In this document: piece after piece, positions 1 to 64,000 of the stretch
Layout: every line of letters starts with the position of its first letter
Numbering within the stretch: position 1 is the stretch's first letter
From: Aegicerativicinus sediminis
GTDB taxonomy: Bacteria > Bacteroidota > Bacteroidia > Flavobacteriales > Flavobacteriaceae
Assembly: GCF_015476115.1 (NCBI RefSeq)
Contig: NZ_CP064295.1
Span: 124,001 to 188,000, forward strand
Direction of reading: 5' to 3'
DNA length: 64,000 nt
The notes under the pieces: generated by a model
What the model was told of the DNA's origin: nothing
Seen by the model: only the letters and a program-made list of their open reading frames with translations
Databases searched by the model: none
Program-made: the position numbers and the translations under genes

Positions 1-70
1 CTAAGCAATTTTGACAATCTACAAGACACTGTTGACATGCCTCTATACATTCCTTATAAATACTATTCAT
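1..70 (-). CDS. Four-helix-bundle Cys-rich copper-binding protein (DUF326/Csp-like), partial
   Basis: The reverse strand opens with ATG at 70 and reads 23 codons to the left window edge with no stop. Cysteines fall at residues 8, 12, 15, 19 and 22, giving the repeated CxxxCxxC spacing (ECIEACQQC, then VDCQNC) seen at the N-terminus of DUF326/Csp-type four-helix-bundle proteins. That family packs Cys-lined helices that store Cu(I), and it is often mislabelled ferredoxin. Only the first helix is visible, so the assignment rests on Cys spacing alone. It is divergent from the DUF1684 gene, with about 100 bases between the two starts. Confidence 0.6.
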   Translation of the reverse strand, partial: MNSIYKECIEACQQCLVDCQNCL

Positions 71-173
71 TTTCAAAAAATTTGATTTTGATGAAAATAT
101 TTGATCTAAAATTCACTTATTTGTTGAATCAATTTAATTTTTGCAGTATTTACCGAGAAAGCCTGACCTATAA

Positions 174-1070
174 ATGAGAAAATTTAAACCTCTAAAGATT
201 TCTATTCTTGGATTAATTTCTTTGCTTGCAATTTCTTGCAATACACCCAACAAGTCTATTATTTCTATAGATTACCAAAATGAAATGGATACTTATTGGA
301 AGAAAAGACGTGATTCAAGAGAAAATAATTATCTAAAATTATGCGGATTCCTTAAACTTGAAGATTCTATTTCTTTTTTCGGTTACAATGATGACTTAAG
401 TCCTGAGATCAACGAACCTATGAGTGATACCATAGGTAAATTTTTAACCACCACCGACTCGATACTATTTTTCCCCTTAAATCAGCATAATACTAGAACT
501 GAGGACGGAAAAACAATTGAAAAATTAAACTATCCATTAGACAGCAATGGCAATTCGGAAAAACTATATTTCAAAGATTTGTATTGGCAGATAATTACCA
601 GATCAAATAAAAAATATGTTCGGGTGTGGCATTCCAAAAATCCAGCTGTAGAACATTTTAAGGGGTACGAAAAATTCCCTTTGAATTCTGATTTAAGACT
701 TAAAGCCTATTTTAAATATTACGAGGAAGCCAAACATGAAGAAGTGAAATCTCAACTCGGCCTTCCTTCTTCCCAATCCTTTGTTGGAAAATTAACCTTT
801 ATGTTCAACGAAAACAATTATTCCCTAGATGTTGTAACTGATGGTTTTTTAATGGTTAGTGATGACACTTCTGGCGAAAAAACTTATGGCGGTGGCAGAT
901 ATCTGGATTTGGATTTGCCCGAGAAAAATGATTCTATAATTCTAGACTTCAATAAACTATATAATCCTCCTTGTATATTCAGTGATTTCACAACATGTAT
1001 ATATCCCCCAACTCAAAATTATTTGCCGTTTCAAGTATTGGCAGGTGAAACCTCCATGGCTAAACAATGA
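174..1070 (+). CDS. DUF1684 family lipoprotein
   Basis: The 298-residue product begins with a lipoprotein signal: MRKF, a hydrophobic core, then lipobox LAISC with Cys22. The body fits DUF1684: a W-x3-R-x4 helix near residue 40, a middle beta domain, and the family's C-terminal Cys/Pro segment (PPCIFSDFTTC, then PP.QN.LP..V.AGE near residues 265-292). The biochemical function of DUF1684 is not established to my knowledge. The protein is presumably anchored on the periplasmic side of a membrane. It stands alone, followed by an 82-base gap and a lysoplasmalogenase gene. Confidence 0.85.
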   Translation: MRKFKPLKISILGLISLLAISCNTPNKSIISIDYQNEMDTYWKKRRDSRENNYLKLCGFLKLEDSISFFGYNDDLSPEINEPMSDTIGKFLTTTDSILFFPLNQHNTRTEDGKTIEKLNYPLDSNGNSEKLYFKDLYWQIITRSNKKYVRVWHSKNPAVEHFKGYEKFPLNSDLRLKAYFKYYEEAKHEEVKSQLGLPSSQSFVGKLTFMFNENNYSLDVVTDGFLMVSDDTSGEKTYGGGRYLDLDLPEKNDSIILDFNKLYNPPCIFSDFTTCIYPPTQNYLPFQVLAGETSMAKQ

Positions 1071-1152
1071 TTAAAAATCTTTTGAGGGTTCTATTTATTG
1101 GGTTCAGATTAGATAAAAATTATTCCATATTTTGCAATGCAATAACTAACTA

Positions 1153-1848
1153 TTGAAAAAACGGCTTAAAATATTCCTTTGCTTTTTCATTATTCTGGTA
1201 ATCAGTGAACTGTTTATTTTAAAGACACCAGATTTATCAGAATATAGAATTGTAAGCAAACCGGTAATTTTACTTTCTCTGTTACTTTTTTACGCGTTTA
1301 ATTCTAGGCACCTAAAATGGGAGGCTAGGATTTTTACCATTCTTGCACTCGGACTATCACTTTTTGGTGATGTTTTTTTATTATTTGAGGAGGAAAATTC
1401 CGGATTCTTCATCGCTGGTTTAATATCATTTCTGCTAGCCCATATTTGTTATATTATCGTATTTTCAAAAGATCGACATCCGAAAAAATTTAAGTATTTA
1501 TTTTTCTTGGCAATCGGAGCCTATTCATTTATGTTTTTTCGTCTTATTTATCCTGGATTACAAACGATGTTAATACCAGTTTTGATTTATGTAATGGTAA
1601 TATTAGGGATGTTGAGTACAGCTTTTTTAAGAAGGGTTGATCCTCAAATGAGTTATTTTTTAATTCTCGGAGGAGCCCTATTATTTTTAATTTCAGATAG
1701 TCTCCTAGCCTATAATAAATTCTATGGAAATTTCAACAACGCCAATTTATGGATAATGTTTACCTACGCCATGGCACAAGTTAGTATTGTTATAGGCTTA
1801 ATATATTCTAGGCGTATTTCGTTTATAAGGGAAATTCAAGAGGAATAA
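1153..1848 (+). CDS. Lysoplasmalogenase, YhhN/TMEM86 family membrane protein
   Basis: The 231-residue protein is almost entirely hydrophobic, with about eight predicted membrane segments, as expected for the YhhN/TMEM86 family. Eukaryotic members hydrolyse the vinyl-ether bond of lysoplasmalogens. Two intramembrane aspartates typical of the family are visible (LFGDVFLLF near residue 73 and ISDSLLAY near residue 180). The start is TTG at 1153, immediately ahead of the Lys/Arg-rich signal-anchor; no in-frame ATG lies close by. The substrate in a bacterium is unproven. Confidence 0.85.
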   Translation: MKKRLKIFLCFFIILVISELFILKTPDLSEYRIVSKPVILLSLLLFYAFNSRHLKWEARIFTILALGLSLFGDVFLLFEEENSGFFIAGLISFLLAHICYIIVFSKDRHPKKFKYLFFLAIGAYSFMFFRLIYPGLQTMLIPVLIYVMVILGMLSTAFLRRVDPQMSYFLILGGALLFLISDSLLAYNKFYGNFNNANLWIMFTYAMAQVSIVIGLIYSRRISFIREIQEE

Positions 1849-1922
1849 TTTCTCTAACCGTTAAAATTTAATTGTAACAATTTTTAAGATTAAGCTACCA
1901 ATAAGCAACTAACCTATCAGAA

Positions 1923-2417
1923 TTGGATAAAGCACTCGAAAATAATTTTGTGGATCATTTGGAGAAACACCAAAATATAGTTCACAAGATTTGTAGGATG
2001 TATACCCACGATCAGGAGTCTCATAACGACTTATTTCAAGAGATTACCATACAATTGTGGAAAGCCTATCCAAAATTTAGAGGGGATGCCAAATTTACTA
2101 CTTGGATGTACAGGGTGGGATTGAATACGGCCATTACTTTATATAGAAAATCAAAAAAGCGCGTTCAAACCCAAGAAATAGAAGGAGTTCAATATAAACT
2201 GAGGGCAAGGGAATATGATGATACTGAAGAGCAACAGTTAAAGTTAATGTATACTGCTGTAAAGCAACTTAATGATATTGAAAAAGCCTTAGTATTTCTC
2301 TATTTAGAAGATAAAAATTATAGCGAAATAAGCGAAACCCTAGGAATAACAGAAGTGAATGCCCGAGTTAAAATGAACCGGGTAAAAACCAAGTTGAAAA
2401 CAATATTAAATCCGTAA
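1923..2417 (+). CDS. ECF-type RNA polymerase sigma factor
   Basis: The 164-residue protein has sigma region 2 at about 10-75 (DLFQEITIQLWKAYPKFRG, then FTTWMYRV) and region 4 at about 105-160 (YLEDKNYSEISETLGIT.. followed by a Lys/Arg-rich recognition helix). There is no region 1 or 3, which is the ECF layout. The start is TTG at 1923. Three bases after its stop a membrane protein gene begins, so the two are very probably co-transcribed, as is usual for an ECF factor and its membrane regulator. The target regulon cannot be read from the window. Confidence 0.93.
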   Translation: MDKALENNFVDHLEKHQNIVHKICRMYTHDQESHNDLFQEITIQLWKAYPKFRGDAKFTTWMYRVGLNTAITLYRKSKKRVQTQEIEGVQYKLRAREYDDTEEQQLKLMYTAVKQLNDIEKALVFLYLEDKNYSEISETLGITEVNARVKMNRVKTKLKTILNP

Positions 2418-2420
2418 TAT

Positions 2421-3062
2421 ATGGATGAATTAGAATTATTAAAACGAGATTGGCAGAAGAGCGAGCATAGTTATCCTAAGGTATCCCAAGCCGAAATCTA
2501 CAGGATGCTACACCGACGCTCATCCTCCATTGTAAAATGGATTTTTATAATAAGCATTATTGAAATTGTTTTTTGGTCGCTTATGCCATTTTTGTTCAGG
2601 GATTCTGAAACCTTGAAAAAGTTTGAAGAATACCATGCAGAGAATATTATCATCCCCCTTACTGTAATTTCTTATGTAGTACTAGCCTATTTTATTTATA
2701 GATTTTTTAAAAATTACAAAAACATTAATGCTACAAGTACTATTAAATCCTTGATGCATTCCATTTTAAGAACAAGACGAACCGTTAAACATTATGTAGT
2801 ATTTAACTTAGCCTACATGGCTTTAACCATGTTTATTGTACTGGGAATCGAGTTCAATAGAGATGAGAAAATCAAATCGGTTATAGAAGAAGCCGCGGCT
2901 AATGGCGAATTATTAAAGTTTTATGCTTCTACAATATTCCTAGTACTTTTATTTGTAGCGCTTTTCGCCGTATTAATATTAATATTCTACTACCTAATTT
3001 ATGGTATTCTATTAAGGCGACTAAATAAAAACTACAGGGAACTAAAAAGATTAGAAGTTTAA
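2421..3062 (+). CDS. Membrane protein paired with ECF sigma factor (possible anti-sigma)
   Basis: The 213-residue product has an N-terminal cytosolic part (about 1-37, starting MDELELLKRDWQ) and four probable membrane helices at about 38-58, 75-95, 122-142 and 165-195. It ends in a basic tail (RRLNKNYRELKRLEV). It begins 3 bases after the sigma factor stop, so the two are translated as a unit. This arrangement is common in Flavobacteriia. No zinc-binding anti-sigma (ZAS) Cys/His motif is present. The anti-sigma role is inferred from gene order only. Its stop overlaps the stop of the convergent acyltransferase gene by 4 bases. Confidence 0.75.
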   Translation: MDELELLKRDWQKSEHSYPKVSQAEIYRMLHRRSSSIVKWIFIISIIEIVFWSLMPFLFRDSETLKKFEEYHAENIIIPLTVISYVVLAYFIYRFFKNYKNINATSTIKSLMHSILRTRRTVKHYVVFNLAYMALTMFIVLGIEFNRDEKIKSVIEEAAANGELLKFYASTIFLVLLFVALFAVLILIFYYLIYGILLRRLNKNYRELKRLEV

Positions 3063-3868
3063 TCCTCCGCACTCCAGCGACGCAATTGGTTTAGTTCTTC
3101 TTGTGCCTGTAATTCTTCCATAGGTATAACCTTTAGGAATGACGGATGTTGTTCTATTGAATATTCTATTTTTTCTACTATCGAGGCTATCGGTTCATTA
3201 TCATAATCTATTTCTAATGGCTTTTTTATCTCCATAGTTTGGAGTATATTTTTCTTTTTTATTCGAATACCTTTCTTATCAAAAGATCTTCTGAAACCAT
3301 CAATTACTATTGGAACCACTATAGGCCGATATTGCTTGATTATATGGGCTGTACCTTTTCTTATTGGCTTAAAGGGTGTTGTTGTACCTTGAGGAAAGGT
3401 AATAACCCAACCATCGTCTAAGGCTTTTTTAATGTTCGATATATCGCTCATTTTAACCTGTCGATTTACATCCTTACCAGCGGCTCTCCATGTTCTCTCT
3501 ATACTTATAGATCCTGCATAGGCCAAAACCTTAGGCAAAAACCCAGATTTCATTGTTTCCTTAGCAGCTACATAGTATACATTCAGTTTTGGTTGCCACA
3601 AATAACCCACATTTTTTATAGAATCCACCCTGCCCTTCAAACTAGCATTAAAGACATGGAACATCGCTACCACATCTGCAAAATAAGTTTGGTGATTAGA
3701 AATAAATAAAACATTGGTTTCTGGTAAGTCCTTTATAATTTCGGAACCTTCAATTTGCAATTCATTAAAACCCCTAAATCGTCTATGGGTTAGTGCACCC
3801 ATAATACGGATTAGCCATTTTTTTAGAAACAAAATATGGCCAAAAGGATTTCTTTTAAATAGCCCCAT
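3059..3868 (-). CDS. 1-acyl-sn-glycerol-3-phosphate acyltransferase-like (PlsC family)
   Basis: The 269-residue protein has the acyltransferase blocks I and III of the PlsC/LPLAT family: NHQTYFADV near residue 58 and FPQGTTTPF near residue 160, followed by a P.VPIVIDGF strand. The expected reaction is acyl transfer to lysophosphatidate or a related lysolipid at the inner membrane. Block I reads His-x5-Asp, one residue longer than the canonical His-x4-Asp, and block III has Gln where Glu is usual. The acceptor lipid is therefore uncertain. It precedes a Nudix gene on the other side of a 47-base gap, and the two probably form one transcript with the Nudix gene first. Confidence 0.82.
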   Translation of the reverse strand: MGLFKRNPFGHILFLKKWLIRIMGALTHRRFRGFNELQIEGSEIIKDLPETNVLFISNHQTYFADVVAMFHVFNASLKGRVDSIKNVGYLWQPKLNVYYVAAKETMKSGFLPKVLAYAGSISIERTWRAAGKDVNRQVKMSDISNIKKALDDGWVITFPQGTTTPFKPIRKGTAHIIKQYRPIVVPIVIDGFRRSFDKKGIRIKKKNILQTMEIKKPLEIDYDNEPIASIVEKIEYSIEQHPSFLKVIPMEELQAQEELNQLRRWSAED

Positions 3869-3915
3869 AGTCAGTTTTGAAAAAATAAGAATTACAAATT
3901 TAAGAAAATGCCTTA

Positions 3916-4557
3916 CTATTTCACGAGTTTCAGGAGTTCTTTTAGCTCACTTAACATCATGGCAGTGGCTCCCCAAACGATATGTCCCTGAAAATCATAA
4001 GCCGGAACTTTAACCTTTCTATCTAAAGAAGTCATCACTAAAGCCTCCAATTGGTTGGCATCATCCAATAATTCGGACAGATTAATTGGCACCATATCTT
4101 CCACTTCAGACTCTTGCTTAACAAATAAGGGACAATTGTCTACAATACCCAAAAAAGGAAATACTCTATAGTTTGATGGAGGAATATAAATTTCACTCAT
4201 AGACCTTACGAGTGATATGCAATTGCGCTGCACTCCGATTTCTTCTTCGGTTTCACGTAAGGCGGCATCCTCTAAGGAATTGTCATCTTTTTCAACCTTT
4301 CCACCGGGAAAACCAATTTGGTTAGAATGTATACCTTTATAAGTTTTCCTGAGAATCAGAGCGAGTTTCGAATTACCATATTCATCAGGGAAAATTAAAG
4401 CTAATACAGCCGCTAACCTAGCCCGATCAATTTGATTCCTATAACTTTCGATCAGGTCCTTTCTATAAGGAGGTGCCATTTTAAACTGAGCATCCTCCCC
4501 TGGGAGTTCTAGATTTTTTAACTTTGGAATCTGTAATTGAAAATCTTTAAAATACAT
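3916..4557 (-). CDS. CoA pyrophosphatase-type Nudix hydrolase (NudL-like)
   Basis: The 213-residue protein carries the CoA-Nudix signature: an upstream segment LALILRKTYKGIHSNQ running into GFPGGKVE, then the Nudix box ending RETEEEIGV (about residues 75-112). The FPGGK and REt.EEiG residues coordinate the catalytic metal in this family, which cleaves coenzyme A and its derivatives to 4'-phosphopantetheine and 3',5'-ADP. The length matches bacterial NudL proteins. It lies upstream of the acyltransferase gene on the same strand, and a link through acyl-CoA turnover is possible but inferred. Confidence 0.88.
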   Translation of the reverse strand: MYFKDFQLQIPKLKNLELPGEDAQFKMAPPYRKDLIESYRNQIDRARLAAVLALIFPDEYGNSKLALILRKTYKGIHSNQIGFPGGKVEKDDNSLEDAALRETEEEIGVQRNCISLVRSMSEIYIPPSNYRVFPFLGIVDNCPLFVKQESEVEDMVPINLSELLDDANQLEALVMTSLDRKVKVPAYDFQGHIVWGATAMMLSELKELLKLVK

Positions 4558-4612
4558 AATGCCTAGCCTTAATCTGTTAACGATTTAAAGGTAAATCGGT
4601 AGAAACTAAAGT

Positions 4613-5347
4613 ATGATGTTTAAAAAAATTGGACTATTGTGCCTTTTGGCAATCTTGCTTAATTGTGAAGATAAAAAATCTCAACAAACTAATACAAAAG
4701 AAAATAATTCAAAGGTAGATTCCACCTTATCACTTAAAGATTCTATTGATACTAAAACGACCAAGATAAAAGATACCATTCAAAAACCGGAGTATCCCTT
4801 CCTAACAGATGAAAATGCCATGGAGTTCTTCCTTCAATACGACAAGGAAAACAAAGAGAATAAAGTTCGGATAACCACTGATTTCGGTGATATAGAAATT
4901 GAACTATTTGATGAAACTAAATTTCACAGATCCAATTTTATTTACCTCACCAAAAGACACTATTTTGATGAAACCCAGTTTTATCGTGTTGTAAACAACT
5001 TTATCATCCAAGGCGGAAACACCGATGATGCGGAGGTAAAACATAAACGCTCAGAAATTGGCCATTATTTACTGCCAAAAGATACCCGCCATGGATTTAA
5101 ACATTACAGAGGCGTAGTGTCTATGCCGAGTAGTGAAATAGAGAATCCCCACAAGTTAGCGTCTCCTTATGAGTTCTTTATCGTTCAAAATCCTAATGGA
5201 GCTCATCACCTAGATGGAGACTATACCGCTTTTGGAAAGGTTACAAAAGGAATGGATGTGGTTGATGAAATAGCGAAACAAAAAACAGACAGGCGTGAGT
5301 GGCCTTTGCATAACATATACATCCGAAAGGCCGAAATTATAGATTGA
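4613..5347 (+). CDS. Cyclophilin-type peptidyl-prolyl isomerase lipoprotein
   Basis: The 244-residue precursor has a lipobox (LAILLNC, Cys18), then a low-complexity Ser/Lys/Thr linker to about residue 60. A compact cyclophilin domain (about 82-240) follows, with the hallmark F.DET.FYRVV.NFIIQGG segment near residue 120-135 and a final DVVD.I.K helix. It should catalyse cis-trans isomerisation of Xaa-Pro bonds in exported proteins, tethered to a membrane. The start is the first of two adjacent ATGs. It is followed by another lipoprotein enzyme gene 70 bases downstream. Confidence 0.93.
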   Translation: MMFKKIGLLCLLAILLNCEDKKSQQTNTKENNSKVDSTLSLKDSIDTKTTKIKDTIQKPEYPFLTDENAMEFFLQYDKENKENKVRITTDFGDIEIELFDETKFHRSNFIYLTKRHYFDETQFYRVVNNFIIQGGNTDDAEVKHKRSEIGHYLLPKDTRHGFKHYRGVVSMPSSEIENPHKLASPYEFFIVQNPNGAHHLDGDYTAFGKVTKGMDVVDEIAKQKTDRREWPLHNIYIRKAEIID

Positions 5348-5417
5348 TTCGTTCCTAAATCCCTCTTAAAGCCGTAAATTTGGAGTTAATTTTTTCAACT
5401 TATAAATTACCCTAAAA

Positions 5418-7574
5418 ATGTATAATAAATTAATAGCAGTTACTGGCTTAACGGCCATCCTATTGGTAACATCATGCAAGTATGAAACCGAAAATTCTGA
5501 AATGAAAGATGAAACCCAATCAACAGAAAATGTTTTGTTAGAGAAATGGACAGGTCCATATAGCGGCGTTCCTGCCTTCGACAAAATGGAAGTGAGCGAT
5601 GTAAAACCTGCAATGCGAAAGGCAATGGAATTAAGTTTGACGGAAATAGATTCCATAGCCAATAACCCAGAACCACCAAACTTCGAAAATACCATTGAAG
5701 CTATGGAGCGTTCAGGCAAAGCGTTAGATCGCGTTTTTGTGTATTATGGTATTTTCAGCAGCAACATGTCGAGCCCTGAGTTTAGGGAAGTTCAAACAGA
5801 ATTGGCACCGGAGATTTCTGAATATAGTTCAAAAATTTCTCAAAATGAAAAGCTGTTTCAACGTATAAAAACGGTTTACGAAAATGCAAAAACTAATCCT
5901 TTAGACCCTGATCAACAACGTGTATTAGAGTTAGTTTATAAGGATTTTGAAATGAATGGAGCGGATTTAGACGCTACCAAGAAAGCTCGATATGCAGAAA
6001 TTAATAAAGAACTTTCGTCATTGTACACCAAATTTTCAAACAATGTTTTACATGATGAGGAAAATTATGTGACCTTTTTAAATAAAGATCAACTTAGCGG
6101 ACTACCAGATGATTATATCAAATCGGCCGCACAAATTGCAAAAGACAAAGGTCATGAAGGCGAATATGCTGTAACTAACACCCGTTCATCAATGGATCCC
6201 TTTTTAACTTATTCAGATGAACGCGACTTAAGAAAAAAGGTATGGACCAATTATTATGCACGAGGCGACAACGGGGATGACTATGATAATAACGAATTAA
6301 TTGCGCAAATATTAAAATTGCGTAGAGAACGTGTTCAATTAATGGGTTATGATAATTACGCGGATTGGCGATTACAAGATCGTATGGCAAAAACTCCAGA
6401 AAATGCAATGGATCTTATGATGAAAGTTTGGCCAGCTGCAATTGCAAGGGTTGATGAAGAAGTTGCTGATATGCAAGAAATTGCCAAAGAGGAAGGCGCT
6501 AACATTACTATAGAACCCTGGGATTATAGATATTATGCAGAAAAGGTTAGAAAGAAAAAGTATGATCTTAATTCTGACGAGGTTAAACAATACTTACAAT
6601 TAGATAAATTAAGGGATGCCATTTTTTATGTGGCAGACCGATTATTTAATTATCAATTTACCCCTGTTGAAGAAGGGAAAGTACCTGTCTTTCATCCGGA
6701 TGTAAATGTTTGGGAAGTAACAGATAAAGATAGTGGTGAATTTATCGGGCTTTGGTATTTAGATCCCTTCGCAAGAACTGGAAAACGTTCTGGTGCTTGG
6801 GCAACTATGTACAGAAGTCACAACATGTTAGACGGTAAGCAAACTGTCCTTGCTTCCAACAACTCAAATTTTGTAAAAGCAGCTCCTGGGGAACCGGTAT
6901 TGATTTCCTGGGACGACGCAGAAACTTTTTTCCATGAATTTGGCCACGCTTTGCATTTCTTTTCTTCAAATGTTAAATATCCAACATTGAATAGCGGTGT
7001 TCGTGATTACACTGAATTTCAATCGCAACTATTGGAGCGTTGGTTATCTACAGATGAAGTAATAAATCAATTCTTAGTCCATTACCAGACTGGTGAACCA
7101 ATGCCTAAAGAATTGGTTGAGAAAATCAAAAAGTCTTCAACCTTTAATCAAGGTTTTGCAACCACCGAATATTTGGCTTCAGCCTTAATTGATATGAAGT
7201 TGCATTTGGCAGACCCAGATAATATCGATATCGATAAGTTTGAACGTGAAACATTACAGGAATTAAATATGCCTAAAGAATTACCTATGAGGCATAGAAC
7301 TCCACAATTTGGACATGTTTTTTCAGGAGAAGGATATGCAACAGCGTACTATGGTTATCTTTGGGCAGATGTCTTAACATCTGATGCTGCTGAGGCTTTC
7401 CAAGAAGCCAAAGGTGGATTTTATGATTCAGAGGTTGCTAAAAAGCTGGTGGAATATCTATTTGCTCCTCGAAATTCTATGGATCCTGCAGAAGCTTATC
7501 GACTATTTAGAGGAAGAGAAGCTGAAATTGATGCATTAATGCGCGACAGAGGTTTTCCAGTTCCTAAGAACTAA
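5418..7574 (+). CDS. M3 family zinc metallopeptidase (peptidyl-dipeptidase Dcp/OpdA-like) lipoprotein
   Basis: The 718-residue precursor has a lipobox ending in Cys20 (LLVTSC). The body aligns with thimet-oligopeptidase/Dcp proteins over its whole length. The zinc motif HEFGH lies at residues 506-510, and a Glu in the downstream DYTEFQSQLLERW segment would be the third ligand. The expected role is degradation of oligopeptides in the periplasm, given the lipoprotein signal. Typical cytosolic Dcp lacks such a signal. A strong terminator hairpin follows the stop. Dcp and OpdA specificity cannot be told apart here. Confidence 0.94.
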   Translation: MYNKLIAVTGLTAILLVTSCKYETENSEMKDETQSTENVLLEKWTGPYSGVPAFDKMEVSDVKPAMRKAMELSLTEIDSIANNPEPPNFENTIEAMERSGKALDRVFVYYGIFSSNMSSPEFREVQTELAPEISEYSSKISQNEKLFQRIKTVYENAKTNPLDPDQQRVLELVYKDFEMNGADLDATKKARYAEINKELSSLYTKFSNNVLHDEENYVTFLNKDQLSGLPDDYIKSAAQIAKDKGHEGEYAVTNTRSSMDPFLTYSDERDLRKKVWTNYYARGDNGDDYDNNELIAQILKLRRERVQLMGYDNYADWRLQDRMAKTPENAMDLMMKVWPAAIARVDEEVADMQEIAKEEGANITIEPWDYRYYAEKVRKKKYDLNSDEVKQYLQLDKLRDAIFYVADRLFNYQFTPVEEGKVPVFHPDVNVWEVTDKDSGEFIGLWYLDPFARTGKRSGAWATMYRSHNMLDGKQTVLASNNSNFVKAAPGEPVLISWDDAETFFHEFGHALHFFSSNVKYPTLNSGVRDYTEFQSQLLERWLSTDEVINQFLVHYQTGEPMPKELVEKIKKSSTFNQGFATTEYLASALIDMKLHLADPDNIDIDKFERETLQELNMPKELPMRHRTPQFGHVFSGEGYATAYYGYLWADVLTSDAAEAFQEAKGGFYDSEVAKKLVEYLFAPRNSMDPAEAYRLFRGREAEIDALMRDRGFPVPKN

Positions 7575-7590
7575 AACAATTCTTAATTAT

Positions 7591-7616
7591 AAAAGCCACC
7601 ATAAATGGTGGCTTTT
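7591..7616 (+). terminator. Rho-independent terminator after M3 peptidase
   Basis: Arms AAAGCCACC and GGTGGCTTT flank a 6-base loop and are followed by T residues, 17 bases past the peptidase stop. Confidence 0.85.
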
Positions 7617-7829
7617 CTATTAGTTTACAATTCAAATTAGATTATAACAACCTGAATTTCATTATTTTTATATTATAGCGATTTATTGAAGAACAACGAA
7701 AGTAACAGCAGTATTAGAAGAACAATTTGAGTTCTCCAAATGGAAATAAATTCTAGAAATCTTTTACTATTTACACCGTTTACAAATACTTAATTTCTGA
7801 CCTATAACCCTATGCTTAGTAGTTAACCA

Positions 7830-8675
7830 ATGATAAAATTGTCCAAAATCAAAATAAATGATTTACAATTTGATGTTCGTTCAGCAGGAGATCCTGAAAA
7901 TGAATTGGTTTTTTTTCTTCATGGTTTTCCCGAAACATCTGCAATGTGGACAGAATTAATGAAAAAAATATCAGGACATGGTTTTTATTGTGTAGCTCCG
8001 AACCTACGTGGATATAGCAAAGGAGCCTGTCCAAGAGGCAAAAAGAATTACACCATTGACAAATTACAAAAAGACGTTTTCGGTATTTCCGATTTGTTCG
8101 GAAACGAAAAATTTCATTTGGTCGCACACGATTGGGGGGCAATTATAGCTTGGCACATGGCATTTGATAGACCTGATCGAATTTTAACTTATACGGCACT
8201 TTCCGTTCCCCACCCCACCGCATTTAAAAGAGCATATAAAGAACACGAGGAGCAACGCAAAAAAAGTAGTTATATCAAACTTTTTATGATTCCCTTTTTA
8301 TCCGAATTTAAATTAAGGAAAAACAACCTAGCACTGCTTAGAAAACTTTGGAAACATACTAATCAAGAAGTTCTTGAAGACTATGTGTCCGTTTTCAGTA
8401 ATAAAAAATCTCTAACGGCTGCCTTAAATTACTATCGAGCAAATATGGGTGGAAAAAAAGGGAAACCCATTGGAAAAATTAATGTTCCTACGCTATTAAT
8501 TTGGGGCAATTCAGATTTGGCAGTTTCAAGGTTTGCTGTGGAAAACAACCAAACTTTTATGGGAAGTGACTACAAATTTGTAGAAGTAGAAGGTGGTCAT
8601 TGGTTAGTACAAACTAATTTTGAAGAGACTTACAAAAATTTAATCTCACACCTATCTAATCCTAACAGTAAATAG
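7830..8675 (+). CDS. Alpha/beta hydrolase, epoxide hydrolase/dehalogenase type
   Basis: The 281-residue protein shows the oxyanion-hole motif HGFPE (31-35) and the nucleophile elbow HDWGA with Asp101. An Asp nucleophile, rather than Ser, is the mark of epoxide hydrolases and haloalkane dehalogenases. A late GNSD strand and GGHW near the C-terminus supply the acid and the general base His. The HGFP form of the oxyanion motif favours epoxide hydrolase. There is no signal peptide, so it is presumably cytosolic. It is monocistronic, with about 250 bases upstream and 180 downstream. Confidence 0.87.
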   Translation: MIKLSKIKINDLQFDVRSAGDPENELVFFLHGFPETSAMWTELMKKISGHGFYCVAPNLRGYSKGACPRGKKNYTIDKLQKDVFGISDLFGNEKFHLVAHDWGAIIAWHMAFDRPDRILTYTALSVPHPTAFKRAYKEHEEQRKKSSYIKLFMIPFLSEFKLRKNNLALLRKLWKHTNQEVLEDYVSVFSNKKSLTAALNYYRANMGGKKGKPIGKINVPTLLIWGNSDLAVSRFAVENNQTFMGSDYKFVEVEGGHWLVQTNFEETYKNLISHLSNPNSK

Positions 8676-8854
8676 CTCGGTCAAAAAATCAACGGTTGCC
8701 TTTTAAAAATAATATCACTTACTCCTAAAGCAAAACCTTTATCTTTATTCCAGTTTTAAATTTATCAATCTTCCGATCAGCAAATTTTTAATTAAAAAAC
8801 CTCCTTATAATGGGAAGCCATTTCCATCATTAAAATGCAATAACCGATTTATCC

Positions 8855-10003
8855 ATGATTGCAACCAAACTATTTAAAGAATTTTTCGAAAGCGAGAAAG
8901 CTGGAGGATTAATGTTGATCTTCTGCACTTTAATTTCACTTTTAATAGCAAATTCAACTATAGGAACCTCCTATTTAAATTTTTGGGATATTCAATTTTC
9001 AGGTCACAGCATTGTAGAATGGATTAACGATGGTCTTATGGCAATTTTCTTCCTACTCATTGGTCTTGAACTTGAGCGTGAAATTTATAAAGGTGAGCTA
9101 TCCAATGTTAAGGATGCCTTACTCCCTACCTTTGCAGCAATTGGCGGAATTGCAATTCCGGCGGGAATTTATTTGTTATTCAATTTTGGAACGACAACCC
9201 AAAATGGCGCAGGAATTCCAATGGCAACCGACATAGCTTTTGCTTTAGGGGTACTATCCTTATTGGGAAATCGGGTAACTGTATCATTGAAAGTATTTTT
9301 AACGGCTTTGGCGGTTATTGATGATTTAGGAGCGATATTAATTATTGCATTCTTCTATACCAAAACACTAATCTGGACTAATCTCCTTATTTCTCTCGGT
9401 ATTTTTGCTTTGCTTTTAGTCTTTAATCGACTTAAGGTAAGAAACCTAATTCCGTATTTAATTGGCGGTGTCTTAATGTGGTATTTTATGCTAAATTCAG
9501 GGGTCCATGCAACCATTACCGGTGTACTCCTTGCCTTTGCGTTACCCTTCGGAAATGGTGATGAAAAATCTACATCTTACATTTTACAACATTTTCTACA
9601 TATGCCTGTTGCCTTTTTTATATTGCCAATTTTCGCACTTGCCAATACGGCCATCATTTTAAGCGGAAGTGTAGGAGAAATATTTACAGAGCCATATGGT
9701 CTTGGCATTGCCCTTGGCCTTATTTTAGGGAAACCTATTGGTGTTTTCCTTTTTGCATTTTTGGCCATAAGCCTGAAACTTTGCAAACTCCCAGAGGATA
9801 TGAATTGGAAATCCATTATAGGGGTTGGATTTCTTGGCGGTATCGGTTTTACCATGTCAATTTTCATAACCTTATTGGCATTTGAAGATGATGCCCTTAT
9901 AAACAATACAAAACTTGTAATACTTATTTCTTCCCTATTGGCTGGGTTAATAGGGTTTTTAGTTCTCAAATTGACCTTTAAGAACGGTGAAGTATCAAAT
10001 TAA
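8855..10003 (+). CDS. nhaA: Na+/H+ antiporter NhaA
   Basis: The 382-residue membrane protein covers the whole NhaA family. It contains ATDIAFALGVLSLLG and the ion-binding pair Asp156-Asp157 in TALAVIDDLGAI, equivalent to the D163/D164 pair of E. coli. It exchanges internal Na+ for external protons, supporting pH and salt homeostasis, which suits a marine or saline habitat. About twelve membrane helices are expected. Its last 4 bases overlap the end of the convergent MpaB-like gene, and no terminator separates them. Confidence 0.97.
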   Translation: MIATKLFKEFFESEKAGGLMLIFCTLISLLIANSTIGTSYLNFWDIQFSGHSIVEWINDGLMAIFFLLIGLELEREIYKGELSNVKDALLPTFAAIGGIAIPAGIYLLFNFGTTTQNGAGIPMATDIAFALGVLSLLGNRVTVSLKVFLTALAVIDDLGAILIIAFFYTKTLIWTNLLISLGIFALLLVFNRLKVRNLIPYLIGGVLMWYFMLNSGVHATITGVLLAFALPFGNGDEKSTSYILQHFLHMPVAFFILPIFALANTAIILSGSVGEIFTEPYGLGIALGLILGKPIGVFLFAFLAISLKLCKLPEDMNWKSIIGVGFLGGIGFTMSIFITLLAFEDDALINNTKLVILISSLLAGLIGFLVLKLTFKNGEVSN

Positions 10004-10776
10004 ATATTTAGATAATTTGTAGGAACATCTAAATCCTTTATTTGTTTCTTGTATTTGGAAGGAAGTATTAGAGATTTGATTATTTTATCAAAAGAGATTG
10101 TCCTACTTAATTTATACATTGGTACAATAGGTTTTAATAATGAGTTGGGTTTGAAGTCCAAATACTCCTTTACCCTATCAGGCACCAATAATTTTTGACC
10201 TTCAATTAAAATGCTGTACCGAAAATTCCCTAAGTGTTTCTTATACTGTTTAAAAAGATCTAAAGTATAGTCACTATTGGTCAGGTCCTCATCAAGATGT
10301 TGTTGACGAGCTATTAACCATTCCTTATAAGTTTTTGGCAATTCTTTTAAAGACATACCAATACCGACCATGTAAAAAACATCATACACCTCTTCTTTCT
10401 CTTTATATGAAAGTGGTTTCTCTAATAATTCATAAGATGCTATTGAATAATAAATCAACATAAAAAGAACATCCCTATACGCCCAATCCGGGATGGACGC
10501 ACCTCTACTTTCCTCAACCGATTCATGAATTTTTCTTAGATTCTGAATGGCCTTAACGGCCTCCTCTTTGGGCGCAAATACAATATGCTTAGCATAAGTA
10601 ACTGTTGAAAATAATCTACCCAAAGGATCTGAAGGTAATCTTCCTGTAAAATAAAGCCAATCCACTGCTTTATTCAATGCAAATTCCGCAGCGGCCCCAG
10701 CAAATACAAACAATACAGTATCGCCTTTCCCCCAGATTTTCCTAACTATTGAATCATATTCTACAAATGGTTGCAT
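10000..10776 (-). CDS. Oxygenase MpaB family protein (DUF2236)
   Basis: The 258-residue protein matches the DUF2236/MpaB fold: an N-terminal FAGAAAEFALN..VDW segment, GRLFSTVTYAKHIVF near residue 60-75, and an R.IHESVEE helix with the His that the family uses as haem ligand. PDWAYRDVLF near residue 105 follows. Related proteins include fungal MpaB oxygenase and latex-clearing protein. The substrate is unknown here. The protein has no signal peptide. It is convergent with nhaA (4-base overlap at the stops). Confidence 0.8.
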   Translation of the reverse strand: MQPFVEYDSIVRKIWGKGDTVLFVFAGAAAEFALNKAVDWLYFTGRLPSDPLGRLFSTVTYAKHIVFAPKEEAVKAIQNLRKIHESVEESRGASIPDWAYRDVLFMLIYYSIASYELLEKPLSYKEKEEVYDVFYMVGIGMSLKELPKTYKEWLIARQQHLDEDLTNSDYTLDLFKQYKKHLGNFRYSILIEGQKLLVPDRVKEYLDFKPNSLLKPIVPMYKLSRTISFDKIIKSLILPSKYKKQIKDLDVPTNYLNI

Positions 10777-10941
10777 AATTGTTAATAGCCTTTATCGAAT
10801 GTTATGCCTAGTTGGGTGCTGTTTAACAGAAAAGATTATCTTTATTGAGCCTCCCCACTGACAATAAATTTTATAATCGCTTCCTTCAAAATTACAGCAA
10901 TTGAAAATGTTTTGGAGCTATTTGAGATCGATTTACTCAAT

Positions 10942-13041
10942 ATGAACTTTTTTAAGGAACTACAACGAAGAAACGTAATTAAAGCAGGTCTAGCCTACTT
11001 AGTTACTTCTTGGATTATTCTCCAAATTGCCTCTTTATTATTCCCCATTTTACAAATCGATATAAAATTTCAGAAGTGGCTGTTGATTGCTCTACTAATT
11101 GGTTTCCCACTTTGGATTATTTTTGCATACATCTATGATTGGACCCCTGAGGGCTTTAAAAAAACTGCTGATGAAGATGAAGCAATCACCACAGGTCTTC
11201 CCTCAAAAAACATATCAACACGTTATATTATTCTAGGACTTTCAATTGCCTTGGTACTGTTAATAGCCGATAAAGTTTTCAACATAGCATTAGGCGAAGA
11301 CATAAAATCCAGCGAGATTAAAACCATCGCCGTCCTACCTTTTCAACATGATAGTGAAACAAATGAGGATGAGTTCTTTACCAGAGGAGTACATGAAGAT
11401 ATAATGACAAAACTAGCCGGGGTTAAAGATTTTAGAATTATAGCCAAATCTACCATAATGCCTTTAAAGGATTTCGAGGGAGATTTAAAAAAACTAGGAG
11501 AAGAACTTAAGGCGCAATATTTCTTAGAAGGAACCGTAAGAAAATGGAAAGACGACATACGTATGACTGTTCAGCTGATTGAGTCCTCTACAAACCAGGC
11601 TATTTGGTCTCATGAGTATAGTGGAAAATTAACAAATGTCTTGGAGTTACAGGCCACAATTGCAAACGTCATAACCCAAAAACTAAAGGCTAACCTCAGT
11701 AAGAAAGAGAAAAAAGACATTGGAGAATTTCCAACTTCAATAGTTTCAGCATATGAAGATTTTTTAAAAGCTAGGGATATTCTGAACAATCCAAGAAAAA
11801 CAAATCAAGAAATAAATCAGGCAGTTTTATTATTAAAAAAATCTGTTGAAGCTGACCCTAATTTCACCAATGCATGGTCCCTTTTAGTGGAAGCTTACAG
11901 TGAAGAATATAGAAATTTATCCCGTTTGGATGGTAATGAGGAAGAAATGGCTAAAGCAAAAGAAAATGCCCAATTAGCGCTTAATACTGCTAAACAACTA
12001 GCCCCCAATCAATGGGAAGTCCTTGCTGAAGAAGGCTTTTATCTTCTAAACATAGAAAAAGATAAAATCGCTGCATTGAAAGCTTTTGAAAAAGCCGTTG
12101 AACAAAATCCTAGTGATTTAGCATCAATGAGAGAATTGGCTTTCATTTACCTCACCCTAGCAGATTTAGAAAAAGGAACCTCCATTTTAGAAAACGCTTT
12201 TACAGTTGCTCCGAATAATGGACTTATTAGCTACGGCTTAACTTTTATGTACGAATTTCAAGGAGCATACGATAAAATGGTTCCCTTAATGGAGCGGCTC
12301 TTTGAAATTTTTCCAGAGGAGAAACATTATTTGGTAGAAGCTAAATATTATAAATTTTTAAAAGATGGTTCTCTTTCATCTTATAAAGAATTTGAAAATA
12401 TTGTCAAGGAAACCAATGCTGAAAACCCTTGGGATGAACGTGCCTTAAAAAACATGGACATGATTGTAGCTATGTTTAACAATGAGTTTGAACAATACCA
12501 CGAGGATTGGAAAGGAAAAAATAATAACCACATAAAAGATCATGGCGATTGGATGTGTCCTTTAGTTGCTAATGATTATATCAACCAAGCTAGAGTTTTA
12601 ATTACTCATGATGAAAATGAAGATGCCAATGAAATTATGGAAGAAGTTTCTGAAATTGTGCTGAGACCCGTCAATCCCAATTCAATTTGTGTTTTCAATC
12701 CTGATGTCTATCTTCCTAAATTAGATTTTCTCAGGGGAGAAAAAAGTGTTGCCAAAGAGAAAATTGAAGCCTTAGTTTTACCTACACTACAAAATAAAAA
12801 TTTTCCAACAGGTGCGGTCGAGCGTTCTGTGTTGCTTCAAGCCATGGATTTGATTGAGCCAGAACGCGTTTATTATTTTTACGAACAAATCGTAAAAAAC
12901 ACTCTTTCAATGACCAGTTTTGAATCGATTTGTGCCGATCCTTGGACATATCCAAATCTTTTGAAAGATCCTCGATTTATTAGTGAGGTCAAAGCGGATG
13001 GGCGCTTTGTTGATTTTTTGAAGACTTACAATTTTTTATAA
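10942..13041 (+). CDS. TolB-like and TPR-repeat membrane protein
   Basis: The preferred start is ATG at 10942, giving MNFFKELQRRNV, the usual N-terminus of this family; a TTG at 10912 would add ten residues. Three membrane helices lie within the first 125 residues. A TolB/FlgO-like domain follows (TIAVLPFQHDS... to about residue 265), then TPR-type helical repeats to the end. Relatives carry an adenylate cyclase or winged-helix domain; here no catalytic or DNA-binding domain is present. It is probably an envelope-associated scaffold. The function is unknown. Confidence 0.8.
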   Translation: MNFFKELQRRNVIKAGLAYLVTSWIILQIASLLFPILQIDIKFQKWLLIALLIGFPLWIIFAYIYDWTPEGFKKTADEDEAITTGLPSKNISTRYIILGLSIALVLLIADKVFNIALGEDIKSSEIKTIAVLPFQHDSETNEDEFFTRGVHEDIMTKLAGVKDFRIIAKSTIMPLKDFEGDLKKLGEELKAQYFLEGTVRKWKDDIRMTVQLIESSTNQAIWSHEYSGKLTNVLELQATIANVITQKLKANLSKKEKKDIGEFPTSIVSAYEDFLKARDILNNPRKTNQEINQAVLLLKKSVEADPNFTNAWSLLVEAYSEEYRNLSRLDGNEEEMAKAKENAQLALNTAKQLAPNQWEVLAEEGFYLLNIEKDKIAALKAFEKAVEQNPSDLASMRELAFIYLTLADLEKGTSILENAFTVAPNNGLISYGLTFMYEFQGAYDKMVPLMERLFEIFPEEKHYLVEAKYYKFLKDGSLSSYKEFENIVKETNAENPWDERALKNMDMIVAMFNNEFEQYHEDWKGKNNNHIKDHGDWMCPLVANDYINQARVLITHDENEDANEIMEEVSEIVLRPVNPNSICVFNPDVYLPKLDFLRGEKSVAKEKIEALVLPTLQNKNFPTGAVERSVLLQAMDLIEPERVYYFYEQIVKNTLSMTSFESICADPWTYPNLLKDPRFISEVKADGRFVDFLKTYNFL

Positions 13042-13201
13042 TTAACACTGGTGGTTTCGGCATAAATTTTCTTTGATATAAATTACATAAACCCCTATTT
13101 TTAACATCTACTGTCTAACTTTTTGTTTGCGATATGAAAATGAAAAGCGAAACACAAAGAGTTAGTTATAATTAATATAAATACCCTAGAAAATCTTTAT
13201 C

Positions 13202-13630
13202 ATGGAACAACCATCGAAGCCTGAAAAAATTACTATTTCAGCATTTATTAAGGCTGAAAAAAATAAAGTATGGGATTATTACACAAAACCCGAACATATT
13301 ATCAATTGGAATTTCGCTAGTGATGACTGGTATTGTCCTACAGCAGAAAACGACTTAAAGCAGGGAGGTAAATATAAAGCTCGGATGGAGGCTAAAGATG
13401 GGAGTTTCGGTTTTGATTATGAAGCTACTTATGACCAAGTAATTATAGAGAATAAACTAATTTCAAAAATGCCAGATGGTCGTGAAGTCATTAACACTTT
13501 TGAAAAACACGATGACGGCACATTAGTTACAACCGTTTTTGATGCTGAATTCAAAAACCCTATTGAAATGCAAAGGAATGGTTGGCAGGCAATTTTAAAC
13601 AGTTTTAAAACCTACACTGAAACACATTGA
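13202..13630 (+). CDS. SRPBCC (AHSA1/START-like) domain protein
   Basis: The 142-residue single-domain protein shows the SRPBCC pattern: an initial beta strand ending in KAEKNKVWDYYTKPEHIINWNFASDDW, a central sheet, and a C-terminal helix beginning with MQRNGWQAILNSFKTY. Such domains form a deep hydrophobic cavity for lipids or other ligands. The ligand is not predictable. It is monocistronic, with 160 bases upstream and 43 bases to the next gene on the same strand. Confidence 0.88.
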   Translation: MEQPSKPEKITISAFIKAEKNKVWDYYTKPEHIINWNFASDDWYCPTAENDLKQGGKYKARMEAKDGSFGFDYEATYDQVIIENKLISKMPDGREVINTFEKHDDGTLVTTVFDAEFKNPIEMQRNGWQAILNSFKTYTETH

Positions 13631-13673
13631 TTCATTTAACAAACGATTATTTAGTGTTCCGAATTCATAATCA

Positions 13674-14981
13674 ATGTTAATAGCTAAACAAAGATCTTTC
13701 GACAGGAATTATAGGATCCTTAGATTTCTAATGCTGCTTTTAGCATTTCTAGCTTTTTCCTCATGTAGTCAAAAATTAAGGCCTACAATCACTAAGGCTC
13801 CTACAGAAAATTCAAAAACAGCACTAAATCAACCTTATGTATTATTAATTTCTTGTGATGGTTTTCGATGGGATTATGTAGATCGTTTTCACCCCCCAAA
13901 TCTTTCAAAATTTATCAAAGATGGTGTCCATGCGGAATCACTCATCCCATCCTTTCCCACAAAAACTTTCCCCAATCACTATACAATAGCTACTGGCATG
14001 TACCCAGACAAGCATGGCATAGTAAATAATCATTTCTATAGCTATGATCATGGAAGAGATTATAAGGTTGGGGATAATGACGTTGTACCCGACGGAAAAT
14101 TTTACAAAGGAACCCCAATTTGGGTGCAAGCGGCAAAACATGGTATGGTCACGGCCAGTTATTTTTTTGTAGGAACTGAAGCGGACATACAAGGTATATA
14201 CCCTACTTATTATAAACCTTATAATGGCCGAATAAAAAATGAGGCAAGGGTAAATCAGGTTATTGATTGGCTAAACCTTCCTGAGAAAATAAGACCACAT
14301 TTTATATCGCTTTACTTTTCGGACTTAGATGGTACGGGTCACCGTTATGGCCCTAATAATGATGAAAAAATAAAGGAAACTCTTTTTCGATTAGATACAG
14401 TTCTGGGTCAACTGTTTATAGGAATTGAAAAAACAAATTTGCCAGTTAATACAATCATTGTTTCAGACCATGGCATGATAGAGGTGCCATATAATCATAT
14501 GATTCCCATTACAAAAATTGAAGATGAATCTAAATACAAAACTTACAATGTCGGCACGATGGCTAGTCTTCACCTTAAGGATTTATCTCAAAAACAATCC
14601 ATTTATAATGACCTTAAAAGTCTTGAAGACCACTTCAAAGTTTATTTTACTGTAGACACACCAGGTTTTGAATATTCACCAAAAAACAAAAATTTCGGTG
14701 ATATACAATTAGTTACAGATACTGGTTATATTTTCGCTTCAAAAGATTTAATTGATAGAGCAAAAGCAGTTAAGGCATTTACAGGACAACATGGCTATGA
14801 CCCGAGTTTAAAAGAAATGCATGGTATATTTTATGGCAATGGACCTGCTTTTAAGCAAGATTTCAAAATAAACTCAATTAAAAATATTCATATCTATCCG
14901 CTTTTGTGCCGCATTTTAGATTTGCCAATCCCAAAAAATATAGATGGTAAATTTCGCAACATTAAGACAGTACTAAAGTAG
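13674..14981 (+). CDS. Nucleotide pyrophosphatase/phosphodiesterase (ENPP-like) lipoprotein
   Basis: The 435-residue precursor has a basic N-terminus, a hydrophobic core and lipobox AFSSC (Cys near residue 31). The alkaline-phosphatase-superfamily site is complete: metal Asp in CDGFRWDYV, the nucleophilic Thr in PTKTFPNHYT, DLDGTGHRYG, SDHGM and GQHGYDP. This arrangement is that of ENPP enzymes, which cleave nucleotide or lipid phosphodiesters outside the cytoplasm. The start at 13674 leaves a long N-region before the signal core. It converges on the TRIC-type gene with only 2 bases between the stops. Confidence 0.9.
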   Translation: MLIAKQRSFDRNYRILRFLMLLLAFLAFSSCSQKLRPTITKAPTENSKTALNQPYVLLISCDGFRWDYVDRFHPPNLSKFIKDGVHAESLIPSFPTKTFPNHYTIATGMYPDKHGIVNNHFYSYDHGRDYKVGDNDVVPDGKFYKGTPIWVQAAKHGMVTASYFFVGTEADIQGIYPTYYKPYNGRIKNEARVNQVIDWLNLPEKIRPHFISLYFSDLDGTGHRYGPNNDEKIKETLFRLDTVLGQLFIGIEKTNLPVNTIIVSDHGMIEVPYNHMIPITKIEDESKYKTYNVGTMASLHLKDLSQKQSIYNDLKSLEDHFKVYFTVDTPGFEYSPKNKNFGDIQLVTDTGYIFASKDLIDRAKAVKAFTGQHGYDPSLKEMHGIFYGNGPAFKQDFKINSIKNIHIYPLLCRILDLPIPKNIDGKFRNIKTVLK

Positions 14982-14983
14982 GA

Positions 14984-15592
14984 TTAGTTATTCCTGTAAA
15001 TATTCGGCAAACTAATTTTGAATTTTACCGCTAACAATCTTATCGTTATTACAATAGACCCGGCCATTATAAATACCCAATTACCATCAATCGGCAATTG
15101 TTTTAAGATAAAGTAGGAAGCACCTCCTAAAATACATGCAGTTGCATAAATTTCCTTTCTAAAAATAACAGGAATTTCATTACACAATATATCACGAATA
15201 ACGCCGCCGAAGGAAGCTGTCATTGTACCTAAGAAAATACAAATAATGGGATGCAAACCAGCGCTAAGTCCTTTTTCAAGACCAACCAAGGTATAAAGTC
15301 CAATACCTATGGTATCAAATAAAAACAAAGATGTTCTTAGATAATTTAGTTTATTCTGAAACACAATAGCAAAAACTGCAGCGGCTAAAATCACATAAGT
15401 GTAAGTAATGTCCGTCATCCATGCAACGGGGGTCTGGCCTATAAGTAAATCTCTTAAAGTACCACCCCCAACTGCTGTAACAAAGGCTATAATTACAACA
15501 CCAAACAGGTCCATTCGTTTATTCATGGCCACCAACACACCAGAAATTGCAAAAGCAATAGTTCCTAAAATATCAATGACATTGAAAAACAT
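14984..15592 (-). CDS. Trimeric intracellular cation channel family protein (TRIC/UPF0126)
   Basis: The 202-residue protein has seven probable membrane helices and the family's twofold repeat. The first half has AISGVLVAMNKRMDLFGVVIIA, then GGGTLRDLL; the second half has TASFGGVIRDIL. Prokaryotic TRIC channels conduct K+ as trimers. The GGG.LRD and GG.IRD motifs are those that line the pore kink. Its ATG shares a base with the stop of the upstream RDD gene, so the two are translationally coupled. Confidence 0.92.
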   Translation of the reverse strand: MFFNVIDILGTIAFAISGVLVAMNKRMDLFGVVIIAFVTAVGGGTLRDLLIGQTPVAWMTDITYTYVILAAAVFAIVFQNKLNYLRTSLFLFDTIGIGLYTLVGLEKGLSAGLHPIICIFLGTMTASFGGVIRDILCNEIPVIFRKEIYATACILGGASYFILKQLPIDGNWVFIMAGSIVITIRLLAVKFKISLPNIYRNN

Positions 15593-16317
15593 TACATCCG
15601 TTGTGTATAGTAGTTATAATCTTTTAAAATCGTATCGAGGAACTCCTTATCGTACATGGGTGTATCAATATTTAAAACCTCAGTAACCTTTTGGCGAAGA
15701 AGTGTCAGGGTTTTATAATCATTTGTTTTCGTGGCAATGTTGAAGGTTTCTTTAATAATTCTAACATCTTGGTCATTCAGTTCAGTTACATTGCTAAATA
15801 CAGGGCTGTAATCCTCAGATATTTCTTCTAAAATTGTACTACTTATCTTATGTTTCTTCTTAGTACTTACCACAACTGTTCCTGCCGCATAATCACCAAC
15901 CCTTTGCTTCTTTTCAGAAAGGAGAATGGTGACTACGCCAATAGAAGAGAAAAACATCCAAATATCAATGATCCTTAACATCCATCGTACCAAGAAATTA
16001 TACCATTGGGTTGGCGCTCCATCAAGTCGCACAACTTTAATATTCAAAATCATTTTGCCCACCGTACGTCCACCAAAAATGAGATTACATAAAAAGGAAT
16101 AAAAAAATGCCGGCAATAAAAACAAGCCTAAAAACCCTCGTTTGGTCCAATCGTCAGCATCGAAAATCTCGGAGACATGTACGGCTTTCTCAACGATTGA
16201 CATATAGGTTAAGAGAATAAGGCCATCAATAAGAAAAGCTACAACACGCTCGCCCAATCCTATGAGCCTATAATCTAAGTTAACATTTTGGGCAGTGTTA
16301 ATTGCTAAAGTCCCCAT
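15592..16317 (-). CDS. RDD family membrane protein
   Basis: The start is placed at the ATG at 16317 (MGTLAINTAQNVNLDY). A longer frame to 16368 would overlap the divergent SpoIIM gene. The RDD domain (GLGERVVAFLIDGLIL, then FGGRTVGKMILNIKVVR and RW..RIID) spans about 15-150 with three membrane segments. A soluble C-terminal tail of about 90 residues follows. RDD proteins are poorly defined and often act in ion transport or as membrane anchors. It is coupled to the TRIC gene downstream and divergent from SpoIIM-MoxR, a neighbourhood that recurs in Bacteroidota. Confidence 0.88.
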   Translation of the reverse strand: MGTLAINTAQNVNLDYRLIGLGERVVAFLIDGLILLTYMSIVEKAVHVSEIFDADDWTKRGFLGLFLLPAFFYSFLCNLIFGGRTVGKMILNIKVVRLDGAPTQWYNFLVRWMLRIIDIWMFFSSIGVVTILLSEKKQRVGDYAAGTVVVSTKKKHKISSTILEEISEDYSPVFSNVTELNDQDVRIIKETFNIATKTNDYKTLTLLRQKVTEVLNIDTPMYDKEFLDTILKDYNYYTQRM

Positions 16318-16352
16318 ACCAATGTATATTCGTTTTTCAATAAAAAAAGACC

Positions 16353-17321
16353 ATGCGGGAGGCCTCATTTGTGAAGCAAAATAAAGAAAAATGGATTGTT
16401 TTTGAAAAGGCGCTTCATAATAATCTTAAGATAAACCCAGATGACCTAGCTTCTTATTACATTCAACTCACCAATGACCTCTCATATGCACAGACCTATT
16501 ATCCTGGCAGTAAAACTTTGTTATACCTCAATTCATTAGCAACTGAAGCCCACCAAAAAATATATATCACCAAAAGAGAGAGTAAAAACAAAATAATTTC
16601 CTTTTGGAAGTACGAATTTCCCCTCTTTTTTCAAAAATACCATAGAACGCTGCTCTTCACCTTTTTGTTTTTTATGGCAGCAGTAATAATTGGCACCGTT
16701 TCGACTTTAAACGACGACTCATTTGTGCGGCTAATTTTGGGTGATGCCTATGTAAACATGACCTTAGAAAATATAGAAAAGGGTGAGCCTATGGCTGTTT
16801 ATAAAAGTGGAAGCAATATTGGTTCTTTCCTTGGGATAACCATTAATAACATTCGTGTGGCGATGATTGCCTTTGCCTTTGGAGCATTATTAAGTGTTGG
16901 AACAATATTCATTTTATTTAATAATGGAATTATGCTTGGGGCATTTATTTCATTCTTTTATAAATATGGATTGTTGGATTCAACTTCTACCATTTGGCTA
17001 CATGGAACGATAGAAATTTCAGTTATAGTAATAGCAGGTTGCGCGGGTTTGGTTATGGGGAACAGTTTTTTATTTCCTAAAACCTATTCTAGGCGAATTT
17101 CCTTTATGCGGGGCGCAAAAGACGGTCTAAAAATTGTTGTTAGTACCATTCCGTTTTTTATAATAGCCGGTTTTATTGAAGGGTTTATAACACGATATGG
17201 TGATGGAATGCCAAAAATTTTGGCATTTTCGATTATTGCCGCTTCTTTATTTTTGATTGTTTATTACTATATTATTTACCCTATTCAACTGAATATAAAG
17301 TTACCCAACAACTTAACCTAA
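16353..17321 (+). CDS. Stage II sporulation protein M-like (SpoIIM/DUF95) membrane protein
   Basis: The 322-residue protein starts with a cytosolic helical part (about 1-100) beginning MREASFVKQNKEKW, then shows five or six membrane helices. The DUF95/SpoIIM core includes NNIRVAMIAFAFGALLSVGTI, LHGTIEI and an EGFITRY segment near residue 275. In a non-sporulating Bacteroidota the sporulation name reflects homology only. It opens the operon that continues through MoxR and DUF58. About 35 bases separate it from the divergent RDD start. Confidence 0.9.
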   Translation: MREASFVKQNKEKWIVFEKALHNNLKINPDDLASYYIQLTNDLSYAQTYYPGSKTLLYLNSLATEAHQKIYITKRESKNKIISFWKYEFPLFFQKYHRTLLFTFLFFMAAVIIGTVSTLNDDSFVRLILGDAYVNMTLENIEKGEPMAVYKSGSNIGSFLGITINNIRVAMIAFAFGALLSVGTIFILFNNGIMLGAFISFFYKYGLLDSTSTIWLHGTIEISVIVIAGCAGLVMGNSFLFPKTYSRRISFMRGAKDGLKIVVSTIPFFIIAGFIEGFITRYGDGMPKILAFSIIAASLFLIVYYYIIYPIQLNIKLPNNLT

Positions 17322-17329
17322 CAAATTAA

Positions 17330-18247
17330 ATGGCAGACACCTATATAGAGCTAAGACGAAGAAATTCCTTCGGTGATATAATTAACCTTTACTTTCAATT
17401 TTTAAAATCCCAATTTAAAACATTTGTAAACCTTTACCTGAAATACAATGCCATTAGCATGGTAATTACACTAATAGCTGCATATCTATTAGTTACGGGT
17501 TTTATGGGAATGGCTAGCAGGGATTTCAGATTTGGTATGGGAGGACCAATCAATAATGAAGTTTATTTATATAGTGGCGCAGCCATTTTAATCCTCGTAA
17601 TAATGGTAACCTATTTTCTCAATTTTAGCTTTGCCAGCTCCTATTTGGTTACTTATGTTGAAAATAATGGTGAGGTGAATGGGCCTAAAGTATGGGAGAA
17701 GATTAAAGCCAACTTTTTATCATTGATCACTTTTATTTTGTTAGGCTTCTTGATGTACGTTGGATTTTTAATTGCATCGGTGATAGTTTCATTAATACCT
17801 TTTATTGGTATATTTCTGCAATATGGATTGAGTTTCACTCTTTCCGCTTTTTTCGGATTGTCGTTTATTTCAATTTTTATAGGCAATAAAGCAGTTAGTG
17901 ATGCATTTTCTGAGGGTTGGAATTTCACTTTCGAAAATTTTTGGAAAGTAGTATTATTTGGGTTAATCATTGGCATTTTAAATTTAATGATCGTTACCCT
18001 AATTTTATCGGTACCTGGTTTTATTATTTCTATATACATTTATTTTTCAATAGATAGCAATGTAGAAATCCTAACTAGCGTATTTGCAAATGTTTTATTC
18101 ACCTTAGGGTTTGCTATATTCATATTAGCTTTTATTTTTTCACAAGCGCTAAGCCAAATAGCTTATGGAATACTTTATTATAATTTATTTGAAGAAAAAT
18201 ACAATAGCTTTCTAAGGGAACAAATTGAAAAGATCGGTGCGCATTAA
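17330..18247 (+). CDS. Multi-pass membrane protein of the MoxR/DUF58 cluster
   Basis: The 305-residue protein has about six membrane helices, at roughly 38-60, 80-105, 130-160, 165-190, 205-235 and 250-280. The short cytosolic N-terminus begins MADTYIELRRRNSFGDI. I recognise no named domain with confidence, though it resembles proteins found at this position in other flavobacterial MoxR clusters. The gene starts 8 bases after the SpoIIM stop and overlaps the next gene by 23 bases, so it is part of the operon. Confidence 0.85.
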   Translation: MADTYIELRRRNSFGDIINLYFQFLKSQFKTFVNLYLKYNAISMVITLIAAYLLVTGFMGMASRDFRFGMGGPINNEVYLYSGAAILILVIMVTYFLNFSFASSYLVTYVENNGEVNGPKVWEKIKANFLSLITFILLGFLMYVGFLIASVIVSLIPFIGIFLQYGLSFTLSAFFGLSFISIFIGNKAVSDAFSEGWNFTFENFWKVVLFGLIIGILNLMIVTLILSVPGFIISIYIYFSIDSNVEILTSVFANVLFTLGFAIFILAFIFSQALSQIAYGILYYNLFEEKYNSFLREQIEKIGAH

Positions 18248-18977
18248 ATCACTTCATTTTATTTTACTAACCGTAATATTTTTCTTGGTAAATAGCTCAT
18301 TTGGCATGGTGCAAGGCCGCGATCGGGATAGTATTATGAGGGACTCCTCAAGTATCAAAATTTCAGATTTTAAGGAAGGAATTGCTAACCGCTACCAAGG
18401 AGATGATTTCAATTATAACATAAACGACACAGGTGGCATTAATTTATTGCAGAGGGTTTTAAGAAGCTTTTTTGAATTCATTGCCGATTTATTTGGTTTC
18501 GATATTGGTTTTCTAGACTACCAAACCCTAGAATATATCATATATGCATTAATGGGACTAGGTATGATTTATTTACTGATTAAAATGCTATTAAAGGTTC
18601 CGGCATCACAAGTCTTTAGAAATGAAGATGCACCCCTGGAAGGGTTCAATTTAATGGAAGAATCGATTGAAGAAATTAATTTCGAACAATTAATAAATGA
18701 GGCATTAAAAGATAATAATCATCGGTTAGCCACCCGATATCTTTATTTAAAGTCACTTAAAACATTAGCCAACAAGGGAATTATAAAGTGGGATTATGAC
18801 AAAACCAATAGTGACTATCTTAAGGAAATAACGAAAGAGGATACCAAATCCCTCTTTGAAATTGTTTCCAAAATTTACGAGTATGTATGGTATGGAGAAT
18901 TTCCTTTAGACAAGGATACGTTTGATCGTAACCAAATACACTTTAATAAGCTAAATAAGGTTTCAGTCAATGGATAG
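18225..18977 (+). CDS. DUF4129 domain protein
   Basis: The 250-residue product has an N-terminal signal peptide or anchor (KSLHFILLTVIFFLVNSSFG), an extracytoplasmic stretch to about 100, one membrane helix near 105-125, and a cytosolic C-terminal domain (about 145-245). That domain has the DUF4129 pattern of helices ending in an aromatic YVWYGEFPLD motif. The start is TTG at 18225, inside the previous gene; a GTG four codons later is an alternative. It overlaps the DUF4350 gene by 8 bases. The domain is typical of MoxR-DUF58 loci. Confidence 0.87.
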   Translation: MKRSVRIKSLHFILLTVIFFLVNSSFGMVQGRDRDSIMRDSSSIKISDFKEGIANRYQGDDFNYNINDTGGINLLQRVLRSFFEFIADLFGFDIGFLDYQTLEYIIYALMGLGMIYLLIKMLLKVPASQVFRNEDAPLEGFNLMEESIEEINFEQLINEALKDNNHRLATRYLYLKSLKTLANKGIIKWDYDKTNSDYLKEITKEDTKSLFEIVSKIYEYVWYGEFPLDKDTFDRNQIHFNKLNKVSVNG

Positions 18978-20166
18978 AAGATCGAAAATATGGCTCTATC
19001 TTATAGTATTCATCATTCTTTTGATGATGGTGGCAGAAATAACAAAGCCAAAAGCTATAAATTGGCGCGATTCTTATTCGGCTTCAGACAAAATACCACT
19101 TGGTTGTTACATTATTCACAATGAATTGAATTCTTTTTACAATAAGGAACTTATAACAACAAATCAAGCCTTATATGATTTCATTAAAGAGTACAAAAGT
19201 GATAATAAAACCACTCTTTTAATGATTAATAATGAATTCCATTTTGATAAGGAGGAATCAAAGATTTTGGAAGAATTTGTATCAGAAGGTAATTCTGTTT
19301 TTATAAGTGGGCTTTATTTATATGGGGCATTGGCCGACACTTTGAATTTGTCGACTATGTGGAGTTATAATACCCTTTTTAAAAAGCAATCCCATAGCCT
19401 ATTTAACAGCCCAAGTTTGAAAGATCGTTCTGCCTATTTTGAGGACGTAATTGAAAATTCTTATTTGAACAAGATTGACACTACCAATACTTTAGTCCTT
19501 GGTAATATGCGTCCTAAAGATTCAACAAAGACTTATGTGAACTACGTGAAAATACCATTTGGAAATGAAAATGGTGCATTTTATGTACATACTAATCCAT
19601 TTGCCTTTACAAATTACCATATGCTAAGGGACAAAACCGAATATGCGGCAGCGGTGCTCTCATTTTTGCCAAACGACATTTTAATTTGGGATAATTACCA
19701 TAAAACTGGCCGCAAGGTTATCACCAGTCCTTTGCGTTTTATTTTAACTAATTCAGCATTGCGGTGGGGTTTTTACGTAAGTTTAATTGGGTTAATTTTA
19801 TATGTGTTATTTCAAGGAAAGCGAACCCAAAGAATTATCCCAATTGTAAGTCCACCAAGAAACGCCTCGGTAGAATTTACTAAAACCATTGGCGATTTAT
19901 ATTTTCAACATGGAGATTACAGCAATATTATTGGCAAAAAAATAACCTACTTTTTAGAATATGTTAGGTCTACCTATTATCTGAATACCGACCAATTTAA
20001 TGAAAGGTTTATTCGCAATTTATCTCAAAAGTCTGGTAATACTATCGAACAAACCAAACAATTGGTTGATTATATAATTTATTTAAAAAACAAAAATCAA
20101 CATAATCAGAAAGAATTAATTGAATTGAATAAGTTGATTGAACAATTTAAAACAGCAACAACATAA
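18970..20166 (+). CDS. DUF4350 domain protein
   Basis: The 398-residue protein has an N-terminal membrane helix (about 7-23) and a GAT-like DUF4350 domain on the outer face (about 35-250), with DSYS.SDKIPLGCYIIHNEL near its start. A second membrane helix lies near 262-282, followed by a cytosolic C-terminal domain. The gene overlaps both neighbours (8 bases upstream, 1 base downstream), which shows tight coupling with MoxR. The function is unknown; the association with MoxR/DUF58 suggests a membrane-complex role. Confidence 0.87.
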   Translation: MDRRSKIWLYLIVFIILLMMVAEITKPKAINWRDSYSASDKIPLGCYIIHNELNSFYNKELITTNQALYDFIKEYKSDNKTTLLMINNEFHFDKEESKILEEFVSEGNSVFISGLYLYGALADTLNLSTMWSYNTLFKKQSHSLFNSPSLKDRSAYFEDVIENSYLNKIDTTNTLVLGNMRPKDSTKTYVNYVKIPFGNENGAFYVHTNPFAFTNYHMLRDKTEYAAAVLSFLPNDILIWDNYHKTGRKVITSPLRFILTNSALRWGFYVSLIGLILYVLFQGKRTQRIIPIVSPPRNASVEFTKTIGDLYFQHGDYSNIIGKKITYFLEYVRSTYYLNTDQFNERFIRNLSQKSGNTIEQTKQLVDYIIYLKNKNQHNQKELIELNKLIEQFKTATT

Positions 20167-21215
20167 TGGAACAACCTATAGAGTCAAATCCAGAGAACAA
20201 ACTCAATACTGAAATTTCCAACCCATCCATCACCCATGATGAGCAACCAGAATTTCAATCGCGAATAGAATTGGAACCTTTACAAAAAGCGGTGAATGAA
20301 ATAAAGAAAGAGATTTCAAAAATAATTGTTGGACAAGAAGACCTAATAGAATTATTGATAATCTCCATCTTAACCAATGGGCATAGTTTAATTGAAGGGG
20401 TTCCAGGTGTTGCCAAAACAATCACAGCCAAACTTTTGGCAAAAACATTGGATATAGATTTTAGTCGAATTCAATTTACTCCAGATTTAATGCCAAGCGA
20501 TATCCTTGGTACTTCAGTTTTTAATGTAAAAACCAACGAATTCGAATTTAAAAAGGGGCCCATTTTTTCCAATTTGGTATTAATTGATGAAATCAACAGA
20601 GCACCAGCAAAAACACAAGCTGCACTTTTTGAGGTAATGGCTGAAAGACAAATAACGATGGATGGCATTTGCTATGAAATGGAACAACCATTTTTGGTTT
20701 TCGCTACCCAAAACCCTATTGAACAAGAAGGCACTTACAGACTTCCAGAGGCACAATTAGATCGTTTTTTGTTCAAAATTAGTGTTCACTATCCATCACT
20801 TGAAAATGAGGTGCAGATTCTAAAAGAAAATCATAAAAGACGTGATATAATCAACTTTGATTCAATAAAACCTGTTCTTAAGGCAGCAGAAATAGCCCAC
20901 TTTCAACAATTGATAAAACAGGTGGTGGTTGAGGACCATTTATTAGAATACATAGCCGCCATTATTAATAATACAAGGACGAATGCCAATTTATTTTTGG
21001 GAGCCTCACCACGTGCATCCATTGCAATACTTAATGCCGCCAAAGCTAATGCCGCCATACAAGGAAGAGATTTTGTAACTCCAGATGACATTAAACGGTG
21101 CACATTTGCAGTGTTGCAGCATCGCTTAGTGTTAACCCCTGAACGAGAAATGGAGGCTTTTACAGTAGATAAGGTCGTAAATCAGATTTTAGAAACATTG
21201 GAAATACCCCGTTAG
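20166..21215 (+). CDS. MoxR family AAA+ ATPase
   Basis: The 349-residue protein has a Walker A variant EGVPGVAKT (near residue 78-86), Walker B LVLIDEINRAP, sensor 1 ATQNP and a C-terminal lid domain. This is the MoxR/AAA_3 subclass. MoxR ATPases act as chaperones that mature or remodel partner complexes, usually with a vWA or DUF58 partner. Here DUF58 follows directly. Its A of ATG overlaps the stop of DUF4350, and its last base overlaps the GTG of DUF58. The first 35 residues are a polar, low-complexity extension. Confidence 0.95.
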   Translation: MEQPIESNPENKLNTEISNPSITHDEQPEFQSRIELEPLQKAVNEIKKEISKIIVGQEDLIELLIISILTNGHSLIEGVPGVAKTITAKLLAKTLDIDFSRIQFTPDLMPSDILGTSVFNVKTNEFEFKKGPIFSNLVLIDEINRAPAKTQAALFEVMAERQITMDGICYEMEQPFLVFATQNPIEQEGTYRLPEAQLDRFLFKISVHYPSLENEVQILKENHKRRDIINFDSIKPVLKAAEIAHFQQLIKQVVVEDHLLEYIAAIINNTRTNANLFLGASPRASIAILNAAKANAAIQGRDFVTPDDIKRCTFAVLQHRLVLTPEREMEAFTVDKVVNQILETLEIPR

Positions 21216-22549
21216 TGAAAAACTTCCTTAAACAGCTCTATTTTAAATCTCGATTTTTTTTCGGTTTAGTGTTACTTGCCTTCTTATTTATTTTGGCATA
21301 CCTATACCCTAGCCTTTTTGGGATAATAAAAATGCTGTTTTTTGTATTCCTTGGATTAGTTCTTCTAGATATCCTACTTTTATTTAGGACTAAGTTCGGT
21401 ATCGTTGCCAAAAGAAATTTACCTGAAAAATTTAGTAATGGAGATGATAACCCTGTTGAAGTAACCGTTAAAAGCAATTATAATTTTGATGTTGATTTAG
21501 AAATAATTGACGAGCTTCCTGTACAATTTCAAGAACGCAACTTTAGCATTCAAACAGGACTTCAAAAGCATAAAAAGAAAAAACTGACCTACCAAATTAG
21601 ACCACTTGAACGGGGAGAATTTCATTATGGGAAATTGAATATATATACCACTACCCCAATAGGTATTGTATCAAGACGGTTTGAGTTTGGCACCAATTTT
21701 ATGGTCCCTAATTACCCATCCTTTCTGCAACTTCGTAAATACATGTTGTTGGCATTTTCAAATAAAATATTTGATAATGGTCTCAAAAAAATCAGGAGAA
21801 TTGGGCATACTATGGAGTTTGAACAAATTAAAGATTATGTGCAGGGAGATGACATTAGGAATATAAATTGGAAAGCAACGGCCAAAAGCAATAGGTTAAT
21901 GGTTAACCAATATCAGGACGAACGATCACAGCCAATTTATAGCGTCATCGATAAGGGCAGAATCATGAAAATGCCTTTCAATGGCCTTAGTTTACTCGAT
22001 TATGCGATTAATGCCACTTTAGTTATAAGTAATGTGGCGCTAAAAAAACAAGACAAGGCGGGTATGTTTTCCTTTTCAAAACAAGTAGAAAATAAAGTTA
22101 TAGCAGAAAGGAGACCTTCTCAAATGAACTTGATTCTTGAGACCTTATATAATCTTAACACAGATTTTTCTGAATCTGATTTTGCACGCCTTTATATAGA
22201 TGTAAAACGTAACCTTAATCAGCGTAGCCTCCTTTTGCTTTATACCAATTTTGAAACTATGGATGGGTTGCACAGGCAATTACCATATCTGCAAATGATT
22301 GCGAAATACCATTTATTGGTAGTTATCTTTTTTGAGAATACCGAGTTAAATGGTTTAGCAGAAAAATCATCTAATAATACGTATGAAATTTTTGAGAAGG
22401 TAATTGCGGAGAAGTTCATTTTTGAAAAGAAGATGATTGTTAAAGAACTTCAGAAACATGGTATCCAGTGTCTTTTAACGGCTCCAGAAAATCTCACCAT
22501 CAACACCATTAATAAATACCTCGAGATTAAAGCCAGAGGCTTAATATAA
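21215..22549 (+). CDS. DUF58 domain protein
   Basis: The 444-residue protein has two N-terminal membrane helices (about 15-55), a beta-rich extracytoplasmic part to about 190, and the DUF58 core (RIGHTMEFEQIKDYVQGDDIRNINWKATAK split across 193-222). A vWA-like C-terminal half follows. The start is GTG sharing its G with the MoxR stop. DUF58 proteins are the obligate-looking partners of MoxR ATPases. It ends the operon, facing dps. Confidence 0.93.
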   Translation: MKNFLKQLYFKSRFFFGLVLLAFLFILAYLYPSLFGIIKMLFFVFLGLVLLDILLLFRTKFGIVAKRNLPEKFSNGDDNPVEVTVKSNYNFDVDLEIIDELPVQFQERNFSIQTGLQKHKKKKLTYQIRPLERGEFHYGKLNIYTTTPIGIVSRRFEFGTNFMVPNYPSFLQLRKYMLLAFSNKIFDNGLKKIRRIGHTMEFEQIKDYVQGDDIRNINWKATAKSNRLMVNQYQDERSQPIYSVIDKGRIMKMPFNGLSLLDYAINATLVISNVALKKQDKAGMFSFSKQVENKVIAERRPSQMNLILETLYNLNTDFSESDFARLYIDVKRNLNQRSLLLLYTNFETMDGLHRQLPYLQMIAKYHLLVVIFFENTELNGLAEKSSNNTYEIFEKVIAEKFIFEKKMIVKELQKHGIQCLLTAPENLTINTINKYLEIKARGLI

Positions 22550-22551
22550 AA

Positions 22552-22582
22552 AAAAGACACCCTGTGGGCAGCCTTTTCAATA
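22552..22582 (-). terminator. Probable terminator of dps
   Basis: Read on the reverse strand, GGCTGCCC-ACA-GGGTGTC forms an imperfect stem with wobble pairs and runs straight into eight T residues, just past the dps stop. The long T run supports it; the stem is weak. Confidence 0.5.
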
Positions 22583-22598
22583 TTTGAACTATATCTTA

Positions 22599-23078
22599 TT
22601 AGACAGTTTCTCCTAACCAAGCTTTCATCATCCAAACAGTCTTTTCTTGTTCTGTTATAAAATCACTCATCATAGAATTAGTCCCTTCGTCATTGGCCTC
22701 ATCTGAAGCATCAAGGATTGTACGTTCAATTTTCAGTAATACGGTAAGGGAATCAACGATTAAACGCACAGCTTTTTCATCTTGGGAAATATTTTTACCA
22801 ACTGGTACTTTTGCGGCAATTATATAATCATCAAAGGTGTGCAATGGGGTTCCTCCTAAAGTCAATACCCGTTCAGCAATCATATCAACTTTCACGTTAG
22901 CATCTGTATACAATTCTTCAAATTTCACATGTAGATCAAAAAATCGCTTACCCTTAATATTCCAATGTATACCTCTTAAATTTTGGTAATATACCTGAAA
23001 GTTGGCTAAAAGCGTATTTAAATCCTTTTCAATGGCAGCGGTCTTAGATTTTTCTAAGCCAATTGTATTTAGTGTCAT
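22599..23078 (-). CDS. dps: Dps family DNA-protection/ferritin-like protein
   Basis: The 159-residue protein has the Dps ferroxidase set: His38 in HWNIKG, His50, Asp65 and Glu69 (VDMIAER). In Dps twelve subunits form a shell that oxidises Fe(II) with H2O2 and stores the iron, and many members bind DNA non-specifically. The length is standard. A -7 element TAAATTTG (reverse strand, 23106 to 23099) lies about 20 bases before the start. The divergent neighbour is OxyR, the classic regulator of dps. Confidence 0.96.
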   Translation of the reverse strand: MTLNTIGLEKSKTAAIEKDLNTLLANFQVYYQNLRGIHWNIKGKRFFDLHVKFEELYTDANVKVDMIAERVLTLGGTPLHTFDDYIIAAKVPVGKNISQDEKAVRLIVDSLTVLLKIERTILDASDEANDEGTNSMMSDFITEQEKTVWMMKAWLGETV

Positions 23079-23098
23079 AACTATTAAATTTTGTACTA

Positions 23099-23146
23099 CA
23101 AATTTAATCTATAATAAACAGCTATTACCATAGATTTTATTGATAG
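23099..23146 (-). promoter_or_regulatory. dps promoter with 38-bp dyad, candidate OxyR operator
   Basis: The sequence from 23109 to 23146 contains the tetrads CTAT-N9-CTAT-N4-ATAG-N9-ATAG, a perfect dyad of the tetrads centred at 23127.5. It lies between the divergent dps and oxyR starts. The dps -7 element (TAAATTTG, 23106 to 23099 on the reverse strand) abuts it, and no good -33 TTG is present, which fits an activator-dependent promoter. The tetrads are those of the E. coli OxyR box but in a different order and spacing, so OxyR binding is inferred. Confidence 0.55.
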
Positions 23147-23179
23147 TTTATATATTTTTATAGTCTGAATAAATGGCAT

Positions 23180-24121
23180 ATGACAATCACTCAACTTCAA
23201 TATGTATTAGCAATAGCCGAATACAAGAATTTTACTAAGGCAGCAGAGAAATGCTTTGTTACTCAACCAACATTAAGCACACAAATCCAGAAGCTGGAGG
23301 ACGAATTAGACGTCTTAATTTTTGATAGGAGTAAGAAGCCGATAGAACTTACTGAGGTTGGTAAAAAGATTGTCTACCAAGCGAGAAATATTGTAAACGA
23401 ATCAGATCGTATCCAAGATATTGTTGATCAACAAAAGGGTTTCATAGGAGGAGAATTTAAGTTGGGTATAATACCTACTGTAATGCCTACTTTATTACCT
23501 ATGTTCCTTCAAAACTTTATAAAAAAATATCCTAAAGTTCACCTTCATATTCAAGAGTTTAATACGGATGAGTTAATCTCCCAAATTGAAGATGGACACT
23601 TAGATGCTGGGATAGCAGCCACTCCATTAGAAAATGATCTCATTAAGGAACGAGTTTTATATTATGAACCCTTTGTAGCTTATGTTCCCTTAAACCATCC
23701 ATTCCATAAAATTGATCATTTAGAGCCCGAAAATTTGGAATCTGAGTCTATATTATTACTTGAAGATGGGCACTGTTTCAGGGATGGAGTTCTTAATATT
23801 TGTAGAAGTCTAAAGGATAGTAATACGGAAAAATTTCAATTACAAAGTGGCAGTATGGAGACCTTAATAAAATTGGCAGATGAGGGCTTAGGAATGACCT
23901 TGATACCTTACCTGCACACAATGGATCTCCCAGAGAAATCACAATTGAAATTACGCTATTTTAAAGATCCGTCACCAGCCCGTGAGGTAAGCTTAATCTT
24001 CCACAAAAGCGAACTGAAAATGCAAATAATTGAAGCTCTCCATTCGATAATATCTGGGGTGATAAGAGGAGCAATTGCTTTTCAAAATGTAAAAATAGTT
24101 AGCCCACTTTCAAAAAATTAA
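23180..24121 (+). CDS. oxyR: Hydrogen-peroxide sensing LysR regulator OxyR
   Basis: The 313-residue LysR-type protein has an N-terminal winged HTH (about 1-60, MTITQLQYVLAIAEYKNFTK) and a substrate-binding-like domain. Cysteines occur at exactly residues 199 and 208 in LEDGHCFRDGVLNIC, the same numbers and context as the redox pair of E. coli OxyR that forms a disulfide on H2O2 exposure. That makes the OxyR call firm rather than a generic LysR one. Divergence from dps fits direct control of peroxide and iron defence. Confidence 0.95.
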   Translation: MTITQLQYVLAIAEYKNFTKAAEKCFVTQPTLSTQIQKLEDELDVLIFDRSKKPIELTEVGKKIVYQARNIVNESDRIQDIVDQQKGFIGGEFKLGIIPTVMPTLLPMFLQNFIKKYPKVHLHIQEFNTDELISQIEDGHLDAGIAATPLENDLIKERVLYYEPFVAYVPLNHPFHKIDHLEPENLESESILLLEDGHCFRDGVLNICRSLKDSNTEKFQLQSGSMETLIKLADEGLGMTLIPYLHTMDLPEKSQLKLRYFKDPSPAREVSLIFHKSELKMQIIEALHSIISGVIRGAIAFQNVKIVSPLSKN

Positions 24122-24148
24122 AAAAGCGACCAATTGGTCGCTTTTTTT
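24121..24148. terminator. Bidirectional terminator between oxyR and a small-protein gene
   Basis: The palindrome AAGCGACC-AATT-GGTCGCTT is flanked by A5 on the left and T7 on the right, directly between convergent stops. It can serve both strands. Confidence 0.88.
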
Positions 24149-24344
24149 ATGATTTAAGATAGATTAAACATTGATTTAAGTCGGGGTTCTGTAGTACAAG
24201 AGATTTAATATAAATCTTTAACTCTTCAATTTCGTACGGAAGTAGCCTTTGAAAAGCCTTTTGCACTTCTTTACAGAACAACGCCACATCAAAACTTACC
24301 TTTTTAAGTACTGTTTTGGTGTACTCAAACATTGCTCTTGCCAT
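24147..24344 (-). CDS. Small conserved protein of unknown function (65 aa)
   Basis: The protein starts MARAMFEYTKTVLKKVSFD and has a repeated helical look, with LLPYEIEELKIYIKSLV in the centre and two cysteines (CKEV and QCLIYL). I believe similar short proteins with a LLPYEIEEL segment exist in other Flavobacteriaceae, but no function is known to me. It is cytosolic by composition. The bidirectional terminator right after its stop supports a real transcript. About 150 bases without other features separate it from the AIM24 gene upstream on the same strand. Confidence 0.78.
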   Translation of the reverse strand: MARAMFEYTKTVLKKVSFDVALFCKEVQKAFQRLLPYEIEELKIYIKSLVLQNPDLNQCLIYLKS

Positions 24345-24497
24345 TATTTAAAGTAGTTTTAGTTAGATTAAGTAAACTTGTTTTATAGGCGAAAACGATT
24401 TAGTTACATAGATAAAAGTAACAAAATAATCGATATATTACATAAATGATCTAAAATTTAACACAGCTGTAATCGCTTCTGCCAAAGTATCAATTAA

Positions 24498-25298
24498 TTA
24501 AAACCGATTATCTCCATCTAAAATATTACCTAATCCTCCTAAAATGCTTCCTTCGCCTTTATCCTTACCACCGCCTCTTGGAGCTGAAGCTAATACCCTT
24601 GCTGATAATCTACTAAATGGTAATGATTGTATAAAAACAGTTCCTGGCCCTTGCAATTTTGCAAAAAATAGACCCTCCCCGCCAAAAATTGAATTTCTTA
24701 AACCACCAACAAATTCAATATCGTAATCAATATCTTGTGTGAATCCAATAATACAACCCGTATCTACACGCAATGTTTCACCAGCTTGCAAAACTTTCTT
24801 CGCCATAGTTCCTCCTGCATGTACAAATGCCATTCCATCACCTTCTAACTTTTGCATAATAAACCCTTCCCCACCAAATAATCCTCGACCCAATCGTTTG
24901 CTAAATTCAATTCCGATACTCACTCCTTTGGCAGCACAAAGAAACGCATCCTTTTGACAGATAAATTTTCCTCTGAATTCGGTTAAATCTATTGGTATGA
25001 TCTTACCTGGATAAGGGGAAGCAAACGACACATTTCTCTTACCTATTCCAATATTATAGAAAGCAATCATAAAAAGACTTTCCCCTGTTAGTATTCGTTT
25101 TCCAGCACCTAAGATAGTATCAAGAAAACCCTTGTTTTTTTGGGATCCATCTCCAAAGATTGTTTCCATTTTGATACCATCGTCCATCATCATAAAACTT
25201 CCAGATTCTGCAACGACTCCTTCTTGTGGATCTAATTCTATTTCCACGAATTGCATTTCCTCACCATATATTCTATAGTCTATTTCGTGTGCTAACAT
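24498..25298 (-). CDS. TIGR00266/AIM24 family protein
   Basis: The 266-residue protein is a beta-sandwich AIM24 family member: an N-terminal [22 protein letters not shown] segment, a Gly-rich middle ([22 protein letters not shown]) and a second repeat [20 protein letters not shown]. It ends in a Gly-rich tail. The family is widespread, and the mitochondrial AIM24 relative affects inner-membrane organisation, but the bacterial role is unknown. It is monocistronic or leads the small gene downstream. Confidence 0.92.
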
Positions 25299-25355
25299 GT
25301 TGATAAAATTTAATGTTTACGGTTATAGGTTGTGATTTTGAGTGAAATGTTACAA

Positions 25356-25811
25356 TTAGGGTTTTGGTTTTATGCTCCAACTAAAATTAAAAGAACTTAC
25401 CTCTACACCTTCCTCATTAATACCATTTACATTTACATCTACTATAACAGGTGCAGTCGTGAGAATTGCTTGGTCGATAGCGGATTCTATTTTAGAATAT
25501 TCATTACAATTAAAAACAATTTTACCTCTTGCTTTTTTGTAATATTCGGCAGAATTACTCACAACCAAGGTAGACATCTTAACATCCCTTATTGCAATAA
25601 GATGTAATAGAAGTGAACCTATTGACAGTTCAGCCGCCATACCTTGTACTGCCCAATACATCGATTTAAATGGGTTCTGATTGATCCATTTGTGCCTAAC
25701 GGAAACCAAACAATGTTTTGAATCCAATTCTTTCACTCTCAGCCCGGCTACAAATGCTAAAGGCAATTTAATCAATATGTAACTATTTAATTTACTGGCT
25801 GTTAAATGCAT
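25356..25811 (-). CDS. DUF4442 hotdog-fold protein (PaaI-like thioesterase relative)
   Basis: The 151-residue protein fits DUF4442: SYILIKLPLAFVAGLRVKELD at the N-terminus, a NQNPFKSMYWAVQGMAAELS helix that corresponds to the hotdog central helix, and a C-terminal strand series. Hotdog relatives hydrolyse acyl-CoA thioesters, but the DUF4442 subgroup has no confirmed activity that I know of. Its stop lies 57 bases before the AIM24 start on the same strand, so they may be co-transcribed. Confidence 0.82.
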   Translation of the reverse strand: MHLTASKLNSYILIKLPLAFVAGLRVKELDSKHCLVSVRHKWINQNPFKSMYWAVQGMAAELSIGSLLLHLIAIRDVKMSTLVVSNSAEYYKKARGKIVFNCNEYSKIESAIDQAILTTAPVIVDVNVNGINEEGVEVSSFNFSWSIKPKP

Positions 25812-25956
25812 TTGCTATAGAATCATTTGAATATAAATTTACGTTTTAATTATTAGTTTTAAATGTTAATATTATGTTAATTTAAGGTACTTTGTATTGC
25901 ATAATACCTTCTTTTAGATATATATTTGCATAAGAAACTATTATATGTTTTAAAAA

Positions 25957-26403
25957 ATGATCGACAACCACCAAAAAAATATCGCAACTTTTATTCATTT
26001 GTCAACCTTTTCCAGATTCTTCATACCACTTGGAAATTTTATAGGTCCATTGGTACTTTGGATAGCGAATAAGGAGAAATCTGAATTTATAGATACCCAT
26101 GGCAAGCAGGCGTTAAATTTTCAAATTAGCATATTGCTTTATGCCATAATTCTTGGAACCATAACTATTCCATTATTCATATTTAAATTATTTGGGGGAA
26201 TCGATTTTATAGATTTCCACGGATTCAATGACTTTCACTTAAACATAGGCAAGCCATCTCCCCTATTATATATTGGCGGCGGCTTGGGGGTAATTGCAGT
26301 TATTGGTTTTATCTTGGAACTTGTCTTTATTATAAAGGCTAGTTTCAAAGCGAGAGAAGGAGAAGTTTACCACTATCCTCTAACAATCAATTTTATAAAG
26401 TAA
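25957..26403 (+). CDS. DUF4870 membrane protein
   Basis: The 148-residue protein has three membrane helices (about 25-40, 60-85 and 110-135) and the DUF4870 pattern PLGNFIGPLVLWIANKEKSEFIDTH split around residue 22-46, followed by GKQALNFQISILLY. The family is common in Bacteroidota, with no known function. The ATG at 25957 is preceded by an AT-rich leader. A short ORF overlaps its stop. Confidence 0.88.
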   Translation: MIDNHQKNIATFIHLSTFSRFFIPLGNFIGPLVLWIANKEKSEFIDTHGKQALNFQISILLYAIILGTITIPLFIFKLFGGIDFIDFHGFNDFHLNIGKPSPLLYIGGGLGVIAVIGFILELVFIIKASFKAREGEVYHYPLTINFIK

Positions 26404-26609
26404 TGGAACTAATCAATCCCATAGCGCTTATCAATCAAGCCAAAAAAATTACTTACCCAAGTTGGAGAAAAATAGTGTATGGCTATTCAAAGGTTTACTC
26501 AATTTACAGGGGAATTAATTTAAGAATTGCCATAAGAACCGAAACTAATCAATTCGGTAATAATATTTCATTTTATAACCAGCTTTTGGATATGGGCTAT
26601 GGTAACTAG
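26403..26609 (+). CDS. Short ORF of doubtful status, 68 aa
   Basis: ATG overlaps the DUF4870 stop (TAATG), which is a coupling arrangement, and the frame is open for 68 codons. The product (MELINPIALINQAKKITYPSWRK) is basic, Tyr/Ile/Asn-rich, without a clear membrane helix or known motif. It may be a real small gene in the DUF4870-PadR run or chance. I cannot decide from sequence alone. Confidence 0.4.
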   Translation: MELINPIALINQAKKITYPSWRKIVYGYSKVYSIYRGINLRIAIRTETNQFGNNISFYNQLLDMGYGN

Positions 26610-26710
26610 AAGTTAACTCGGGCATTAAGTTTATGCTCACTGAATCATCAATCAACTAATAATTAATCAATCGAAAAATGAACAGTTTTCACAATTAATC
26701 TATTTAACAC

Positions 26711-27055
26711 ATGAAAATAGAAAACACAAAAGCACAAATGCGCAAAGGGGTTCTAGAATACTGCATCCTCTCGGTTCTGAAGGATGAAGATGCCTATGTA
26801 GCGGAAATTCTAGATACTCTGAAAGACGCAAAATTGCTAGTAGTGGAAGGAACAATTTATCCTCTGCTAACAAGACTAAAGAATGCGGGGCTCTTAAACT
26901 ACCGATGGGAAGAATCGACCTCGGGACCACCTCGAAAATATTATGGTTTAACCGAAACAGGCAAATTGTTCTTAAATGAATTGAACACAACCTGGAGCGA
27001 ATTACAAAATGCAGTCAACATAGTAACACGATCAAAAGCAAAACGAAATGAATAA
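26711..27055 (+). CDS. PadR family transcriptional regulator
   Basis: The 114-residue protein is a PadR winged helix: MRKGVLEYCILSVLKDEDAYVAEIL, then VVEGTIYPLLTRLKNAGLL as the recognition helix region, the wing SGPPRKYYGLTETG, and a C-terminal dimerisation helix. It overlaps the PspC gene by 8 bases. In Bacteroidota a PadR gene commonly precedes PspC and DUF2807 genes, so it probably controls this envelope operon, including itself. Confidence 0.94.
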   Translation: MKIENTKAQMRKGVLEYCILSVLKDEDAYVAEILDTLKDAKLLVVEGTIYPLLTRLKNAGLLNYRWEESTSGPPRKYYGLTETGKLFLNELNTTWSELQNAVNIVTRSKAKRNE

Positions 27056-28838
27056 AACAGTCAATATAAATTTAGCCGGTATATTTTTCCATATCGATGA
27101 AGACGCGTACTTGAAGTTACAGCGTTACTTAGAGGCTATCAAACGTTCATTTACCGACTCTCAGGGCAGATCTGAAATAATCTCGGACATTGAAGCCCGT
27201 ATTGCAGAATTGTTTACTGAACGTGTACAGTTCGACAAACAAGTTATTGGTGTTAAGCTCGTGGATGAGGTAATTGCCATCATGGGACAACCAGAAGATT
27301 ACTTGGTAGATGATGAAATTTTCGAGGATGGACCAACTGCTTCACATACTTATAAAAGCCAGCCTTCCAAAAAGTTATATAGAGACACCGATAACTCTTA
27401 TATAGCTGGTGTTTCATCTGGTTTAGGACATTATTTAGGAATAGATGCTGTTTGGGTAAGATTACTGTGGATTCTATTAACTTTAGGATCTGGAGGAACA
27501 TTCATACTAGTGTACATCTTATTTTGGGTGTTAGTTCCTGAGGCAACGACAACTTCTGAAAAGCTGATCATGACGGGCGAACCCGTTAATATCAGCAACA
27601 TTGAAAAAAAAATTAAAGACGGGTTTGATAATGTCTCACAGACAGTATCTGACACAGTAAAAAATGTAGATTTTCAGAAGCACGGTAATAAGATAAAATC
27701 GAGCACTAAAACGTTCTTTGACACTTTGGGGGATGTCGTTATGTTTTTTCTCAAAGTATTTGCAAAATTCATCGGGGTAATTTTACTACTGACTGGAGCT
27801 GTAGCAATATTTGCACTATTTATAAGTTTAATTTCAATCGGTAGCATTTCTAACGTCCACCCCATGTGGATGGATTATGTAAATGCCGTTAATACGGTTG
27901 GACTGCCAATTTGGCTAGGATCTTTGATGATTTTTCTACTCATTGGAATCCCCCTATTTTTCCTTTTATATTTAGGTTTAAAAATTCTGATTACTAACCT
28001 AAAGTCAATGGGAAGAATTGCCAAATTCAGTCTTCTTGGTGTATGGATTTTGGCCCTAATCGGGGTGTTATATATTGGACTAACGCAGGCTTCCTACTAT
28101 TCTTTGGAAAATTCCTCAAAAAGTTCAGAGGAGCTTTACATAAGTTCTAATGATACCATTTCAGTTAAAATGAATGCTAGTGATTTGGACTATATCAATA
28201 AGAGCATGTACAGAAATAATGGTTTCGATATAGCTTATGATGATGAAGGCCATAAAATGATTTATTCCAAAAACATAAGGATTGCATTTAAATCAACAAG
28301 CGATAGTATAGGAAGAATTGATGTTATAAAAGAAGCCAAGGGTAGGAATTTCGCTGAGGCCAAGAAAACGGCCGACCAAATAAATTATAACTACAATCTA
28401 AAAGGTGACGAATTATTATTAGACAATTTTTTGGTTACGGATCATGAAAATAAATTTATGGATCAAAATGTCCGAATAGTGATTCATGTACCAGAGGGGA
28501 AAATCCTGAAAATAAGCGATAATATCGGTTCATTCTTAAACTATTATTCTACTTCAGAAAATATTATTTCTAGAAGTTTTGCAGGCCATTATGTAAAAAT
28601 ACTTGAGGATGAAGCTCTATGCCTAGACTGTGAAGATGAGGACGAAGATGAGGAGTTCTCAATTAAAGTTAATGTTAATGACAATAATAATGGTTTAAAG
28701 ATAGATGAGAACGGTGTAGAATTTAAAAAGGATAGCCTAAAGGTTAAGGTCAATGGGGATGGAATTGATGCAAAGGGCGAAGAACTAAGATTAAAAGTTA
28801 CACCAGATACTGTTGAATTAACATCAGATGACAACTAA
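27048..28838 (+). CDS. PspC domain membrane protein
   Basis: The 596-residue protein has an N-terminal cytosolic domain (1-100) that begins with VNINLAGIFFHIDEDAY. A PspC domain (about 105-165; YIAGVSSGLGHYLGIDAVWVR) carries one membrane helix. Three further helices follow between about 230 and 350, then a C-terminal extracytoplasmic domain ending in acidic repeats (EDEDEDEE near 545). PspC relates to the phage-shock envelope stress sensor. The gene is coupled to PadR and followed by DUF2807 genes, the usual arrangement. Confidence 0.92.
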   Translation: MNKTVNINLAGIFFHIDEDAYLKLQRYLEAIKRSFTDSQGRSEIISDIEARIAELFTERVQFDKQVIGVKLVDEVIAIMGQPEDYLVDDEIFEDGPTASHTYKSQPSKKLYRDTDNSYIAGVSSGLGHYLGIDAVWVRLLWILLTLGSGGTFILVYILFWVLVPEATTTSEKLIMTGEPVNISNIEKKIKDGFDNVSQTVSDTVKNVDFQKHGNKIKSSTKTFFDTLGDVVMFFLKVFAKFIGVILLLTGAVAIFALFISLISIGSISNVHPMWMDYVNAVNTVGLPIWLGSLMIFLLIGIPLFFLLYLGLKILITNLKSMGRIAKFSLLGVWILALIGVLYIGLTQASYYSLENSSKSSEELYISSNDTISVKMNASDLDYINKSMYRNNGFDIAYDDEGHKMIYSKNIRIAFKSTSDSIGRIDVIKEAKGRNFAEAKKTADQINYNYNLKGDELLLDNFLVTDHENKFMDQNVRIVIHVPEGKILKISDNIGSFLNYYSTSENIISRSFAGHYVKILEDEALCLDCEDEDEDEEFSIKVNVNDNNNGLKIDENGVEFKKDSLKVKVNGDGIDAKGEELRLKVTPDTVELTSDDN

Positions 28839-28956
28839 TTACATTTCATCCGTAAAAATCAACAGCTGAGTATAAGATAGTTTTTATATCTCAATAGATT
28901 CATCAATTTTGAATAAGAAAAATAACATAAATCAATCAACAAAAAATCAATCAATA

Positions 28957-29685
28957 ATGACAACTATTAGCAAAATTATCGCAACAACTATCATGAGTTT
29001 AATCATGGTTAGCTGTAATTTCGATATGAATTTAATTGCCGGAGAAAAAGGAAATGGCAATGTTGTAAGTATAGAGAGAAAATTTGACCAAAAATTTACC
29101 GCCATTTATGCCGGCGAAGGTTTAGATGTATATTTAAAGCAAGATGGAGGAAACAGTGCATTAGTGGAAGCTGATGAAAACTTGCAAGAAATGATTGAAA
29201 CAGAAATCAAGGATGGCACCTTACACATTGGTGTTGATGGACAAATTTCTTGGGCCAAATCTAGAAAAGTATATGTTTCTTTTGGAAACATTGAAAAGAT
29301 AAAATCTACTAGCGGAAGCGATGTTTATTCAGACGGAGTTATAAAAGCAACGGATCTTGAACTTATTGCCACAAGTGGAAGTGATATGGAAGTTGAAATT
29401 TTGGCTGATAACTTAAACTGTAAAACCACAAGTGGAAGCGATATGAAATTATCCGGCAGAGTTGATAAATTAGAAGCTGAAGCAACCAGTGGCAGTGATT
29501 TAAAAGCTGGAGAATTACAAGCTAGGGTAACCAAGGCCAGAGCAAGCAGTGGAGCAGATTTAACTTTGAACACAACTGAGGAATTAGTTGCAAAAGCATC
29601 AAGTGGCGGAGATATTCGGTACTCAGGTAACCCAGAAAAAATAGATACTAAAGATTCCTCTTCAGGAAGCATTAGGCGTTATTAA
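28957..29685 (+). CDS. Head GIN domain (DUF2807) lipoprotein with SGSD repeats
   Basis: ATG at 28957 (MTTISKIIATT) gives a proper lipoprotein signal with lipobox SLIMVSC; an in-frame TTG at 28909 would add 16 polar residues. The mature domain is DUF2807, a beta-helix or autotransporter-like adhesin fold. It carries about six regular turns marked by the repeated tetrapeptide SGSD (later SGAD and SGGD) every 20-24 residues. The function is unknown; such proteins are presumed to sit on the envelope surface. It follows PspC by 118 bases. Confidence 0.88.
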   Translation: MTTISKIIATTIMSLIMVSCNFDMNLIAGEKGNGNVVSIERKFDQKFTAIYAGEGLDVYLKQDGGNSALVEADENLQEMIETEIKDGTLHIGVDGQISWAKSRKVYVSFGNIEKIKSTSGSDVYSDGVIKATDLELIATSGSDMEVEILADNLNCKTTSGSDMKLSGRVDKLEAEATSGSDLKAGELQARVTKARASSGADLTLNTTEELVAKASSGGDIRYSGNPEKIDTKDSSSGSIRRY

Positions 29686-29721
29686 GCCAAGCAAAAAAAG
29701 GACTAACCAACCAATTAAAAC

Positions 29722-29765
29722 AACCATTTCAATCTCGGTTATCGAGTTTGGGATGGTTTTTGTTT
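29722..29765 (+). terminator. Terminator after first DUF2807 gene
   Basis: Outer arms AACCAT/ATGGTT and inner arms CTCG/CGAG form a bulged hairpin, followed by T-rich sequence. It is placed between the two DUF2807 genes. Confidence 0.65.
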
Positions 29766-29796
29766 TATATTTGTTTAGACAAGATTAATTTTTAGC

Positions 29797-30639
29797 ATGA
29801 AGAAAAACCCATGTCTTCTGTTGGTAATTTTATTTATTAGTGGCAGTAACTATTTACTTGCCCAAGGTAATGAAAAGGTAAAAGGAAACAGAGATGTAAC
29901 GATTGAGCAAGTCCCAGTTGCAGAATTTAACAAAATCGTATTGGGGGAAGATTTTACTGCAGATATTGTATATAACAAAAGTACCTCTGTTCAAGTAGAA
30001 GCGGATGGTAATTTACACGAATACCTGAAAATTGAGGTGGTTGATAGCGTATTGAAATTTTCAACCACTGCACCTATTGGTTCAAAAAAGAAAATGCATT
30101 TTACAATTAATTATGGGGATTCCTTTCATGAAATTGAGGTGCTAGATGATGCTGAAATTAGGTCTTTGACTTCCCTTGAAATAAAAAATGCAATGGTAAA
30201 AACGGACGGAAGCTCTAAAGCCTATTTGAATATTAAAACAGATAATTTCAAGTTTGTTGCGTTAGATCGGGCTAAGATTCGATTGAATCTGACTGCCCAA
30301 AACAGTGAGATTGAAATGAGTGACAATAGCCGCCTTGATGGTTTGATTACATCTACAACATCCAACATAGATTTATACCAAAGGGCTCATGCTTATATAG
30401 AAGGTGATGCTTTAGAAAGCAGAATAAGGGTTGATAATAATTCCAAATTTGACGGAAGAAACTTCACAAATAAAACCTGTAATCTTGTGGCAGAAATTGG
30501 CAGTGAAGCCCATGTTGATGTTTCTGAAACGATTAACGTTCAAGTATCTGGAAGTAGTGAAATCTACCTATATAATGAACCCAAAATTACCCTAGAACGT
30601 TTTAGCGACACGGCACGACTTCAGAAAAAAATTAAGTAA
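29797..30639 (+). CDS. Head GIN domain (DUF2807) secreted protein
   Basis: The 280-residue precursor has a standard signal peptide (MKKNPCLLLVILFISG, cleavage near AQG at about 23) with no lipobox Cys. The DUF2807 domain follows (VAEFNKIVLGEDFTADIVYN near 50, LKFSTTAPIG near 95). It is a paralogue of the preceding protein but lacks the SGSD turns. It was possibly derived by tandem duplication. It is separated from its paralogue by a terminator hairpin, so it probably has its own promoter. Confidence 0.87.
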   Translation: MKKNPCLLLVILFISGSNYLLAQGNEKVKGNRDVTIEQVPVAEFNKIVLGEDFTADIVYNKSTSVQVEADGNLHEYLKIEVVDSVLKFSTTAPIGSKKKMHFTINYGDSFHEIEVLDDAEIRSLTSLEIKNAMVKTDGSSKAYLNIKTDNFKFVALDRAKIRLNLTAQNSEIEMSDNSRLDGLITSTTSNIDLYQRAHAYIEGDALESRIRVDNNSKFDGRNFTNKTCNLVAEIGSEAHVDVSETINVQVSGSSEIYLYNEPKITLERFSDTARLQKKIK

Positions 30640-30732
30640 ACCAGTTTTGGTATAGTCAATAATCTGACCCACTCAAGTCATCTCTCGCAATTCAGGATTT
30701 CGTAAGGCAGAGTAAAACCAAAAAGTATTAAA

Positions 30733-30763
30733 TAAAAAAACCGAAGATTTACATCTTCGGTTC
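30733..30763 (-). terminator. Terminator of trxB
   Basis: On the reverse strand, AACCGAAGATG-TAA-ATCTTCGGTT is followed by seven T residues, 5 bases beyond the trxB stop. Confidence 0.9.
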
Positions 30764-30767
30764 CTTA

Positions 30768-31730
30768 TTATGCCTCAATGAAGGCTTCTTTTGCTGCCAA
30801 ATATCGTTCGGCATCTAAAGCAGCCATACAACCCGTACCTGCAGCGGTAACAGCTTGTCTATATACTTTATCCGCAGCATCTCCTGAAACAAAAACACCT
30901 GGGATATTAGTTTTTGAAGTGCCAGGAACATTTTTTATATATCCAACACTATCCAATTCTAAGAAATCTTTAAAAATATCTGTATTTGGTTTATGTCCTA
31001 TAGCAACAAAAAATCCAGTGGCGGGAATCACTTGCGTTTCACCAGTAACATTGTTTTTAACTTTTACACCAGTAACAACACTGCCATCTCCCAAAACTTC
31101 TTCAGTCTCAGTATTAAATAAGATTTCAATATTAGCTGTATTTTTAACTCTTGCCTCCATGATTTTAGACGCTCTAAACTCATCTCTTCTAACTAACATG
31201 GTCACTTTTTTACAAAGTTTAGAAAGGTAATGTGCTTCCTCACAAGCAGAATCCCCAGCACCCACAATAACAACTTCCTGGTTTCTGTAGAAAAATCCAT
31301 CACAAACCGCACAGGCAGATACACCTCCACCCAATTGAAGATACTTCTGTTCAGAAGGTAGATTTAAATATTTTGCCGAAGCTCCAGTGGAAATAATTAC
31401 AGTATCACAAAGAATTTCTTTTTCTTCATTGACCCAAACCCTATGTACATCTCCACTAAAATCAATCTTGGTAATCCAACCATCACGAACATCAGTTTCG
31501 AAACGTTCAGCTTGCTTTCGCAATTCTACCATCATTTCAGGACCTGTAATTCCTTCTGGATAGCCAGGAAAGTTTTCGACCTCATTTGTAGTAGTTAATT
31601 GACCTCCTGGTTGTGTTCCTTGGTACAATACTGGACTCATATTAGCTCGTGCCGCATAAATAGCCGCGGTATAACCAGCTGGTCCAGACCCTATAATTAA
31701 GCATTTTACGTGCTCTAAGTTATCAGACAT
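30768..31730 (-). CDS. trxB: Thioredoxin-disulfide reductase
   Basis: The 320-residue flavoprotein has the FAD-binding motif GSGPAGYTAAIYAAR (about 13-27), the redox pair CAVC in GGGVSACAVCDGFF (near 140), and the NADPH-binding motif GAGDSACEEA. A late FVSGDAADKVYRQAVTAAGTG segment completes the FAD site. It reduces thioredoxin with NADPH. It is monocistronic, with its own terminator. Confidence 0.97.
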   Translation of the reverse strand: MSDNLEHVKCLIIGSGPAGYTAAIYAARANMSPVLYQGTQPGGQLTTTNEVENFPGYPEGITGPEMMVELRKQAERFETDVRDGWITKIDFSGDVHRVWVNEEKEILCDTVIISTGASAKYLNLPSEQKYLQLGGGVSACAVCDGFFYRNQEVVIVGAGDSACEEAHYLSKLCKKVTMLVRRDEFRASKIMEARVKNTANIEILFNTETEEVLGDGSVVTGVKVKNNVTGETQVIPATGFFVAIGHKPNTDIFKDFLELDSVGYIKNVPGTSKTNIPGVFVSGDAADKVYRQAVTAAGTGCMAALDAERYLAAKEAFIEA

Positions 31731-31877
31731 TGCTCTAAAATTTTCTATTTTGCAAAAGTAGCATAAAAGGACAAAAACTTACATTTGAAATATTAAAACT
31801 TCGTTATGTTGTATAAGTAGGCTGACAATACTTATTTAAATGCAGTTAATACCAGTAATTTTTAAATTTGGCTAAAT

Positions 31878-32285
31878 ATGAGTGTTATTTCAAGGGACAA
31901 AAATCTGATTAAAATATTTTACACCTCTAATTCTACCATTGGCAAGCAAACTTTAGCTTATTTAAAATCATCTTTTAAAGATATTTTGGAAATTGATATA
32001 GAAAAAACCAAAGTTACCGGAACGCAATGGGTAGAACTAGCTGAAAATCTAAAATGCAAGGTTGGTGATTTAATTGATAAAATTCATCCCGATTTTGAGC
32101 AGAATTACGATGCAAAAACCAATTTAAGTTCCCAAGATTGGATAAAAATTTTAGATAAGCACCCTAGTGTTTTAACTTATCCTATTGTAATATTTGGTGA
32201 TGATGTTTACCAGGTCAACAATCCTTCCGATGTCGAAAAATATATTGATGATAGCAGTGCTGGACTTGATGAACAAAATCCATAA
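31878..32285 (+). CDS. ArsC/Spx-like thioredoxin-fold protein lacking the catalytic Cys
   Basis: The 135-residue protein follows the ArsC-family course: IFYTSNSTIGKQTLAYLKS at the position of the usual N-x2-C-x-K/S-R motif, an EIDIEKTKVTGTQWVEL strand-helix, and a late L.YPIVIFGDDVYQV strand-turn. The arsenate-reductase cysteine is replaced by Ser or Thr (NST instead of a Cys-containing loop). The only Cys (KCKVGD) sits elsewhere. It cannot work as a standard arsenate reductase. A regulatory, Spx-like or degenerate role is possible. Confidence 0.75.
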   Translation: MSVISRDKNLIKIFYTSNSTIGKQTLAYLKSSFKDILEIDIEKTKVTGTQWVELAENLKCKVGDLIDKIHPDFEQNYDAKTNLSSQDWIKILDKHPSVLTYPIVIFGDDVYQVNNPSDVEKYIDDSSAGLDEQNP

Positions 32286-32313
32286 AAAAAGGCTCCAAAA
32301 AATGGAGCCTTTC
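32284..32313. terminator. Bidirectional terminator
   Basis: AGGCTCC-AAAAAAT-GGAGCCT is flanked by A7 and T3 between convergent genes. The A run makes it strongest for the reverse-strand lipoprotein gene. Confidence 0.8.
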
Positions 32314-32330
32314 TATTGTAAGGTAATTTA

Positions 32331-32513
32331 TTAATTATCATCTAATGCATCACTGACATCATCAGCAACATCTTCAGCTTTGTCCCCTATATCATCTGCT
32401 ACATCCTCTATATCATCTGCTACATCATCAGCTTTCGTTTCTCTGCATCCTGTTAACGTCAACGTTGAAGACAACGAAAACATTAGGATTGCGGCTAAAA
32501 ATAATTTTCTCAT
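32331..32513 (-). CDS. Small Asp-rich lipoprotein (60 aa)
   Basis: The 60-residue precursor has a signal with lipobox LTLTGC (Cys23). A very acidic mature part of about 38 residues follows, built from near-heptad units (DDVADDIEDVADDIGDKAED). This would form an amphipathic acidic helix on the membrane surface. Similar short lipoproteins occur with stress genes in Bacteroidota. The function is unknown. It sits downstream of the DUF1328 gene on the same strand with a 34-base gap, so they are likely co-transcribed. Confidence 0.85.
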   Translation of the reverse strand: MRKLFLAAILMFSLSSTLTLTGCRETKADDVADDIEDVADDIGDKAEDVADDVSDALDDN

Positions 32514-32547
32514 AAGTTAAATGTGTTGATTAATTAAAAATTGATTA

Positions 32548-32709
32548 TTATCGTTTTACTACTCCTTTTAACAATGAAAGAATAAATAATACCAAGAATA
32601 TAAAAAATATGACCTTGGCAATTCCTGCAGCTGCGCCAGCTACACCTCCAAAACCAAGGATTGCTGCAATTACTGCTATCACTACAAATATGATTGTCCA
32701 ACGTAACAT
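32548..32709 (-). CDS. DUF1328 small membrane protein (YtjA-like, 53 aa)
   Basis: Reading from ATG at 32709 gives 53 codons to TAA at 32548: [20 protein letters not shown], then a [12 protein letters not shown] loop, a second helix [13 protein letters not shown] and the tail KGVVKR. This is the full DUF1328 pattern (two helices with a Gly/Ala turn). Members such as E. coli YtjA are linked to stress and stationary phase, but the function is undefined. A larger frame across the same DNA has no such pattern and is rejected. A 7-bp inverted repeat lies 24-41 bases upstream. Confidence 0.92.
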
Positions 32710-32732
32710 AATGTTCTAATTTTAAGTTAACG

Positions 32733-32750
32733 ACTTCTTCTCTAAGAAGT
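32733..32750 (-). repeat. Inverted repeat upstream of DUF1328 gene
   Basis: ACTTCTT-CTCT-AAGAAGT is a perfect 7-bp hairpin or operator, 24 bases upstream of the DUF1328 ATG. There is no T run, so it is not a terminator. It could be a leader stem or a protein site. Confidence 0.45.
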
Positions 32751-32806
32751 TCTTGATACAAATTTGCTCAAACTTATCCAAGGAATTATGCTTAATCCAA
32801 TTTATC

Positions 32807-32839
32807 CTTAACCCATAAGGTATATTACTTAACCCGTAA
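32807..32839. promoter_or_regulatory. Tandem direct repeat phased 21 bp, candidate AraC-type operator
   Basis: CTTAACCCATAA (32807-32818) and CTTAACCCGTAA (32828-32839) match at 11 of 12 positions, with starts exactly 21 bp apart, two helical turns. They lie between the divergent DUF1328 gene and an AraC regulator gene. Same-face direct repeats are the usual site architecture for AraC proteins. Which regulator binds is inferred from proximity. Confidence 0.5.
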
Positions 32840-32936
32840 AACATCGCCCTCACCTTATTTATATTATTCAAAACAGTCATAAAATGTTTATCTTAGTCTT
32901 ACAATTTATACTAACAGCCTAGCGAATTTTCCACTT

Positions 32937-33974
32937 GTGAAAGAGCCAATATATTTTGAAGATATTCACGCCAATGAGGTTATAGAAAAATTGGCCAATG
33001 AATTTGGAGCTTCCTTAATTGATTCTCAAGGTGCGGAAGGCTTTTTATTGCCTGAAAAGTTAGGAAAAGGAATAATCAACTCCCATGAATTTACCCATGG
33101 TATTGAAACCACTGTCTTCGATTTTTCCACAACCAAAACAATGGAATTATCCTTCAATTATCCATTAGTCTGTCCATTAAGAGTTATTTACAATTTGGGG
33201 GATTCAATTAATATTTCATTGGAAGACCCAACAACAGATAAAATTAAAATTGATCCCTCCCAATATCTGCTCCTTTCAACCAGCACTAAATTTCATCATA
33301 TCCTTGAAATAAAATCGAAAAGCGATATCTCGCTAATCATTATTGACATATATCGTAAAGATTTTGAAGAAAAAATAGAACAATACCTTAAAAATATGGA
33401 TTCTGAGTTAGTTGATATTTTTAGGGATTTGAATGGGATAAATCAATTTTATCATAAAAGTACTTTTCCTAAGAAAATTGCTGTACTTATTGAAGAGCTT
33501 TTAGATTCTGAACATGAAGATTTTATGAAGTCTGTTTTTGTTGAAGGTAAAACCCAAGAAATCTTGGCTACTACAATACAGACCTATATGGACACCAAAA
33601 ATGGTAAAGGTTTTCATATTAATGATGCATACCTGAAAAAGCTCGAACAGGTTGAAGAAATTATTCAAAGAGACTTAGAAAATGTTCCTAGTATTGCCGA
33701 GTTAGCTAAATTGGTTGGAATTAACCAAAATAAACTGCAACAGGGTTTCAAACACATGTTTAAAGTTTCTGTGAATAATTATATCCGAAATCAAAAAATG
33801 TCTAAAGCCAGAGAATTATTAGAATCTACGGATTTGAACATCACTGAAATAAGTGAACGAATAGGAATCAACTCCAAAAGTTATTTCTCTAAATTATTTA
33901 GGCAGTATTACGGTTTATCGCCCAAAAATTATCAATGCCGGTTTAAGGAGGAAAACGCTTCAAAATCAGCTTAA
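32937..33974 (+). CDS. AraC family transcriptional regulator, paralogue 1
   Basis: The 345-residue protein has a C-terminal AraC domain (about 240-340) with two HTH units (SIAELAKLVGINQNKLQ and NITEISERIGINSKSYFS) and the closing LFRQYYGLSPKNYQ. The N-terminal domain (about 1-215) starts with a motif shared by all four paralogues here (EKLGKGIINSHEFTHGIETTVFDF, residues 36-59), probably a cupin-like sensor. The start is GTG at 32937. The effector is unknown. A phased direct repeat lies about 100 bases upstream. Confidence 0.93.
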   Translation: MKEPIYFEDIHANEVIEKLANEFGASLIDSQGAEGFLLPEKLGKGIINSHEFTHGIETTVFDFSTTKTMELSFNYPLVCPLRVIYNLGDSINISLEDPTTDKIKIDPSQYLLLSTSTKFHHILEIKSKSDISLIIIDIYRKDFEEKIEQYLKNMDSELVDIFRDLNGINQFYHKSTFPKKIAVLIEELLDSEHEDFMKSVFVEGKTQEILATTIQTYMDTKNGKGFHINDAYLKKLEQVEEIIQRDLENVPSIAELAKLVGINQNKLQQGFKHMFKVSVNNYIRNQKMSKARELLESTDLNITEISERIGINSKSYFSKLFRQYYGLSPKNYQCRFKEENASKSA

Positions 33975-34053
33975 ACAGTCCCCAAAAATCTTATATTATA
34001 AGAAAAAACCTACTTTTCTAACGTTTTGAACTAAAATTGTCAATCATAGTTTC

Positions 34054-34064
34054 AAAAGTGTTAA
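34054..34064 (+). promoter_or_regulatory. AAAAGTGTTAA motif upstream of AraC paralogue 2
   Basis: This 11-mer lies 58 bases ahead of the preferred ATG. The identical 11-mer occurs twice, in opposite orientation, ahead of AraC paralogue 4, which suggests a shared regulator. Confidence 0.4.
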
Positions 34065-34122
34065 AGTGATTTAGAGTTTAGACAGAAATTTGTGCGCCAT
34101 CAATCTAAATCTATCTCCAAAT

Positions 34123-35157
34123 ATGGTTAAAATAAACAATAATGTTGAATCCAGTTCAGAATTATTACCTTCTATTAATAAAGTATTAAACGGAAATCTT
34201 TCAACAGAAAATGGCGAAACAATACTTTCGTTTAATAATCATTTGGGCAAGGGGAAAATTAGAAACATGGATTTTTCCCATGGCGTATCCCTATTAAGTT
34301 TCAATTTGAAGTTTAATTCGGATGTTCAATTTATTTTTAATAATAAAAAGTTCAATCCAATTGAATTTATTTTTATTACCAAGGGTGAACTTTACTTCCA
34401 AGATTCAAATGAGGAAGAAACTTCCAAACTTTTACAGTACCAAAACATTATCATCTCAAATAAGAAGTCTAGTCAATCTTCTTACATTTTCCCTAAAGAC
34501 AAAAAGATAAAGGTCAACTTTATAATGATTCTTAGAGACCAGTACAACTTGAAGTCTAATCATAACGTTGACACGCTTGAAAAATCAATCAAATACATTT
34601 TTGATAAGGATGGAGATAAAGAGGATTATAGCCACCTTGGAAGTTTTAATCTTAAGATTGCCGATTTAACCAAACAATTGAATAAAACCAGGGACTCAGG
34701 AATTATTCGTTCATTAACAATTGAAGGTTATATCGCTTTAATTATGGCTATGCAGCTTATGGAGCACCATAACCATATTAATGATGTAATATTACCAGAA
34801 TCCTTAAGCCAAAGTGATATAAAGAAAATACACAAACTTTCGGGCTTTATCGTAGATCATATCTCCGAAGATTTAACTGTAAAAACTCTAGCCATGGAAA
34901 TTGGGTTGAGTCCAAAAAAACTACAGTTAGGCTTTAAGCTATTATATTCAAAATCAGTTAATGAATATGTACGTCAGCATAAATTAGAGATTGCTCGAGA
35001 TTTAATTAAAAATACAGATTATTCAATATCTGAAGTGGTCTATAAAATAGGATATAGGAGCAGAAGCTATTTTTCTAAAATTTTCCAGGAGTATTATGGT
35101 ATACTACCAATTGATTATCGGGAAAAGGTTAAGTCATCAACCTTCGTTAAATCTTAG
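34123..35157 (+). CDS. AraC family transcriptional regulator, paralogue 2
   Basis: The preferred start is ATG at 34123 (MVKINNNVESSSELLPSI); a TTG at 34090 would add eleven residues. The C-terminal AraC domain has LTVKTLAMEIGLSPKKLQ and SISEVVYKIGYRSRSYFSK followed by FQEYYGILPIDY. The N-terminal part has the shared LGKGKIRNMDFSHGVSLLSFN motif. It is closely related in layout to the other three AraC genes of this region. Its end overlaps the convergent SRAP-like gene by 11 bases. Confidence 0.92.
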   Translation: MVKINNNVESSSELLPSINKVLNGNLSTENGETILSFNNHLGKGKIRNMDFSHGVSLLSFNLKFNSDVQFIFNNKKFNPIEFIFITKGELYFQDSNEEETSKLLQYQNIIISNKKSSQSSYIFPKDKKIKVNFIMILRDQYNLKSNHNVDTLEKSIKYIFDKDGDKEDYSHLGSFNLKIADLTKQLNKTRDSGIIRSLTIEGYIALIMAMQLMEHHNHINDVILPESLSQSDIKKIHKLSGFIVDHISEDLTVKTLAMEIGLSPKKLQLGFKLLYSKSVNEYVRQHKLEIARDLIKNTDYSISEVVYKIGYRSRSYFSKIFQEYYGILPIDYREKVKSSTFVKS

Positions 35158-35851
35158 CAGGAATATTCCTATAGTTTACAGGATCTAAAATACCGTTGTA
35201 AATAATATCATTTTTATAAAACTCTTTGGCGATGGGATGCGCATTTAATTCAGTTTGAGCAGGCCTATTAATTATTTCCTCTATTTCTTCTTGTGAAATG
35301 TCATAAGACAACCATTTTTCTGATGTGTGCTCATCTAAGATTATCGGCCCTTCGTTAAAAATGTCCACTACGCTTCGTTTAACTCCTAGATTTCGTGAAA
35401 TTATTATTGAGCAGGTTACAAAACCATCAGATAACCGATTGTAAATTCCAGCAAGGCAAAAAGGCTTTTTAGACTTTTTATAAACATAATATGGATACAA
35501 CTTGCCTTTACTCAGCAAAGTTGCAAAATAACCTGAAACAATAATCAAACAGCGACGTTCATAAAGTGCATCACAATACCACCTGTCATGCTTTAAGGTT
35601 TCAGCTTCTAAATTCAAGGTATTCGAGACGTTCTGGAACATTTGCCAATCGTCGTTAAAGTTTTCAGGAAGAATTCCCCAAATGGCAATGGACAACACTT
35701 GAGGTTTATCTTGGAGAATAACCAAAAGGTTTTCCTCATTTAAACCATTTATAATGGGTTGTTTTGAATATAATTCGGGATACTCTAATGGAATGCCAAA
35801 TTGCTTTTCCAGCTCACCCCCCTCAGCAATATTTGACAATTTATAAAACAT
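35147..35851 (-). CDS. SRAP (HMCES/YedK)-fold protein without catalytic residues
   Basis: The 234-residue protein follows the SRAP domain: WGILPENFNDDW, NLEAETL, YERRCLIIVSGYF, PFCLAGIY, TCSIII and a final WLSYD segment. Active SRAP proteins crosslink abasic-site DNA through Cys2 and use a Glu and a His. Here residue 2 is Phe (MFYKL), the usual GFYEW reads GYFATL, and the usual IHxRMPVIL reads IFNEGPIIL, so all three key residues are gone. No in-frame upstream start restores Met-Cys. It is probably a non-catalytic paralogue that may still bind DNA. Confidence 0.78.
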   Translation of the reverse strand: MFYKLSNIAEGGELEKQFGIPLEYPELYSKQPIINGLNEENLLVILQDKPQVLSIAIWGILPENFNDDWQMFQNVSNTLNLEAETLKHDRWYCDALYERRCLIIVSGYFATLLSKGKLYPYYVYKKSKKPFCLAGIYNRLSDGFVTCSIIISRNLGVKRSVVDIFNEGPIILDEHTSEKWLSYDISQEEIEEIINRPAQTELNAHPIAKEFYKNDIIYNGILDPVNYRNIPAKI

Positions 35852-35928
35852 TTCCGTAGCATTTTTATATTACAAAGTAACCCAATTTTAAATTTTTGAA
35901 GTTGTTTGAAAAAAATTTTAAATAACGC

Positions 35929-35948
35929 ATTCGATCTTAACATCGAAT
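35929..35948. repeat. Palindromic site between SRAP-like and AraC 3 genes
   Basis: ATTCGAT-N6-ATCGAAT is a perfect 7-bp inverted repeat 78 bases upstream of the SRAP-like gene and 176 bases upstream of the AraC gene. There is no adjoining T run, so a protein-binding site is more likely than a terminator. Confidence 0.4.
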
Positions 35949-36123
35949 TTACCAAACAACCTGTTTAAGCCTTAAATATCAGTTCTTTTGCTCTATTTTG
36001 TTAAACAAAAATTCTTTTTCATTAACACATATGCATAATGATAGGTACATTTACTAATGATTAGTTGTTCAATATTTTTATTTAAAAATACAACAAAAAA
36101 AGCTAGTCTATTTAAAAACCGTT

Positions 36124-37164
36124 ATGAAAAATAGTCCTATCCCCTCTGAACTTTTAAGTTTCTCTAAGGCACTAAATTCTGACATAAGAGAACAGTATGG
36201 CATTTATGATCTTAATGTTCCCGAAAAGTTAGGCCAAGGTACTGTTAGATGTGTTGCCTTTGATAAATATATCACGGCTATTGACTTAAATATTAATCTC
36301 AACAAAGAACAAAATATCCCACTGATTACCCCAAAAGAAGATGCAGTATATTTTATTTATTGCCTAGACGGAAATTGTTTTATTAATTCTGAAGCCAATG
36401 ACCGTTTGCAACTCGACAAATTAAAGACTGCCGTGATAATGAATCGACAAGATTTTGAACACGCCTTGATCTTAGGTAAAGATTTTAATCTCAAACTTAA
36501 TATTGTTGTTGTAGACAAAAAACATTACTTCAAGAAATTTTTGAATGGGTATTACCATTCAAATATCAAGCTTGAAAAACTATTAGAATCCTTTGATACA
36601 TTAAAAAAGGATGTCCATCTGGGAGCCTACAATTTAAAAATTACAGAGCAAATCAGATTGCTGCAATTTGAAGACAGAGCTAACGATATTACCGACTTGC
36701 TATATTTAGAAGGTATATACCACCTTATTCTAGCTTATCATATTGAGCAATTTTATCAGGAAATCCAAGAAGAAGAGAAATTTTCAAAGCTTACTAATAC
36801 CGAATTACAACAAATTGGTCTACTAAGCGAGTTTATAATTTCCAGACCGGAAATTCAGCACTCTATCGATAGTCTTTGCCGTAAGGCAGGTATGTCTCCA
36901 GCTAAATTACAGGATGGCTTTAAGTATTTGCACGGTAAAACTGTATTAAACTATATACGTAGTGTCCGTTTAGATAAAGCCGATCAATTGCTTAGAGATT
37001 CAGACTTAAATATTTCTGAAATTGTTTACTCCATTGGTTTTACCAGTAGAAGTTATTTTTGCAAAATATTTAAGCAAAAATACCGCTGTACCCCTAAGGC
37101 TTATAGGAAAATGGTACGGAATAAGACTTTAGAGAAAAAAGTACTTGAAGAATTATTAGATTAA
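36124..37164 (+). CDS. AraC family transcriptional regulator, paralogue 3
   Basis: The 346-residue protein has a C-terminal AraC domain (SIDSLCRKAGMSPAKLQDG and NISEIVYSIGFTSRSYFCK, then KYRCTPKAYRKM). The N-terminal sensor-like domain carries the shared motif EKLGQGTVRCVAFDKYITAIDLN (residues 36-58). It is longer than single-domain regulators and lacks a membrane segment. Its transcript ends at the strong terminator at 37183-37215. The region ahead of it includes a TTTTGTT-A-AACAAAA palindrome at 35996-36010. Confidence 0.93.
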   Translation: MKNSPIPSELLSFSKALNSDIREQYGIYDLNVPEKLGQGTVRCVAFDKYITAIDLNINLNKEQNIPLITPKEDAVYFIYCLDGNCFINSEANDRLQLDKLKTAVIMNRQDFEHALILGKDFNLKLNIVVVDKKHYFKKFLNGYYHSNIKLEKLLESFDTLKKDVHLGAYNLKITEQIRLLQFEDRANDITDLLYLEGIYHLILAYHIEQFYQEIQEEEKFSKLTNTELQQIGLLSEFIISRPEIQHSIDSLCRKAGMSPAKLQDGFKYLHGKTVLNYIRSVRLDKADQLLRDSDLNISEIVYSIGFTSRSYFCKIFKQKYRCTPKAYRKMVRNKTLEKKVLEELLD

Positions 37165-37182
37165 AATTATTGTTACACTATT

Positions 37183-37215
37183 AAAAAAAGCCCGATGTAG
37201 ATCCATCGGGCTTTT
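37183..37215. terminator. Bidirectional terminator between AraC 3 and DUF2383 genes
   Basis: AGCCCGAT-N8-ATCGGGCT is flanked by A6 on the left and T5 on the right, between convergent genes. Confidence 0.88.
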
Positions 37216-37246
37216 TACGCTATATATTAGTATTAGGAGAACTTAA

Positions 37247-37699
37247 TTAATCTCTTAAATCTTCTAGTGTACGAATCTTGCTAAGTCCACTGGAAATTTT
37301 ATTTCTTTGGGACATAAGAACATTCTTTGTGCTCAATGGCAAACTTGCCTCTTCCAAAACATCATCATATTCATCTAAGGCAGCCTTTTCTCCCCTTATC
37401 GCCTCTTCCAACATGGACTCTGCATCGTCTGCAGAAAATAGAGATTTAACATCCATCCAGGTTCTGTGAAGTGATCCAGTAATACTGCCACCTTTTTCAA
37501 CCTCCTGACCAAAACTTCTAATCTCTGATTTTAATTCGTGTCCAAAATCATAACGCTCCTGTGCCTTTTGATTGAAATAAGATTGTAGAGCAGAATTATC
37601 AGCATTTTCAGCTGCTTTCTTAAATCCTTTCTCAGCATCATAAGTCCGTTCTAACAATTCATTTAATTTATTACCGACATTTTCTGTGTAAGTACTCAT
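37247..37699 (-). CDS. DUF2383/PA2169 family four-helix-bundle protein
   Basis: The 150-residue soluble helical protein matches DUF2383: LLERTYDAEKGFKKAAENA, YFNQKAQERYDFGHELK, TWMDVKSLFSADDAESMLEEAIRGEKAALDEYDDVL in parts. The conserved Glu/Asp/His positions resemble those of ferritin-like bundles, although metal binding is unproven. Members are stress-linked in several phyla. It is monocistronic, with a 283-base gene-free stretch upstream in which I see only AT-rich sequence. Confidence 0.88.
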   Translation of the reverse strand: MSTYTENVGNKLNELLERTYDAEKGFKKAAENADNSALQSYFNQKAQERYDFGHELKSEIRSFGQEVEKGGSITGSLHRTWMDVKSLFSADDAESMLEEAIRGEKAALDEYDDVLEEASLPLSTKNVLMSQRNKISSGLSKIRTLEDLRD

Positions 37700-37982
37700 A
37701 ATTAGTTTATTTATATGTTATCGGATCGTAATTCATGAATATTTTCCGATTAATATTCGCTTTATAGCATTACAAGAACAAATGTATTAGGTAGTTTTTA
37801 GCTCAATTGTTTGAAATAATTCAAACATTAACTCTTTCAGTTTTAACGTTTTATTAAGCATTTAACATTAAAATCACGCTAATTGTCGATGGACAAAGGA
37901 ATTGAAAAAAATGATTGAATGGGCATTAAGAATTTCCTAAGGATAATTTCGGAAACCGTTAACAAATTTGCTAGGCTATTAT

Positions 37983-39083
37983 TTAGCCTTCAAACTGAAA
38001 TGGATCAAAATCTTTAATGATTTTTAAAACAGCTTGTTCTGACAAACTAAAATTTGGAAGTTCCTTTTCATCTTTTTCTACTCGGGAAAAGACCTTAAAC
38101 ATCCTACCATTATAATAAGAAGAAACTACGGCAGGATGCACATAATAGTTTCGAGTAACATTTCTGGTGTTACCTAATGATTTAGCCGCAACATCATAGG
38201 CTGATAAAACATTCTTTTTTGAGACTGATTCATCTTCTGATGGCCCCATTTCCATTAGAGTTTCAAAAAATATTATTGTGGCTGCCCAAGTTCTAAAGTC
38301 CTTAGCCGTGAAAGAAGCTCCGGCCAATTGTTGAATATAAGCATTTATCATGGAGCTATCTACTGAACGCCTTTCACCCTCCTCATCATAATATTTAAAA
38401 AGTTCCCATCCCGGAATCTCTTGGCTTTTATTTATCAATCGCACTAATTTCTTGTTTCTCAAAGTAATTTTGTGCTCCTTGCCCTTTTTCCCAACGAACT
38501 CAAAACGAATCTTGGTTCCGTTTAAATTAACATGCTTTTTACGTAGGGTAGAAAGTCCGTAGGTTTTATTTCGTTTTGCATACTGTTGGTTGCCTATACG
38601 GATGTGGGTTTCTTCTAGCAACTTAACAACTAGTGCTAGAACTTTTTCCCTACCCCAATTCTTTTGTCGTAAATCCCTTTCAACCGCTTCCCTTAATGCA
38701 GGTAGGATTAATCCAAATTCAGACATTCTATAAAACTTAGTCTGATTTCTTATTTTATTCCAAATAGGATGATAACGATATTGCTTTCGTTGCTTTTCAT
38801 CTCGGCCAGTTGCTTGAAGATGTCCATTTTCTAAATGCGAGATTTTTACTTTTTCCCATGCTGGTGGAATGACTAAACTATTGAAGCGTTCAATTTGTTC
38901 GGGTTCATCAATGATGTTATCCTTGAGTTTATACTGAAAGGATTTCCTTATTTTAATTCGCTCAATGGAAAGTTGACGCTCTGTTGTATAGACGAGATTA
39001 ATTTTCTCGACAGCCAATTCTGGCTCACTGAATAATTTTTTAATTAATCGTTTTGAAAATTTCGGCTTAATTACAGAAGGCAT
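37983..39083 (-). CDS. DNA topoisomerase IB (poxvirus/bacterial type)
   Basis: The 366-residue protein has the bacterial TopIB layout: an N-terminal beta domain with NSLVIPPAWEKVKIS and GHLQATGRDEKQRKQYRYH, then a catalytic domain with the basic residues of LEETHIRIGNQQYAKRNKTYGLSTLRKKH and KDFRTWAAT. The nucleophilic Tyr lies in RNYYVHP (Tyr313-314). It relaxes supercoiled DNA through a 3'-phosphotyrosine link. It is transcribed with hemerythrin: the gap is 12 bases. Confidence 0.95.
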   Translation of the reverse strand: MPSVIKPKFSKRLIKKLFSEPELAVEKINLVYTTERQLSIERIKIRKSFQYKLKDNIIDEPEQIERFNSLVIPPAWEKVKISHLENGHLQATGRDEKQRKQYRYHPIWNKIRNQTKFYRMSEFGLILPALREAVERDLRQKNWGREKVLALVVKLLEETHIRIGNQQYAKRNKTYGLSTLRKKHVNLNGTKIRFEFVGKKGKEHKITLRNKKLVRLINKSQEIPGWELFKYYDEEGERRSVDSSMINAYIQQLAGASFTAKDFRTWAATIIFFETLMEMGPSEDESVSKKNVLSAYDVAAKSLGNTRNVTRNYYVHPAVVSSYYNGRMFKVFSRVEKDEKELPNFSLSEQAVLKIIKDFDPFQFEG

Positions 39084-39095
39084 CAGTGATGTAGT

Positions 39096-39530
39096 TTATT
39101 CATGAGAAGCCATATGCTTTCTATAGGGCTCGGCCAAATCAGTTTTTTGCTTTTCAGTAAAAACTTTGCCAGCCAATTGAAAAAATACATGTTCTTCATC
39201 TTCTAAATGATGTTCGACTTTTTCCTTTAGCTTTTTGGCAATTACCAACCAATTAGATGCAGAATACTCAGTAGAGTCCAATTGCTCAATTAATTCTTCT
39301 ATCTCATGGTGTTCCGCAATCCCATGCCTAGCATGGTCCTGCATCATATCACTAGAAATTAGTGGTTTATAGAAATACCGCTCTTCGGCATCAGCATGAA
39401 TGAGTAATTGGCTTTTGATTTTTGAATAGATTACGTCTCTATTTTTACTATCACCGGAGGTTTCTATTAATTGAGCCAAAAGATCCCTCTGTATGTCATG
39501 ATCCTTTCTTATAGCTTCGAAAATGTTCAT
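39096..39530 (-). CDS. Hemerythrin HHE domain protein
   Basis: The 144-residue four-helix protein has the di-iron His/Glu pattern of HHE hemerythrins: KDHDIQRDLL, HADAEERYFY, HARHGIAEHHEIEELI and VEHHLEDEEHVFF. Bacterial members bind O2 or NO or act in iron and redox defence. It leads a two-gene operon with topoisomerase IB. A perfect terminator hairpin sits only 17 bases ahead of its ATG on the same strand, so its expression may be attenuated. Confidence 0.92.
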   Translation of the reverse strand: MNIFEAIRKDHDIQRDLLAQLIETSGDSKNRDVIYSKIKSQLLIHADAEERYFYKPLISSDMMQDHARHGIAEHHEIEELIEQLDSTEYSASNWLVIAKKLKEKVEHHLEDEEHVFFQLAGKVFTEKQKTDLAEPYRKHMASHE

Positions 39531-39544
39531 ATCAACTAACTTAT

Positions 39545-39683
39545 TTAAAAAATCTCAGCACCAGAAAACTAGTGCTGAGATCTAACTAACTAACCTTTAT
39601 ATTCTAAAATTATCATGTAATAGCACTCTTAGTAGGGAGGAGTCTACTTTCTCGTAGGCCTATAAATAAGATAACTACGATAA
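39545..39683 (-). ncRNA. Candidate small RNA or attenuated leader upstream of hemerythrin gene
   Basis: A promoter-like pair lies on the reverse strand: CTTG at about 39719-39716 and TATCTTTA at 39697-39690, 18 bases apart. It would start a transcript near 39683. This runs about 138 bases to a perfect terminator and encodes no convincing peptide. AGTGCT in its 5' half can pair with AGCACT of the terminator 5' arm, so an antiterminated form is conceivable. The -7 match lacks the final G of TAnnTTTG. Confidence 0.4.
39546..39581 (-). terminator. Perfect terminator 17 bases upstream of the hemerythrin ATG
   Basis: On the reverse strand ATCTCAGCAC-N10-GTGCTGAGAT forms a 10-bp perfect stem followed by T5. 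No gene lies upstream on this strand for over 2 kb except the opposite-strand AraC gene, so it must end a non-coding transcript or act as attenuator. Confidence 0.8.
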
Positions 39684-39776
39684 TTTTTTTAAAGATACCA
39701 TATGTACGTTTAGACAAGGTGCTATTTAGGTTAAAACATTGACTGAATCGGTTTATTATCAAACTTTTACAAAACA

Positions 39777-39854
39777 TTAACACTTTTAAGAATTCTTGTT
39801 AAAGAAAAAGCCAATTCGGTATTTTTTGTTTAAAGTTTTTATAAAAAGTGTTAA
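39777..39854. repeat. Inverted pair of AAAAGTGTTAA sites upstream of AraC 4
   Basis: TTAACACTTTT (39777-39787) and AAAAGTGTTAA (39844-39854) are perfect 11-bp inverted copies, 56 bases apart. The same 11-mer occurs ahead of AraC paralogue 2. Confidence 0.5.
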
Positions 39855-39971
39855 CATTTAGTTAGAGAATAGTCCTTGTAGATATAAGTTAACGTAATTT
39901 TAATGAAGCTCCTTTAAACCAGGAACAACTTCAAATAAACTTTATCACACATTAATTAACCATTTTACCAA

Positions 39972-41024
39972 ATGGTAAAAACCATTAAATCTTATATGAT
40001 ACAAATTCATAGTACCTCAACAAATTTCCCAGACAATTTAAAAAGTTTTCAAGCCTCTCTTGGAGGAGTAATAGAAGAAAAATATGGGGAATACCTTCTA
40101 ACAGTAAATAATGCCCTTACAAACGGAACTGTCCGTTTTCTTCAATTTGACAGAGGAATTAGCCTAATAGAATATGACCTAGAATCTAAAGAAGACCTTC
40201 TTTTTGTTGAACACTCAAAGAAATATAACCCAGTAAAGTTTTCCTATTGCCTTGATGGTGAGGGAAGCCACAAATTTGAGGGTTATACTGAATACAGTGA
40301 TATAGAACCTTTCCAATCAGTTATAACTTGTAACAAAAAAGATAGCAGTGAACACCTATTAGTGAAAAAGAATAAGCGATTTAAAATGACTTCTATTCAC
40401 GTTGTCCGCTCAAAGTTCCGCAAGAAAAGGATGCAAACGTTAACACAACTTCATCCAGATCTATTTCATGTTTTTTTAGATAAAAAACAGAAAAACAACT
40501 TTGCGCATTTTGGAACTATCCATCTTGGCATAAGCGAACATGTAAAATCCATGCGCAACATTCTTGCCGAAGGTATGACCAGAGTCTTGCAAATGGAGGC
40601 GAAATCCTATATCATCCTGTCATTACATATCCAACAATTTGCGATTGAAAAAGCTGAAAAAGTTGCATGTACGCCATTAACTGAAAGAGAGCTGAAGACT
40701 GTAAGAGAGGTTGCTAAAACAATCGTTTCTAGTCCTGCACAGCCTTATAATTTGAATGACATTTCTAGAAATTTCGGCTTATCGCAATCTAAATTACAAG
40801 GAGGTTTCAAATTCTTATTCGACCATACGGTGACTGAATTTATAAGAAGTACAAGACTTAAAGAAGCAAAAGAATTAATGAAAACAACCGATATGAATAT
40901 TTCTGAAATAGTTTATTCCATTGGCTTTACCAGCCGAAGCTATTTCTCAAAAATATTCAGAGAAGAATATGCCATGTCTCCAAACCAATATAAAAAGAGA
41001 TTAAGCTATCCATTGGTAGCCTAA
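39972..41024 (+). CDS. AraC family transcriptional regulator, paralogue 4
   Basis: The 350-residue protein has a C-terminal AraC domain (YNLNDISRNFGLSQSKLQGG and NISEIVYSIGFTSRSYFSK, then FREEYAMSPNQYKKR). The N-terminal domain has the shared motif NALTNGTVRFLQFDRGISLIEYD. An ATG at 39996 is an alternative start, eight residues in. The second HTH segment is almost identical to that of paralogue 3, which indicates recent duplication or strong constraint. It is followed at once by the convergent stress operon. Confidence 0.93.
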   Translation: MVKTIKSYMIQIHSTSTNFPDNLKSFQASLGGVIEEKYGEYLLTVNNALTNGTVRFLQFDRGISLIEYDLESKEDLLFVEHSKKYNPVKFSYCLDGEGSHKFEGYTEYSDIEPFQSVITCNKKDSSEHLLVKKNKRFKMTSIHVVRSKFRKKRMQTLTQLHPDLFHVFLDKKQKNNFAHFGTIHLGISEHVKSMRNILAEGMTRVLQMEAKSYIILSLHIQQFAIEKAEKVACTPLTERELKTVREVAKTIVSSPAQPYNLNDISRNFGLSQSKLQGGFKFLFDHTVTEFIRSTRLKEAKELMKTTDMNISEIVYSIGFTSRSYFSKIFREEYAMSPNQYKKRLSYPLVA

Positions 41025-41041
41025 AAAATTAAAATAAGGGG

Positions 41042-41410
41042 TTATTTTCTAAAGAATAGTTTTCTGAGGAGAATAATCCCTCCCAATCGGGAAACGTAAG
41101 AAACAACACTATCTATCCACCCAGCCGGCCTTAAATCTTCTTTGAATTCATACCTAATACCCTTTAACTCTTCCAATGCTATTTGTCTCTCTAAGGATAA
41201 CCGCTTTAAATCATATTCAATTTCTTTAAAGGAAGAATATTTAATGGGTGACGGAAAATCCCTATTGTCAACTGGCGCGGAGTTTTCCTTTTCCCCTTCT
41301 TGAATAGGAGCTGTTTTATCCTGGCCATTAGTGGCCCCAATAGAATCTGAAGTCATTAATTCTTCTTCAATTTCCGTATTTTTAGATTCATTCATCATTG
41401 GCATGATCAA
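41042..41410 (-). CDS. Small protein of the YtxH/holin-X operon
   Basis: The 122-residue protein has a disordered acidic first half, a helical segment FKEIEYDLKRLSLERQIALEELKGIRYEFKEDL (parts of 70-102), and a C-terminal helix with basic end (GGIILLRKLFFRK). The layout resembles proteins of the YqjK/ElaB type found with DUF1469 and YtxH genes, but I recognise no named domain. The start at 41410 overlaps the holin-X stop by 23 bases; an ATG at 41395 is possible. Confidence 0.75.
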   Translation of the reverse strand: MIMPMMNESKNTEIEEELMTSDSIGATNGQDKTAPIQEGEKENSAPVDNRDFPSPIKYSSFKEIEYDLKRLSLERQIALEELKGIRYEFKEDLRPAGWIDSVVSYVSRLGGIILLRKLFFRK

Positions 41411-41750
41411 AAAACTTAGGTGACATCTTTTTAATAACTATAGAATCTATCTTGGCTCTTTGCGTGTAGGCAATAAAACCAGCTAGTAGAAATAAAATTG
41501 CTACAACCACGCAACCCCACGCCATATTACCCAACCATTCCCCAATTAAAATAACCAAGGCTATCGCGATAAAAATTGCCCCTGCGAGCAACAATCCACC
41601 AATTAATACAGTTTTGGCTATTAAGCTAATGGAAATTGTAAGCTGCTGAAATACCTTCAGCCTTATATAAGCTCTAGAAGTCTTTAAGTAACCTTCAGCT
41701 AAATCAGCAGCTTTTTTGGACGTTTCTTCAATAGAATCGAACAATGCCAT
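41388..41750 (-). CDS. Phage holin family protein (DUF1469/holin-X)
   Basis: The 120-residue protein has an N-terminal amphipathic helix (FDSIEETSKKAADLAEGYL) and two membrane helices near 40-68 and 75-98. The interhelical GEWLGNMAWGCV segment is typical of DUF1469 (the YqjE-like, so-called holin superfamily III). Despite the name it is a chromosomal stress or envelope protein here. No phage genes are nearby. It starts 4 bases after the YtxH stop. Confidence 0.87.
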   Translation of the reverse strand: MALFDSIEETSKKAADLAEGYLKTSRAYIRLKVFQQLTISISLIAKTVLIGGLLLAGAIFIAIALVILIGEWLGNMAWGCVVVAILFLLAGFIAYTQRAKIDSIVIKKMSPKFFDHANDE

Positions 41751-41753
41751 ATA

Positions 41754-42104
41754 TTAAACGGTTTCTGTTCCGTTCGGTGTTGTTTTTTGTAATTTCTTGT
41801 TTTTAAGTTTCAATTCAGACAACTTATTTTCCAAGGTTGTTATTACGTCTTCTGCTTTATAACTGGCATCAGATACGATTGATTCAACTTTTTCATCTAA
41901 TGTTGCTTTTTTAGCAACCACAGTGCTAACAACGCGATCTTTTAAATCGTATGCACTTTCAGACAACATATCTTTTGTGGCATTGGCTTCATCCACAATT
42001 TTTTGTCTTGTTATACTGCCTTTATCTGGAGCAAACAAAACACCAAGAACTGCTCCTATGGCAGTCCCCGCCAATAAACCTAAAACTGAACTATTATTAC
42101 TCAT
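41754..42104 (-). CDS. YtxH domain protein
   Basis: The 116-residue protein has one N-terminal membrane helix with a Gly-rich face (LLAGTAIGAVLGVLFAPDKGS), the YtxH signature. A long, charged coiled helix follows. YtxH is a general-stress protein in Bacillus. It leads the three-gene operon with holin-X and the small helical protein, on the strand opposite to AraC 4. Confidence 0.93.
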   Translation of the reverse strand: MSNNSSVLGLLAGTAIGAVLGVLFAPDKGSITRQKIVDEANATKDMLSESAYDLKDRVVSTVVAKKATLDEKVESIVSDASYKAEDVITTLENKLSELKLKNKKLQKTTPNGTETV

Positions 42105-42292
42105 TTCTATTTAGTTTATATTATTATTTTATTAAATATAGATACTTACAAAGATACCTCATTCTCATTAAATTACATGACCCAAACACAACTAATCTTG
42201 ACTGTTTTAGCGGATTTTGGAAACAATCAAATTTTAATTTATATGGGATATGAAGAAATTTGGGAAATCGTAATTTAGTTAAAAATTGAAGC

Positions 42293-43657
42293 ATGTCAAA
42301 ATCAATAACAACCATTAATCCATTTACAGGAAAGGAGTTAAAAACTTATCAAGTTTATGACAGAAAGGAAATTGAAAAAACCCTTTCCAAGGCCATCGAA
42401 GCCTTCGAGAAATGGAAGCTTTTAGGAATAAAAGAAAGAATAAAACCGCTGAAAAGATTGGCGGAATTAATGAATGAGGCTAAAGAAGATTTGGGGAGGT
42501 TGATCACTTCAGAAATGGGGAAACCAATAAAAGAAAGTATCGCCGAAATTGAAAAATGTATTTTATTGTGCGATTTCTATACTAAGAATGCAGACCTACT
42601 GCTATCTGATGAAATAATTGAAACTGATGCGGATGAAAGTTTTATCAGTTATGATCCATTAGGTTGCATCTTGGCAATAATGCCTTGGAATTATCCATTT
42701 TGGCAGGTTATGCGATTTGCAATTCCAACATTAACAGCTGGCAATGTAGGGCTATTAAAGCACGCTTCAAATACTACCGGGTGCGCCGTTAAAATCCAAT
42801 CCTTATTTGAAGAAGCTGGCTACCCAAAAGGATGCTTTCAAAGTTTAATTGTACAACATCAGGAAATTGAACAAATTATCGCTGATGACCGGATAAAGGC
42901 TGTTACCTTAACCGGCAGCGAAAAAGCCGGTAGAGCAATTGCAGGAATCGCAGGAAAAAATCTGAAAAAGACGGTTTTGGAGCTGGGAGGAAATAATGCC
43001 TGTCTTATATTAAAAGATGCTGAATTGGAAAAATATATGGAGACAATGGTAAAGGCTCGCATGCAAAATACAGGACAAAGCTGTATTGCTGCTAAGCGCT
43101 TTATCGTTGTTGAAGATATCTATGAGGACTTCATAGAACAATTTAAAGCGATGGTTGAATCACTGAAAGTGGGCGATCCTACCGATAAATCAACTGAATT
43201 TGGAGTTTTAGCCAGACCCGATTTAGCTGAGACCTTAAAAAAACAAGTTGACGAATCAATTGAAAAAGGAGCCGAATTGGTAATAGGAAACGAAGTAAGG
43301 GGTAGTTATTTCTCTCCCACCATTCTTACAAATGTGAAACCTGGAATGCCTGTATTTGATGAAGAAACCTTTGGACCGGTCGCTGCCATCATAAAAGTAA
43401 AAGATCGAACGGAAGCATTTAAAGTTAATGCAAACACAAAATTTGGCCTTGGGACCATGATAATTACAAAAAACACAGAAAAGGCGGTTGAACAATGCAT
43501 TCAAATTGAAGATGGCGCATATTTCATAAATGAATTAGTCAAATCTGATCCACGGCTTCCCTTTGGGGGCACAAAGGCTTCGGGCTATGGTAGAGAACTA
43601 TCTAGAGAAGGCATATTAGAATTTGTAAATAAAAAAACAGTATTTGTTAAATCTTAA
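42293..43657 (+). CDS. NAD(P)-dependent aldehyde dehydrogenase (succinate-semialdehyde type)
   Basis: The 454-residue enzyme has the ALDH fold: MPWNYPFWQ near 130, the cofactor motif TGSEKAGRAIAG, the catalytic Glu in LELGGNN and the nucleophilic Cys in NTGQSCIAAKRF. DEETFGPVAAI and a C-terminal SGYGRELS follow. The length and motifs fit the GabD/YneI subgroup, which oxidises succinate semialdehyde; substrate specificity is inferred. The gene after it (10 bases on) encodes a 50-residue membrane peptide. Confidence 0.93.
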   Translation: MSKSITTINPFTGKELKTYQVYDRKEIEKTLSKAIEAFEKWKLLGIKERIKPLKRLAELMNEAKEDLGRLITSEMGKPIKESIAEIEKCILLCDFYTKNADLLLSDEIIETDADESFISYDPLGCILAIMPWNYPFWQVMRFAIPTLTAGNVGLLKHASNTTGCAVKIQSLFEEAGYPKGCFQSLIVQHQEIEQIIADDRIKAVTLTGSEKAGRAIAGIAGKNLKKTVLELGGNNACLILKDAELEKYMETMVKARMQNTGQSCIAAKRFIVVEDIYEDFIEQFKAMVESLKVGDPTDKSTEFGVLARPDLAETLKKQVDESIEKGAELVIGNEVRGSYFSPTILTNVKPGMPVFDEETFGPVAAIIKVKDRTEAFKVNANTKFGLGTMIITKNTEKAVEQCIQIEDGAYFINELVKSDPRLPFGGTKASGYGRELSREGILEFVNKKTVFVKS

Positions 43658-43666
43658 ATCTAAACT

Positions 43667-43819
43667 ATGAAATTTGTAAAAGAAGAAGAGGATAAAACCG
43701 ATGACTATATTTTTCAAAAGGACCAAAAAACCAAGTCAGTAAGTTCGTTCACTTTAATTGTATTAATTATATTGATCTTGGGTGTTGTAGCCTCAGGATT
43801 TTATTTCAAGTGGTTCTAA
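43667..43819 (+). CDS. Single-helix membrane protein, 50 aa
   Basis: ATG at 43667 opens 50 codons to TAA at 43819: a charged N-terminus (MKFVKEEEDKTDDYIFQKDQ), a transmembrane helix (FTLIVLIILILGVVASGFYF) and the end KWF. The clean charge-then-helix layout and the position 9 bases after the aldehyde dehydrogenase stop support a real gene, probably in one transcript. No known family is recognised. Confidence 0.75.
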   Translation: MKFVKEEEDKTDDYIFQKDQKTKSVSSFTLIVLIILILGVVASGFYFKWF

Positions 43820-43894
43820 ACGCCATTAGAAGATTATTAATAGTGCCTATATTTTTGTATCTTAGGTAAGCATAACTAATTAAAACTCTTCATA

Positions 43895-44389
43895 ATGGGC
43901 TCAATCCGTCTCTTTTCGCTAGTATTGTTATTGATTTTCTTTAGTTGCAATGATAACAGTACCAAAAATTCTACCGATCGTGCAACAAGTGTTTCAGACT
44001 CTTCTGGGGTTGCAATGCAAAATCAGAAATCGATACAGGGAACATGGGAACTTACCAGTTATTATCACTATACTGACAATGTGGTCTCAGATAGTTTTGG
44101 AGTAAGAAATGGCTTTAGGCAAATTAAAATGTATACACCCACAAAAATTATGTGGAGCAGGCAGGTACCTAAAGATTCATTGCAATGGTTTGGATATGGG
44201 CACTATAAGGTGGTCGATGGGCAATTAATTGAAAATTTGGAGTTTGGCTCAGAAATGATGAGTGAAATGATAAAGGACAATGCAGAATTCAGATTTGAAT
44301 TAATTCTTGGGGAAAACAATTTTTCACAAATTGAAATAGATGATGAGGGCAATCGCCTATTTTCAGAAAACTACAAACGGATAGAATAG
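43895..44389 (+). CDS. Lipocalin-like lipoprotein
   Basis: The 164-residue precursor has a signal with lipobox LIFFSC (Cys18). A Ser/Thr-rich linker and a small beta domain follow, starting with IQGTWELTSYYHYTDN (near 47-62), which looks like the first strand of a lipocalin-like or DUF4488-type barrel. No enzyme motif is present. The product is presumably on the envelope. A terminator hairpin follows. Confidence 0.78.
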   Translation: MGSIRLFSLVLLLIFFSCNDNSTKNSTDRATSVSDSSGVAMQNQKSIQGTWELTSYYHYTDNVVSDSFGVRNGFRQIKMYTPTKIMWSRQVPKDSLQWFGYGHYKVVDGQLIENLEFGSEMMSEMIKDNAEFRFELILGENNFSQIEIDDEGNRLFSENYKRIE

Positions 44390-44420
44390 CTTAAATATAG
44401 TTTTTATATTATAATTAAAA

Positions 44421-44448
44421 TAAAGCTTGGAAAATTCCAAGCTTTATT
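44421..44448 (+). terminator. Terminator after lipocalin-like lipoprotein
   Basis: AAAGCTTGG-AAAA-TTCCAAGCTTT (overlapping arms) is followed by a short T-rich end, about 32 bases after the stop. Confidence 0.72.
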
Positions 44449-44582
44449 CATTTATGGCAGGTCATTATTATTTTAAAACTTATTTAACATATTATAATTG
44501 AATCAGTTAATCTGCAATTCTTTAGAATTAATTACCAGATATCACATCATATACCTTTGAAAATATCAAAATTAAAAACACA

Positions 44583-44810
44583 ATGGCAGAGATAAAAATT
44601 GAAAAAAAATCACCTAGATGGCCATATATTCTTATAGCCTTAGTGGTGGTCTTGGTGATAGCATTTGTTTGGTACAACAATAGTGAAAATATCAACCAAG
44701 GTATAGACAATGATAATGCGCCAGAACAAATAGAAGATAAGGTAGACGATATGTCTATGATTATGGCGAATTATGCTGGTAGAATTGAATTAATTGAAGT
44801 TCATTCTTAA
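44583..44810 (+). CDS. Small single-pass membrane protein (75 aa)
   Basis: The protein starts with a basic N-terminus MAEIKIEKKSPRWPY and one strong membrane helix (ILIALVVVLVIAFVW, about 16-30). An acidic tail of about 45 residues rich in Asn/Asp follows. The family is not recognised. It lies 36 bases ahead of the PRC-barrel gene on the same strand, so the two probably share a transcript. Confidence 0.8.
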   Translation: MAEIKIEKKSPRWPYILIALVVVLVIAFVWYNNSENINQGIDNDNAPEQIEDKVDDMSMIMANYAGRIELIEVHS

Positions 44811-44846
44811 CGCCAATTAAAATTTTAACAATTAAAAATAAAACTC

Positions 44847-45551
44847 ATGGAAAATTCATCCAAACATTTATATTATTTAACGGACTTAAAAGATTATAAA
44901 ATTTCTGACGGATATACAGACGTCAGAGGTTGGTCTGTTAGAGACAGAGATAATAGGGTAATAGGTAAAGTTGACAACCTATTAGTAAATGTCAGTTCCG
45001 AAAGAGTAGTCTATTTAGATGTAGTGGTAGATGACTCCATAATTGAAAAAAATTATGACCCTTATCGGTCTTCAACATCAGAAGAAATAAGAGAATTTAT
45101 CAATAAGGATGGGGAAACTCATGTTATCCTTCCTATTGGCTTAGTTGACATACATTCATCAGATAAATATGTGTTTACAAACACTCTAGACCATACCGCT
45201 TTTTCACAAACCAAACGCTTCACAGCAGGTTCTAACATACAACGGGATTATGAAATTGCGGTTTTGGATGGTTATGGCAGGACACTTTCAACAAAAAAGG
45301 TTGAGTCATCTGAAACAACTCCAAATAGAATCGAAGTTGTTATTAAAACTGAACCTTCTAGAGTATATGTTGAAAATAAAGAAAGACATTTTAATAGAGA
45401 CAGAGATATATCTGATGCTGAAATTATTGTTGATGAAGAACCCGTCATTGAAAAGCGACATGATACTTACTTTAGTGAGCGGGAATCAAAGCGGGAAGAC
45501 GATGATTTTTACAGAAGAGCCTATTTTGACGATAGAAGATTTAGAAAATAA
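44847..45551 (+). CDS. PRC-barrel domain protein
   Basis: The 234-residue protein has an N-terminal PRC-barrel (about 8-110): DVRGWSVRDRDNRVIGKVDNLLVN, RVVYLDVVVDD, THVILPIGLVDI. This is the layout of the photosynthetic reaction-centre H-subunit cytoplasmic domain, which in non-phototrophs occurs in stress and RNA-processing proteins. The C-terminal half is charged and probably disordered (RERESKREDDDFYRR region). A strong terminator follows. Confidence 0.88.
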   Translation: MENSSKHLYYLTDLKDYKISDGYTDVRGWSVRDRDNRVIGKVDNLLVNVSSERVVYLDVVVDDSIIEKNYDPYRSSTSEEIREFINKDGETHVILPIGLVDIHSSDKYVFTNTLDHTAFSQTKRFTAGSNIQRDYEIAVLDGYGRTLSTKKVESSETTPNRIEVVIKTEPSRVYVENKERHFNRDRDISDAEIIVDEEPVIEKRHDTYFSERESKREDDDFYRRAYFDDRRFRK

Positions 45552-45567
45552 TTCCTCCATATATATT

Positions 45568-45604
45568 AAAAAGGGCAATGCCATCAAAGCATTGCCCTTT
45601 TTTG
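45568..45604 (+). terminator. Terminator after PRC-barrel gene
   Basis: AAGGGCAATG-N9-CATTGCCCTT is followed by T6, 17 bases past the stop. Confidence 0.9.
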
Positions 45605-45675
45605 TGCGAAGAAAAATTAACTGCACGGCATAGTTTAGTTATCAGCAATCATCCAATTATAATTCAACACTCTAA

Positions 45676-45930
45676 TTAATCCGATTTCCTATTAGTCCGT
45701 CGAGAGGATGACCTTTTTTTGATTTCAATAATCTCAATTCCGCTATTCTCTAGAATACTCTTGGCACCCTCCAATGAATTGTAGGACTTGGTGTTAAAAA
45801 TTATCCGCCCAGTTAATTCCTCAGTACGCACATCCGTTATACCAATCCTATCTTTTAATAATGTTAGGGCCTTTTTGCAGGTCGATTCGTTATCAAAATT
45901 AAGGATTTGTAATACGGCTCTCATATTCAA
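45676..45930 (-). CDS. Small ferredoxin-fold-like protein divergent from UspA
   Basis: The 84-residue protein starts MNMRAVLQILNFDNESTCKKALTLLKDRIGI, then VRTEELTGRIIFNTKSY and a second helix. This beta-alpha-beta-beta-alpha-beta order resembles HMA or ACT modules, but the metal-binding CxxC is absent. The tail is very basic (KKRSSSRRTNRKSD), which could bind nucleic acid. It diverges from the UspA gene, with an FNR-type palindrome centred midway, 51 bases from each start. The function is unknown. Confidence 0.78.
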   Translation of the reverse strand: MNMRAVLQILNFDNESTCKKALTLLKDRIGITDVRTEELTGRIIFNTKSYNSLEGAKSILENSGIEIIEIKKRSSSRRTNRKSD

Positions 45931-45980
45931 ATAAGTTATCTCAACTGTACAAATTTCTTACAATGGCCTATAGCGCCCTA

Positions 45981-45992
45981 TGACTTTTGTCA
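45981..45992. promoter_or_regulatory. FNR-type palindrome upstream of UspA gene (TGAC-N4-GTCA)
   Basis: TGACTTTTGTCA is a site of the TGAC-N4-GTCA series. Exactly 23 bases downstream begins TAATTTTA (46016-46023), a -7-like element, so the site centre would be near -41. Towards the divergent 84-residue gene, GAAATTTG (45957-45950, reverse strand) begins at the same 23-base distance. Confidence 0.7.
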
Positions 45993-46042
45993 TTAAAAGT
46001 CAGCTATGAATGAATTAATTTTAATTCATTAAAATCAATGCC

Positions 46043-46882
46043 ATGAAAACTCTTTTAGTCCCAGTAGATTTTTCCAAATTTTCAGAGTATGCCTTAGAGG
46101 CAGCGGCAAATATTGCCCATAAAATTGGAGCGAGAATTGTAGTAAGCCATATGATTGGTCTTAATGATGCAATTTTTACAAAGGATGGTATCCAGCTAAG
46201 TGAAGAAACATTGTATTTTATTAAACTTACTGAAAAACGATTTGATGAATTCCTTAATAAGGATTATTTAAAAGGTGTAGATATTGTTAGGAACGTACAG
46301 AAATTTAAATTCTTCAATGATTTAGATCCTGTAATTGCTCAATTTAAAGTTGATCTAATAGTTATGGGATCCCATGGCAGTAGTGGTTTGTCTGAAATGT
46401 TCGTTGGCAGCAATACCGAAAAGGTGGTAAGAAGTGCCACTGTTCCTGTATTGGTGATAAAACAACCATGGAAGATTAAATCTATCAAAAAAAGTGTTTT
46501 TGCCTGTGATTTTAAAAAGGAAAGCATTCAAGCTTACCTTACAATTAAGGAATGGTGCAACCTTATAGGTACTAAATTAGAATTGCTCTATATCAATTTA
46601 CCCGACCCTAATTTTCGAAGCACTACCGAAATGGAGGAATCCGTTAAAAAGTTTTTTGAAGCTATTCCGGTGACGAACCCAAAAAAGATGGCCGAGTCCA
46701 TTATTTATTACAATGATTATAGTGTTGAGGAAGGCATATTTTCCTATGCCAATCAAAATCGAATGGATTTAATAGCGATACCCACCCATGGACGTACTGG
46801 TTTAGCCCATTTCTTTAGTGGAAGTATTGGGGAAGACATAGCAAATCATTCTGAATTGCCTGTTCTTACGGTTAAAATTTAA
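46043..46882 (+). CDS. Tandem universal stress protein (UspA)
   Basis: The 279-residue protein has two UspA domains. The first (1-145) has LVPVDFSKFSEYALEAA and the nucleotide-binding loop MGSHGSSGLSEMFVGSNTEKV in parts. The second (about 150-279) ends IPTHGRTGLAHFFSGSIGEDI and SELPVLTVKI. The G-x2-G-x9-G-S pattern suggests ATP binding. Tandem Usp proteins are often induced under low O2. An FNR-type palindrome with a -7 element lies ahead. Confidence 0.95.
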   Translation: MKTLLVPVDFSKFSEYALEAAANIAHKIGARIVVSHMIGLNDAIFTKDGIQLSEETLYFIKLTEKRFDEFLNKDYLKGVDIVRNVQKFKFFNDLDPVIAQFKVDLIVMGSHGSSGLSEMFVGSNTEKVVRSATVPVLVIKQPWKIKSIKKSVFACDFKKESIQAYLTIKEWCNLIGTKLELLYINLPDPNFRSTTEMEESVKKFFEAIPVTNPKKMAESIIYYNDYSVEEGIFSYANQNRMDLIAIPTHGRTGLAHFFSGSIGEDIANHSELPVLTVKI

Positions 46883-46896
46883 GTTATTTTTGGAAT

Positions 46897-47607
46897 TTAG
46901 TAGCCCTCGACCAAGTGTTGCAGGGCTACTTTATCTTCTAGTTTTATTTTTTTTCCAGAAGTTGAAATGTAATCCTCTTTTTTGAAGGAGGCTAATGTAC
47001 GGATGCACAACTCCGTAGCCGTACCAATGATATTAGAAATATCGGCCCTAGAAATGGTCATTCCAATATATCCGTCCTCATCTACCCCAAATGTTTCTTC
47101 TAAAGTAAGAAGTGTCGCAGCCAAACGTTGCTTAACAGTTTTTTGAGCCATGCTAACAATTGTATGATCAGCTTCCTTTAAATCACTTGTCATCTTTTTC
47201 AAAACAGCATTGGTGAAATCTGGATTATTGGCCAAACCCTGTTCAATATGATTTTTTGGAATAAAACATACTTCCATATCATCTAAAGCGACGGCAGTTA
47301 AATCTGCAGTTTCCTGCGTAATCACCGCTATCTGCCCCATGACATTTCCTTTGGTGGCAAGCTTAATAATCTGATCTTTTCCATTTTCGCTGCGCTTTGA
47401 AAGTTTAGAAACACCCTTTCGCACACAAAATACCCCATTGAGACGTTCCCCTTCAAAAAATAGAGTTTCTCCCTTTTTCACTGAACGGGTAGTCTTATGG
47501 TCGGAAATATCTTTTAACTCCTCCTTCTTAAGAGCCCTTAGAGTATTTAATTCCCTAATAATACAATTTTCGCAACGGGATTCGTAATGTTCATCAGACA
47601 TAGGCAC
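46897..47607 (-). CDS. Crp/Fnr family regulator, FNR-like
   Basis: The 236-residue protein has a cNMP-binding-like domain (about 35-150) and a C-terminal winged HTH (RADISNIIGTATELCIRTLASFKKE). Cysteines at 12, 15 and 114 sit at a constant offset of 8 from E. coli FNR C20, C23 and C122. The residue matching C29 is Asn; Cys61 is an extra candidate ligand. The recognition helix keeps Glu-x3-Arg (E.LCIR). It probably senses oxygen through an Fe-S cluster and is placed next to ccoI, making it the likely binder of the TGAC-N4-GTCA sites. Confidence 0.9.
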   Translation of the reverse strand: MPMSDEHYESRCENCIIRELNTLRALKKEELKDISDHKTTRSVKKGETLFFEGERLNGVFCVRKGVSKLSKRSENGKDQIIKLATKGNVMGQIAVITQETADLTAVALDDMEVCFIPKNHIEQGLANNPDFTNAVLKKMTSDLKEADHTIVSMAQKTVKQRLAATLLTLEETFGVDEDGYIGMTISRADISNIIGTATELCIRTLASFKKEDYISTSGKKIKLEDKVALQHLVEGY

Positions 47608-47652
47608 AAAATTACATATAAGCCGAATTATTTAAAAACCAAATGATATAAA

Positions 47653-47871
47653 TTATAAATTATCTATTTGAAAATCTTCATAAAAATCATCAAAGGTCTT
47701 ATCGGTATGATAGTTTTCTGTTAAAATAGCAAAAACAGTAAAAACCAATATAATTTGACCTAACATTATGACTAGTAAAATAAGTTGAATGGGAAGTTCC
47801 AAACCTACCATCATACAAATTGCTAATAAAATTAGTGTCAATATTATTAAAAGTACATTATTTCTTCTCAT
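47653..47871 (-). CDS. Small two-helix membrane protein (72 aa)
   Basis: The start is set at ATG 47871 (MRRNNVLLIILTLILLAICM), just after AAGAGG; a longer frame from a TTG at 47904 is unlikely because it would run into the promoter-like region. The product has two membrane helices (about 6-26 and 28-48) and a short acidic tail (TFDDFYEDFQIDNL). No family is recognised. It lies next to ccoI in divergent orientation, with the 47922 palindrome upstream, so an oxygen-related role is possible. Confidence 0.75.
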   Translation of the reverse strand: MRRNNVLLIILTLILLAICMMVGLELPIQLILLVIMLGQIILVFTVFAILTENYHTDKTFDDFYEDFQIDNL

Positions 47872-47921
47872 CGTATACCTCTTAAAATACAAAAATTCGA
47901 CCAATAATTTTTGAGGTTAAT

Positions 47922-47933
47922 TGACAATTGTCA
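47922..47933. promoter_or_regulatory. FNR-type palindrome upstream of ccoI (TGAC-N4-GTCA)
   Basis: TGACAATTGTCA is fully symmetric. Exactly 23 bases downstream is GTTCTTTG (47957-47964), which matches the TTTG half of the -7 element. On the reverse strand GAATTTTT (47898-47891) has the same spacing towards the divergent small membrane protein gene. Confidence 0.7.
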
Positions 47934-47989
47934 TATTTTTAATAACCAAGTCTATTGTTCTTTGCCTTTCGAAAATTCCAAATAATTAA

Positions 47990-50407
47990 ATGGAAAAGCC
48001 CTTATGCTATCATTGTGGGGATTCCTGTGACACCGATATCGTAGAATTCGACGACAAATCTTTTTGTTGTCATGGTTGTAAAACGGTTTTTGAGATATTG
48101 CAAAGCAATGACCTTACCTACTATTACAAATTAGCAACAAATCCAGGCAATTCTCCTCGATTTCAAGAAGGCAAATTCAATTTTTTAAACAATGAGGAAA
48201 TTGTAGACAAACTATTGGATTTTAAAGACGATAACTATTGTATCGTAAACTTTATAATACCAAGCATTCATTGTAGTTCTTGCATTTGGGTCCTGGAAAA
48301 TCTAAGTAAGATGCATCCTGGGATTCTATCGACCGTTTTGAATTTTCCCTCAAAGACCCTTACCATCAATTTTAAACCCAAGGAAATTAGCCTAAAACAA
48401 ATTGCGGAATTAATTACCTCTATTGGCTACGAACCTTCTGTTTCGTTACAAGATGAATCTAAAGAATTAAAGAAGTCAAATAAAGATATTATTTACAAAC
48501 TTGGTATTGCGGGGTTTGCCTTCGGGAACATTATGTTTCTGTCCTTTCCTGAATATTTCGAAGTAAACGAATTTTGGCTAGATCAATTTAAGCCGGTTTT
48601 TAGATGGATAATGTTGGTATTTTCATTACCTGTAGTCTTCTATGCTGGTTGGGATTATTTTAAATCGGCCTTTAAAGGCTTAAAATCTGGAATTCTAAAT
48701 ATAGATGTGCCAATTGCCATCGGCATTTTAGTCCTCTTTTTGCGTTCTTCCGTTGACATAATTTTCGATTTTGGGTCTGGCTTTTTTGACAGCCTTAGTG
48801 GATTAGTTTTTTTTCTATTAGTTGGTAAATTTTTTCAACAGAAAACCTATGCCTATCTCTCATTTGAAAGGGACTACAAATCCTATTTTCCAATTGGTGT
48901 TACAAAATTAGAAAGTACCCCTAACACCCCCATTAAGGAATTACAAATAGAATTGAGGCAAGTTAAAGCGGACGATGTATTGTTAATACGAAATGGAGAA
49001 TTATTACCTGTAGATGCCGAAATTATAAAGGGTCAAGGACTCATTGATTATAGCTTTGTAACCGGGGAATCTTTGCCTGTTGTAAAACAAATTGGTGATA
49101 AAGTTTTTGCCGGGGGCAAACAACAATCTGGGGCCATTGAGGTAAAAGTATTAAAAGCTCTCGACCAAAGTCACCTAACACAGCTATGGGAAAATCAAAT
49201 CCTGAAAAAGTCCAAACCCCAATTTCAGAATTTTACGGACAGCATAAGCCAACGTTTTACTATAATTATTTTAAGCATTGCCATAGTTTCATTTGTAGCT
49301 TGGTTACTCATTGATGCATCACAAAGCTTAAATGTTTTAACTGCAGTATTAATTGTTGCATGCCCCTGTGCTATTGCCCTATCAGCTCCTTTTACCTTGG
49401 GTAATTTATTGAGAATTTATGGCAGACATGGATTTTATTTGAAAGATGGCACTATAATCGAGAGATTAGCAAAAGTTAACCATATTGTGTTTGATAAAAC
49501 TGGAACCCTCACTTCCAACGAGAATAATATAATTGAATATAAGGGCATAGAACTAACCGAATCAGAGAAAGATTTATTAAGCAGTAGCCTAAGAGCTTCA
49601 AACCATCCATTAAGTCGCTTATTGTACAAAGAATTAAGCAAACATCAAATATTAACCTTGGATGAATTTCATGAATCTGTCGGTTCAGGCATTCGAGCCC
49701 AAAACAATGAGCAAGTCATAAAAATTGGGGCGCCTAATTTTGTGTTCCCCGGCAAAAATGATAAAAACGACAATAAATCCTTAAACACAGAAGTTCATAT
49801 TAGCACCAACGAGGTATACAAAGGTTGCTTTTATATAAAAAATAAATACCGTGAAGGTCTGAAATTATTGGTTTCCGAATTGCATAAACCAAACTATCAG
49901 ATGTCATTAATTTCTGGGGATAATGAAAGTGAAAAGGATTTCTTATCAACTGTTTTCCCTCCAGAAACGAATTTAAAATTCAATCAGAAACCAGATGATA
50001 AATTACATTTTGTGGAGTCCCTCCAAAATTCAAATAGCGAGGTTTTAATGTTAGGAGATGGATTAAACGATAGTGGTGCATTGGCCCAAAGCAATGTTGG
50101 GATTGTTCTTTCAGAAAATATTAATACATTTTCCCCTGCAGCAGATGCCATATTAGACTCCAAATCCTTTCAACAAATACCCAACTTACTGAAGTTGTCG
50201 AAAAAAGGGATTAACGTTATTAAACTCAGTCTTATTTTTTCATTATTCTATAATTTAATAGGATTGGGGTTTGCCGTTTCGGGTCACCTTGCACCCGTAG
50301 TTGCAGCCATTCTTATGCCATTAAGTTCAATTAGCATAGTTGTCTTCACAACTTTAGCAACCCAATGGCATAGTAGAAAAATATTGGGAAAATTTAAAAA
50401 AAGCTGA
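47990..50407 (+). CDS. ccoI: Copper-transporting P-type ATPase of cbb3 oxidase assembly
   Basis: The 805-residue P1B ATPase has an N-terminal Cys cluster (CYHCGDSC at 5-12 and CCHGC near 26), an HMA-like domain with HCSSC near 94, and eight predicted helices. The metal-passage motif CPC lies in VACPCAIALSAPF (near 456), the phosphorylation motif is DKTGTLT (near 502), and the hinge is GDGLNDS. It is the CcoI/FixI type, which delivers Cu for the CuB centre of cbb3 oxidase. An FNR-type palindrome lies ahead of it. Confidence 0.95.
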   Translation: MEKPLCYHCGDSCDTDIVEFDDKSFCCHGCKTVFEILQSNDLTYYYKLATNPGNSPRFQEGKFNFLNNEEIVDKLLDFKDDNYCIVNFIIPSIHCSSCIWVLENLSKMHPGILSTVLNFPSKTLTINFKPKEISLKQIAELITSIGYEPSVSLQDESKELKKSNKDIIYKLGIAGFAFGNIMFLSFPEYFEVNEFWLDQFKPVFRWIMLVFSLPVVFYAGWDYFKSAFKGLKSGILNIDVPIAIGILVLFLRSSVDIIFDFGSGFFDSLSGLVFFLLVGKFFQQKTYAYLSFERDYKSYFPIGVTKLESTPNTPIKELQIELRQVKADDVLLIRNGELLPVDAEIIKGQGLIDYSFVTGESLPVVKQIGDKVFAGGKQQSGAIEVKVLKALDQSHLTQLWENQILKKSKPQFQNFTDSISQRFTIIILSIAIVSFVAWLLIDASQSLNVLTAVLIVACPCAIALSAPFTLGNLLRIYGRHGFYLKDGTIIERLAKVNHIVFDKTGTLTSNENNIIEYKGIELTESEKDLLSSSLRASNHPLSRLLYKELSKHQILTLDEFHESVGSGIRAQNNEQVIKIGAPNFVFPGKNDKNDNKSLNTEVHISTNEVYKGCFYIKNKYREGLKLLVSELHKPNYQMSLISGDNESEKDFLSTVFPPETNLKFNQKPDDKLHFVESLQNSNSEVLMLGDGLNDSGALAQSNVGIVLSENINTFSPAADAILDSKSFQQIPNLLKLSKKGINVIKLSLIFSLFYNLIGLGFAVSGHLAPVVAAILMPLSSISIVVFTTLATQWHSRKILGKFKKS

Positions 50408-50416
50408 CATATGTCA
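50405..50416. promoter_or_regulatory. FNR-type palindrome upstream of ccoS-ccoNO operon
   Basis: TGACATATGTCA overlaps the last codon region of ccoI. Exactly 23 bases downstream begins TAATTTTA (50440-50447), identical to the -7 element of the UspA promoter. The operon start codon lies 19 bases past that element. It can drive the oxidase operon separately from ccoI. Confidence 0.72.
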
Positions 50417-50466
50417 TGTTTTAGACATTTATACAGATATAATTTTACAACAGAATTGCATCAACT

Positions 50467-50655
50467 ATGACAATTATTTATATGTTGCTGGCTATCAGTA
50501 TATCGGTAGCCATTCTTTTCTTTATAATATTTATCATATCCGTGAAAAAAGGGCAATACGATGATGTTTACACTCCATCGGTACGCATGCTTTTTGATGA
50601 TGAATTAATAGATGAATCAACCACCGAAATATCAAAAGAATTTAAAGATAACTAA
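50467..50655 (+). CDS. ccoS: cbb3-type oxidase assembly protein CcoS
   Basis: The 62-residue protein has one membrane helix (about 3-25) and the CcoS hallmark: KKGQYDD.YTPSVRMLFDDE. It is needed for cofactor insertion into CcoN in bacteria with cbb3 oxidase. It sits at the head of the oxidase operon, 24 bases ahead of ccoNO. Confidence 0.93.
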   Translation: MTIIYMLLAISISVAILFFIIFIISVKKGQYDDVYTPSVRMLFDDELIDESTTEISKEFKDN

Positions 50656-50679
50656 CACTAAATCTTTTTTATCACCACC

Positions 50680-52875
50680 ATGCAAACAGAACAATTTTAT
50701 TACGACAACCGGATAGTAAAAAAGTTCATTTATGCAACAATTTTTTGGGGAGTCATTGGTATGACCGTAGGATTATTGTTGGCATATATGTTCTTATTTC
50801 CCAATCTCACCGACGGCATCTCCTGGCTTAGTTTTGGACGATTAAGACCATTACATACCAATGCTGTAATTTTTGCCTTTGTTGGAAATGCCATTTTCGC
50901 AGGGGTATATTATTCTTTGCAACGTCTGCTAAAAGCACGGATGTGGAAAGATTGGTTAAGTAATTTTAATTTCTGGGGGTGGCAATTGATTATAGTTGGT
51001 GCCGCCATTACACTTCCACTAGGTTTTACAACCTCTAAGGAATATGCTGAATTAGAATGGCCTTTTGATATTGCCATTGCATTAGTTTGGGTTGCTTTCG
51101 GCGCTAATATGATTGGTACTATTTTAAATCGAAGACAACGGCATCTTTACGTTGCCATATGGTTTTACCTAGCAACCTTCGTTACTGTAGCGGTTCTTCA
51201 TATAGTAAATAGTATTGAGATACCTGTGAGTTTATTTAAAAGTTATTCTGCATATTCTGGTGTACAGGATGCCTTGGTACAGTGGTGGTATGGGCATAAT
51301 GCAGTTGCATTCTTTTTAACAACTCCGTTTTTGGGTCTGATGTATTATTTTATACCAAAAGCGGCTAACAGGCCGGTTTATTCTTACCGTCTTTCAATTG
51401 TGCATTTTTGGTCGCTCATCTTTATTTATATATGGGCTGGACCCCACCATTTACTTTATTCAGCCTTACCTGATTGGGCACAAAATTTAGGTGTAGCCTT
51501 TTCGGTAATGTTGATTGCCCCATCCTGGGGTGGTATGATAAATGGGCTTCTCACTCTTCGAGGAGCTTGGGATAAAGTTAGAACTGATCCTGTTCTTAAG
51601 TTCATGGTGGTAGCGATAACAGGTTATGGTATGGCTACGTTTGAGGGTCCGATGCTCTCTATTAAAACCTTTAATGCCGTAGCACACTTTACAGATTGGA
51701 TTATTGCACACGTTCACGTTGGTGCATTAGCTTGGAATGGTTTCTTAACCTTTGGTATGGTGTATTGGTTAGTTCCAAGATTGTTCAAAACAAAATTATG
51801 GTCTACCCAATTGGCCAATTTGCATTTCTGGGTTGGCACACTCGGTATCATAATGTATGCATTACCAATGTACGTAGCTGGATTTACGCAAGCTTCAATG
51901 TGGAAGCAATTCAACCCTGATGGAACTTTAGTATACGGTAATTTCCTTGAAACATTAACAGAGATAATCCCAATGTATTGGATGCGTGCCATCGGTGGTA
52001 CTTTATACATTTCTGGTATTTTAATTTTAGTGTTCAATATTGTTAAAACAATTAAGAGTGGAACAGCTGTTACAGATGAATTGGCAGAAGCAGCTCCTTT
52101 AACTAAAGTAACTTCAAAAAGAACAGCCAAGGAAGGTTACCATACTTGGTTAGAAAGAAGACCTGTTAAATTAACCATATACACTACCATCGCGATTTTA
52201 ATTGGAGGTATGGTACAGATAATTCCGTCCTTAATGGTGGAAGAATATGTACCTGTTATTTCAACCGTAAAACCATATACACCGTTAGAATTAGAAGGTC
52301 GTGATCTATATATTAGAGAAAGCTGTAACGCCTGCCATTCTCAATTAATTAGGCCTTTTAGAAGTGAAGTGGAACGTTACGGAGAATATTCAAAATCTGG
52401 TGAATATGTCTATGATCATCCGTTCCTTTGGGGCAGTAAACGTACAGGTCCTGACCTTCATCGGGTAGGTGGAAAATATTCAGATAATTGGCACCTCAAC
52501 CATATGTATGATCCACAAAGTACATCAGCTGGTTCTATAATGCCTAGTTATAGATGGTTGGTGAGAAATGAACTCGACAAATCTAAAACTGAAGGTAAAA
52601 TGAAGGCAATGGTTTCTTTAGGTGTTCCATACACAGAAGAAGATATTTCCAACGCTCAAGAATCGATGACGCAACAAGGTACACAAATAGAAAAAAACCT
52701 CTACAATGATCCAGACTTTGCCTCTACATATGAGTCAGACAAAAAAGCTGCTGAAGAAAGCGGTAGTGAGTTTGTGGAAATGCGAAATAGAGAAATCGTA
52801 GCTCTAATTGCTTACTTACAGCGATTAGGAACTGATATTAAAGTTCAACCACAAGAAGGGGTATCATCTAACTAA
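50680..52875 (+). CDS. ccoNO: Fused cbb3 cytochrome c oxidase subunits I and II (CcoN-CcoO)
   Basis: The 731-residue protein starts with a CcoN body of about 12 helices. Haem and CuB ligands lie in HTNAVIFAF, WWYGHNAVAFF, GPHHLLYSALPDW and TDWIIAHVHVGALAWNGF. A helix near 495-520 (LTIYTTIAILIGGMVQ) then anchors a periplasmic CcoO domain with one haem c site, CNACH at residues 549-553, followed by HSQLIRPF. The fusion joins the catalytic core and the mono-haem subunit. It is the terminal O2 reductase with high O2 affinity. ccoQ follows 14 bases downstream. Confidence 0.96.
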   Translation: MQTEQFYYDNRIVKKFIYATIFWGVIGMTVGLLLAYMFLFPNLTDGISWLSFGRLRPLHTNAVIFAFVGNAIFAGVYYSLQRLLKARMWKDWLSNFNFWGWQLIIVGAAITLPLGFTTSKEYAELEWPFDIAIALVWVAFGANMIGTILNRRQRHLYVAIWFYLATFVTVAVLHIVNSIEIPVSLFKSYSAYSGVQDALVQWWYGHNAVAFFLTTPFLGLMYYFIPKAANRPVYSYRLSIVHFWSLIFIYIWAGPHHLLYSALPDWAQNLGVAFSVMLIAPSWGGMINGLLTLRGAWDKVRTDPVLKFMVVAITGYGMATFEGPMLSIKTFNAVAHFTDWIIAHVHVGALAWNGFLTFGMVYWLVPRLFKTKLWSTQLANLHFWVGTLGIIMYALPMYVAGFTQASMWKQFNPDGTLVYGNFLETLTEIIPMYWMRAIGGTLYISGILILVFNIVKTIKSGTAVTDELAEAAPLTKVTSKRTAKEGYHTWLERRPVKLTIYTTIAILIGGMVQIIPSLMVEEYVPVISTVKPYTPLELEGRDLYIRESCNACHSQLIRPFRSEVERYGEYSKSGEYVYDHPFLWGSKRTGPDLHRVGGKYSDNWHLNHMYDPQSTSAGSIMPSYRWLVRNELDKSKTEGKMKAMVSLGVPYTEEDISNAQESMTQQGTQIEKNLYNDPDFASTYESDKKAAEESGSEFVEMRNREIVALIAYLQRLGTDIKVQPQEGVSSN

Positions 52876-52889
52876 AACCAATCGAAATC

Positions 52890-53078
52890 ATGCTAAAATT
52901 TGTAAAACATAATTTAGAAAACATCGATGGGGTTACCATCTACCCTATCCTTTCTCTTTTGATCTTTTTTGTCTTTTTTGCGCTAATGTTTGGTTGGGTT
53001 TTAACTGCCAAAAAAAGCTATATAGAAGAAGTGAGCAATATCCCTTTAGATAACCAAAAAACCAACGAATTATCATGA
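52890..53078 (+). CDS. ccoQ: cbb3 oxidase subunit CcoQ-like
   Basis: The 62-residue protein has one membrane helix (IYPILSLLIFFVFFALMFGWVL) and a short charged tail, as in CcoQ, which stabilises the oxidase. Its identity rests on size, helix and position between ccoNO and ccoP, as CcoQ sequences are weakly conserved. It overlaps ccoP by 4 bases (ATGA). Confidence 0.82.
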   Translation: MLKFVKHNLENIDGVTIYPILSLLIFFVFFALMFGWVLTAKKSYIEEVSNIPLDNQKTNELS

Positions 53079-54058
53079 AAACAGGAATGGCAATTATCCG
53101 GATTTTAATATATCTGATCGTTACTATTGGTTTATTTGAATTTTTTATCGATTCGGGAGATGAACCTGCGGTTTTTAAATACCCTATCATATGGGGTTTT
53201 GTACTATTCGTATTGCTTTTCAGCATTGCAATTGAAATGATTAAATCTAGCTTGGAAGGCATACTTTTCAAGAGTTTAGACGAAGATGCCCAAGCACAAT
53301 TCCTAATTAGGGAAAAAAACCGAAAGGAAGAACAATATGCTTGGTTCTATAATATTTATAAGAAATTAACAGCAAGCAAACCCATTGAAGAAGAAGGCGA
53401 TATTATTTTAGACCATAATTACGACGGTATCAAGGAACTTGACAACAGATTACCACCATGGTGGGTTTATGGATTTTATATTACCATTATTTTCGCGGTA
53501 ATATACCTTGCGAGGTTCCACATTTTTGGAGGTGCTGATCAAGCGGAAGAATATGCAATAGCGGTTGAAGAAGCAAGGATTCAAATTGAGGAATACAAGA
53601 AAACCGCTAAGGATTTGGTTGATATAAATACGGTCGAACTTCTCACGGAAGCGTCGGATATTAATTCAGGAAAGACCATTTTTACTGCCAATTGTGTTGC
53701 CTGCCATAAAATGGATGGAGGCGGAGGTATCGGACCCAATCTTACAGATGACTATTGGATAATTGGTGGTGGCATTAAAAATGTATTTAATACTATTTCT
53801 GAAGGTGGTCGCCCTGGCAAGGGAATGATATCATGGAAAAGTGAATTAAAACCTAGCGAAATTGCACAAGTAGCAAGTTATGTCCTTTCACTTCATGGTA
53901 CGACCCCTGCCGATCCAAAAGATCCGGAAGGTGAAATTTGGGTGGATGAAAATGCACCTGTCGATGAGGCAAAAGTGGAAATTTCATCAGACTCAACCGA
54001 AGTAAAAGTTATAATTGAAAATGATCCTGTTATAGAAGACTTGGACAGTTCAAATTAA
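53075..54058 (+). CDS. ccoP: cbb3 oxidase subunit III, CcoP, with a single haem c site
   Basis: The 327-residue protein has two N-terminal helices (about 5-22 and 27-50), a loop, and the CcoP-type helix at about 125-150 preceded by DNRLPPWWVYGFYI. A periplasmic cytochrome c domain follows, with one site, CVACH at 207-211, followed by GGGGIGPNLTDDYWI. Proteobacterial CcoP is di-haem; here only one CxxCH is present in the full length. The C-terminus (about 275-327) is an acidic extension. It hands electrons to CcoO. Confidence 0.93.
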   Translation: MKTGMAIIRILIYLIVTIGLFEFFIDSGDEPAVFKYPIIWGFVLFVLLFSIAIEMIKSSLEGILFKSLDEDAQAQFLIREKNRKEEQYAWFYNIYKKLTASKPIEEEGDIILDHNYDGIKELDNRLPPWWVYGFYITIIFAVIYLARFHIFGGADQAEEYAIAVEEARIQIEEYKKTAKDLVDINTVELLTEASDINSGKTIFTANCVACHKMDGGGGIGPNLTDDYWIIGGGIKNVFNTISEGGRPGKGMISWKSELKPSEIAQVASYVLSLHGTTPADPKDPEGEIWVDENAPVDEAKVEISSDSTEVKVIIENDPVIEDLDSSN

Positions 54059-54059
54059 A

Positions 54060-55478
54060 ATGGCTGAAGAACAAGAAAAGTTTCGTGACAGTATTGCCAC
54101 GATAAATGAAGAAGGAAAACGCAACTGGATATTCCCGAAAAAACCAGTAGGTAAGTTTTATGAATATCGAAAATATGTTAGTTATGGCCTTCTTCTAATC
54201 TTGTTTGCATCTCCATTTATAAAAATAAACGGCAACCAATTTTTAATGTTCAATGTATTGGAGCGACGCTTCAATATATTTGGATTCCCTTTTTGGCCAC
54301 AAGATTTTTACCTCTTTGTCTTAATGATGATTATTGGGGTAGTTTTTGTAATCCTTTTCACCGTTGCATTTGGCAGACTTTTCTGTGGATGGGTATGTCC
54401 TCAGACCATTTTTATGGAAATGGTTTTCAGACGTATAGAATACTGGATAGATGGTGACAGGGGAAAACAAATGCGGTTAGACAAAATGCCGTGGAATTCG
54501 GAAAAAATCAGAAAACGCCTATTAAAGTGGATTATCTTTTTTTTGATTTCATTTTTAATTGCGAATGTTTTCTTGGCTTACCTTATTGGGAGTGATCAAT
54601 TGCTCGAATATATTACCGATGGACCGTCTTTACATGTTAGCACTTTAATTTCACTATTAATCTTTACAGCTGTATTCTATTTCATCTTTGCATGGTTTAG
54701 AGAACAGGTATGTATAATTGCCTGCCCATATGGTAGGTTGCAAGGGGTTTTATTGGATAATAAATCCATAGTGGTTGCTTATGATCATGTACGAGGGGAA
54801 AAAGAAAAAGGCAGAGCCAAGTTTAAAAAGAATGAAGACCGCGAAGCCAGTGGAAAAGGTGATTGTATTGATTGTTTTCAATGTGTACATGTTTGTCCGA
54901 CAGGAATAGACATTAGAAATGGAACACAGTTAGAATGCGTGAATTGTACCGCATGTATTGATGCATGCGACCATATGATGGAATCGGTAAATCTTCCTAA
55001 AGGCCTAATTAGATATGCTAGCGAAGAAAATATAGAGAAGAACGCAAAGTTTAAGTTTACCGCTAGAATGAAAGGCTATACTGTTGTCCTTGGAATTCTT
55101 ATAGCGGTATTAACTGGTTTACTTTTTATAAGGAATGATGTAGAAGCACGAGTATTGCGATTACCAGGTCAATTGTATGAGAAAAAAGCAGACAACATCA
55201 TTAGCAATGTTTATACATTTAAGCTGGTAAACAAGACCAACCGCGAAATCAATAATGTTCAATTTAAATTGGTGTCACACTCCGGAACAATAAAAGTTGT
55301 GTCTCACCAAATATTACAAGTACCTGCCAAAGAATTTACAGAAGGAACGCTATTTATCGAATTGAACGCTAAAGACCTGGAGGATGAAAAAGACAAATTG
55401 AAAATAGGGGTTTTTAGTAATGATGAGTTAATCGAAACAACAACCACAACCTTTTTAGGTCCTAGAAGTTATAAATAA
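54060..55478 (+). CDS. ccoG: CcoG, iron-sulfur protein of cbb3 oxidase assembly
   Basis: The 472-residue protein starts one base after ccoP. It has five or six helices (about 37-56, 85-108, 160-180, 195-215 and 340-360) and FGRLFCGWVCPQT near 104. Two [4Fe-4S] motifs appear in CIDCFQCVHVCPTGID (near 270) and CVNCTACIDACDHM (near 297). A C-terminal IG-like domain closes it. CcoG reduces Cu during cbb3 maturation in studied bacteria. Confidence 0.95.
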   Translation: MAEEQEKFRDSIATINEEGKRNWIFPKKPVGKFYEYRKYVSYGLLLILFASPFIKINGNQFLMFNVLERRFNIFGFPFWPQDFYLFVLMMIIGVVFVILFTVAFGRLFCGWVCPQTIFMEMVFRRIEYWIDGDRGKQMRLDKMPWNSEKIRKRLLKWIIFFLISFLIANVFLAYLIGSDQLLEYITDGPSLHVSTLISLLIFTAVFYFIFAWFREQVCIIACPYGRLQGVLLDNKSIVVAYDHVRGEKEKGRAKFKKNEDREASGKGDCIDCFQCVHVCPTGIDIRNGTQLECVNCTACIDACDHMMESVNLPKGLIRYASEENIEKNAKFKFTARMKGYTVVLGILIAVLTGLLFIRNDVEARVLRLPGQLYEKKADNIISNVYTFKLVNKTNREINNVQFKLVSHSGTIKVVSHQILQVPAKEFTEGTLFIELNAKDLEDEKDKLKIGVFSNDELIETTTTTFLGPRSYK

Positions 55479-55482
55479 AACC

Positions 55483-55929
55483 ATGAAAATAAATTGGGGA
55501 ACAGGTATTGTAATTGGCATGGCTCTATTTATGAGTTTTATTCTCTATTTCGTTTTTAAAGCAGCCAACCAAAATGCTAATGAGACTGACCTTGTAACAG
55601 AAGAATATTATAAAAAAGAGCAAAACCTACAGGCTGATATTTACGCAATGGAAAATGTCATGAATATGAAAAATCCTGTGGTAGTATCAAAAATAAATTC
55701 GGGGCTTGCTATAATATTTCCGGATGATTTTGAGAGTGAGGGAATAAAAGGTACCATTTATTTATACCGACCTTCAAACAAAAATCTTGATCTAGAAATC
55801 CCCCTAGCCCTAGAAAATGCCCAAGATTTAATACCAGCTGATAATTTGTTACCAGGCAGGTGGGATATTTCGATAAGATGGAGTTATGGTGGGAAAGATT
55901 ATTTAATGAAAAAATCATTAACTCTATGA
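55483..55929 (+). CDS. ccoH: FixH/CcoH family protein
   Basis: The 148-residue protein has one N-terminal membrane helix (WGTGIVIGMALFMSFILYFVF), then the conserved YYKKEQNLQADI segment. A small beta domain ends in PGRWDISIRWSYGG. This is the FixH pattern, a cbb3 assembly factor. It is 4 bases from ccoG and overlaps the next gene by 4 bases (ATGA). Confidence 0.9.
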   Translation: MKINWGTGIVIGMALFMSFILYFVFKAANQNANETDLVTEEYYKKEQNLQADIYAMENVMNMKNPVVVSKINSGLAIIFPDDFESEGIKGTIYLYRPSNKNLDLEIPLALENAQDLIPADNLLPGRWDISIRWSYGGKDYLMKKSLTL

Positions 55930-56654
55930 GCCTCCTTTGGACAGCTTTTGTTTTTGGACTTTTAGGCAGTTTACATTGTGTGGGTATGTGTGGACCTATC
56001 GCCTTCATTTTGCCGGTGGATCGAGATAATAGGGTTAAACGGATATTTCAAATTTTGAATTATCATTTTGGACGCCTACTCTCCTATGGAATTCTAGGGT
56101 TTTTTATTGGTATAATTGGTCAAAGCATCAACCTTTTGGGTTACCAAAAACAAATGTCAATTACAATTGGAATTTTAATGTTACTATCAATATTGATTCC
56201 AAGTTTAAGTCGAAAATTTTCTAGGCCTATCAATACATTCGTAACTAAAAAATTGGGGGCGGTAAAATCAAAAATCGGATCACAATTAAAGAAAAAGTCT
56301 GGTTTTACCTTTTTGGCTATAGGCTTTTTAAACGGTTGGCTTCCATGCGGATTAGTTTACATGGCAGTCTTTGGTTCCTTCGTAATGGGTAGTGCTATAG
56401 AAGGAGGGCTATATATGATTTTATTTGGAATTGGTACTATTCCCCTTATGACAGGCGCAATATACTTAGGTAATTTTCTAAAGCTTCAGTTCAGGCAAAG
56501 ACTTTTAAAGTTAGTGCCAGCTGCAGTAGTTATAATTGGACTAATTTTTATTTTACGAGGATTAGGATTAGGAATTCCATATCTCTCACCTCCAGATACA
56601 ATCAACCAGCCCCACACTTCAATGTCTTCACCAGCTACTCCAAGCTGTCATTAA
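55926..56654 (+). CDS. SafE/TauE family membrane protein of the oxidase operon (CcoH2-like)
   Basis: The start is placed at ATG 55926 (MSLLWTAFVFGLLGSLHC), overlapping the ccoH stop; an ATG at 55860 would lie inside ccoH. The 242-residue protein has six helices and the SLHCVGMCGP motif, in which two cysteines flank a Gly/Met turn, as in copper-import proteins of this family seen next to cbb3 genes. The second half has GWLPCGLVYMAV, a matching Cys motif. It probably handles copper for the oxidase. It ends the operon. Confidence 0.9.
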   Translation: MSLLWTAFVFGLLGSLHCVGMCGPIAFILPVDRDNRVKRIFQILNYHFGRLLSYGILGFFIGIIGQSINLLGYQKQMSITIGILMLLSILIPSLSRKFSRPINTFVTKKLGAVKSKIGSQLKKKSGFTFLAIGFLNGWLPCGLVYMAVFGSFVMGSAIEGGLYMILFGIGTIPLMTGAIYLGNFLKLQFRQRLLKLVPAAVVIIGLIFILRGLGLGIPYLSPPDTINQPHTSMSSPATPSCH

Positions 56655-56668
56655 AGACGTTCCATTAA

Positions 56669-58030
56669 TTAAACCGTCATGGAAAACAATTGGGTTTCAG
56701 GTTTATTTCGCTGAAGTCTTCTGTCAAACGGCATACAAACATTCCGCACAAACTGTTTTCCTTTAGAAGTGACCAATATTTCCTGATCTCCAAATTCTAT
56801 AAGTCCATCCTCCTCCATAACTTTCAATTGAACTAAAACTTCTGGTAGTTCCTCAAAATAAAGCCTGTCGTCTTGCCAAGAGGTTTTAAAATTGCACATA
56901 ATATTCAAAATGTGCCTACGTATGGCCAAATCTTCGGAATTCAATATATGACCACGAAATACTGGAAGAATTTCATTGGAAATTAAATGGTAGTATTCGT
57001 CCAAGCCTTTTACATTTTGGGCAAATCCATACCAACTATCACCAATTGAAGATACGCCTAAACCAATCATTAACTGACTTTTGGAAATAGTATATCCCAT
57101 AAAATTTCTATGTAATTTTCCTTCATAAAATGATTTAGTTAAATCATCCGATGGCAATGCGAAATGGTCCATTCCTATTTCCACATAACCAGAATCAATA
57201 AGTTTTTCCTTACCCCATTGGTACTGCGCAAACTTTAATGAAGCCTCTGGCAAATCTTCTTCTCTATACCCTCGCTGGCCATTACCTTTCATCCAAGGTA
57301 CATGGGCATAGCTATAAAAAGCTATCCTGTCGGGACGCAATTCTATTGTATTTGAAATAGTATTCTTTATATTATCTAATGTTTGAAAAGGTAATCCGAA
57401 AATAATATCATGTCCAACAGATTCATAACCAAATTTTCTAGAGGTTTCCGTTATATGTTTTACCTGATTAAAAGACTGAATTCTATTAATGGCCTTTTGA
57501 ACAGTATCATTATAATCCTGCACGCCATAACTTACTCTTGTAAAGCCATGTTTTCTGAACAACGCTAACTGATCCTCTGAAGTATTATTTGGATGTCCCT
57601 CAAAACTGAATTCTACGTTTTCAGCTCGATCAGCTAATTTGAAAATACCATTAAACAACCTCTCTAAATTATCAACAGAAAAAAAGGTAGGTGTACCTCC
57701 TCCCAAATGTAATTGGCTAATTTTAGGCCGATAACCCAATAGTTGGCGGTACATAGAAAATTCCTTTATTAAGGCCTCCACATATGGTCTCTCAACTAAA
57801 TGATTTTTTGTAATTCGTTTTGTACATCCACAAAACGTACACATCGATTCACAAAAAGGCAAGTGAATATAGATGCTAATACCTTCAGAATCTTTTGTTT
57901 CGGCAAAGCTTTTTTGTATTGATTCTTTCCAGGCTACAAGAGAAAAAGTTTGAGAATCCCAGTAAGGTACAGTTGGGTAGCTAGTATATCTAGGACCAGC
58001 TACATTGTACTTGCTGATTAAGTCCGACAT
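56669..58030 (-). CDS. hemN: Oxygen-independent coproporphyrinogen III oxidase
   Basis: The 453-residue radical SAM enzyme has the [4Fe-4S] motif CESMCTFCGC (about residues 60-69), HLGGGTPTFF near 112, and VSYGVQDYN near 170. It converts coproporphyrinogen III to protoporphyrinogen IX without O2, using SAM. It supplies haem for the oxidase under low O2. A TGAC-N4-GTCA palindrome lies 55 bases ahead of its start, with a -7 element TATTTTTG. It is convergent with the oxidase operon. Confidence 0.96.
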   Translation of the reverse strand: MSDLISKYNVAGPRYTSYPTVPYWDSQTFSLVAWKESIQKSFAETKDSEGISIYIHLPFCESMCTFCGCTKRITKNHLVERPYVEALIKEFSMYRQLLGYRPKISQLHLGGGTPTFFSVDNLERLFNGIFKLADRAENVEFSFEGHPNNTSEDQLALFRKHGFTRVSYGVQDYNDTVQKAINRIQSFNQVKHITETSRKFGYESVGHDIIFGLPFQTLDNIKNTISNTIELRPDRIAFYSYAHVPWMKGNGQRGYREEDLPEASLKFAQYQWGKEKLIDSGYVEIGMDHFALPSDDLTKSFYEGKLHRNFMGYTISKSQLMIGLGVSSIGDSWYGFAQNVKGLDEYYHLISNEILPVFRGHILNSEDLAIRRHILNIMCNFKTSWQDDRLYFEELPEVLVQLKVMEEDGLIEFGDQEILVTSKGKQFVRNVCMPFDRRLQRNKPETQLFSMTV

Positions 58031-58053
58031 TATAAAATGGATTTATTCAAGGT

Positions 58054-58096
58054 CAAAAATAAATCGCAGGTTATCCAACAAACATGACTTATGTCA
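58054..58096 (-). promoter_or_regulatory. hemN promoter with FNR-type palindrome
   Basis: The palindrome TGAC-TTAT-GTCA (58085-58096) and, exactly 23 bases further on the reverse strand, TATTTTTG (58061-58054), a perfect TAnnTTTG -7 element, form the clearest member of the series. The predicted start of transcription is near 58046, about 15 bases before the ATG. Confidence 0.75.
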
Positions 58097-58132
58097 ATGT
58101 TCAACAATACTTTGAAAAAGTTAGATCTATAA

Positions 58133-58162
58133 TTAAAAAATATGCCCAGTTAAACTGGGCAT
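58133..58162 (-). terminator. Terminator of the xyl operon
   Basis: On the reverse strand ATGCCCAGTT-T-AACTGGGCAT is followed by ATTTTTT, 28 bases past the symporter stop. Confidence 0.88.
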
Positions 58163-58189
58163 TGAATAATTTCAAAATCCGAATGTTAA

Positions 58190-59842
58190 TTAACCTGTGA
58201 AATATGATAAAATTGCTATAACAATTATCACTAATATTACAGATAGGACAACATCAATTTTATCATAACTTCCCTTAGTAGCTGCTTTGTCTTCAGCACT
58301 CAGTGTGCCAAATGAAAGACCAGAAATTTTTGCATAATCAGGTGGTGCAGTAGCCAAACTAACAGACACACATAATATCACTGAAAATATGAACATAAAT
58401 ATCGCCATATGTGCAAAATTTATAGTTGCAAAATAGAATAACCAATTATTTACCTCCTCACCTGAGGTAATTTGGGGTTGGTAATAAATTTCACTTCCTA
58501 ATCTTAACACCAATAGGAATAAACCAACCATTAATGTAGTAATTGCCGCTTTCGGTGTAACACGCTTCCAAATGATTCCCAGAAGAAATACGGTGGTTAC
58601 TGGAGGTGCTATGTAGGATTGAACATTTTGAAGGTATTGGTACATGACTCCACCTCCAATTTTCTGCATAATCGGAATCCAGATAATTCCAAGTACTACT
58701 ATAATTCCGGTAGCTACCTTACCAATTCTCAATAATTCCTTTTCAGATTTATTGGGTTTCAGTTTTTTATAGATATCAATGGTAAAAATCGTAGAGCAAC
58801 TGTTAAAAACTGAGGCCAAAGAACTCATTAAGGCTGCCATTAATCCACCGGCTACTAGACCCTTTAAACCTACTGGAAGTAATGCCTTAACCAATACAGG
58901 AAATGCGCGATCAGCCCTATCTACTGTAAAGGTTTCAGGGTATTTAACAGTTAGAGCAAAGGCTATAATTCCAGGAATTAGGAAAATAAGAATTGGCATC
59001 AATTTTAAATAAGCTCCAAAGATGGCTCCTCGCCTACCAATTTTAATATTGTTTGCTGCAAGAGTTCGTTGTACAATGTATTGGTCTGTACACCAATACC
59101 ATATTCCGACTATGGTTCCTCCAAATAGTAAACCTGTCCAAGGAAAATCAGGGTCAGACATTGGTCGCCACATATTGAAATGTTGTGGGCTCACTTCCCT
59201 CACAGTCGACTGAAGTTCGTCCCATCCACCAATTTCCTGTAAACCTAAATATGTAATTATTAATGATCCAGCAATTAAAATTACAGTTTGAAGTGTTTCC
59301 GTATAAATAACCGCCTTCATACCACCAATGATAGTGTAAAGGCCGGTAAATAGAACTACCCCAATGGCGCCATACCAAAATGGAATTCCTAATAATTCAG
59401 AAACTACAATTCCGCCGGCATAAATAGTAACCGAAACTTTTGTAAGTACATAGGCAACCAATGAGAAAACTGACAAAAACCAACGTGAACGGCTATCAAA
59501 TCGTTTTTCTAAGAATTCAGGCATCGTAAATGCACCACTTCTAATGTAAAAAGGTAGAAAAAGCCAACCTAATAGTAAAACAATCCATGCATGTAGCTCG
59601 TAATGGGCCATGGGCGTACCCGATTCAAAACCTGTCCCTGCTAGACCAACAACGTGTTCAGATCCGATGTTAGATGCAAAAATGGAGGCACCGATAACGA
59701 ACCAACCCACATTACGACCAGCGAGGAAATAATCTTCGGTATTTTTATTTTTTTGAAGTACTACCCATGCGGCAACTGCCAACAAGGCCAAGAAATATAA
59801 CCCTAAGACCCACCAGTCTAAGGTTTCGAGTACAGTTTCCAT
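58190..59842 (-). CDS. Sodium/sugar symporter, SSS family (probable xylose uptake)
   Basis: The 550-residue protein has about 14 helices and SSS-family motifs: YFLAGRNVGWFVIGASIFASNIGSEH in parts (about 36-62), with the Na+-site segment GLAGTGFESG. LGIIWKRVTPKAA lies in the second half. It resembles SglT-type Na+/glucose-galactose symporters. It is encoded last in the xylB-xylA-symporter operon (gap of 30 bases from xylA), so xylose is the likely substrate, inferred from context. Confidence 0.9.
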   Translation of the reverse strand: METVLETLDWWVLGLYFLALLAVAAWVVLQKNKNTEDYFLAGRNVGWFVIGASIFASNIGSEHVVGLAGTGFESGTPMAHYELHAWIVLLLGWLFLPFYIRSGAFTMPEFLEKRFDSRSRWFLSVFSLVAYVLTKVSVTIYAGGIVVSELLGIPFWYGAIGVVLFTGLYTIIGGMKAVIYTETLQTVILIAGSLIITYLGLQEIGGWDELQSTVREVSPQHFNMWRPMSDPDFPWTGLLFGGTIVGIWYWCTDQYIVQRTLAANNIKIGRRGAIFGAYLKLMPILIFLIPGIIAFALTVKYPETFTVDRADRAFPVLVKALLPVGLKGLVAGGLMAALMSSLASVFNSCSTIFTIDIYKKLKPNKSEKELLRIGKVATGIIVVLGIIWIPIMQKIGGGVMYQYLQNVQSYIAPPVTTVFLLGIIWKRVTPKAAITTLMVGLFLLVLRLGSEIYYQPQITSGEEVNNWLFYFATINFAHMAIFMFIFSVILCVSVSLATAPPDYAKISGLSFGTLSAEDKAATKGSYDKIDVVLSVILVIIVIAILSYFTG

Positions 59843-59872
59843 AGTGTTAGTGTTAGATAGTGATTTTGTAGG

Positions 59873-61198
59873 TTAAATATATTGATTTATTATATTTTCA
59901 AACAATTCTTGTTTACCACTATGTAATTCTAACTCACCATTTTCTACTGCAATGTCATAAAGATCTTTGAAATTTAGATTTCCATTTTCAAAATCTTTGC
60001 CTTTTCCTGAATCAAATGAAGCATAGCGCTCCTGTCTTAATTTTTTATATGCTGAAGAAGATAAAATTTTATCTGCGGTAATAAGCGCTCTAGCAAAATT
60101 ATCTGCCCCTCCTATGTGTCCGTGGAAAAGATCCTCCAAGTCAGTCGAATTCCTTCTTATTTTGGCATCGAAATTAACACCACCTCCTTGTAAGCCACCA
60201 GCTTCCAAGAATACCAACATTGCCTCAGTGGTTTCTAAAATGTTATTTGGAAATTGATCCGTATCCCAACCATTTTGGTAATCTCCCCTATTAGCATCTA
60301 TACTTCCTAACATACCGGCATCGGCCGCAACCTGAAGTTCATGCTGCATGGTATGATTTGCAAGAGTAGCATGGTTAACTTCAATGTTAATTTTGAAATC
60401 TTTATCCAAGCCAAATTCTTTCAAGAAACCAACTACGGTTGCGCAATCAAAATCATATTGGTGTTTTGATGGTTCCATCGGTTTAGGTTCTATAAAAAAG
60501 TTTCCTTGGAATCCTTGTGAACGAGCATAATCTCTTGCCATTCCCAAAAATCTACCCATGTGGTCTAACTCTCGTTTCATGTTGGTATTTAAAAGAGACA
60601 TGTAACCTTCTCTTCCACCCCAAAACACATAATTTTCACCTTTAAGAGCAATAGTTGCATCTAATGCATTTTTAATTTGCGCACCTGCACGGGCTACAAC
60701 CTTAAAATCTGGATTCGTAGATGCACCATTCATATAACGCGGATTCGAAAAACAATTGGCGGTTCCCCATAATAATTTTACTCCGCTATCCTTCTGCTTT
60801 TCCTTTAAATAGTCTACAATTGTAAATAACCTATTTTCTGACTCTTTAAAAGTTGGAGCTTCATCCACCAAATCATAATCGTGAAAACAGTAATAATCGA
60901 AACCCATTTTGGTGATAAATTCGAATGCCGCATCAGCTTTTTCTTTTGCAGCAGCAAGGGGGTCGCTATTGGTTGACCAAGGATACACCTTAGTGCCAGG
61001 TCCAAATGGGTCACTACCAGTATTACATAGGGTATGCCAATAAGCTATTGCAAACTTAAAATGATCCCTAAGAGTTTTTCCGGCTACAACTTTTTCTGGG
61101 TCGTAATATTTAAAGGCCAAGGGATTATCTGATTCCTTTCCTTCATACTTAATTTCATTAATACCTTTAAAGTATTCTTTCTTTCCAACGAGTGCCAT
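59873..61198 (-). CDS. xylA: Xylose isomerase
   Basis: The 441-residue TIM-barrel enzyme has catalytic His in [12 protein letters not shown] (near 103), the WGGREGY motif near 192, and metal ligands in [14 protein letters not shown] (near 235) and in [18 protein letters not shown] (near 270). GSIDANRGD and NFDAKIRR follow. The length is that of class II xylose isomerases. It converts D-xylose to D-xylulose in the cytoplasm. It lies 31 bases downstream of xylB. Confidence 0.97.
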
Positions 61199-61229
61199 AA
61201 TTCAAATTGATTAGTTATTGTAAATAAGT

Positions 61230-62711
61230 TTATAAATAAATTTCTTTTAATTCCGAAAGCCAGTTGTTGTAAGCCTCCATGTATTCTTTACGATTGCTTT
61301 GAGGCTCATAGGTTTGTTCAACCTTATTCGTGTTAAGTGCAGTCCTTATGGAATCGTAAGCGCCATTTCCATATGCCGCAGCCTTAGCTGCGCCTACAGC
61401 ACCAGTCGTATCAACAATCTGAATTTTTGCCTCAACCAAGGTTGCAATAGTCTCAGAAAAAATCTTTGATCTGAATAAATTGTCATTACCAGCTTTGATA
61501 ATTTTAATATCCACACCATCATCCTTCAGGATATTAATTCCATACACAAAAGAAAACGCAATACCCTCTAAAGCCGCACGGTATAAATGAGAGGTTGAAT
61601 GCAAATTGAAATTCAAATGCCGGATTGTAGATCCATAAGATTGATTATTTAGCATCCTTTCAGCGCCGTTGCCAAAAGGTAAAACAACGAGTCCATCAGA
61701 CCCAATGGATACATCCGAAGCCAAGTCATTCATTTCGGTGTACGGGCATTGCTTACCTATTTCCCGACGCATCCAACTATATAAAATTCCTGCCCCATTT
61801 ATATTTAATAGTTTTCCAACAAGTGGCTTCTCCTTGGTGTAATTTACATGAGCAAAACTATTTATTCGAAGACTTTCTTTTGTTTTTATTGAATCGGTAA
61901 CTGCATAAACTACTCCTGAAGTCCCTCCCGTTGCAGCAATATCTCCAGATTCTAGGACATTCAATGAAAGGGCATTATTTGGTTGATCCCCGGCTCTATA
62001 GCAAATAGGTGTTTCTGATGATAATCCAGTCTCTGCAGATGCCAGTTTAGAAACATGAGCTTGTTGAGAAAATGTGTCTACAATGGTCGGAATAAGTTCG
62101 GTGCTAATCCCAAGTTCTTCGAACATCCAATAAGCGGGTGTATCATTTTTAAAATCCCACATCATACCCTCCGAAAGTCCTGATTTGGTTGTTGCAACAT
62201 TACCGCTCAACTTCATGGCTATAAAGTCCCCCGGCAGCATAATTTTATCAATTTTATCAAATAAGTCAGGTTCATTTTCCTTAACCCAAACCAACTTTGA
62301 AAATGTAAAATTTCCAGGACTATTCAATAAATGATCTCCACATTTAGCTTCACCAAAATTCTTATGCAACCTGTTGCCAATTTCAACAGCCCTACTATCG
62401 CACCAGATGATGGAAGGTCTTAAAACATTTTGATCTTTATCTACAACTACAAGTCCGTGCATTTGGTAAGCCACTCCTATACCTTTAACTTCATTCATTG
62501 AAACTCCTGTCTTTTCAGAAAGTCTTTTAAGGAGCATCAATGTATTATCCCACCAAATATTAGGGTCTTGCTCAGCCCAGTTAACATTAGGTGCAATAAT
62601 GGGCATCTCATTGTCAGGATATTGAGCAATACCAATTGTTTCATTCGTCGCTACATTAATCAATGCTCCCTTAATTGAAGAGCTGCCGAGGTCTAGACCC
62701 AAATAATACAT
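61230..62711 (-). CDS. xylB: Xylulokinase
   Basis: The start is the ATG at 62711 (MYYLGLDLGSSSIKGALI); the longer frame to 62762 adds a spurious hydrophobic leader. The 493-residue FGGY kinase has the phosphate motif GLDLGSSSIKG, substrate-site segments GIGVAYQMHGLVVVD and WCDSRA, and the C-terminal ATP motif with AGNDNLFRSKI. It phosphorylates D-xylulose to xylulose 5-phosphate. It is first gene of the operon, so the promoter lies in the gene-free region ahead. Confidence 0.95.
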   Translation of the reverse strand: MYYLGLDLGSSSIKGALINVATNETIGIAQYPDNEMPIIAPNVNWAEQDPNIWWDNTLMLLKRLSEKTGVSMNEVKGIGVAYQMHGLVVVDKDQNVLRPSIIWCDSRAVEIGNRLHKNFGEAKCGDHLLNSPGNFTFSKLVWVKENEPDLFDKIDKIMLPGDFIAMKLSGNVATTKSGLSEGMMWDFKNDTPAYWMFEELGISTELIPTIVDTFSQQAHVSKLASAETGLSSETPICYRAGDQPNNALSLNVLESGDIAATGGTSGVVYAVTDSIKTKESLRINSFAHVNYTKEKPLVGKLLNINGAGILYSWMRREIGKQCPYTEMNDLASDVSIGSDGLVVLPFGNGAERMLNNQSYGSTIRHLNFNLHSTSHLYRAALEGIAFSFVYGINILKDDGVDIKIIKAGNDNLFRSKIFSETIATLVEAKIQIVDTTGAVGAAKAAAYGNGAYDSIRTALNTNKVEQTYEPQSNRKEYMEAYNNWLSELKEIYL

Positions 62712-63073
62712 AACTAAAAAGATAATGATAAGTAAACCAATAAGGTTGAACCAAACTGCCAATGTGATTTGGTTTCGATTTTCCTATTTGATTATAAATT
62801 ATAAAATTCATTCAATATAATTAGAAACCAAGTGAGGGACAATTATAATTGTTACAAATATCACTATAAATAAATAATTTCGCAATCGGTTGTCTAAATT
62901 GATTTTAACAATTCTCACTATCCTACCAAATTTTTGATACTTTTGGCGAGTTATTCATTAATATTCTAAAGCAATAATTGACCCATATATATCTGACTAA
63001 CAATATATTAAATTAATTCACTGACTTCCTTGAAATTCTATTTATAATTTAGCATATTCAACCTGAAAGAAAA
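62712..63073. other. 362-base divergent control region between xylB and LacI gene
   Basis: No coding frame is visible. It holds a LacI-type operator candidate at 62882-62893 and, on the forward strand, a perfect -7 element TACTTTTG at 62938-62945 that could serve the LacI gene; no clear -33 TTG pairs with it. Confidence 0.6.
62882..62893. promoter_or_regulatory. Candidate LacI-family operator
   Basis: GCAATCGGTTGT matches the LacI/GalR pattern GCAAnCGnTTGC at all but the last position, with the CG step at the centre. It lies about 170 bases ahead of xylB and 180 bases ahead of the LacI regulator gene. The regulator is inferred from position. Confidence 0.5.
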
Positions 63074-64000
63074 ATGTCGAAGAAAAAAGATGTAACTATA
63101 TACGATATAGCTGAAAAACTCAATTTATCGAGCTCTACTATTTCAAGAGCATTAAAAAACCATCATAGCATAGGGGCTAAAACGATTAAAAAGGTTCAAA
63201 AAACAGCAAAAGAAATGGGTTATACCCCTAATATTTTTGCTGCTTCCTTACGAAGCAACCAAACCAAAACCATTGGTGTTTTAATGAGCCGTATAAACCG
63301 CCCTTTTATTTCGACGCTGATAAGTGGAATTGAAGACCATGCACAGAAAAAAGGGTATAATATCCTTATAGCACAATCCAACGATTCTTTTAAAAATGAG
63401 GTGGAAATGGCAAATGCTTTATACAATAGCCGAGTGTCTGGAGTTATATGCTCTTTGGCTATGGAAACTGTTAATACCGACCATTTTAAACAATTTCAAG
63501 ATAAAAATATACCTGTCGTTTTTGTCGACAGAACTCCAGCAAGCATAAATACATATAAAGTAATGATTGACAATTATTCTGCTGGCTACAATGCAACCAA
63601 ACATTTAATTTTGCAAGGCTGCGAACGAATTGCGCATTTCGCAGGGTCTCAGCACCGCATGATATATAGTGAAAGAAGAAGAGGCTATATTGCTGCCCTC
63701 CAGGATCATGGAATTACGATTGATGAAAAATTGATTATTTATTTTAATAGTCTCAGCCATGAGGAAGGCGTTAAAGCCACCAAAAAATTATTAAAATCAT
63801 CGAATCCGCCGGATGGAATTTTTACTGCCAATGATACTACTGGGGTTAGCGTAATACAGACGGCTAAAAAAATGGGAGTGAAAGTTCCTGAAGAATTAGC
63901 AGTAATAGGATTCAATAATGACCCAATCTCATCAATTATAGACCCTGGACTATCTACAATAACTCATCCGGCATTCCAAATGGGACAAACCTGTGCTGAC
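63074..64000 (+). CDS. LacI family transcriptional regulator, partial (right edge)
   Basis: ATG at 63074 opens 309 codons to the window edge without a stop. The N-terminal HTH begins MSKKKDVTIYDIAEKLNLS and continues with SSTISRALKNHHSIG and the hinge helix AASLRSNQTKTIGVLM. The periplasmic-binding-like domain follows: IPVVFVDRTP, RRRGYIAALQDHGI, DGIFTANDTTGVSVI and AVIGFNNDPISSIIDPGLSTI. About 25-35 residues are probably missing. Its divergence from xylB-xylA suggests a xylose-responsive repressor. Confidence 0.93.
   Translation, partial: MSKKKDVTIYDIAEKLNLSSSTISRALKNHHSIGAKTIKKVQKTAKEMGYTPNIFAASLRSNQTKTIGVLMSRINRPFISTLISGIEDHAQKKGYNILIAQSNDSFKNEVEMANALYNSRVSGVICSLAMETVNTDHFKQFQDKNIPVVFVDRTPASINTYKVMIDNYSAGYNATKHLILQGCERIAHFAGSQHRMIYSERRRGYIAALQDHGITIDEKLIIYFNSLSHEEGVKATKKLLKSSNPPDGIFTANDTTGVSVIQTAKKMGVKVPEELAVIGFNNDPISSIIDPGLSTITHPAFQMGQTCAD

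Follow-up and report, generated by a model that had tools for sequence, protein, structure and literature searches.

The C-rich UCCC small RNAs of Staphylococcus are otherwise different RNAs that expose one short shared motif. Bacteroidota are not known to have the classical Hfq, and few of their small RNAs have an established mechanism. FopS (RF04319) of B. thetaiotaomicron, as described in PMC11697453, comprises short RNAs of 65-70 nt, with 5'-terminal seeds, in which a shared single-stranded stretch is followed by an intrinsic terminator; the stretch is shared by several loci per genome, and FopS represses mRNAs by pairing near their start codons. Independent flavobacterial small RNAs, the Rfp RNAs, are also reported in a study of Flavobacterium psychrophilum (PMC9723704).

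The window analyzed here is a stretch of 64,000 nucleotides from Aegicerativicinus sediminis (genome G000). It contains a gap of 441 nt between a hemerythrin gene on the minus strand and an AraC-family gene on the plus strand, with a minus-strand hairpin that, from the sequence comparisons below, very likely ends an independent small RNA gene, s1, divergent from the AraC-type regulator (Table 1). The predicted RNA resembles FopS in its single-stranded stretch and terminator, but the s1 orthologues do not have the FopS layout: their shared stretch lies just before the terminator and after a 5' domain, in RNAs of 76-150 nt. With the FopS model, 39543-39626 gives a weak alignment of 22.6 bits, far from the 56 required for gathering, and the corresponding locus of G001 has no FopS match at E <= 10. 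From the staphylococcal UCCC RNAs, s1 differs in motif and phylum, and in that its motif is tied to the pre-terminator position.

Table 1. Features of the s1 locus and the second predicted RNA, s2 (window positions unless a locus is named)
Feature	Position	Strand	Basis or remark
s1, predicted small RNA of ~138 nt	39547..39684	-	start from -7 box, end at T-run; placed by models R1 and R3
Exposed motif AAAGGTTAGTTAGTTAG	39582..39598	-	identical in G001; predicted unpaired
Terminator hairpin, 13 pairs, loop of 4	39552..39581	-	fold and double changes across nine orthologues
T6 tract of terminator	39547..39552	-	sequence
-7 box TATCTTTA	39690..39697	-	5/6 fixed letters of TAnnTTTG; aligned in place with orthologue boxes
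TTG of -33 region	39715..39717	-	promoter pattern; lost in some orthologues
Upstream block AATAGCAC (GATACAGCAC and similar in relatives)	39719..39726	-	read from orthologue comparison
Upstream block CAGTCAA	39739..39745	-	same in G322, G121; CAGTTAA in G014, G417, G267
AraC-family regulator, divergent neighbour of s1	39972..41024	+	HTH_18 and HTH_AraC
Hemerythrin gene, next downstream in 3/9 genomes	39096..39530	-	PF01814
DNA topoisomerase IB, behind hemerythrin	37983..39083	-	PF01028
s2	L144:1466-1595 (G000:C1 ~267.5 kb); also L155, L233	-	motif before terminator, sigma54-type promoter

The initial annotation had reported a perfect 10-bp stem with T5 ahead of the hemerythrin gene. The hairpin is indeed there, but it is larger: the arms ATCTCAGCACTAG and CTGGTGCTGAGAT (39552-39564 pairing with 39569-39581) form 10 Watson-Crick pairs and then T.G, A-T and G-C, hence 13 pairs around a TTTT loop, and the tract is T6, with 16 bases between it and the hemerythrin ATG (39530). 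The hairpin folds at -21 kcal/mol (z -6.0, equalled by none of 200 shuffles), and the 155-nt stretch ending just past it at -43.5 kcal/mol (z -3.9, equalled by one of 200). It is absent from the output of a simple terminator scan; a possible reason is that pairing can continue from the stem into the T-run. As had been claimed, no upstream gene on the hemerythrin strand would need this terminator: there is no minus-strand ORF of at least 60 aa between the hairpin and the AraC gene at 39972.

Concerning the start of the RNA, a flavobacterial-type promoter, TTG-N17-TATCTTTA, extends from 39717 to 39690, with a predicted start near 39684. This is the promoter-like pair to which a transcript of about 138 bases had been attributed. 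Taken alone it is weak, because such pairs are common in the window (1.7-2.0 per kb and strand), and it gains weight from its like position in the orthologues. A conserved coding frame was not found: seven of the nine predicted RNAs have no small ORF of at least 10 aa, and those of G001 and G069 are unlike each other. A leader peptide was considered and rejected: both genus members carry an open short frame that ends in EYKG, but by eye that of G001 lacks an ATG. The covarying terminator, and a predicted promoter placed alike in orthologues, would suit a trans-acting intergenic small RNA. Rfam 15 gives nothing at gathering score in the window, and two tRNAs only in 20 related loci; weak matches to RsaJ, mir-3036, FopS and others, all below gathering, were set aside. 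The last 14 letters of the s1 motif have a predicted unpaired probability of 0.67, against 0.42 for the whole RNA.

We compared 397 genomes of one family, probably the Flavobacteriaceae, among which G001 is the only other member of the same genus. G001 keeps the end of the RNA at the matching place, between an AraC gene and a DUF2383 gene, and GAATATAAAGGTTAGTTAGTTAG is identical in both genomes; no hemerythrin match was found in G001 at E <= 0.001. Between the two sequences, four of the 13 hairpin pairs are changed on both sides and all 13 still pair, which 36 of 500 shuffles also achieve, and the G001 stretch folds with a z of -5.8. Relatives of the AraC protein at E <= 1e-60 occur at 45 places in 44 of the 397 genomes. 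The motif, with up to two mismatches, on the divergent strand and at most 400 nt from the AraC gene, flanks 10 of these places (8/30 plus 2/15) and is missing from the flanks of the other 35; at the same mismatch level it is found nowhere in 150,408 nt of control sequence.

Nine of these ten genomes, representing four genera, were aligned; G214 was left out, as its hairpin may belong to a neighbouring AraC gene. In all nine, s1 lies in the same place, its GGTTRGTTAGTTAG-like stretch exposed and its terminator covarying. A covariance comparison across relatives, as proposed in the initial annotation, finds the terminator helix kept in these orthologues (97.5% paired), with double changes in 5/9 pairs, and none of 500 shuffles matches it in paired percentage, number of double-change pairs or covariation score; the count of further pair types among the nine sequences is reached by 337 of 500 shuffles. 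The nine predicted RNAs, whose 5' ends are predictions from the -7 boxes, all combine 5' pairing, the exposed motif and the terminator. The motif is more often unpaired than the whole RNA in 9/9 predictions (0.58-0.73 against 0.35-0.45), and a consensus fold of five orthologues recovers the terminator but not the 5' hairpin. The -7 box is a perfect TAnnTTTG in G322, G121 and G290 and imperfect in the other six; the RNA start in G001 is uncertain because a further, perfect promoter lies closer to the motif. Upstream, the orthologues share the blocks CAGTYAA and GATACAGCAC, or relatives of these. A similar module is present in G073, G198 and G344, 1.4-1.9 kb from the AraC gene and after a 150-aa DUF2383-looking ORF, and model R3, built on the nine sequences, has no match at E <= 0.5 in seven distant AraC relatives from the contig scan.

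The motif itself extends well beyond the AraC gene. The 13-mer GGTTGGTTAGTTA, counted through its exact complement TAACTAACCAACC, occurs 309 times in the 397 genomes (187 genomes), and the reversed word 145 times (119 genomes). We examined 92 distinct places, made up of 90 loci from the search list and three G000 loci that had been recognized earlier as 5' sites: the motif strand runs directly into a terminator at 51/92, the other strand at 9/92, and 34/92 were classed as other, some with terminators that are imperfect by eye. Model R1, built on the two genus members, finds 33/397 genomes at E <= 0.1, about chance, and several of its matches read GGTTGGTTAGTT immediately before the terminator. 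Model R3 finds 247/397 genomes at E <= 0.05 (224 of the 330 good ones) against a chance expectation of some 20, with E-values rough by a factor of about five and training sequences as its strongest matches. We conclude from these sequence patterns that the unpaired pre-terminator stretch is probably the hallmark of a regulatory RNA family not described before. A literature search for the motif letters found no relevant use, the two matching papers being unrelated by title and abstract.

In 464 kb of G000, R3 gives four matches at E <= 0.5, namely s1 (E 2.5e-10), a second predicted RNA, s2 (0.02), and two weak ones. A weak match within the window (19938-20014, minus strand, 20.2 bits, E 0.32) is probably due to chance. 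s2, with the motif before a terminator, lies near 267.5 kb, beyond the window, and has a counterpart at the corresponding location in G001. By eye, its neighbours encode a hydrolase and a porin-like protein, and the gene next after it is DUF819 in G000 and also in G283, from a different genus (by Pfam for G283), but not in G001. Among 38 places with an s2-like 5' flank, TTGGCAC followed by TTG stands 71-97 nt before the motif in 19 (92-97 nt in 16 of these), and the reversed word in none; by its letters, the s2 promoter is of sigma54 type. It thereby resembles Rfp36, which appears in the alternative-sigma promoter table of PMC9723704, apparently in its sigma54 section; the two are likened by description rather than by sequence, and are possibly related. 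Either s1 or s2 may already have been detected among the Rfp RNAs of that study.

Our favoured reading, to which we give a probability of about 0.55 as a whole, is that s1 is transcribed divergently from the AraC-type regulator and probably under its control, that it would act in trans, its exposed stretch pairing with TAACTAACC-type sites immediately ahead of start codons, that this pairing would hinder translation of the targets, and that some read-through would feed hemerythrin where that gene directly follows. A ranking of all 4096 hexamers by enrichment in 244 5' regions (464 kb of G000) is led by ACTAAC, with 12 occurrences for an expected 2.9, and CTAACC, with 9 for an expected 2.0. TAACTAACC lies at most 40 nt before an ATG-ORF at 17/52 sites in G000 and G001 together, against 2/52 on the other strand; 13 of the 17 are in G000, where about 1.4 would be expected in 5' regions, and two of the 13 fall inside longer ORFs. 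The genes behind such sites include an ECF sigma factor and three DUF6090-like proteins, one of them below the Pfam cut-off. These last three (L166, L180 and L181) have TAACTAACC 6-16 nt ahead of the ATG, two of them carrying the complement of the whole 13-mer, and the shared site could reflect paralogy of their 5' regions. A 25-nt near-copy (23/25) of the s1 motif region was also observed in G000 (L013:1501-1525, G000:C1:2595064-2595088), opposite in strand to a MarR-like gene and just beyond its stop codon, so that the end of the MarR-like mRNA could pair with s1.

Support for such pairing is limited to G000. ACTAAC and CTAACC are not enriched in the 5' regions of G001 or G015; in those of G015 (L394-L413), ATCAAT ranks first and AATCAA third by enrichment, a word different from that of G000. 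Of 60 shuffled motifs, 9 (G000), 31 (G001) and 9 (G015) form at least as many strong duplexes with translation starts as the s1 motif does; for the family motif the corresponding numbers are 1, 18 and 18. The exact 13-mer stands before an ATG-ORF at 8/92 places, three of them chosen beforehand, and equally at 8/92 on the other strand. A reversed 10-mer does so at 2/29, and is a poor control for a stop-codon-bearing word because it rarely lies outside ORFs (1/29). We therefore set aside TAACTAACC sites as general targets, for want of family-wide support and of hexamer enrichment in G001 and G015, and retain them as candidates in G000.

The gene next to s1 bears on a different reading, in which the hairpin is a transcription attenuator that keeps transcripts from reaching hemerythrin and topoisomerase IB except when some signal tips the RNA towards an antiterminator. 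Hemerythrin comes next in G000, G290 and G069 (3/9, two genera), at 16, 25 and 31 nt from the model end, which leaves scant room for a separate promoter. DUF2383 follows instead in G001, G014, G267 and G417 (4/9; 190, 512, 187 and 295 nt), and SRAP in G322 and G121 (2/9; 166 and 171 nt), as named by Pfam for the proteins of G290, G069, G121, G014 and the window and by likeness for the remaining next genes. Against an attenuator for hemerythrin, 6/9 genomes have other genes next, 166-512 nt off. Because the next gene varies, the AraC-s1 pair is, on this comparison, the constant part of a changing gene set and the RNA is its stable unit. The initial annotation had wavered between an independent small RNA and a signal-responsive leader for hemerythrin; the former gains from the persistence of motif, terminator and AraC adjacency whichever gene follows. 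As for the leader, the two segments AGTGCT and AGCACT proposed to form an alternative fold are both present, and before the second hairpin arm exists their pairing belongs to the best fold (-18.2 kcal/mol). In the full RNA, however, forcing it gives -18.9 kcal/mol against -38.4 kcal/mol for the best fold, some 20 kcal/mol worse, and a six-base complement of this kind arises in 13.9% of shuffles. None of the eight remaining orthologues offers a complement longer than 5 nt, and complements this short turn up in 36-100% of shuffles, which is chance level; no conserved, mutually exclusive antiterminator was found. Attenuation as the main role of s1 appears quite improbable. Where hemerythrin is next, it may be fed by read-through from the s1 promoter or by a promoter inside s1.

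The main rival to pairing, unlikely in our view yet to be taken seriously, holds that the exposed GGTTGGTTAGTTAG stretch is mainly the site of an RNA-binding protein, such as an RRM protein, that stabilizes or restrains small RNAs and mRNA 3' ends, with regulation exerted through the protein or other parts of the RNAs. The same stretch recurs ahead of the terminators of unrelated RNAs and downstream of protein genes (the 51/92 places above), which fits such a site better than a shared target set, and in Bacteroides the RRM protein RbpB binds single-stranded regions of small RNAs (PMC11697453). A protein site alone would leave unexplained why the complement of the motif is the top word of 5' regions in G000, and pairing remains the favoured, if unproved, mechanism. 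The conserved element might also be a DNA site or an incidental terminator, serving for instance the AraC protein or spurious transcription, with no functional RNA. Conservation of the promoter-region blocks would suit this, but helix covariation, a conserved unpaired stretch and its recurrence before unrelated terminators would all be unexpected, and we hold it to be very improbable.

Pairing and protein binding could also be combined, in the more doubtful proposal that the pre-terminator GGUUGGUUAGUUAG is a shared docking site of a global RNA chaperone, serving the AraC-linked s1, the sigma54-type s2 and stress mRNAs at their 3' ends, with targets supplied by the complement in 5' regions. 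A family-wide pre-terminator motif, if true, would provide one RNA bait for a chaperone search and one word marking candidate RNAs and targets in many genomes, and through AraC-linked s1 and sigma54-type s2 it would be linked to stress control.

Several further observations concern the surroundings of s1 and of the motif. In the window, 34090-41024 is a regulator-rich, stress-type island where three genes of AraC-like regulators take turns with those for SRAP, DUF2383, topoisomerase IB and hemerythrin; these include SRAP at 35147-35851, DUF2383 at 37247-37699 and a second AraC gene with HTH_AraC at 36124-37164. Elsewhere in the family, the motif and terminator stand downstream of protein genes at L272, L279, L277, L278, L275, L345 and L191-L194; the genes ahead encode Hsp20 (in G141 by Pfam, in G279 by likeness), DUF2383-like proteins, the hemerythrin of G015 and a Ser/Arg-rich ORF. 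In G001, three tandem copies of about 113 nt (L157:1475-1790), each with a tRNA 3' part and a spacer containing GGTTAGTTA, sit between tRNA genes and an elongation factor Tu-like gene; they were rejected as small RNAs, lying by eye within repeated tRNA spacers. Finally, at L237, L323, L324, L326 and L335 the motif lies between complementary arms, GGGAAGGG-like and CCCTTCCC, and so probably in a hairpin loop, which would make this a different structured RNA with the same motif.
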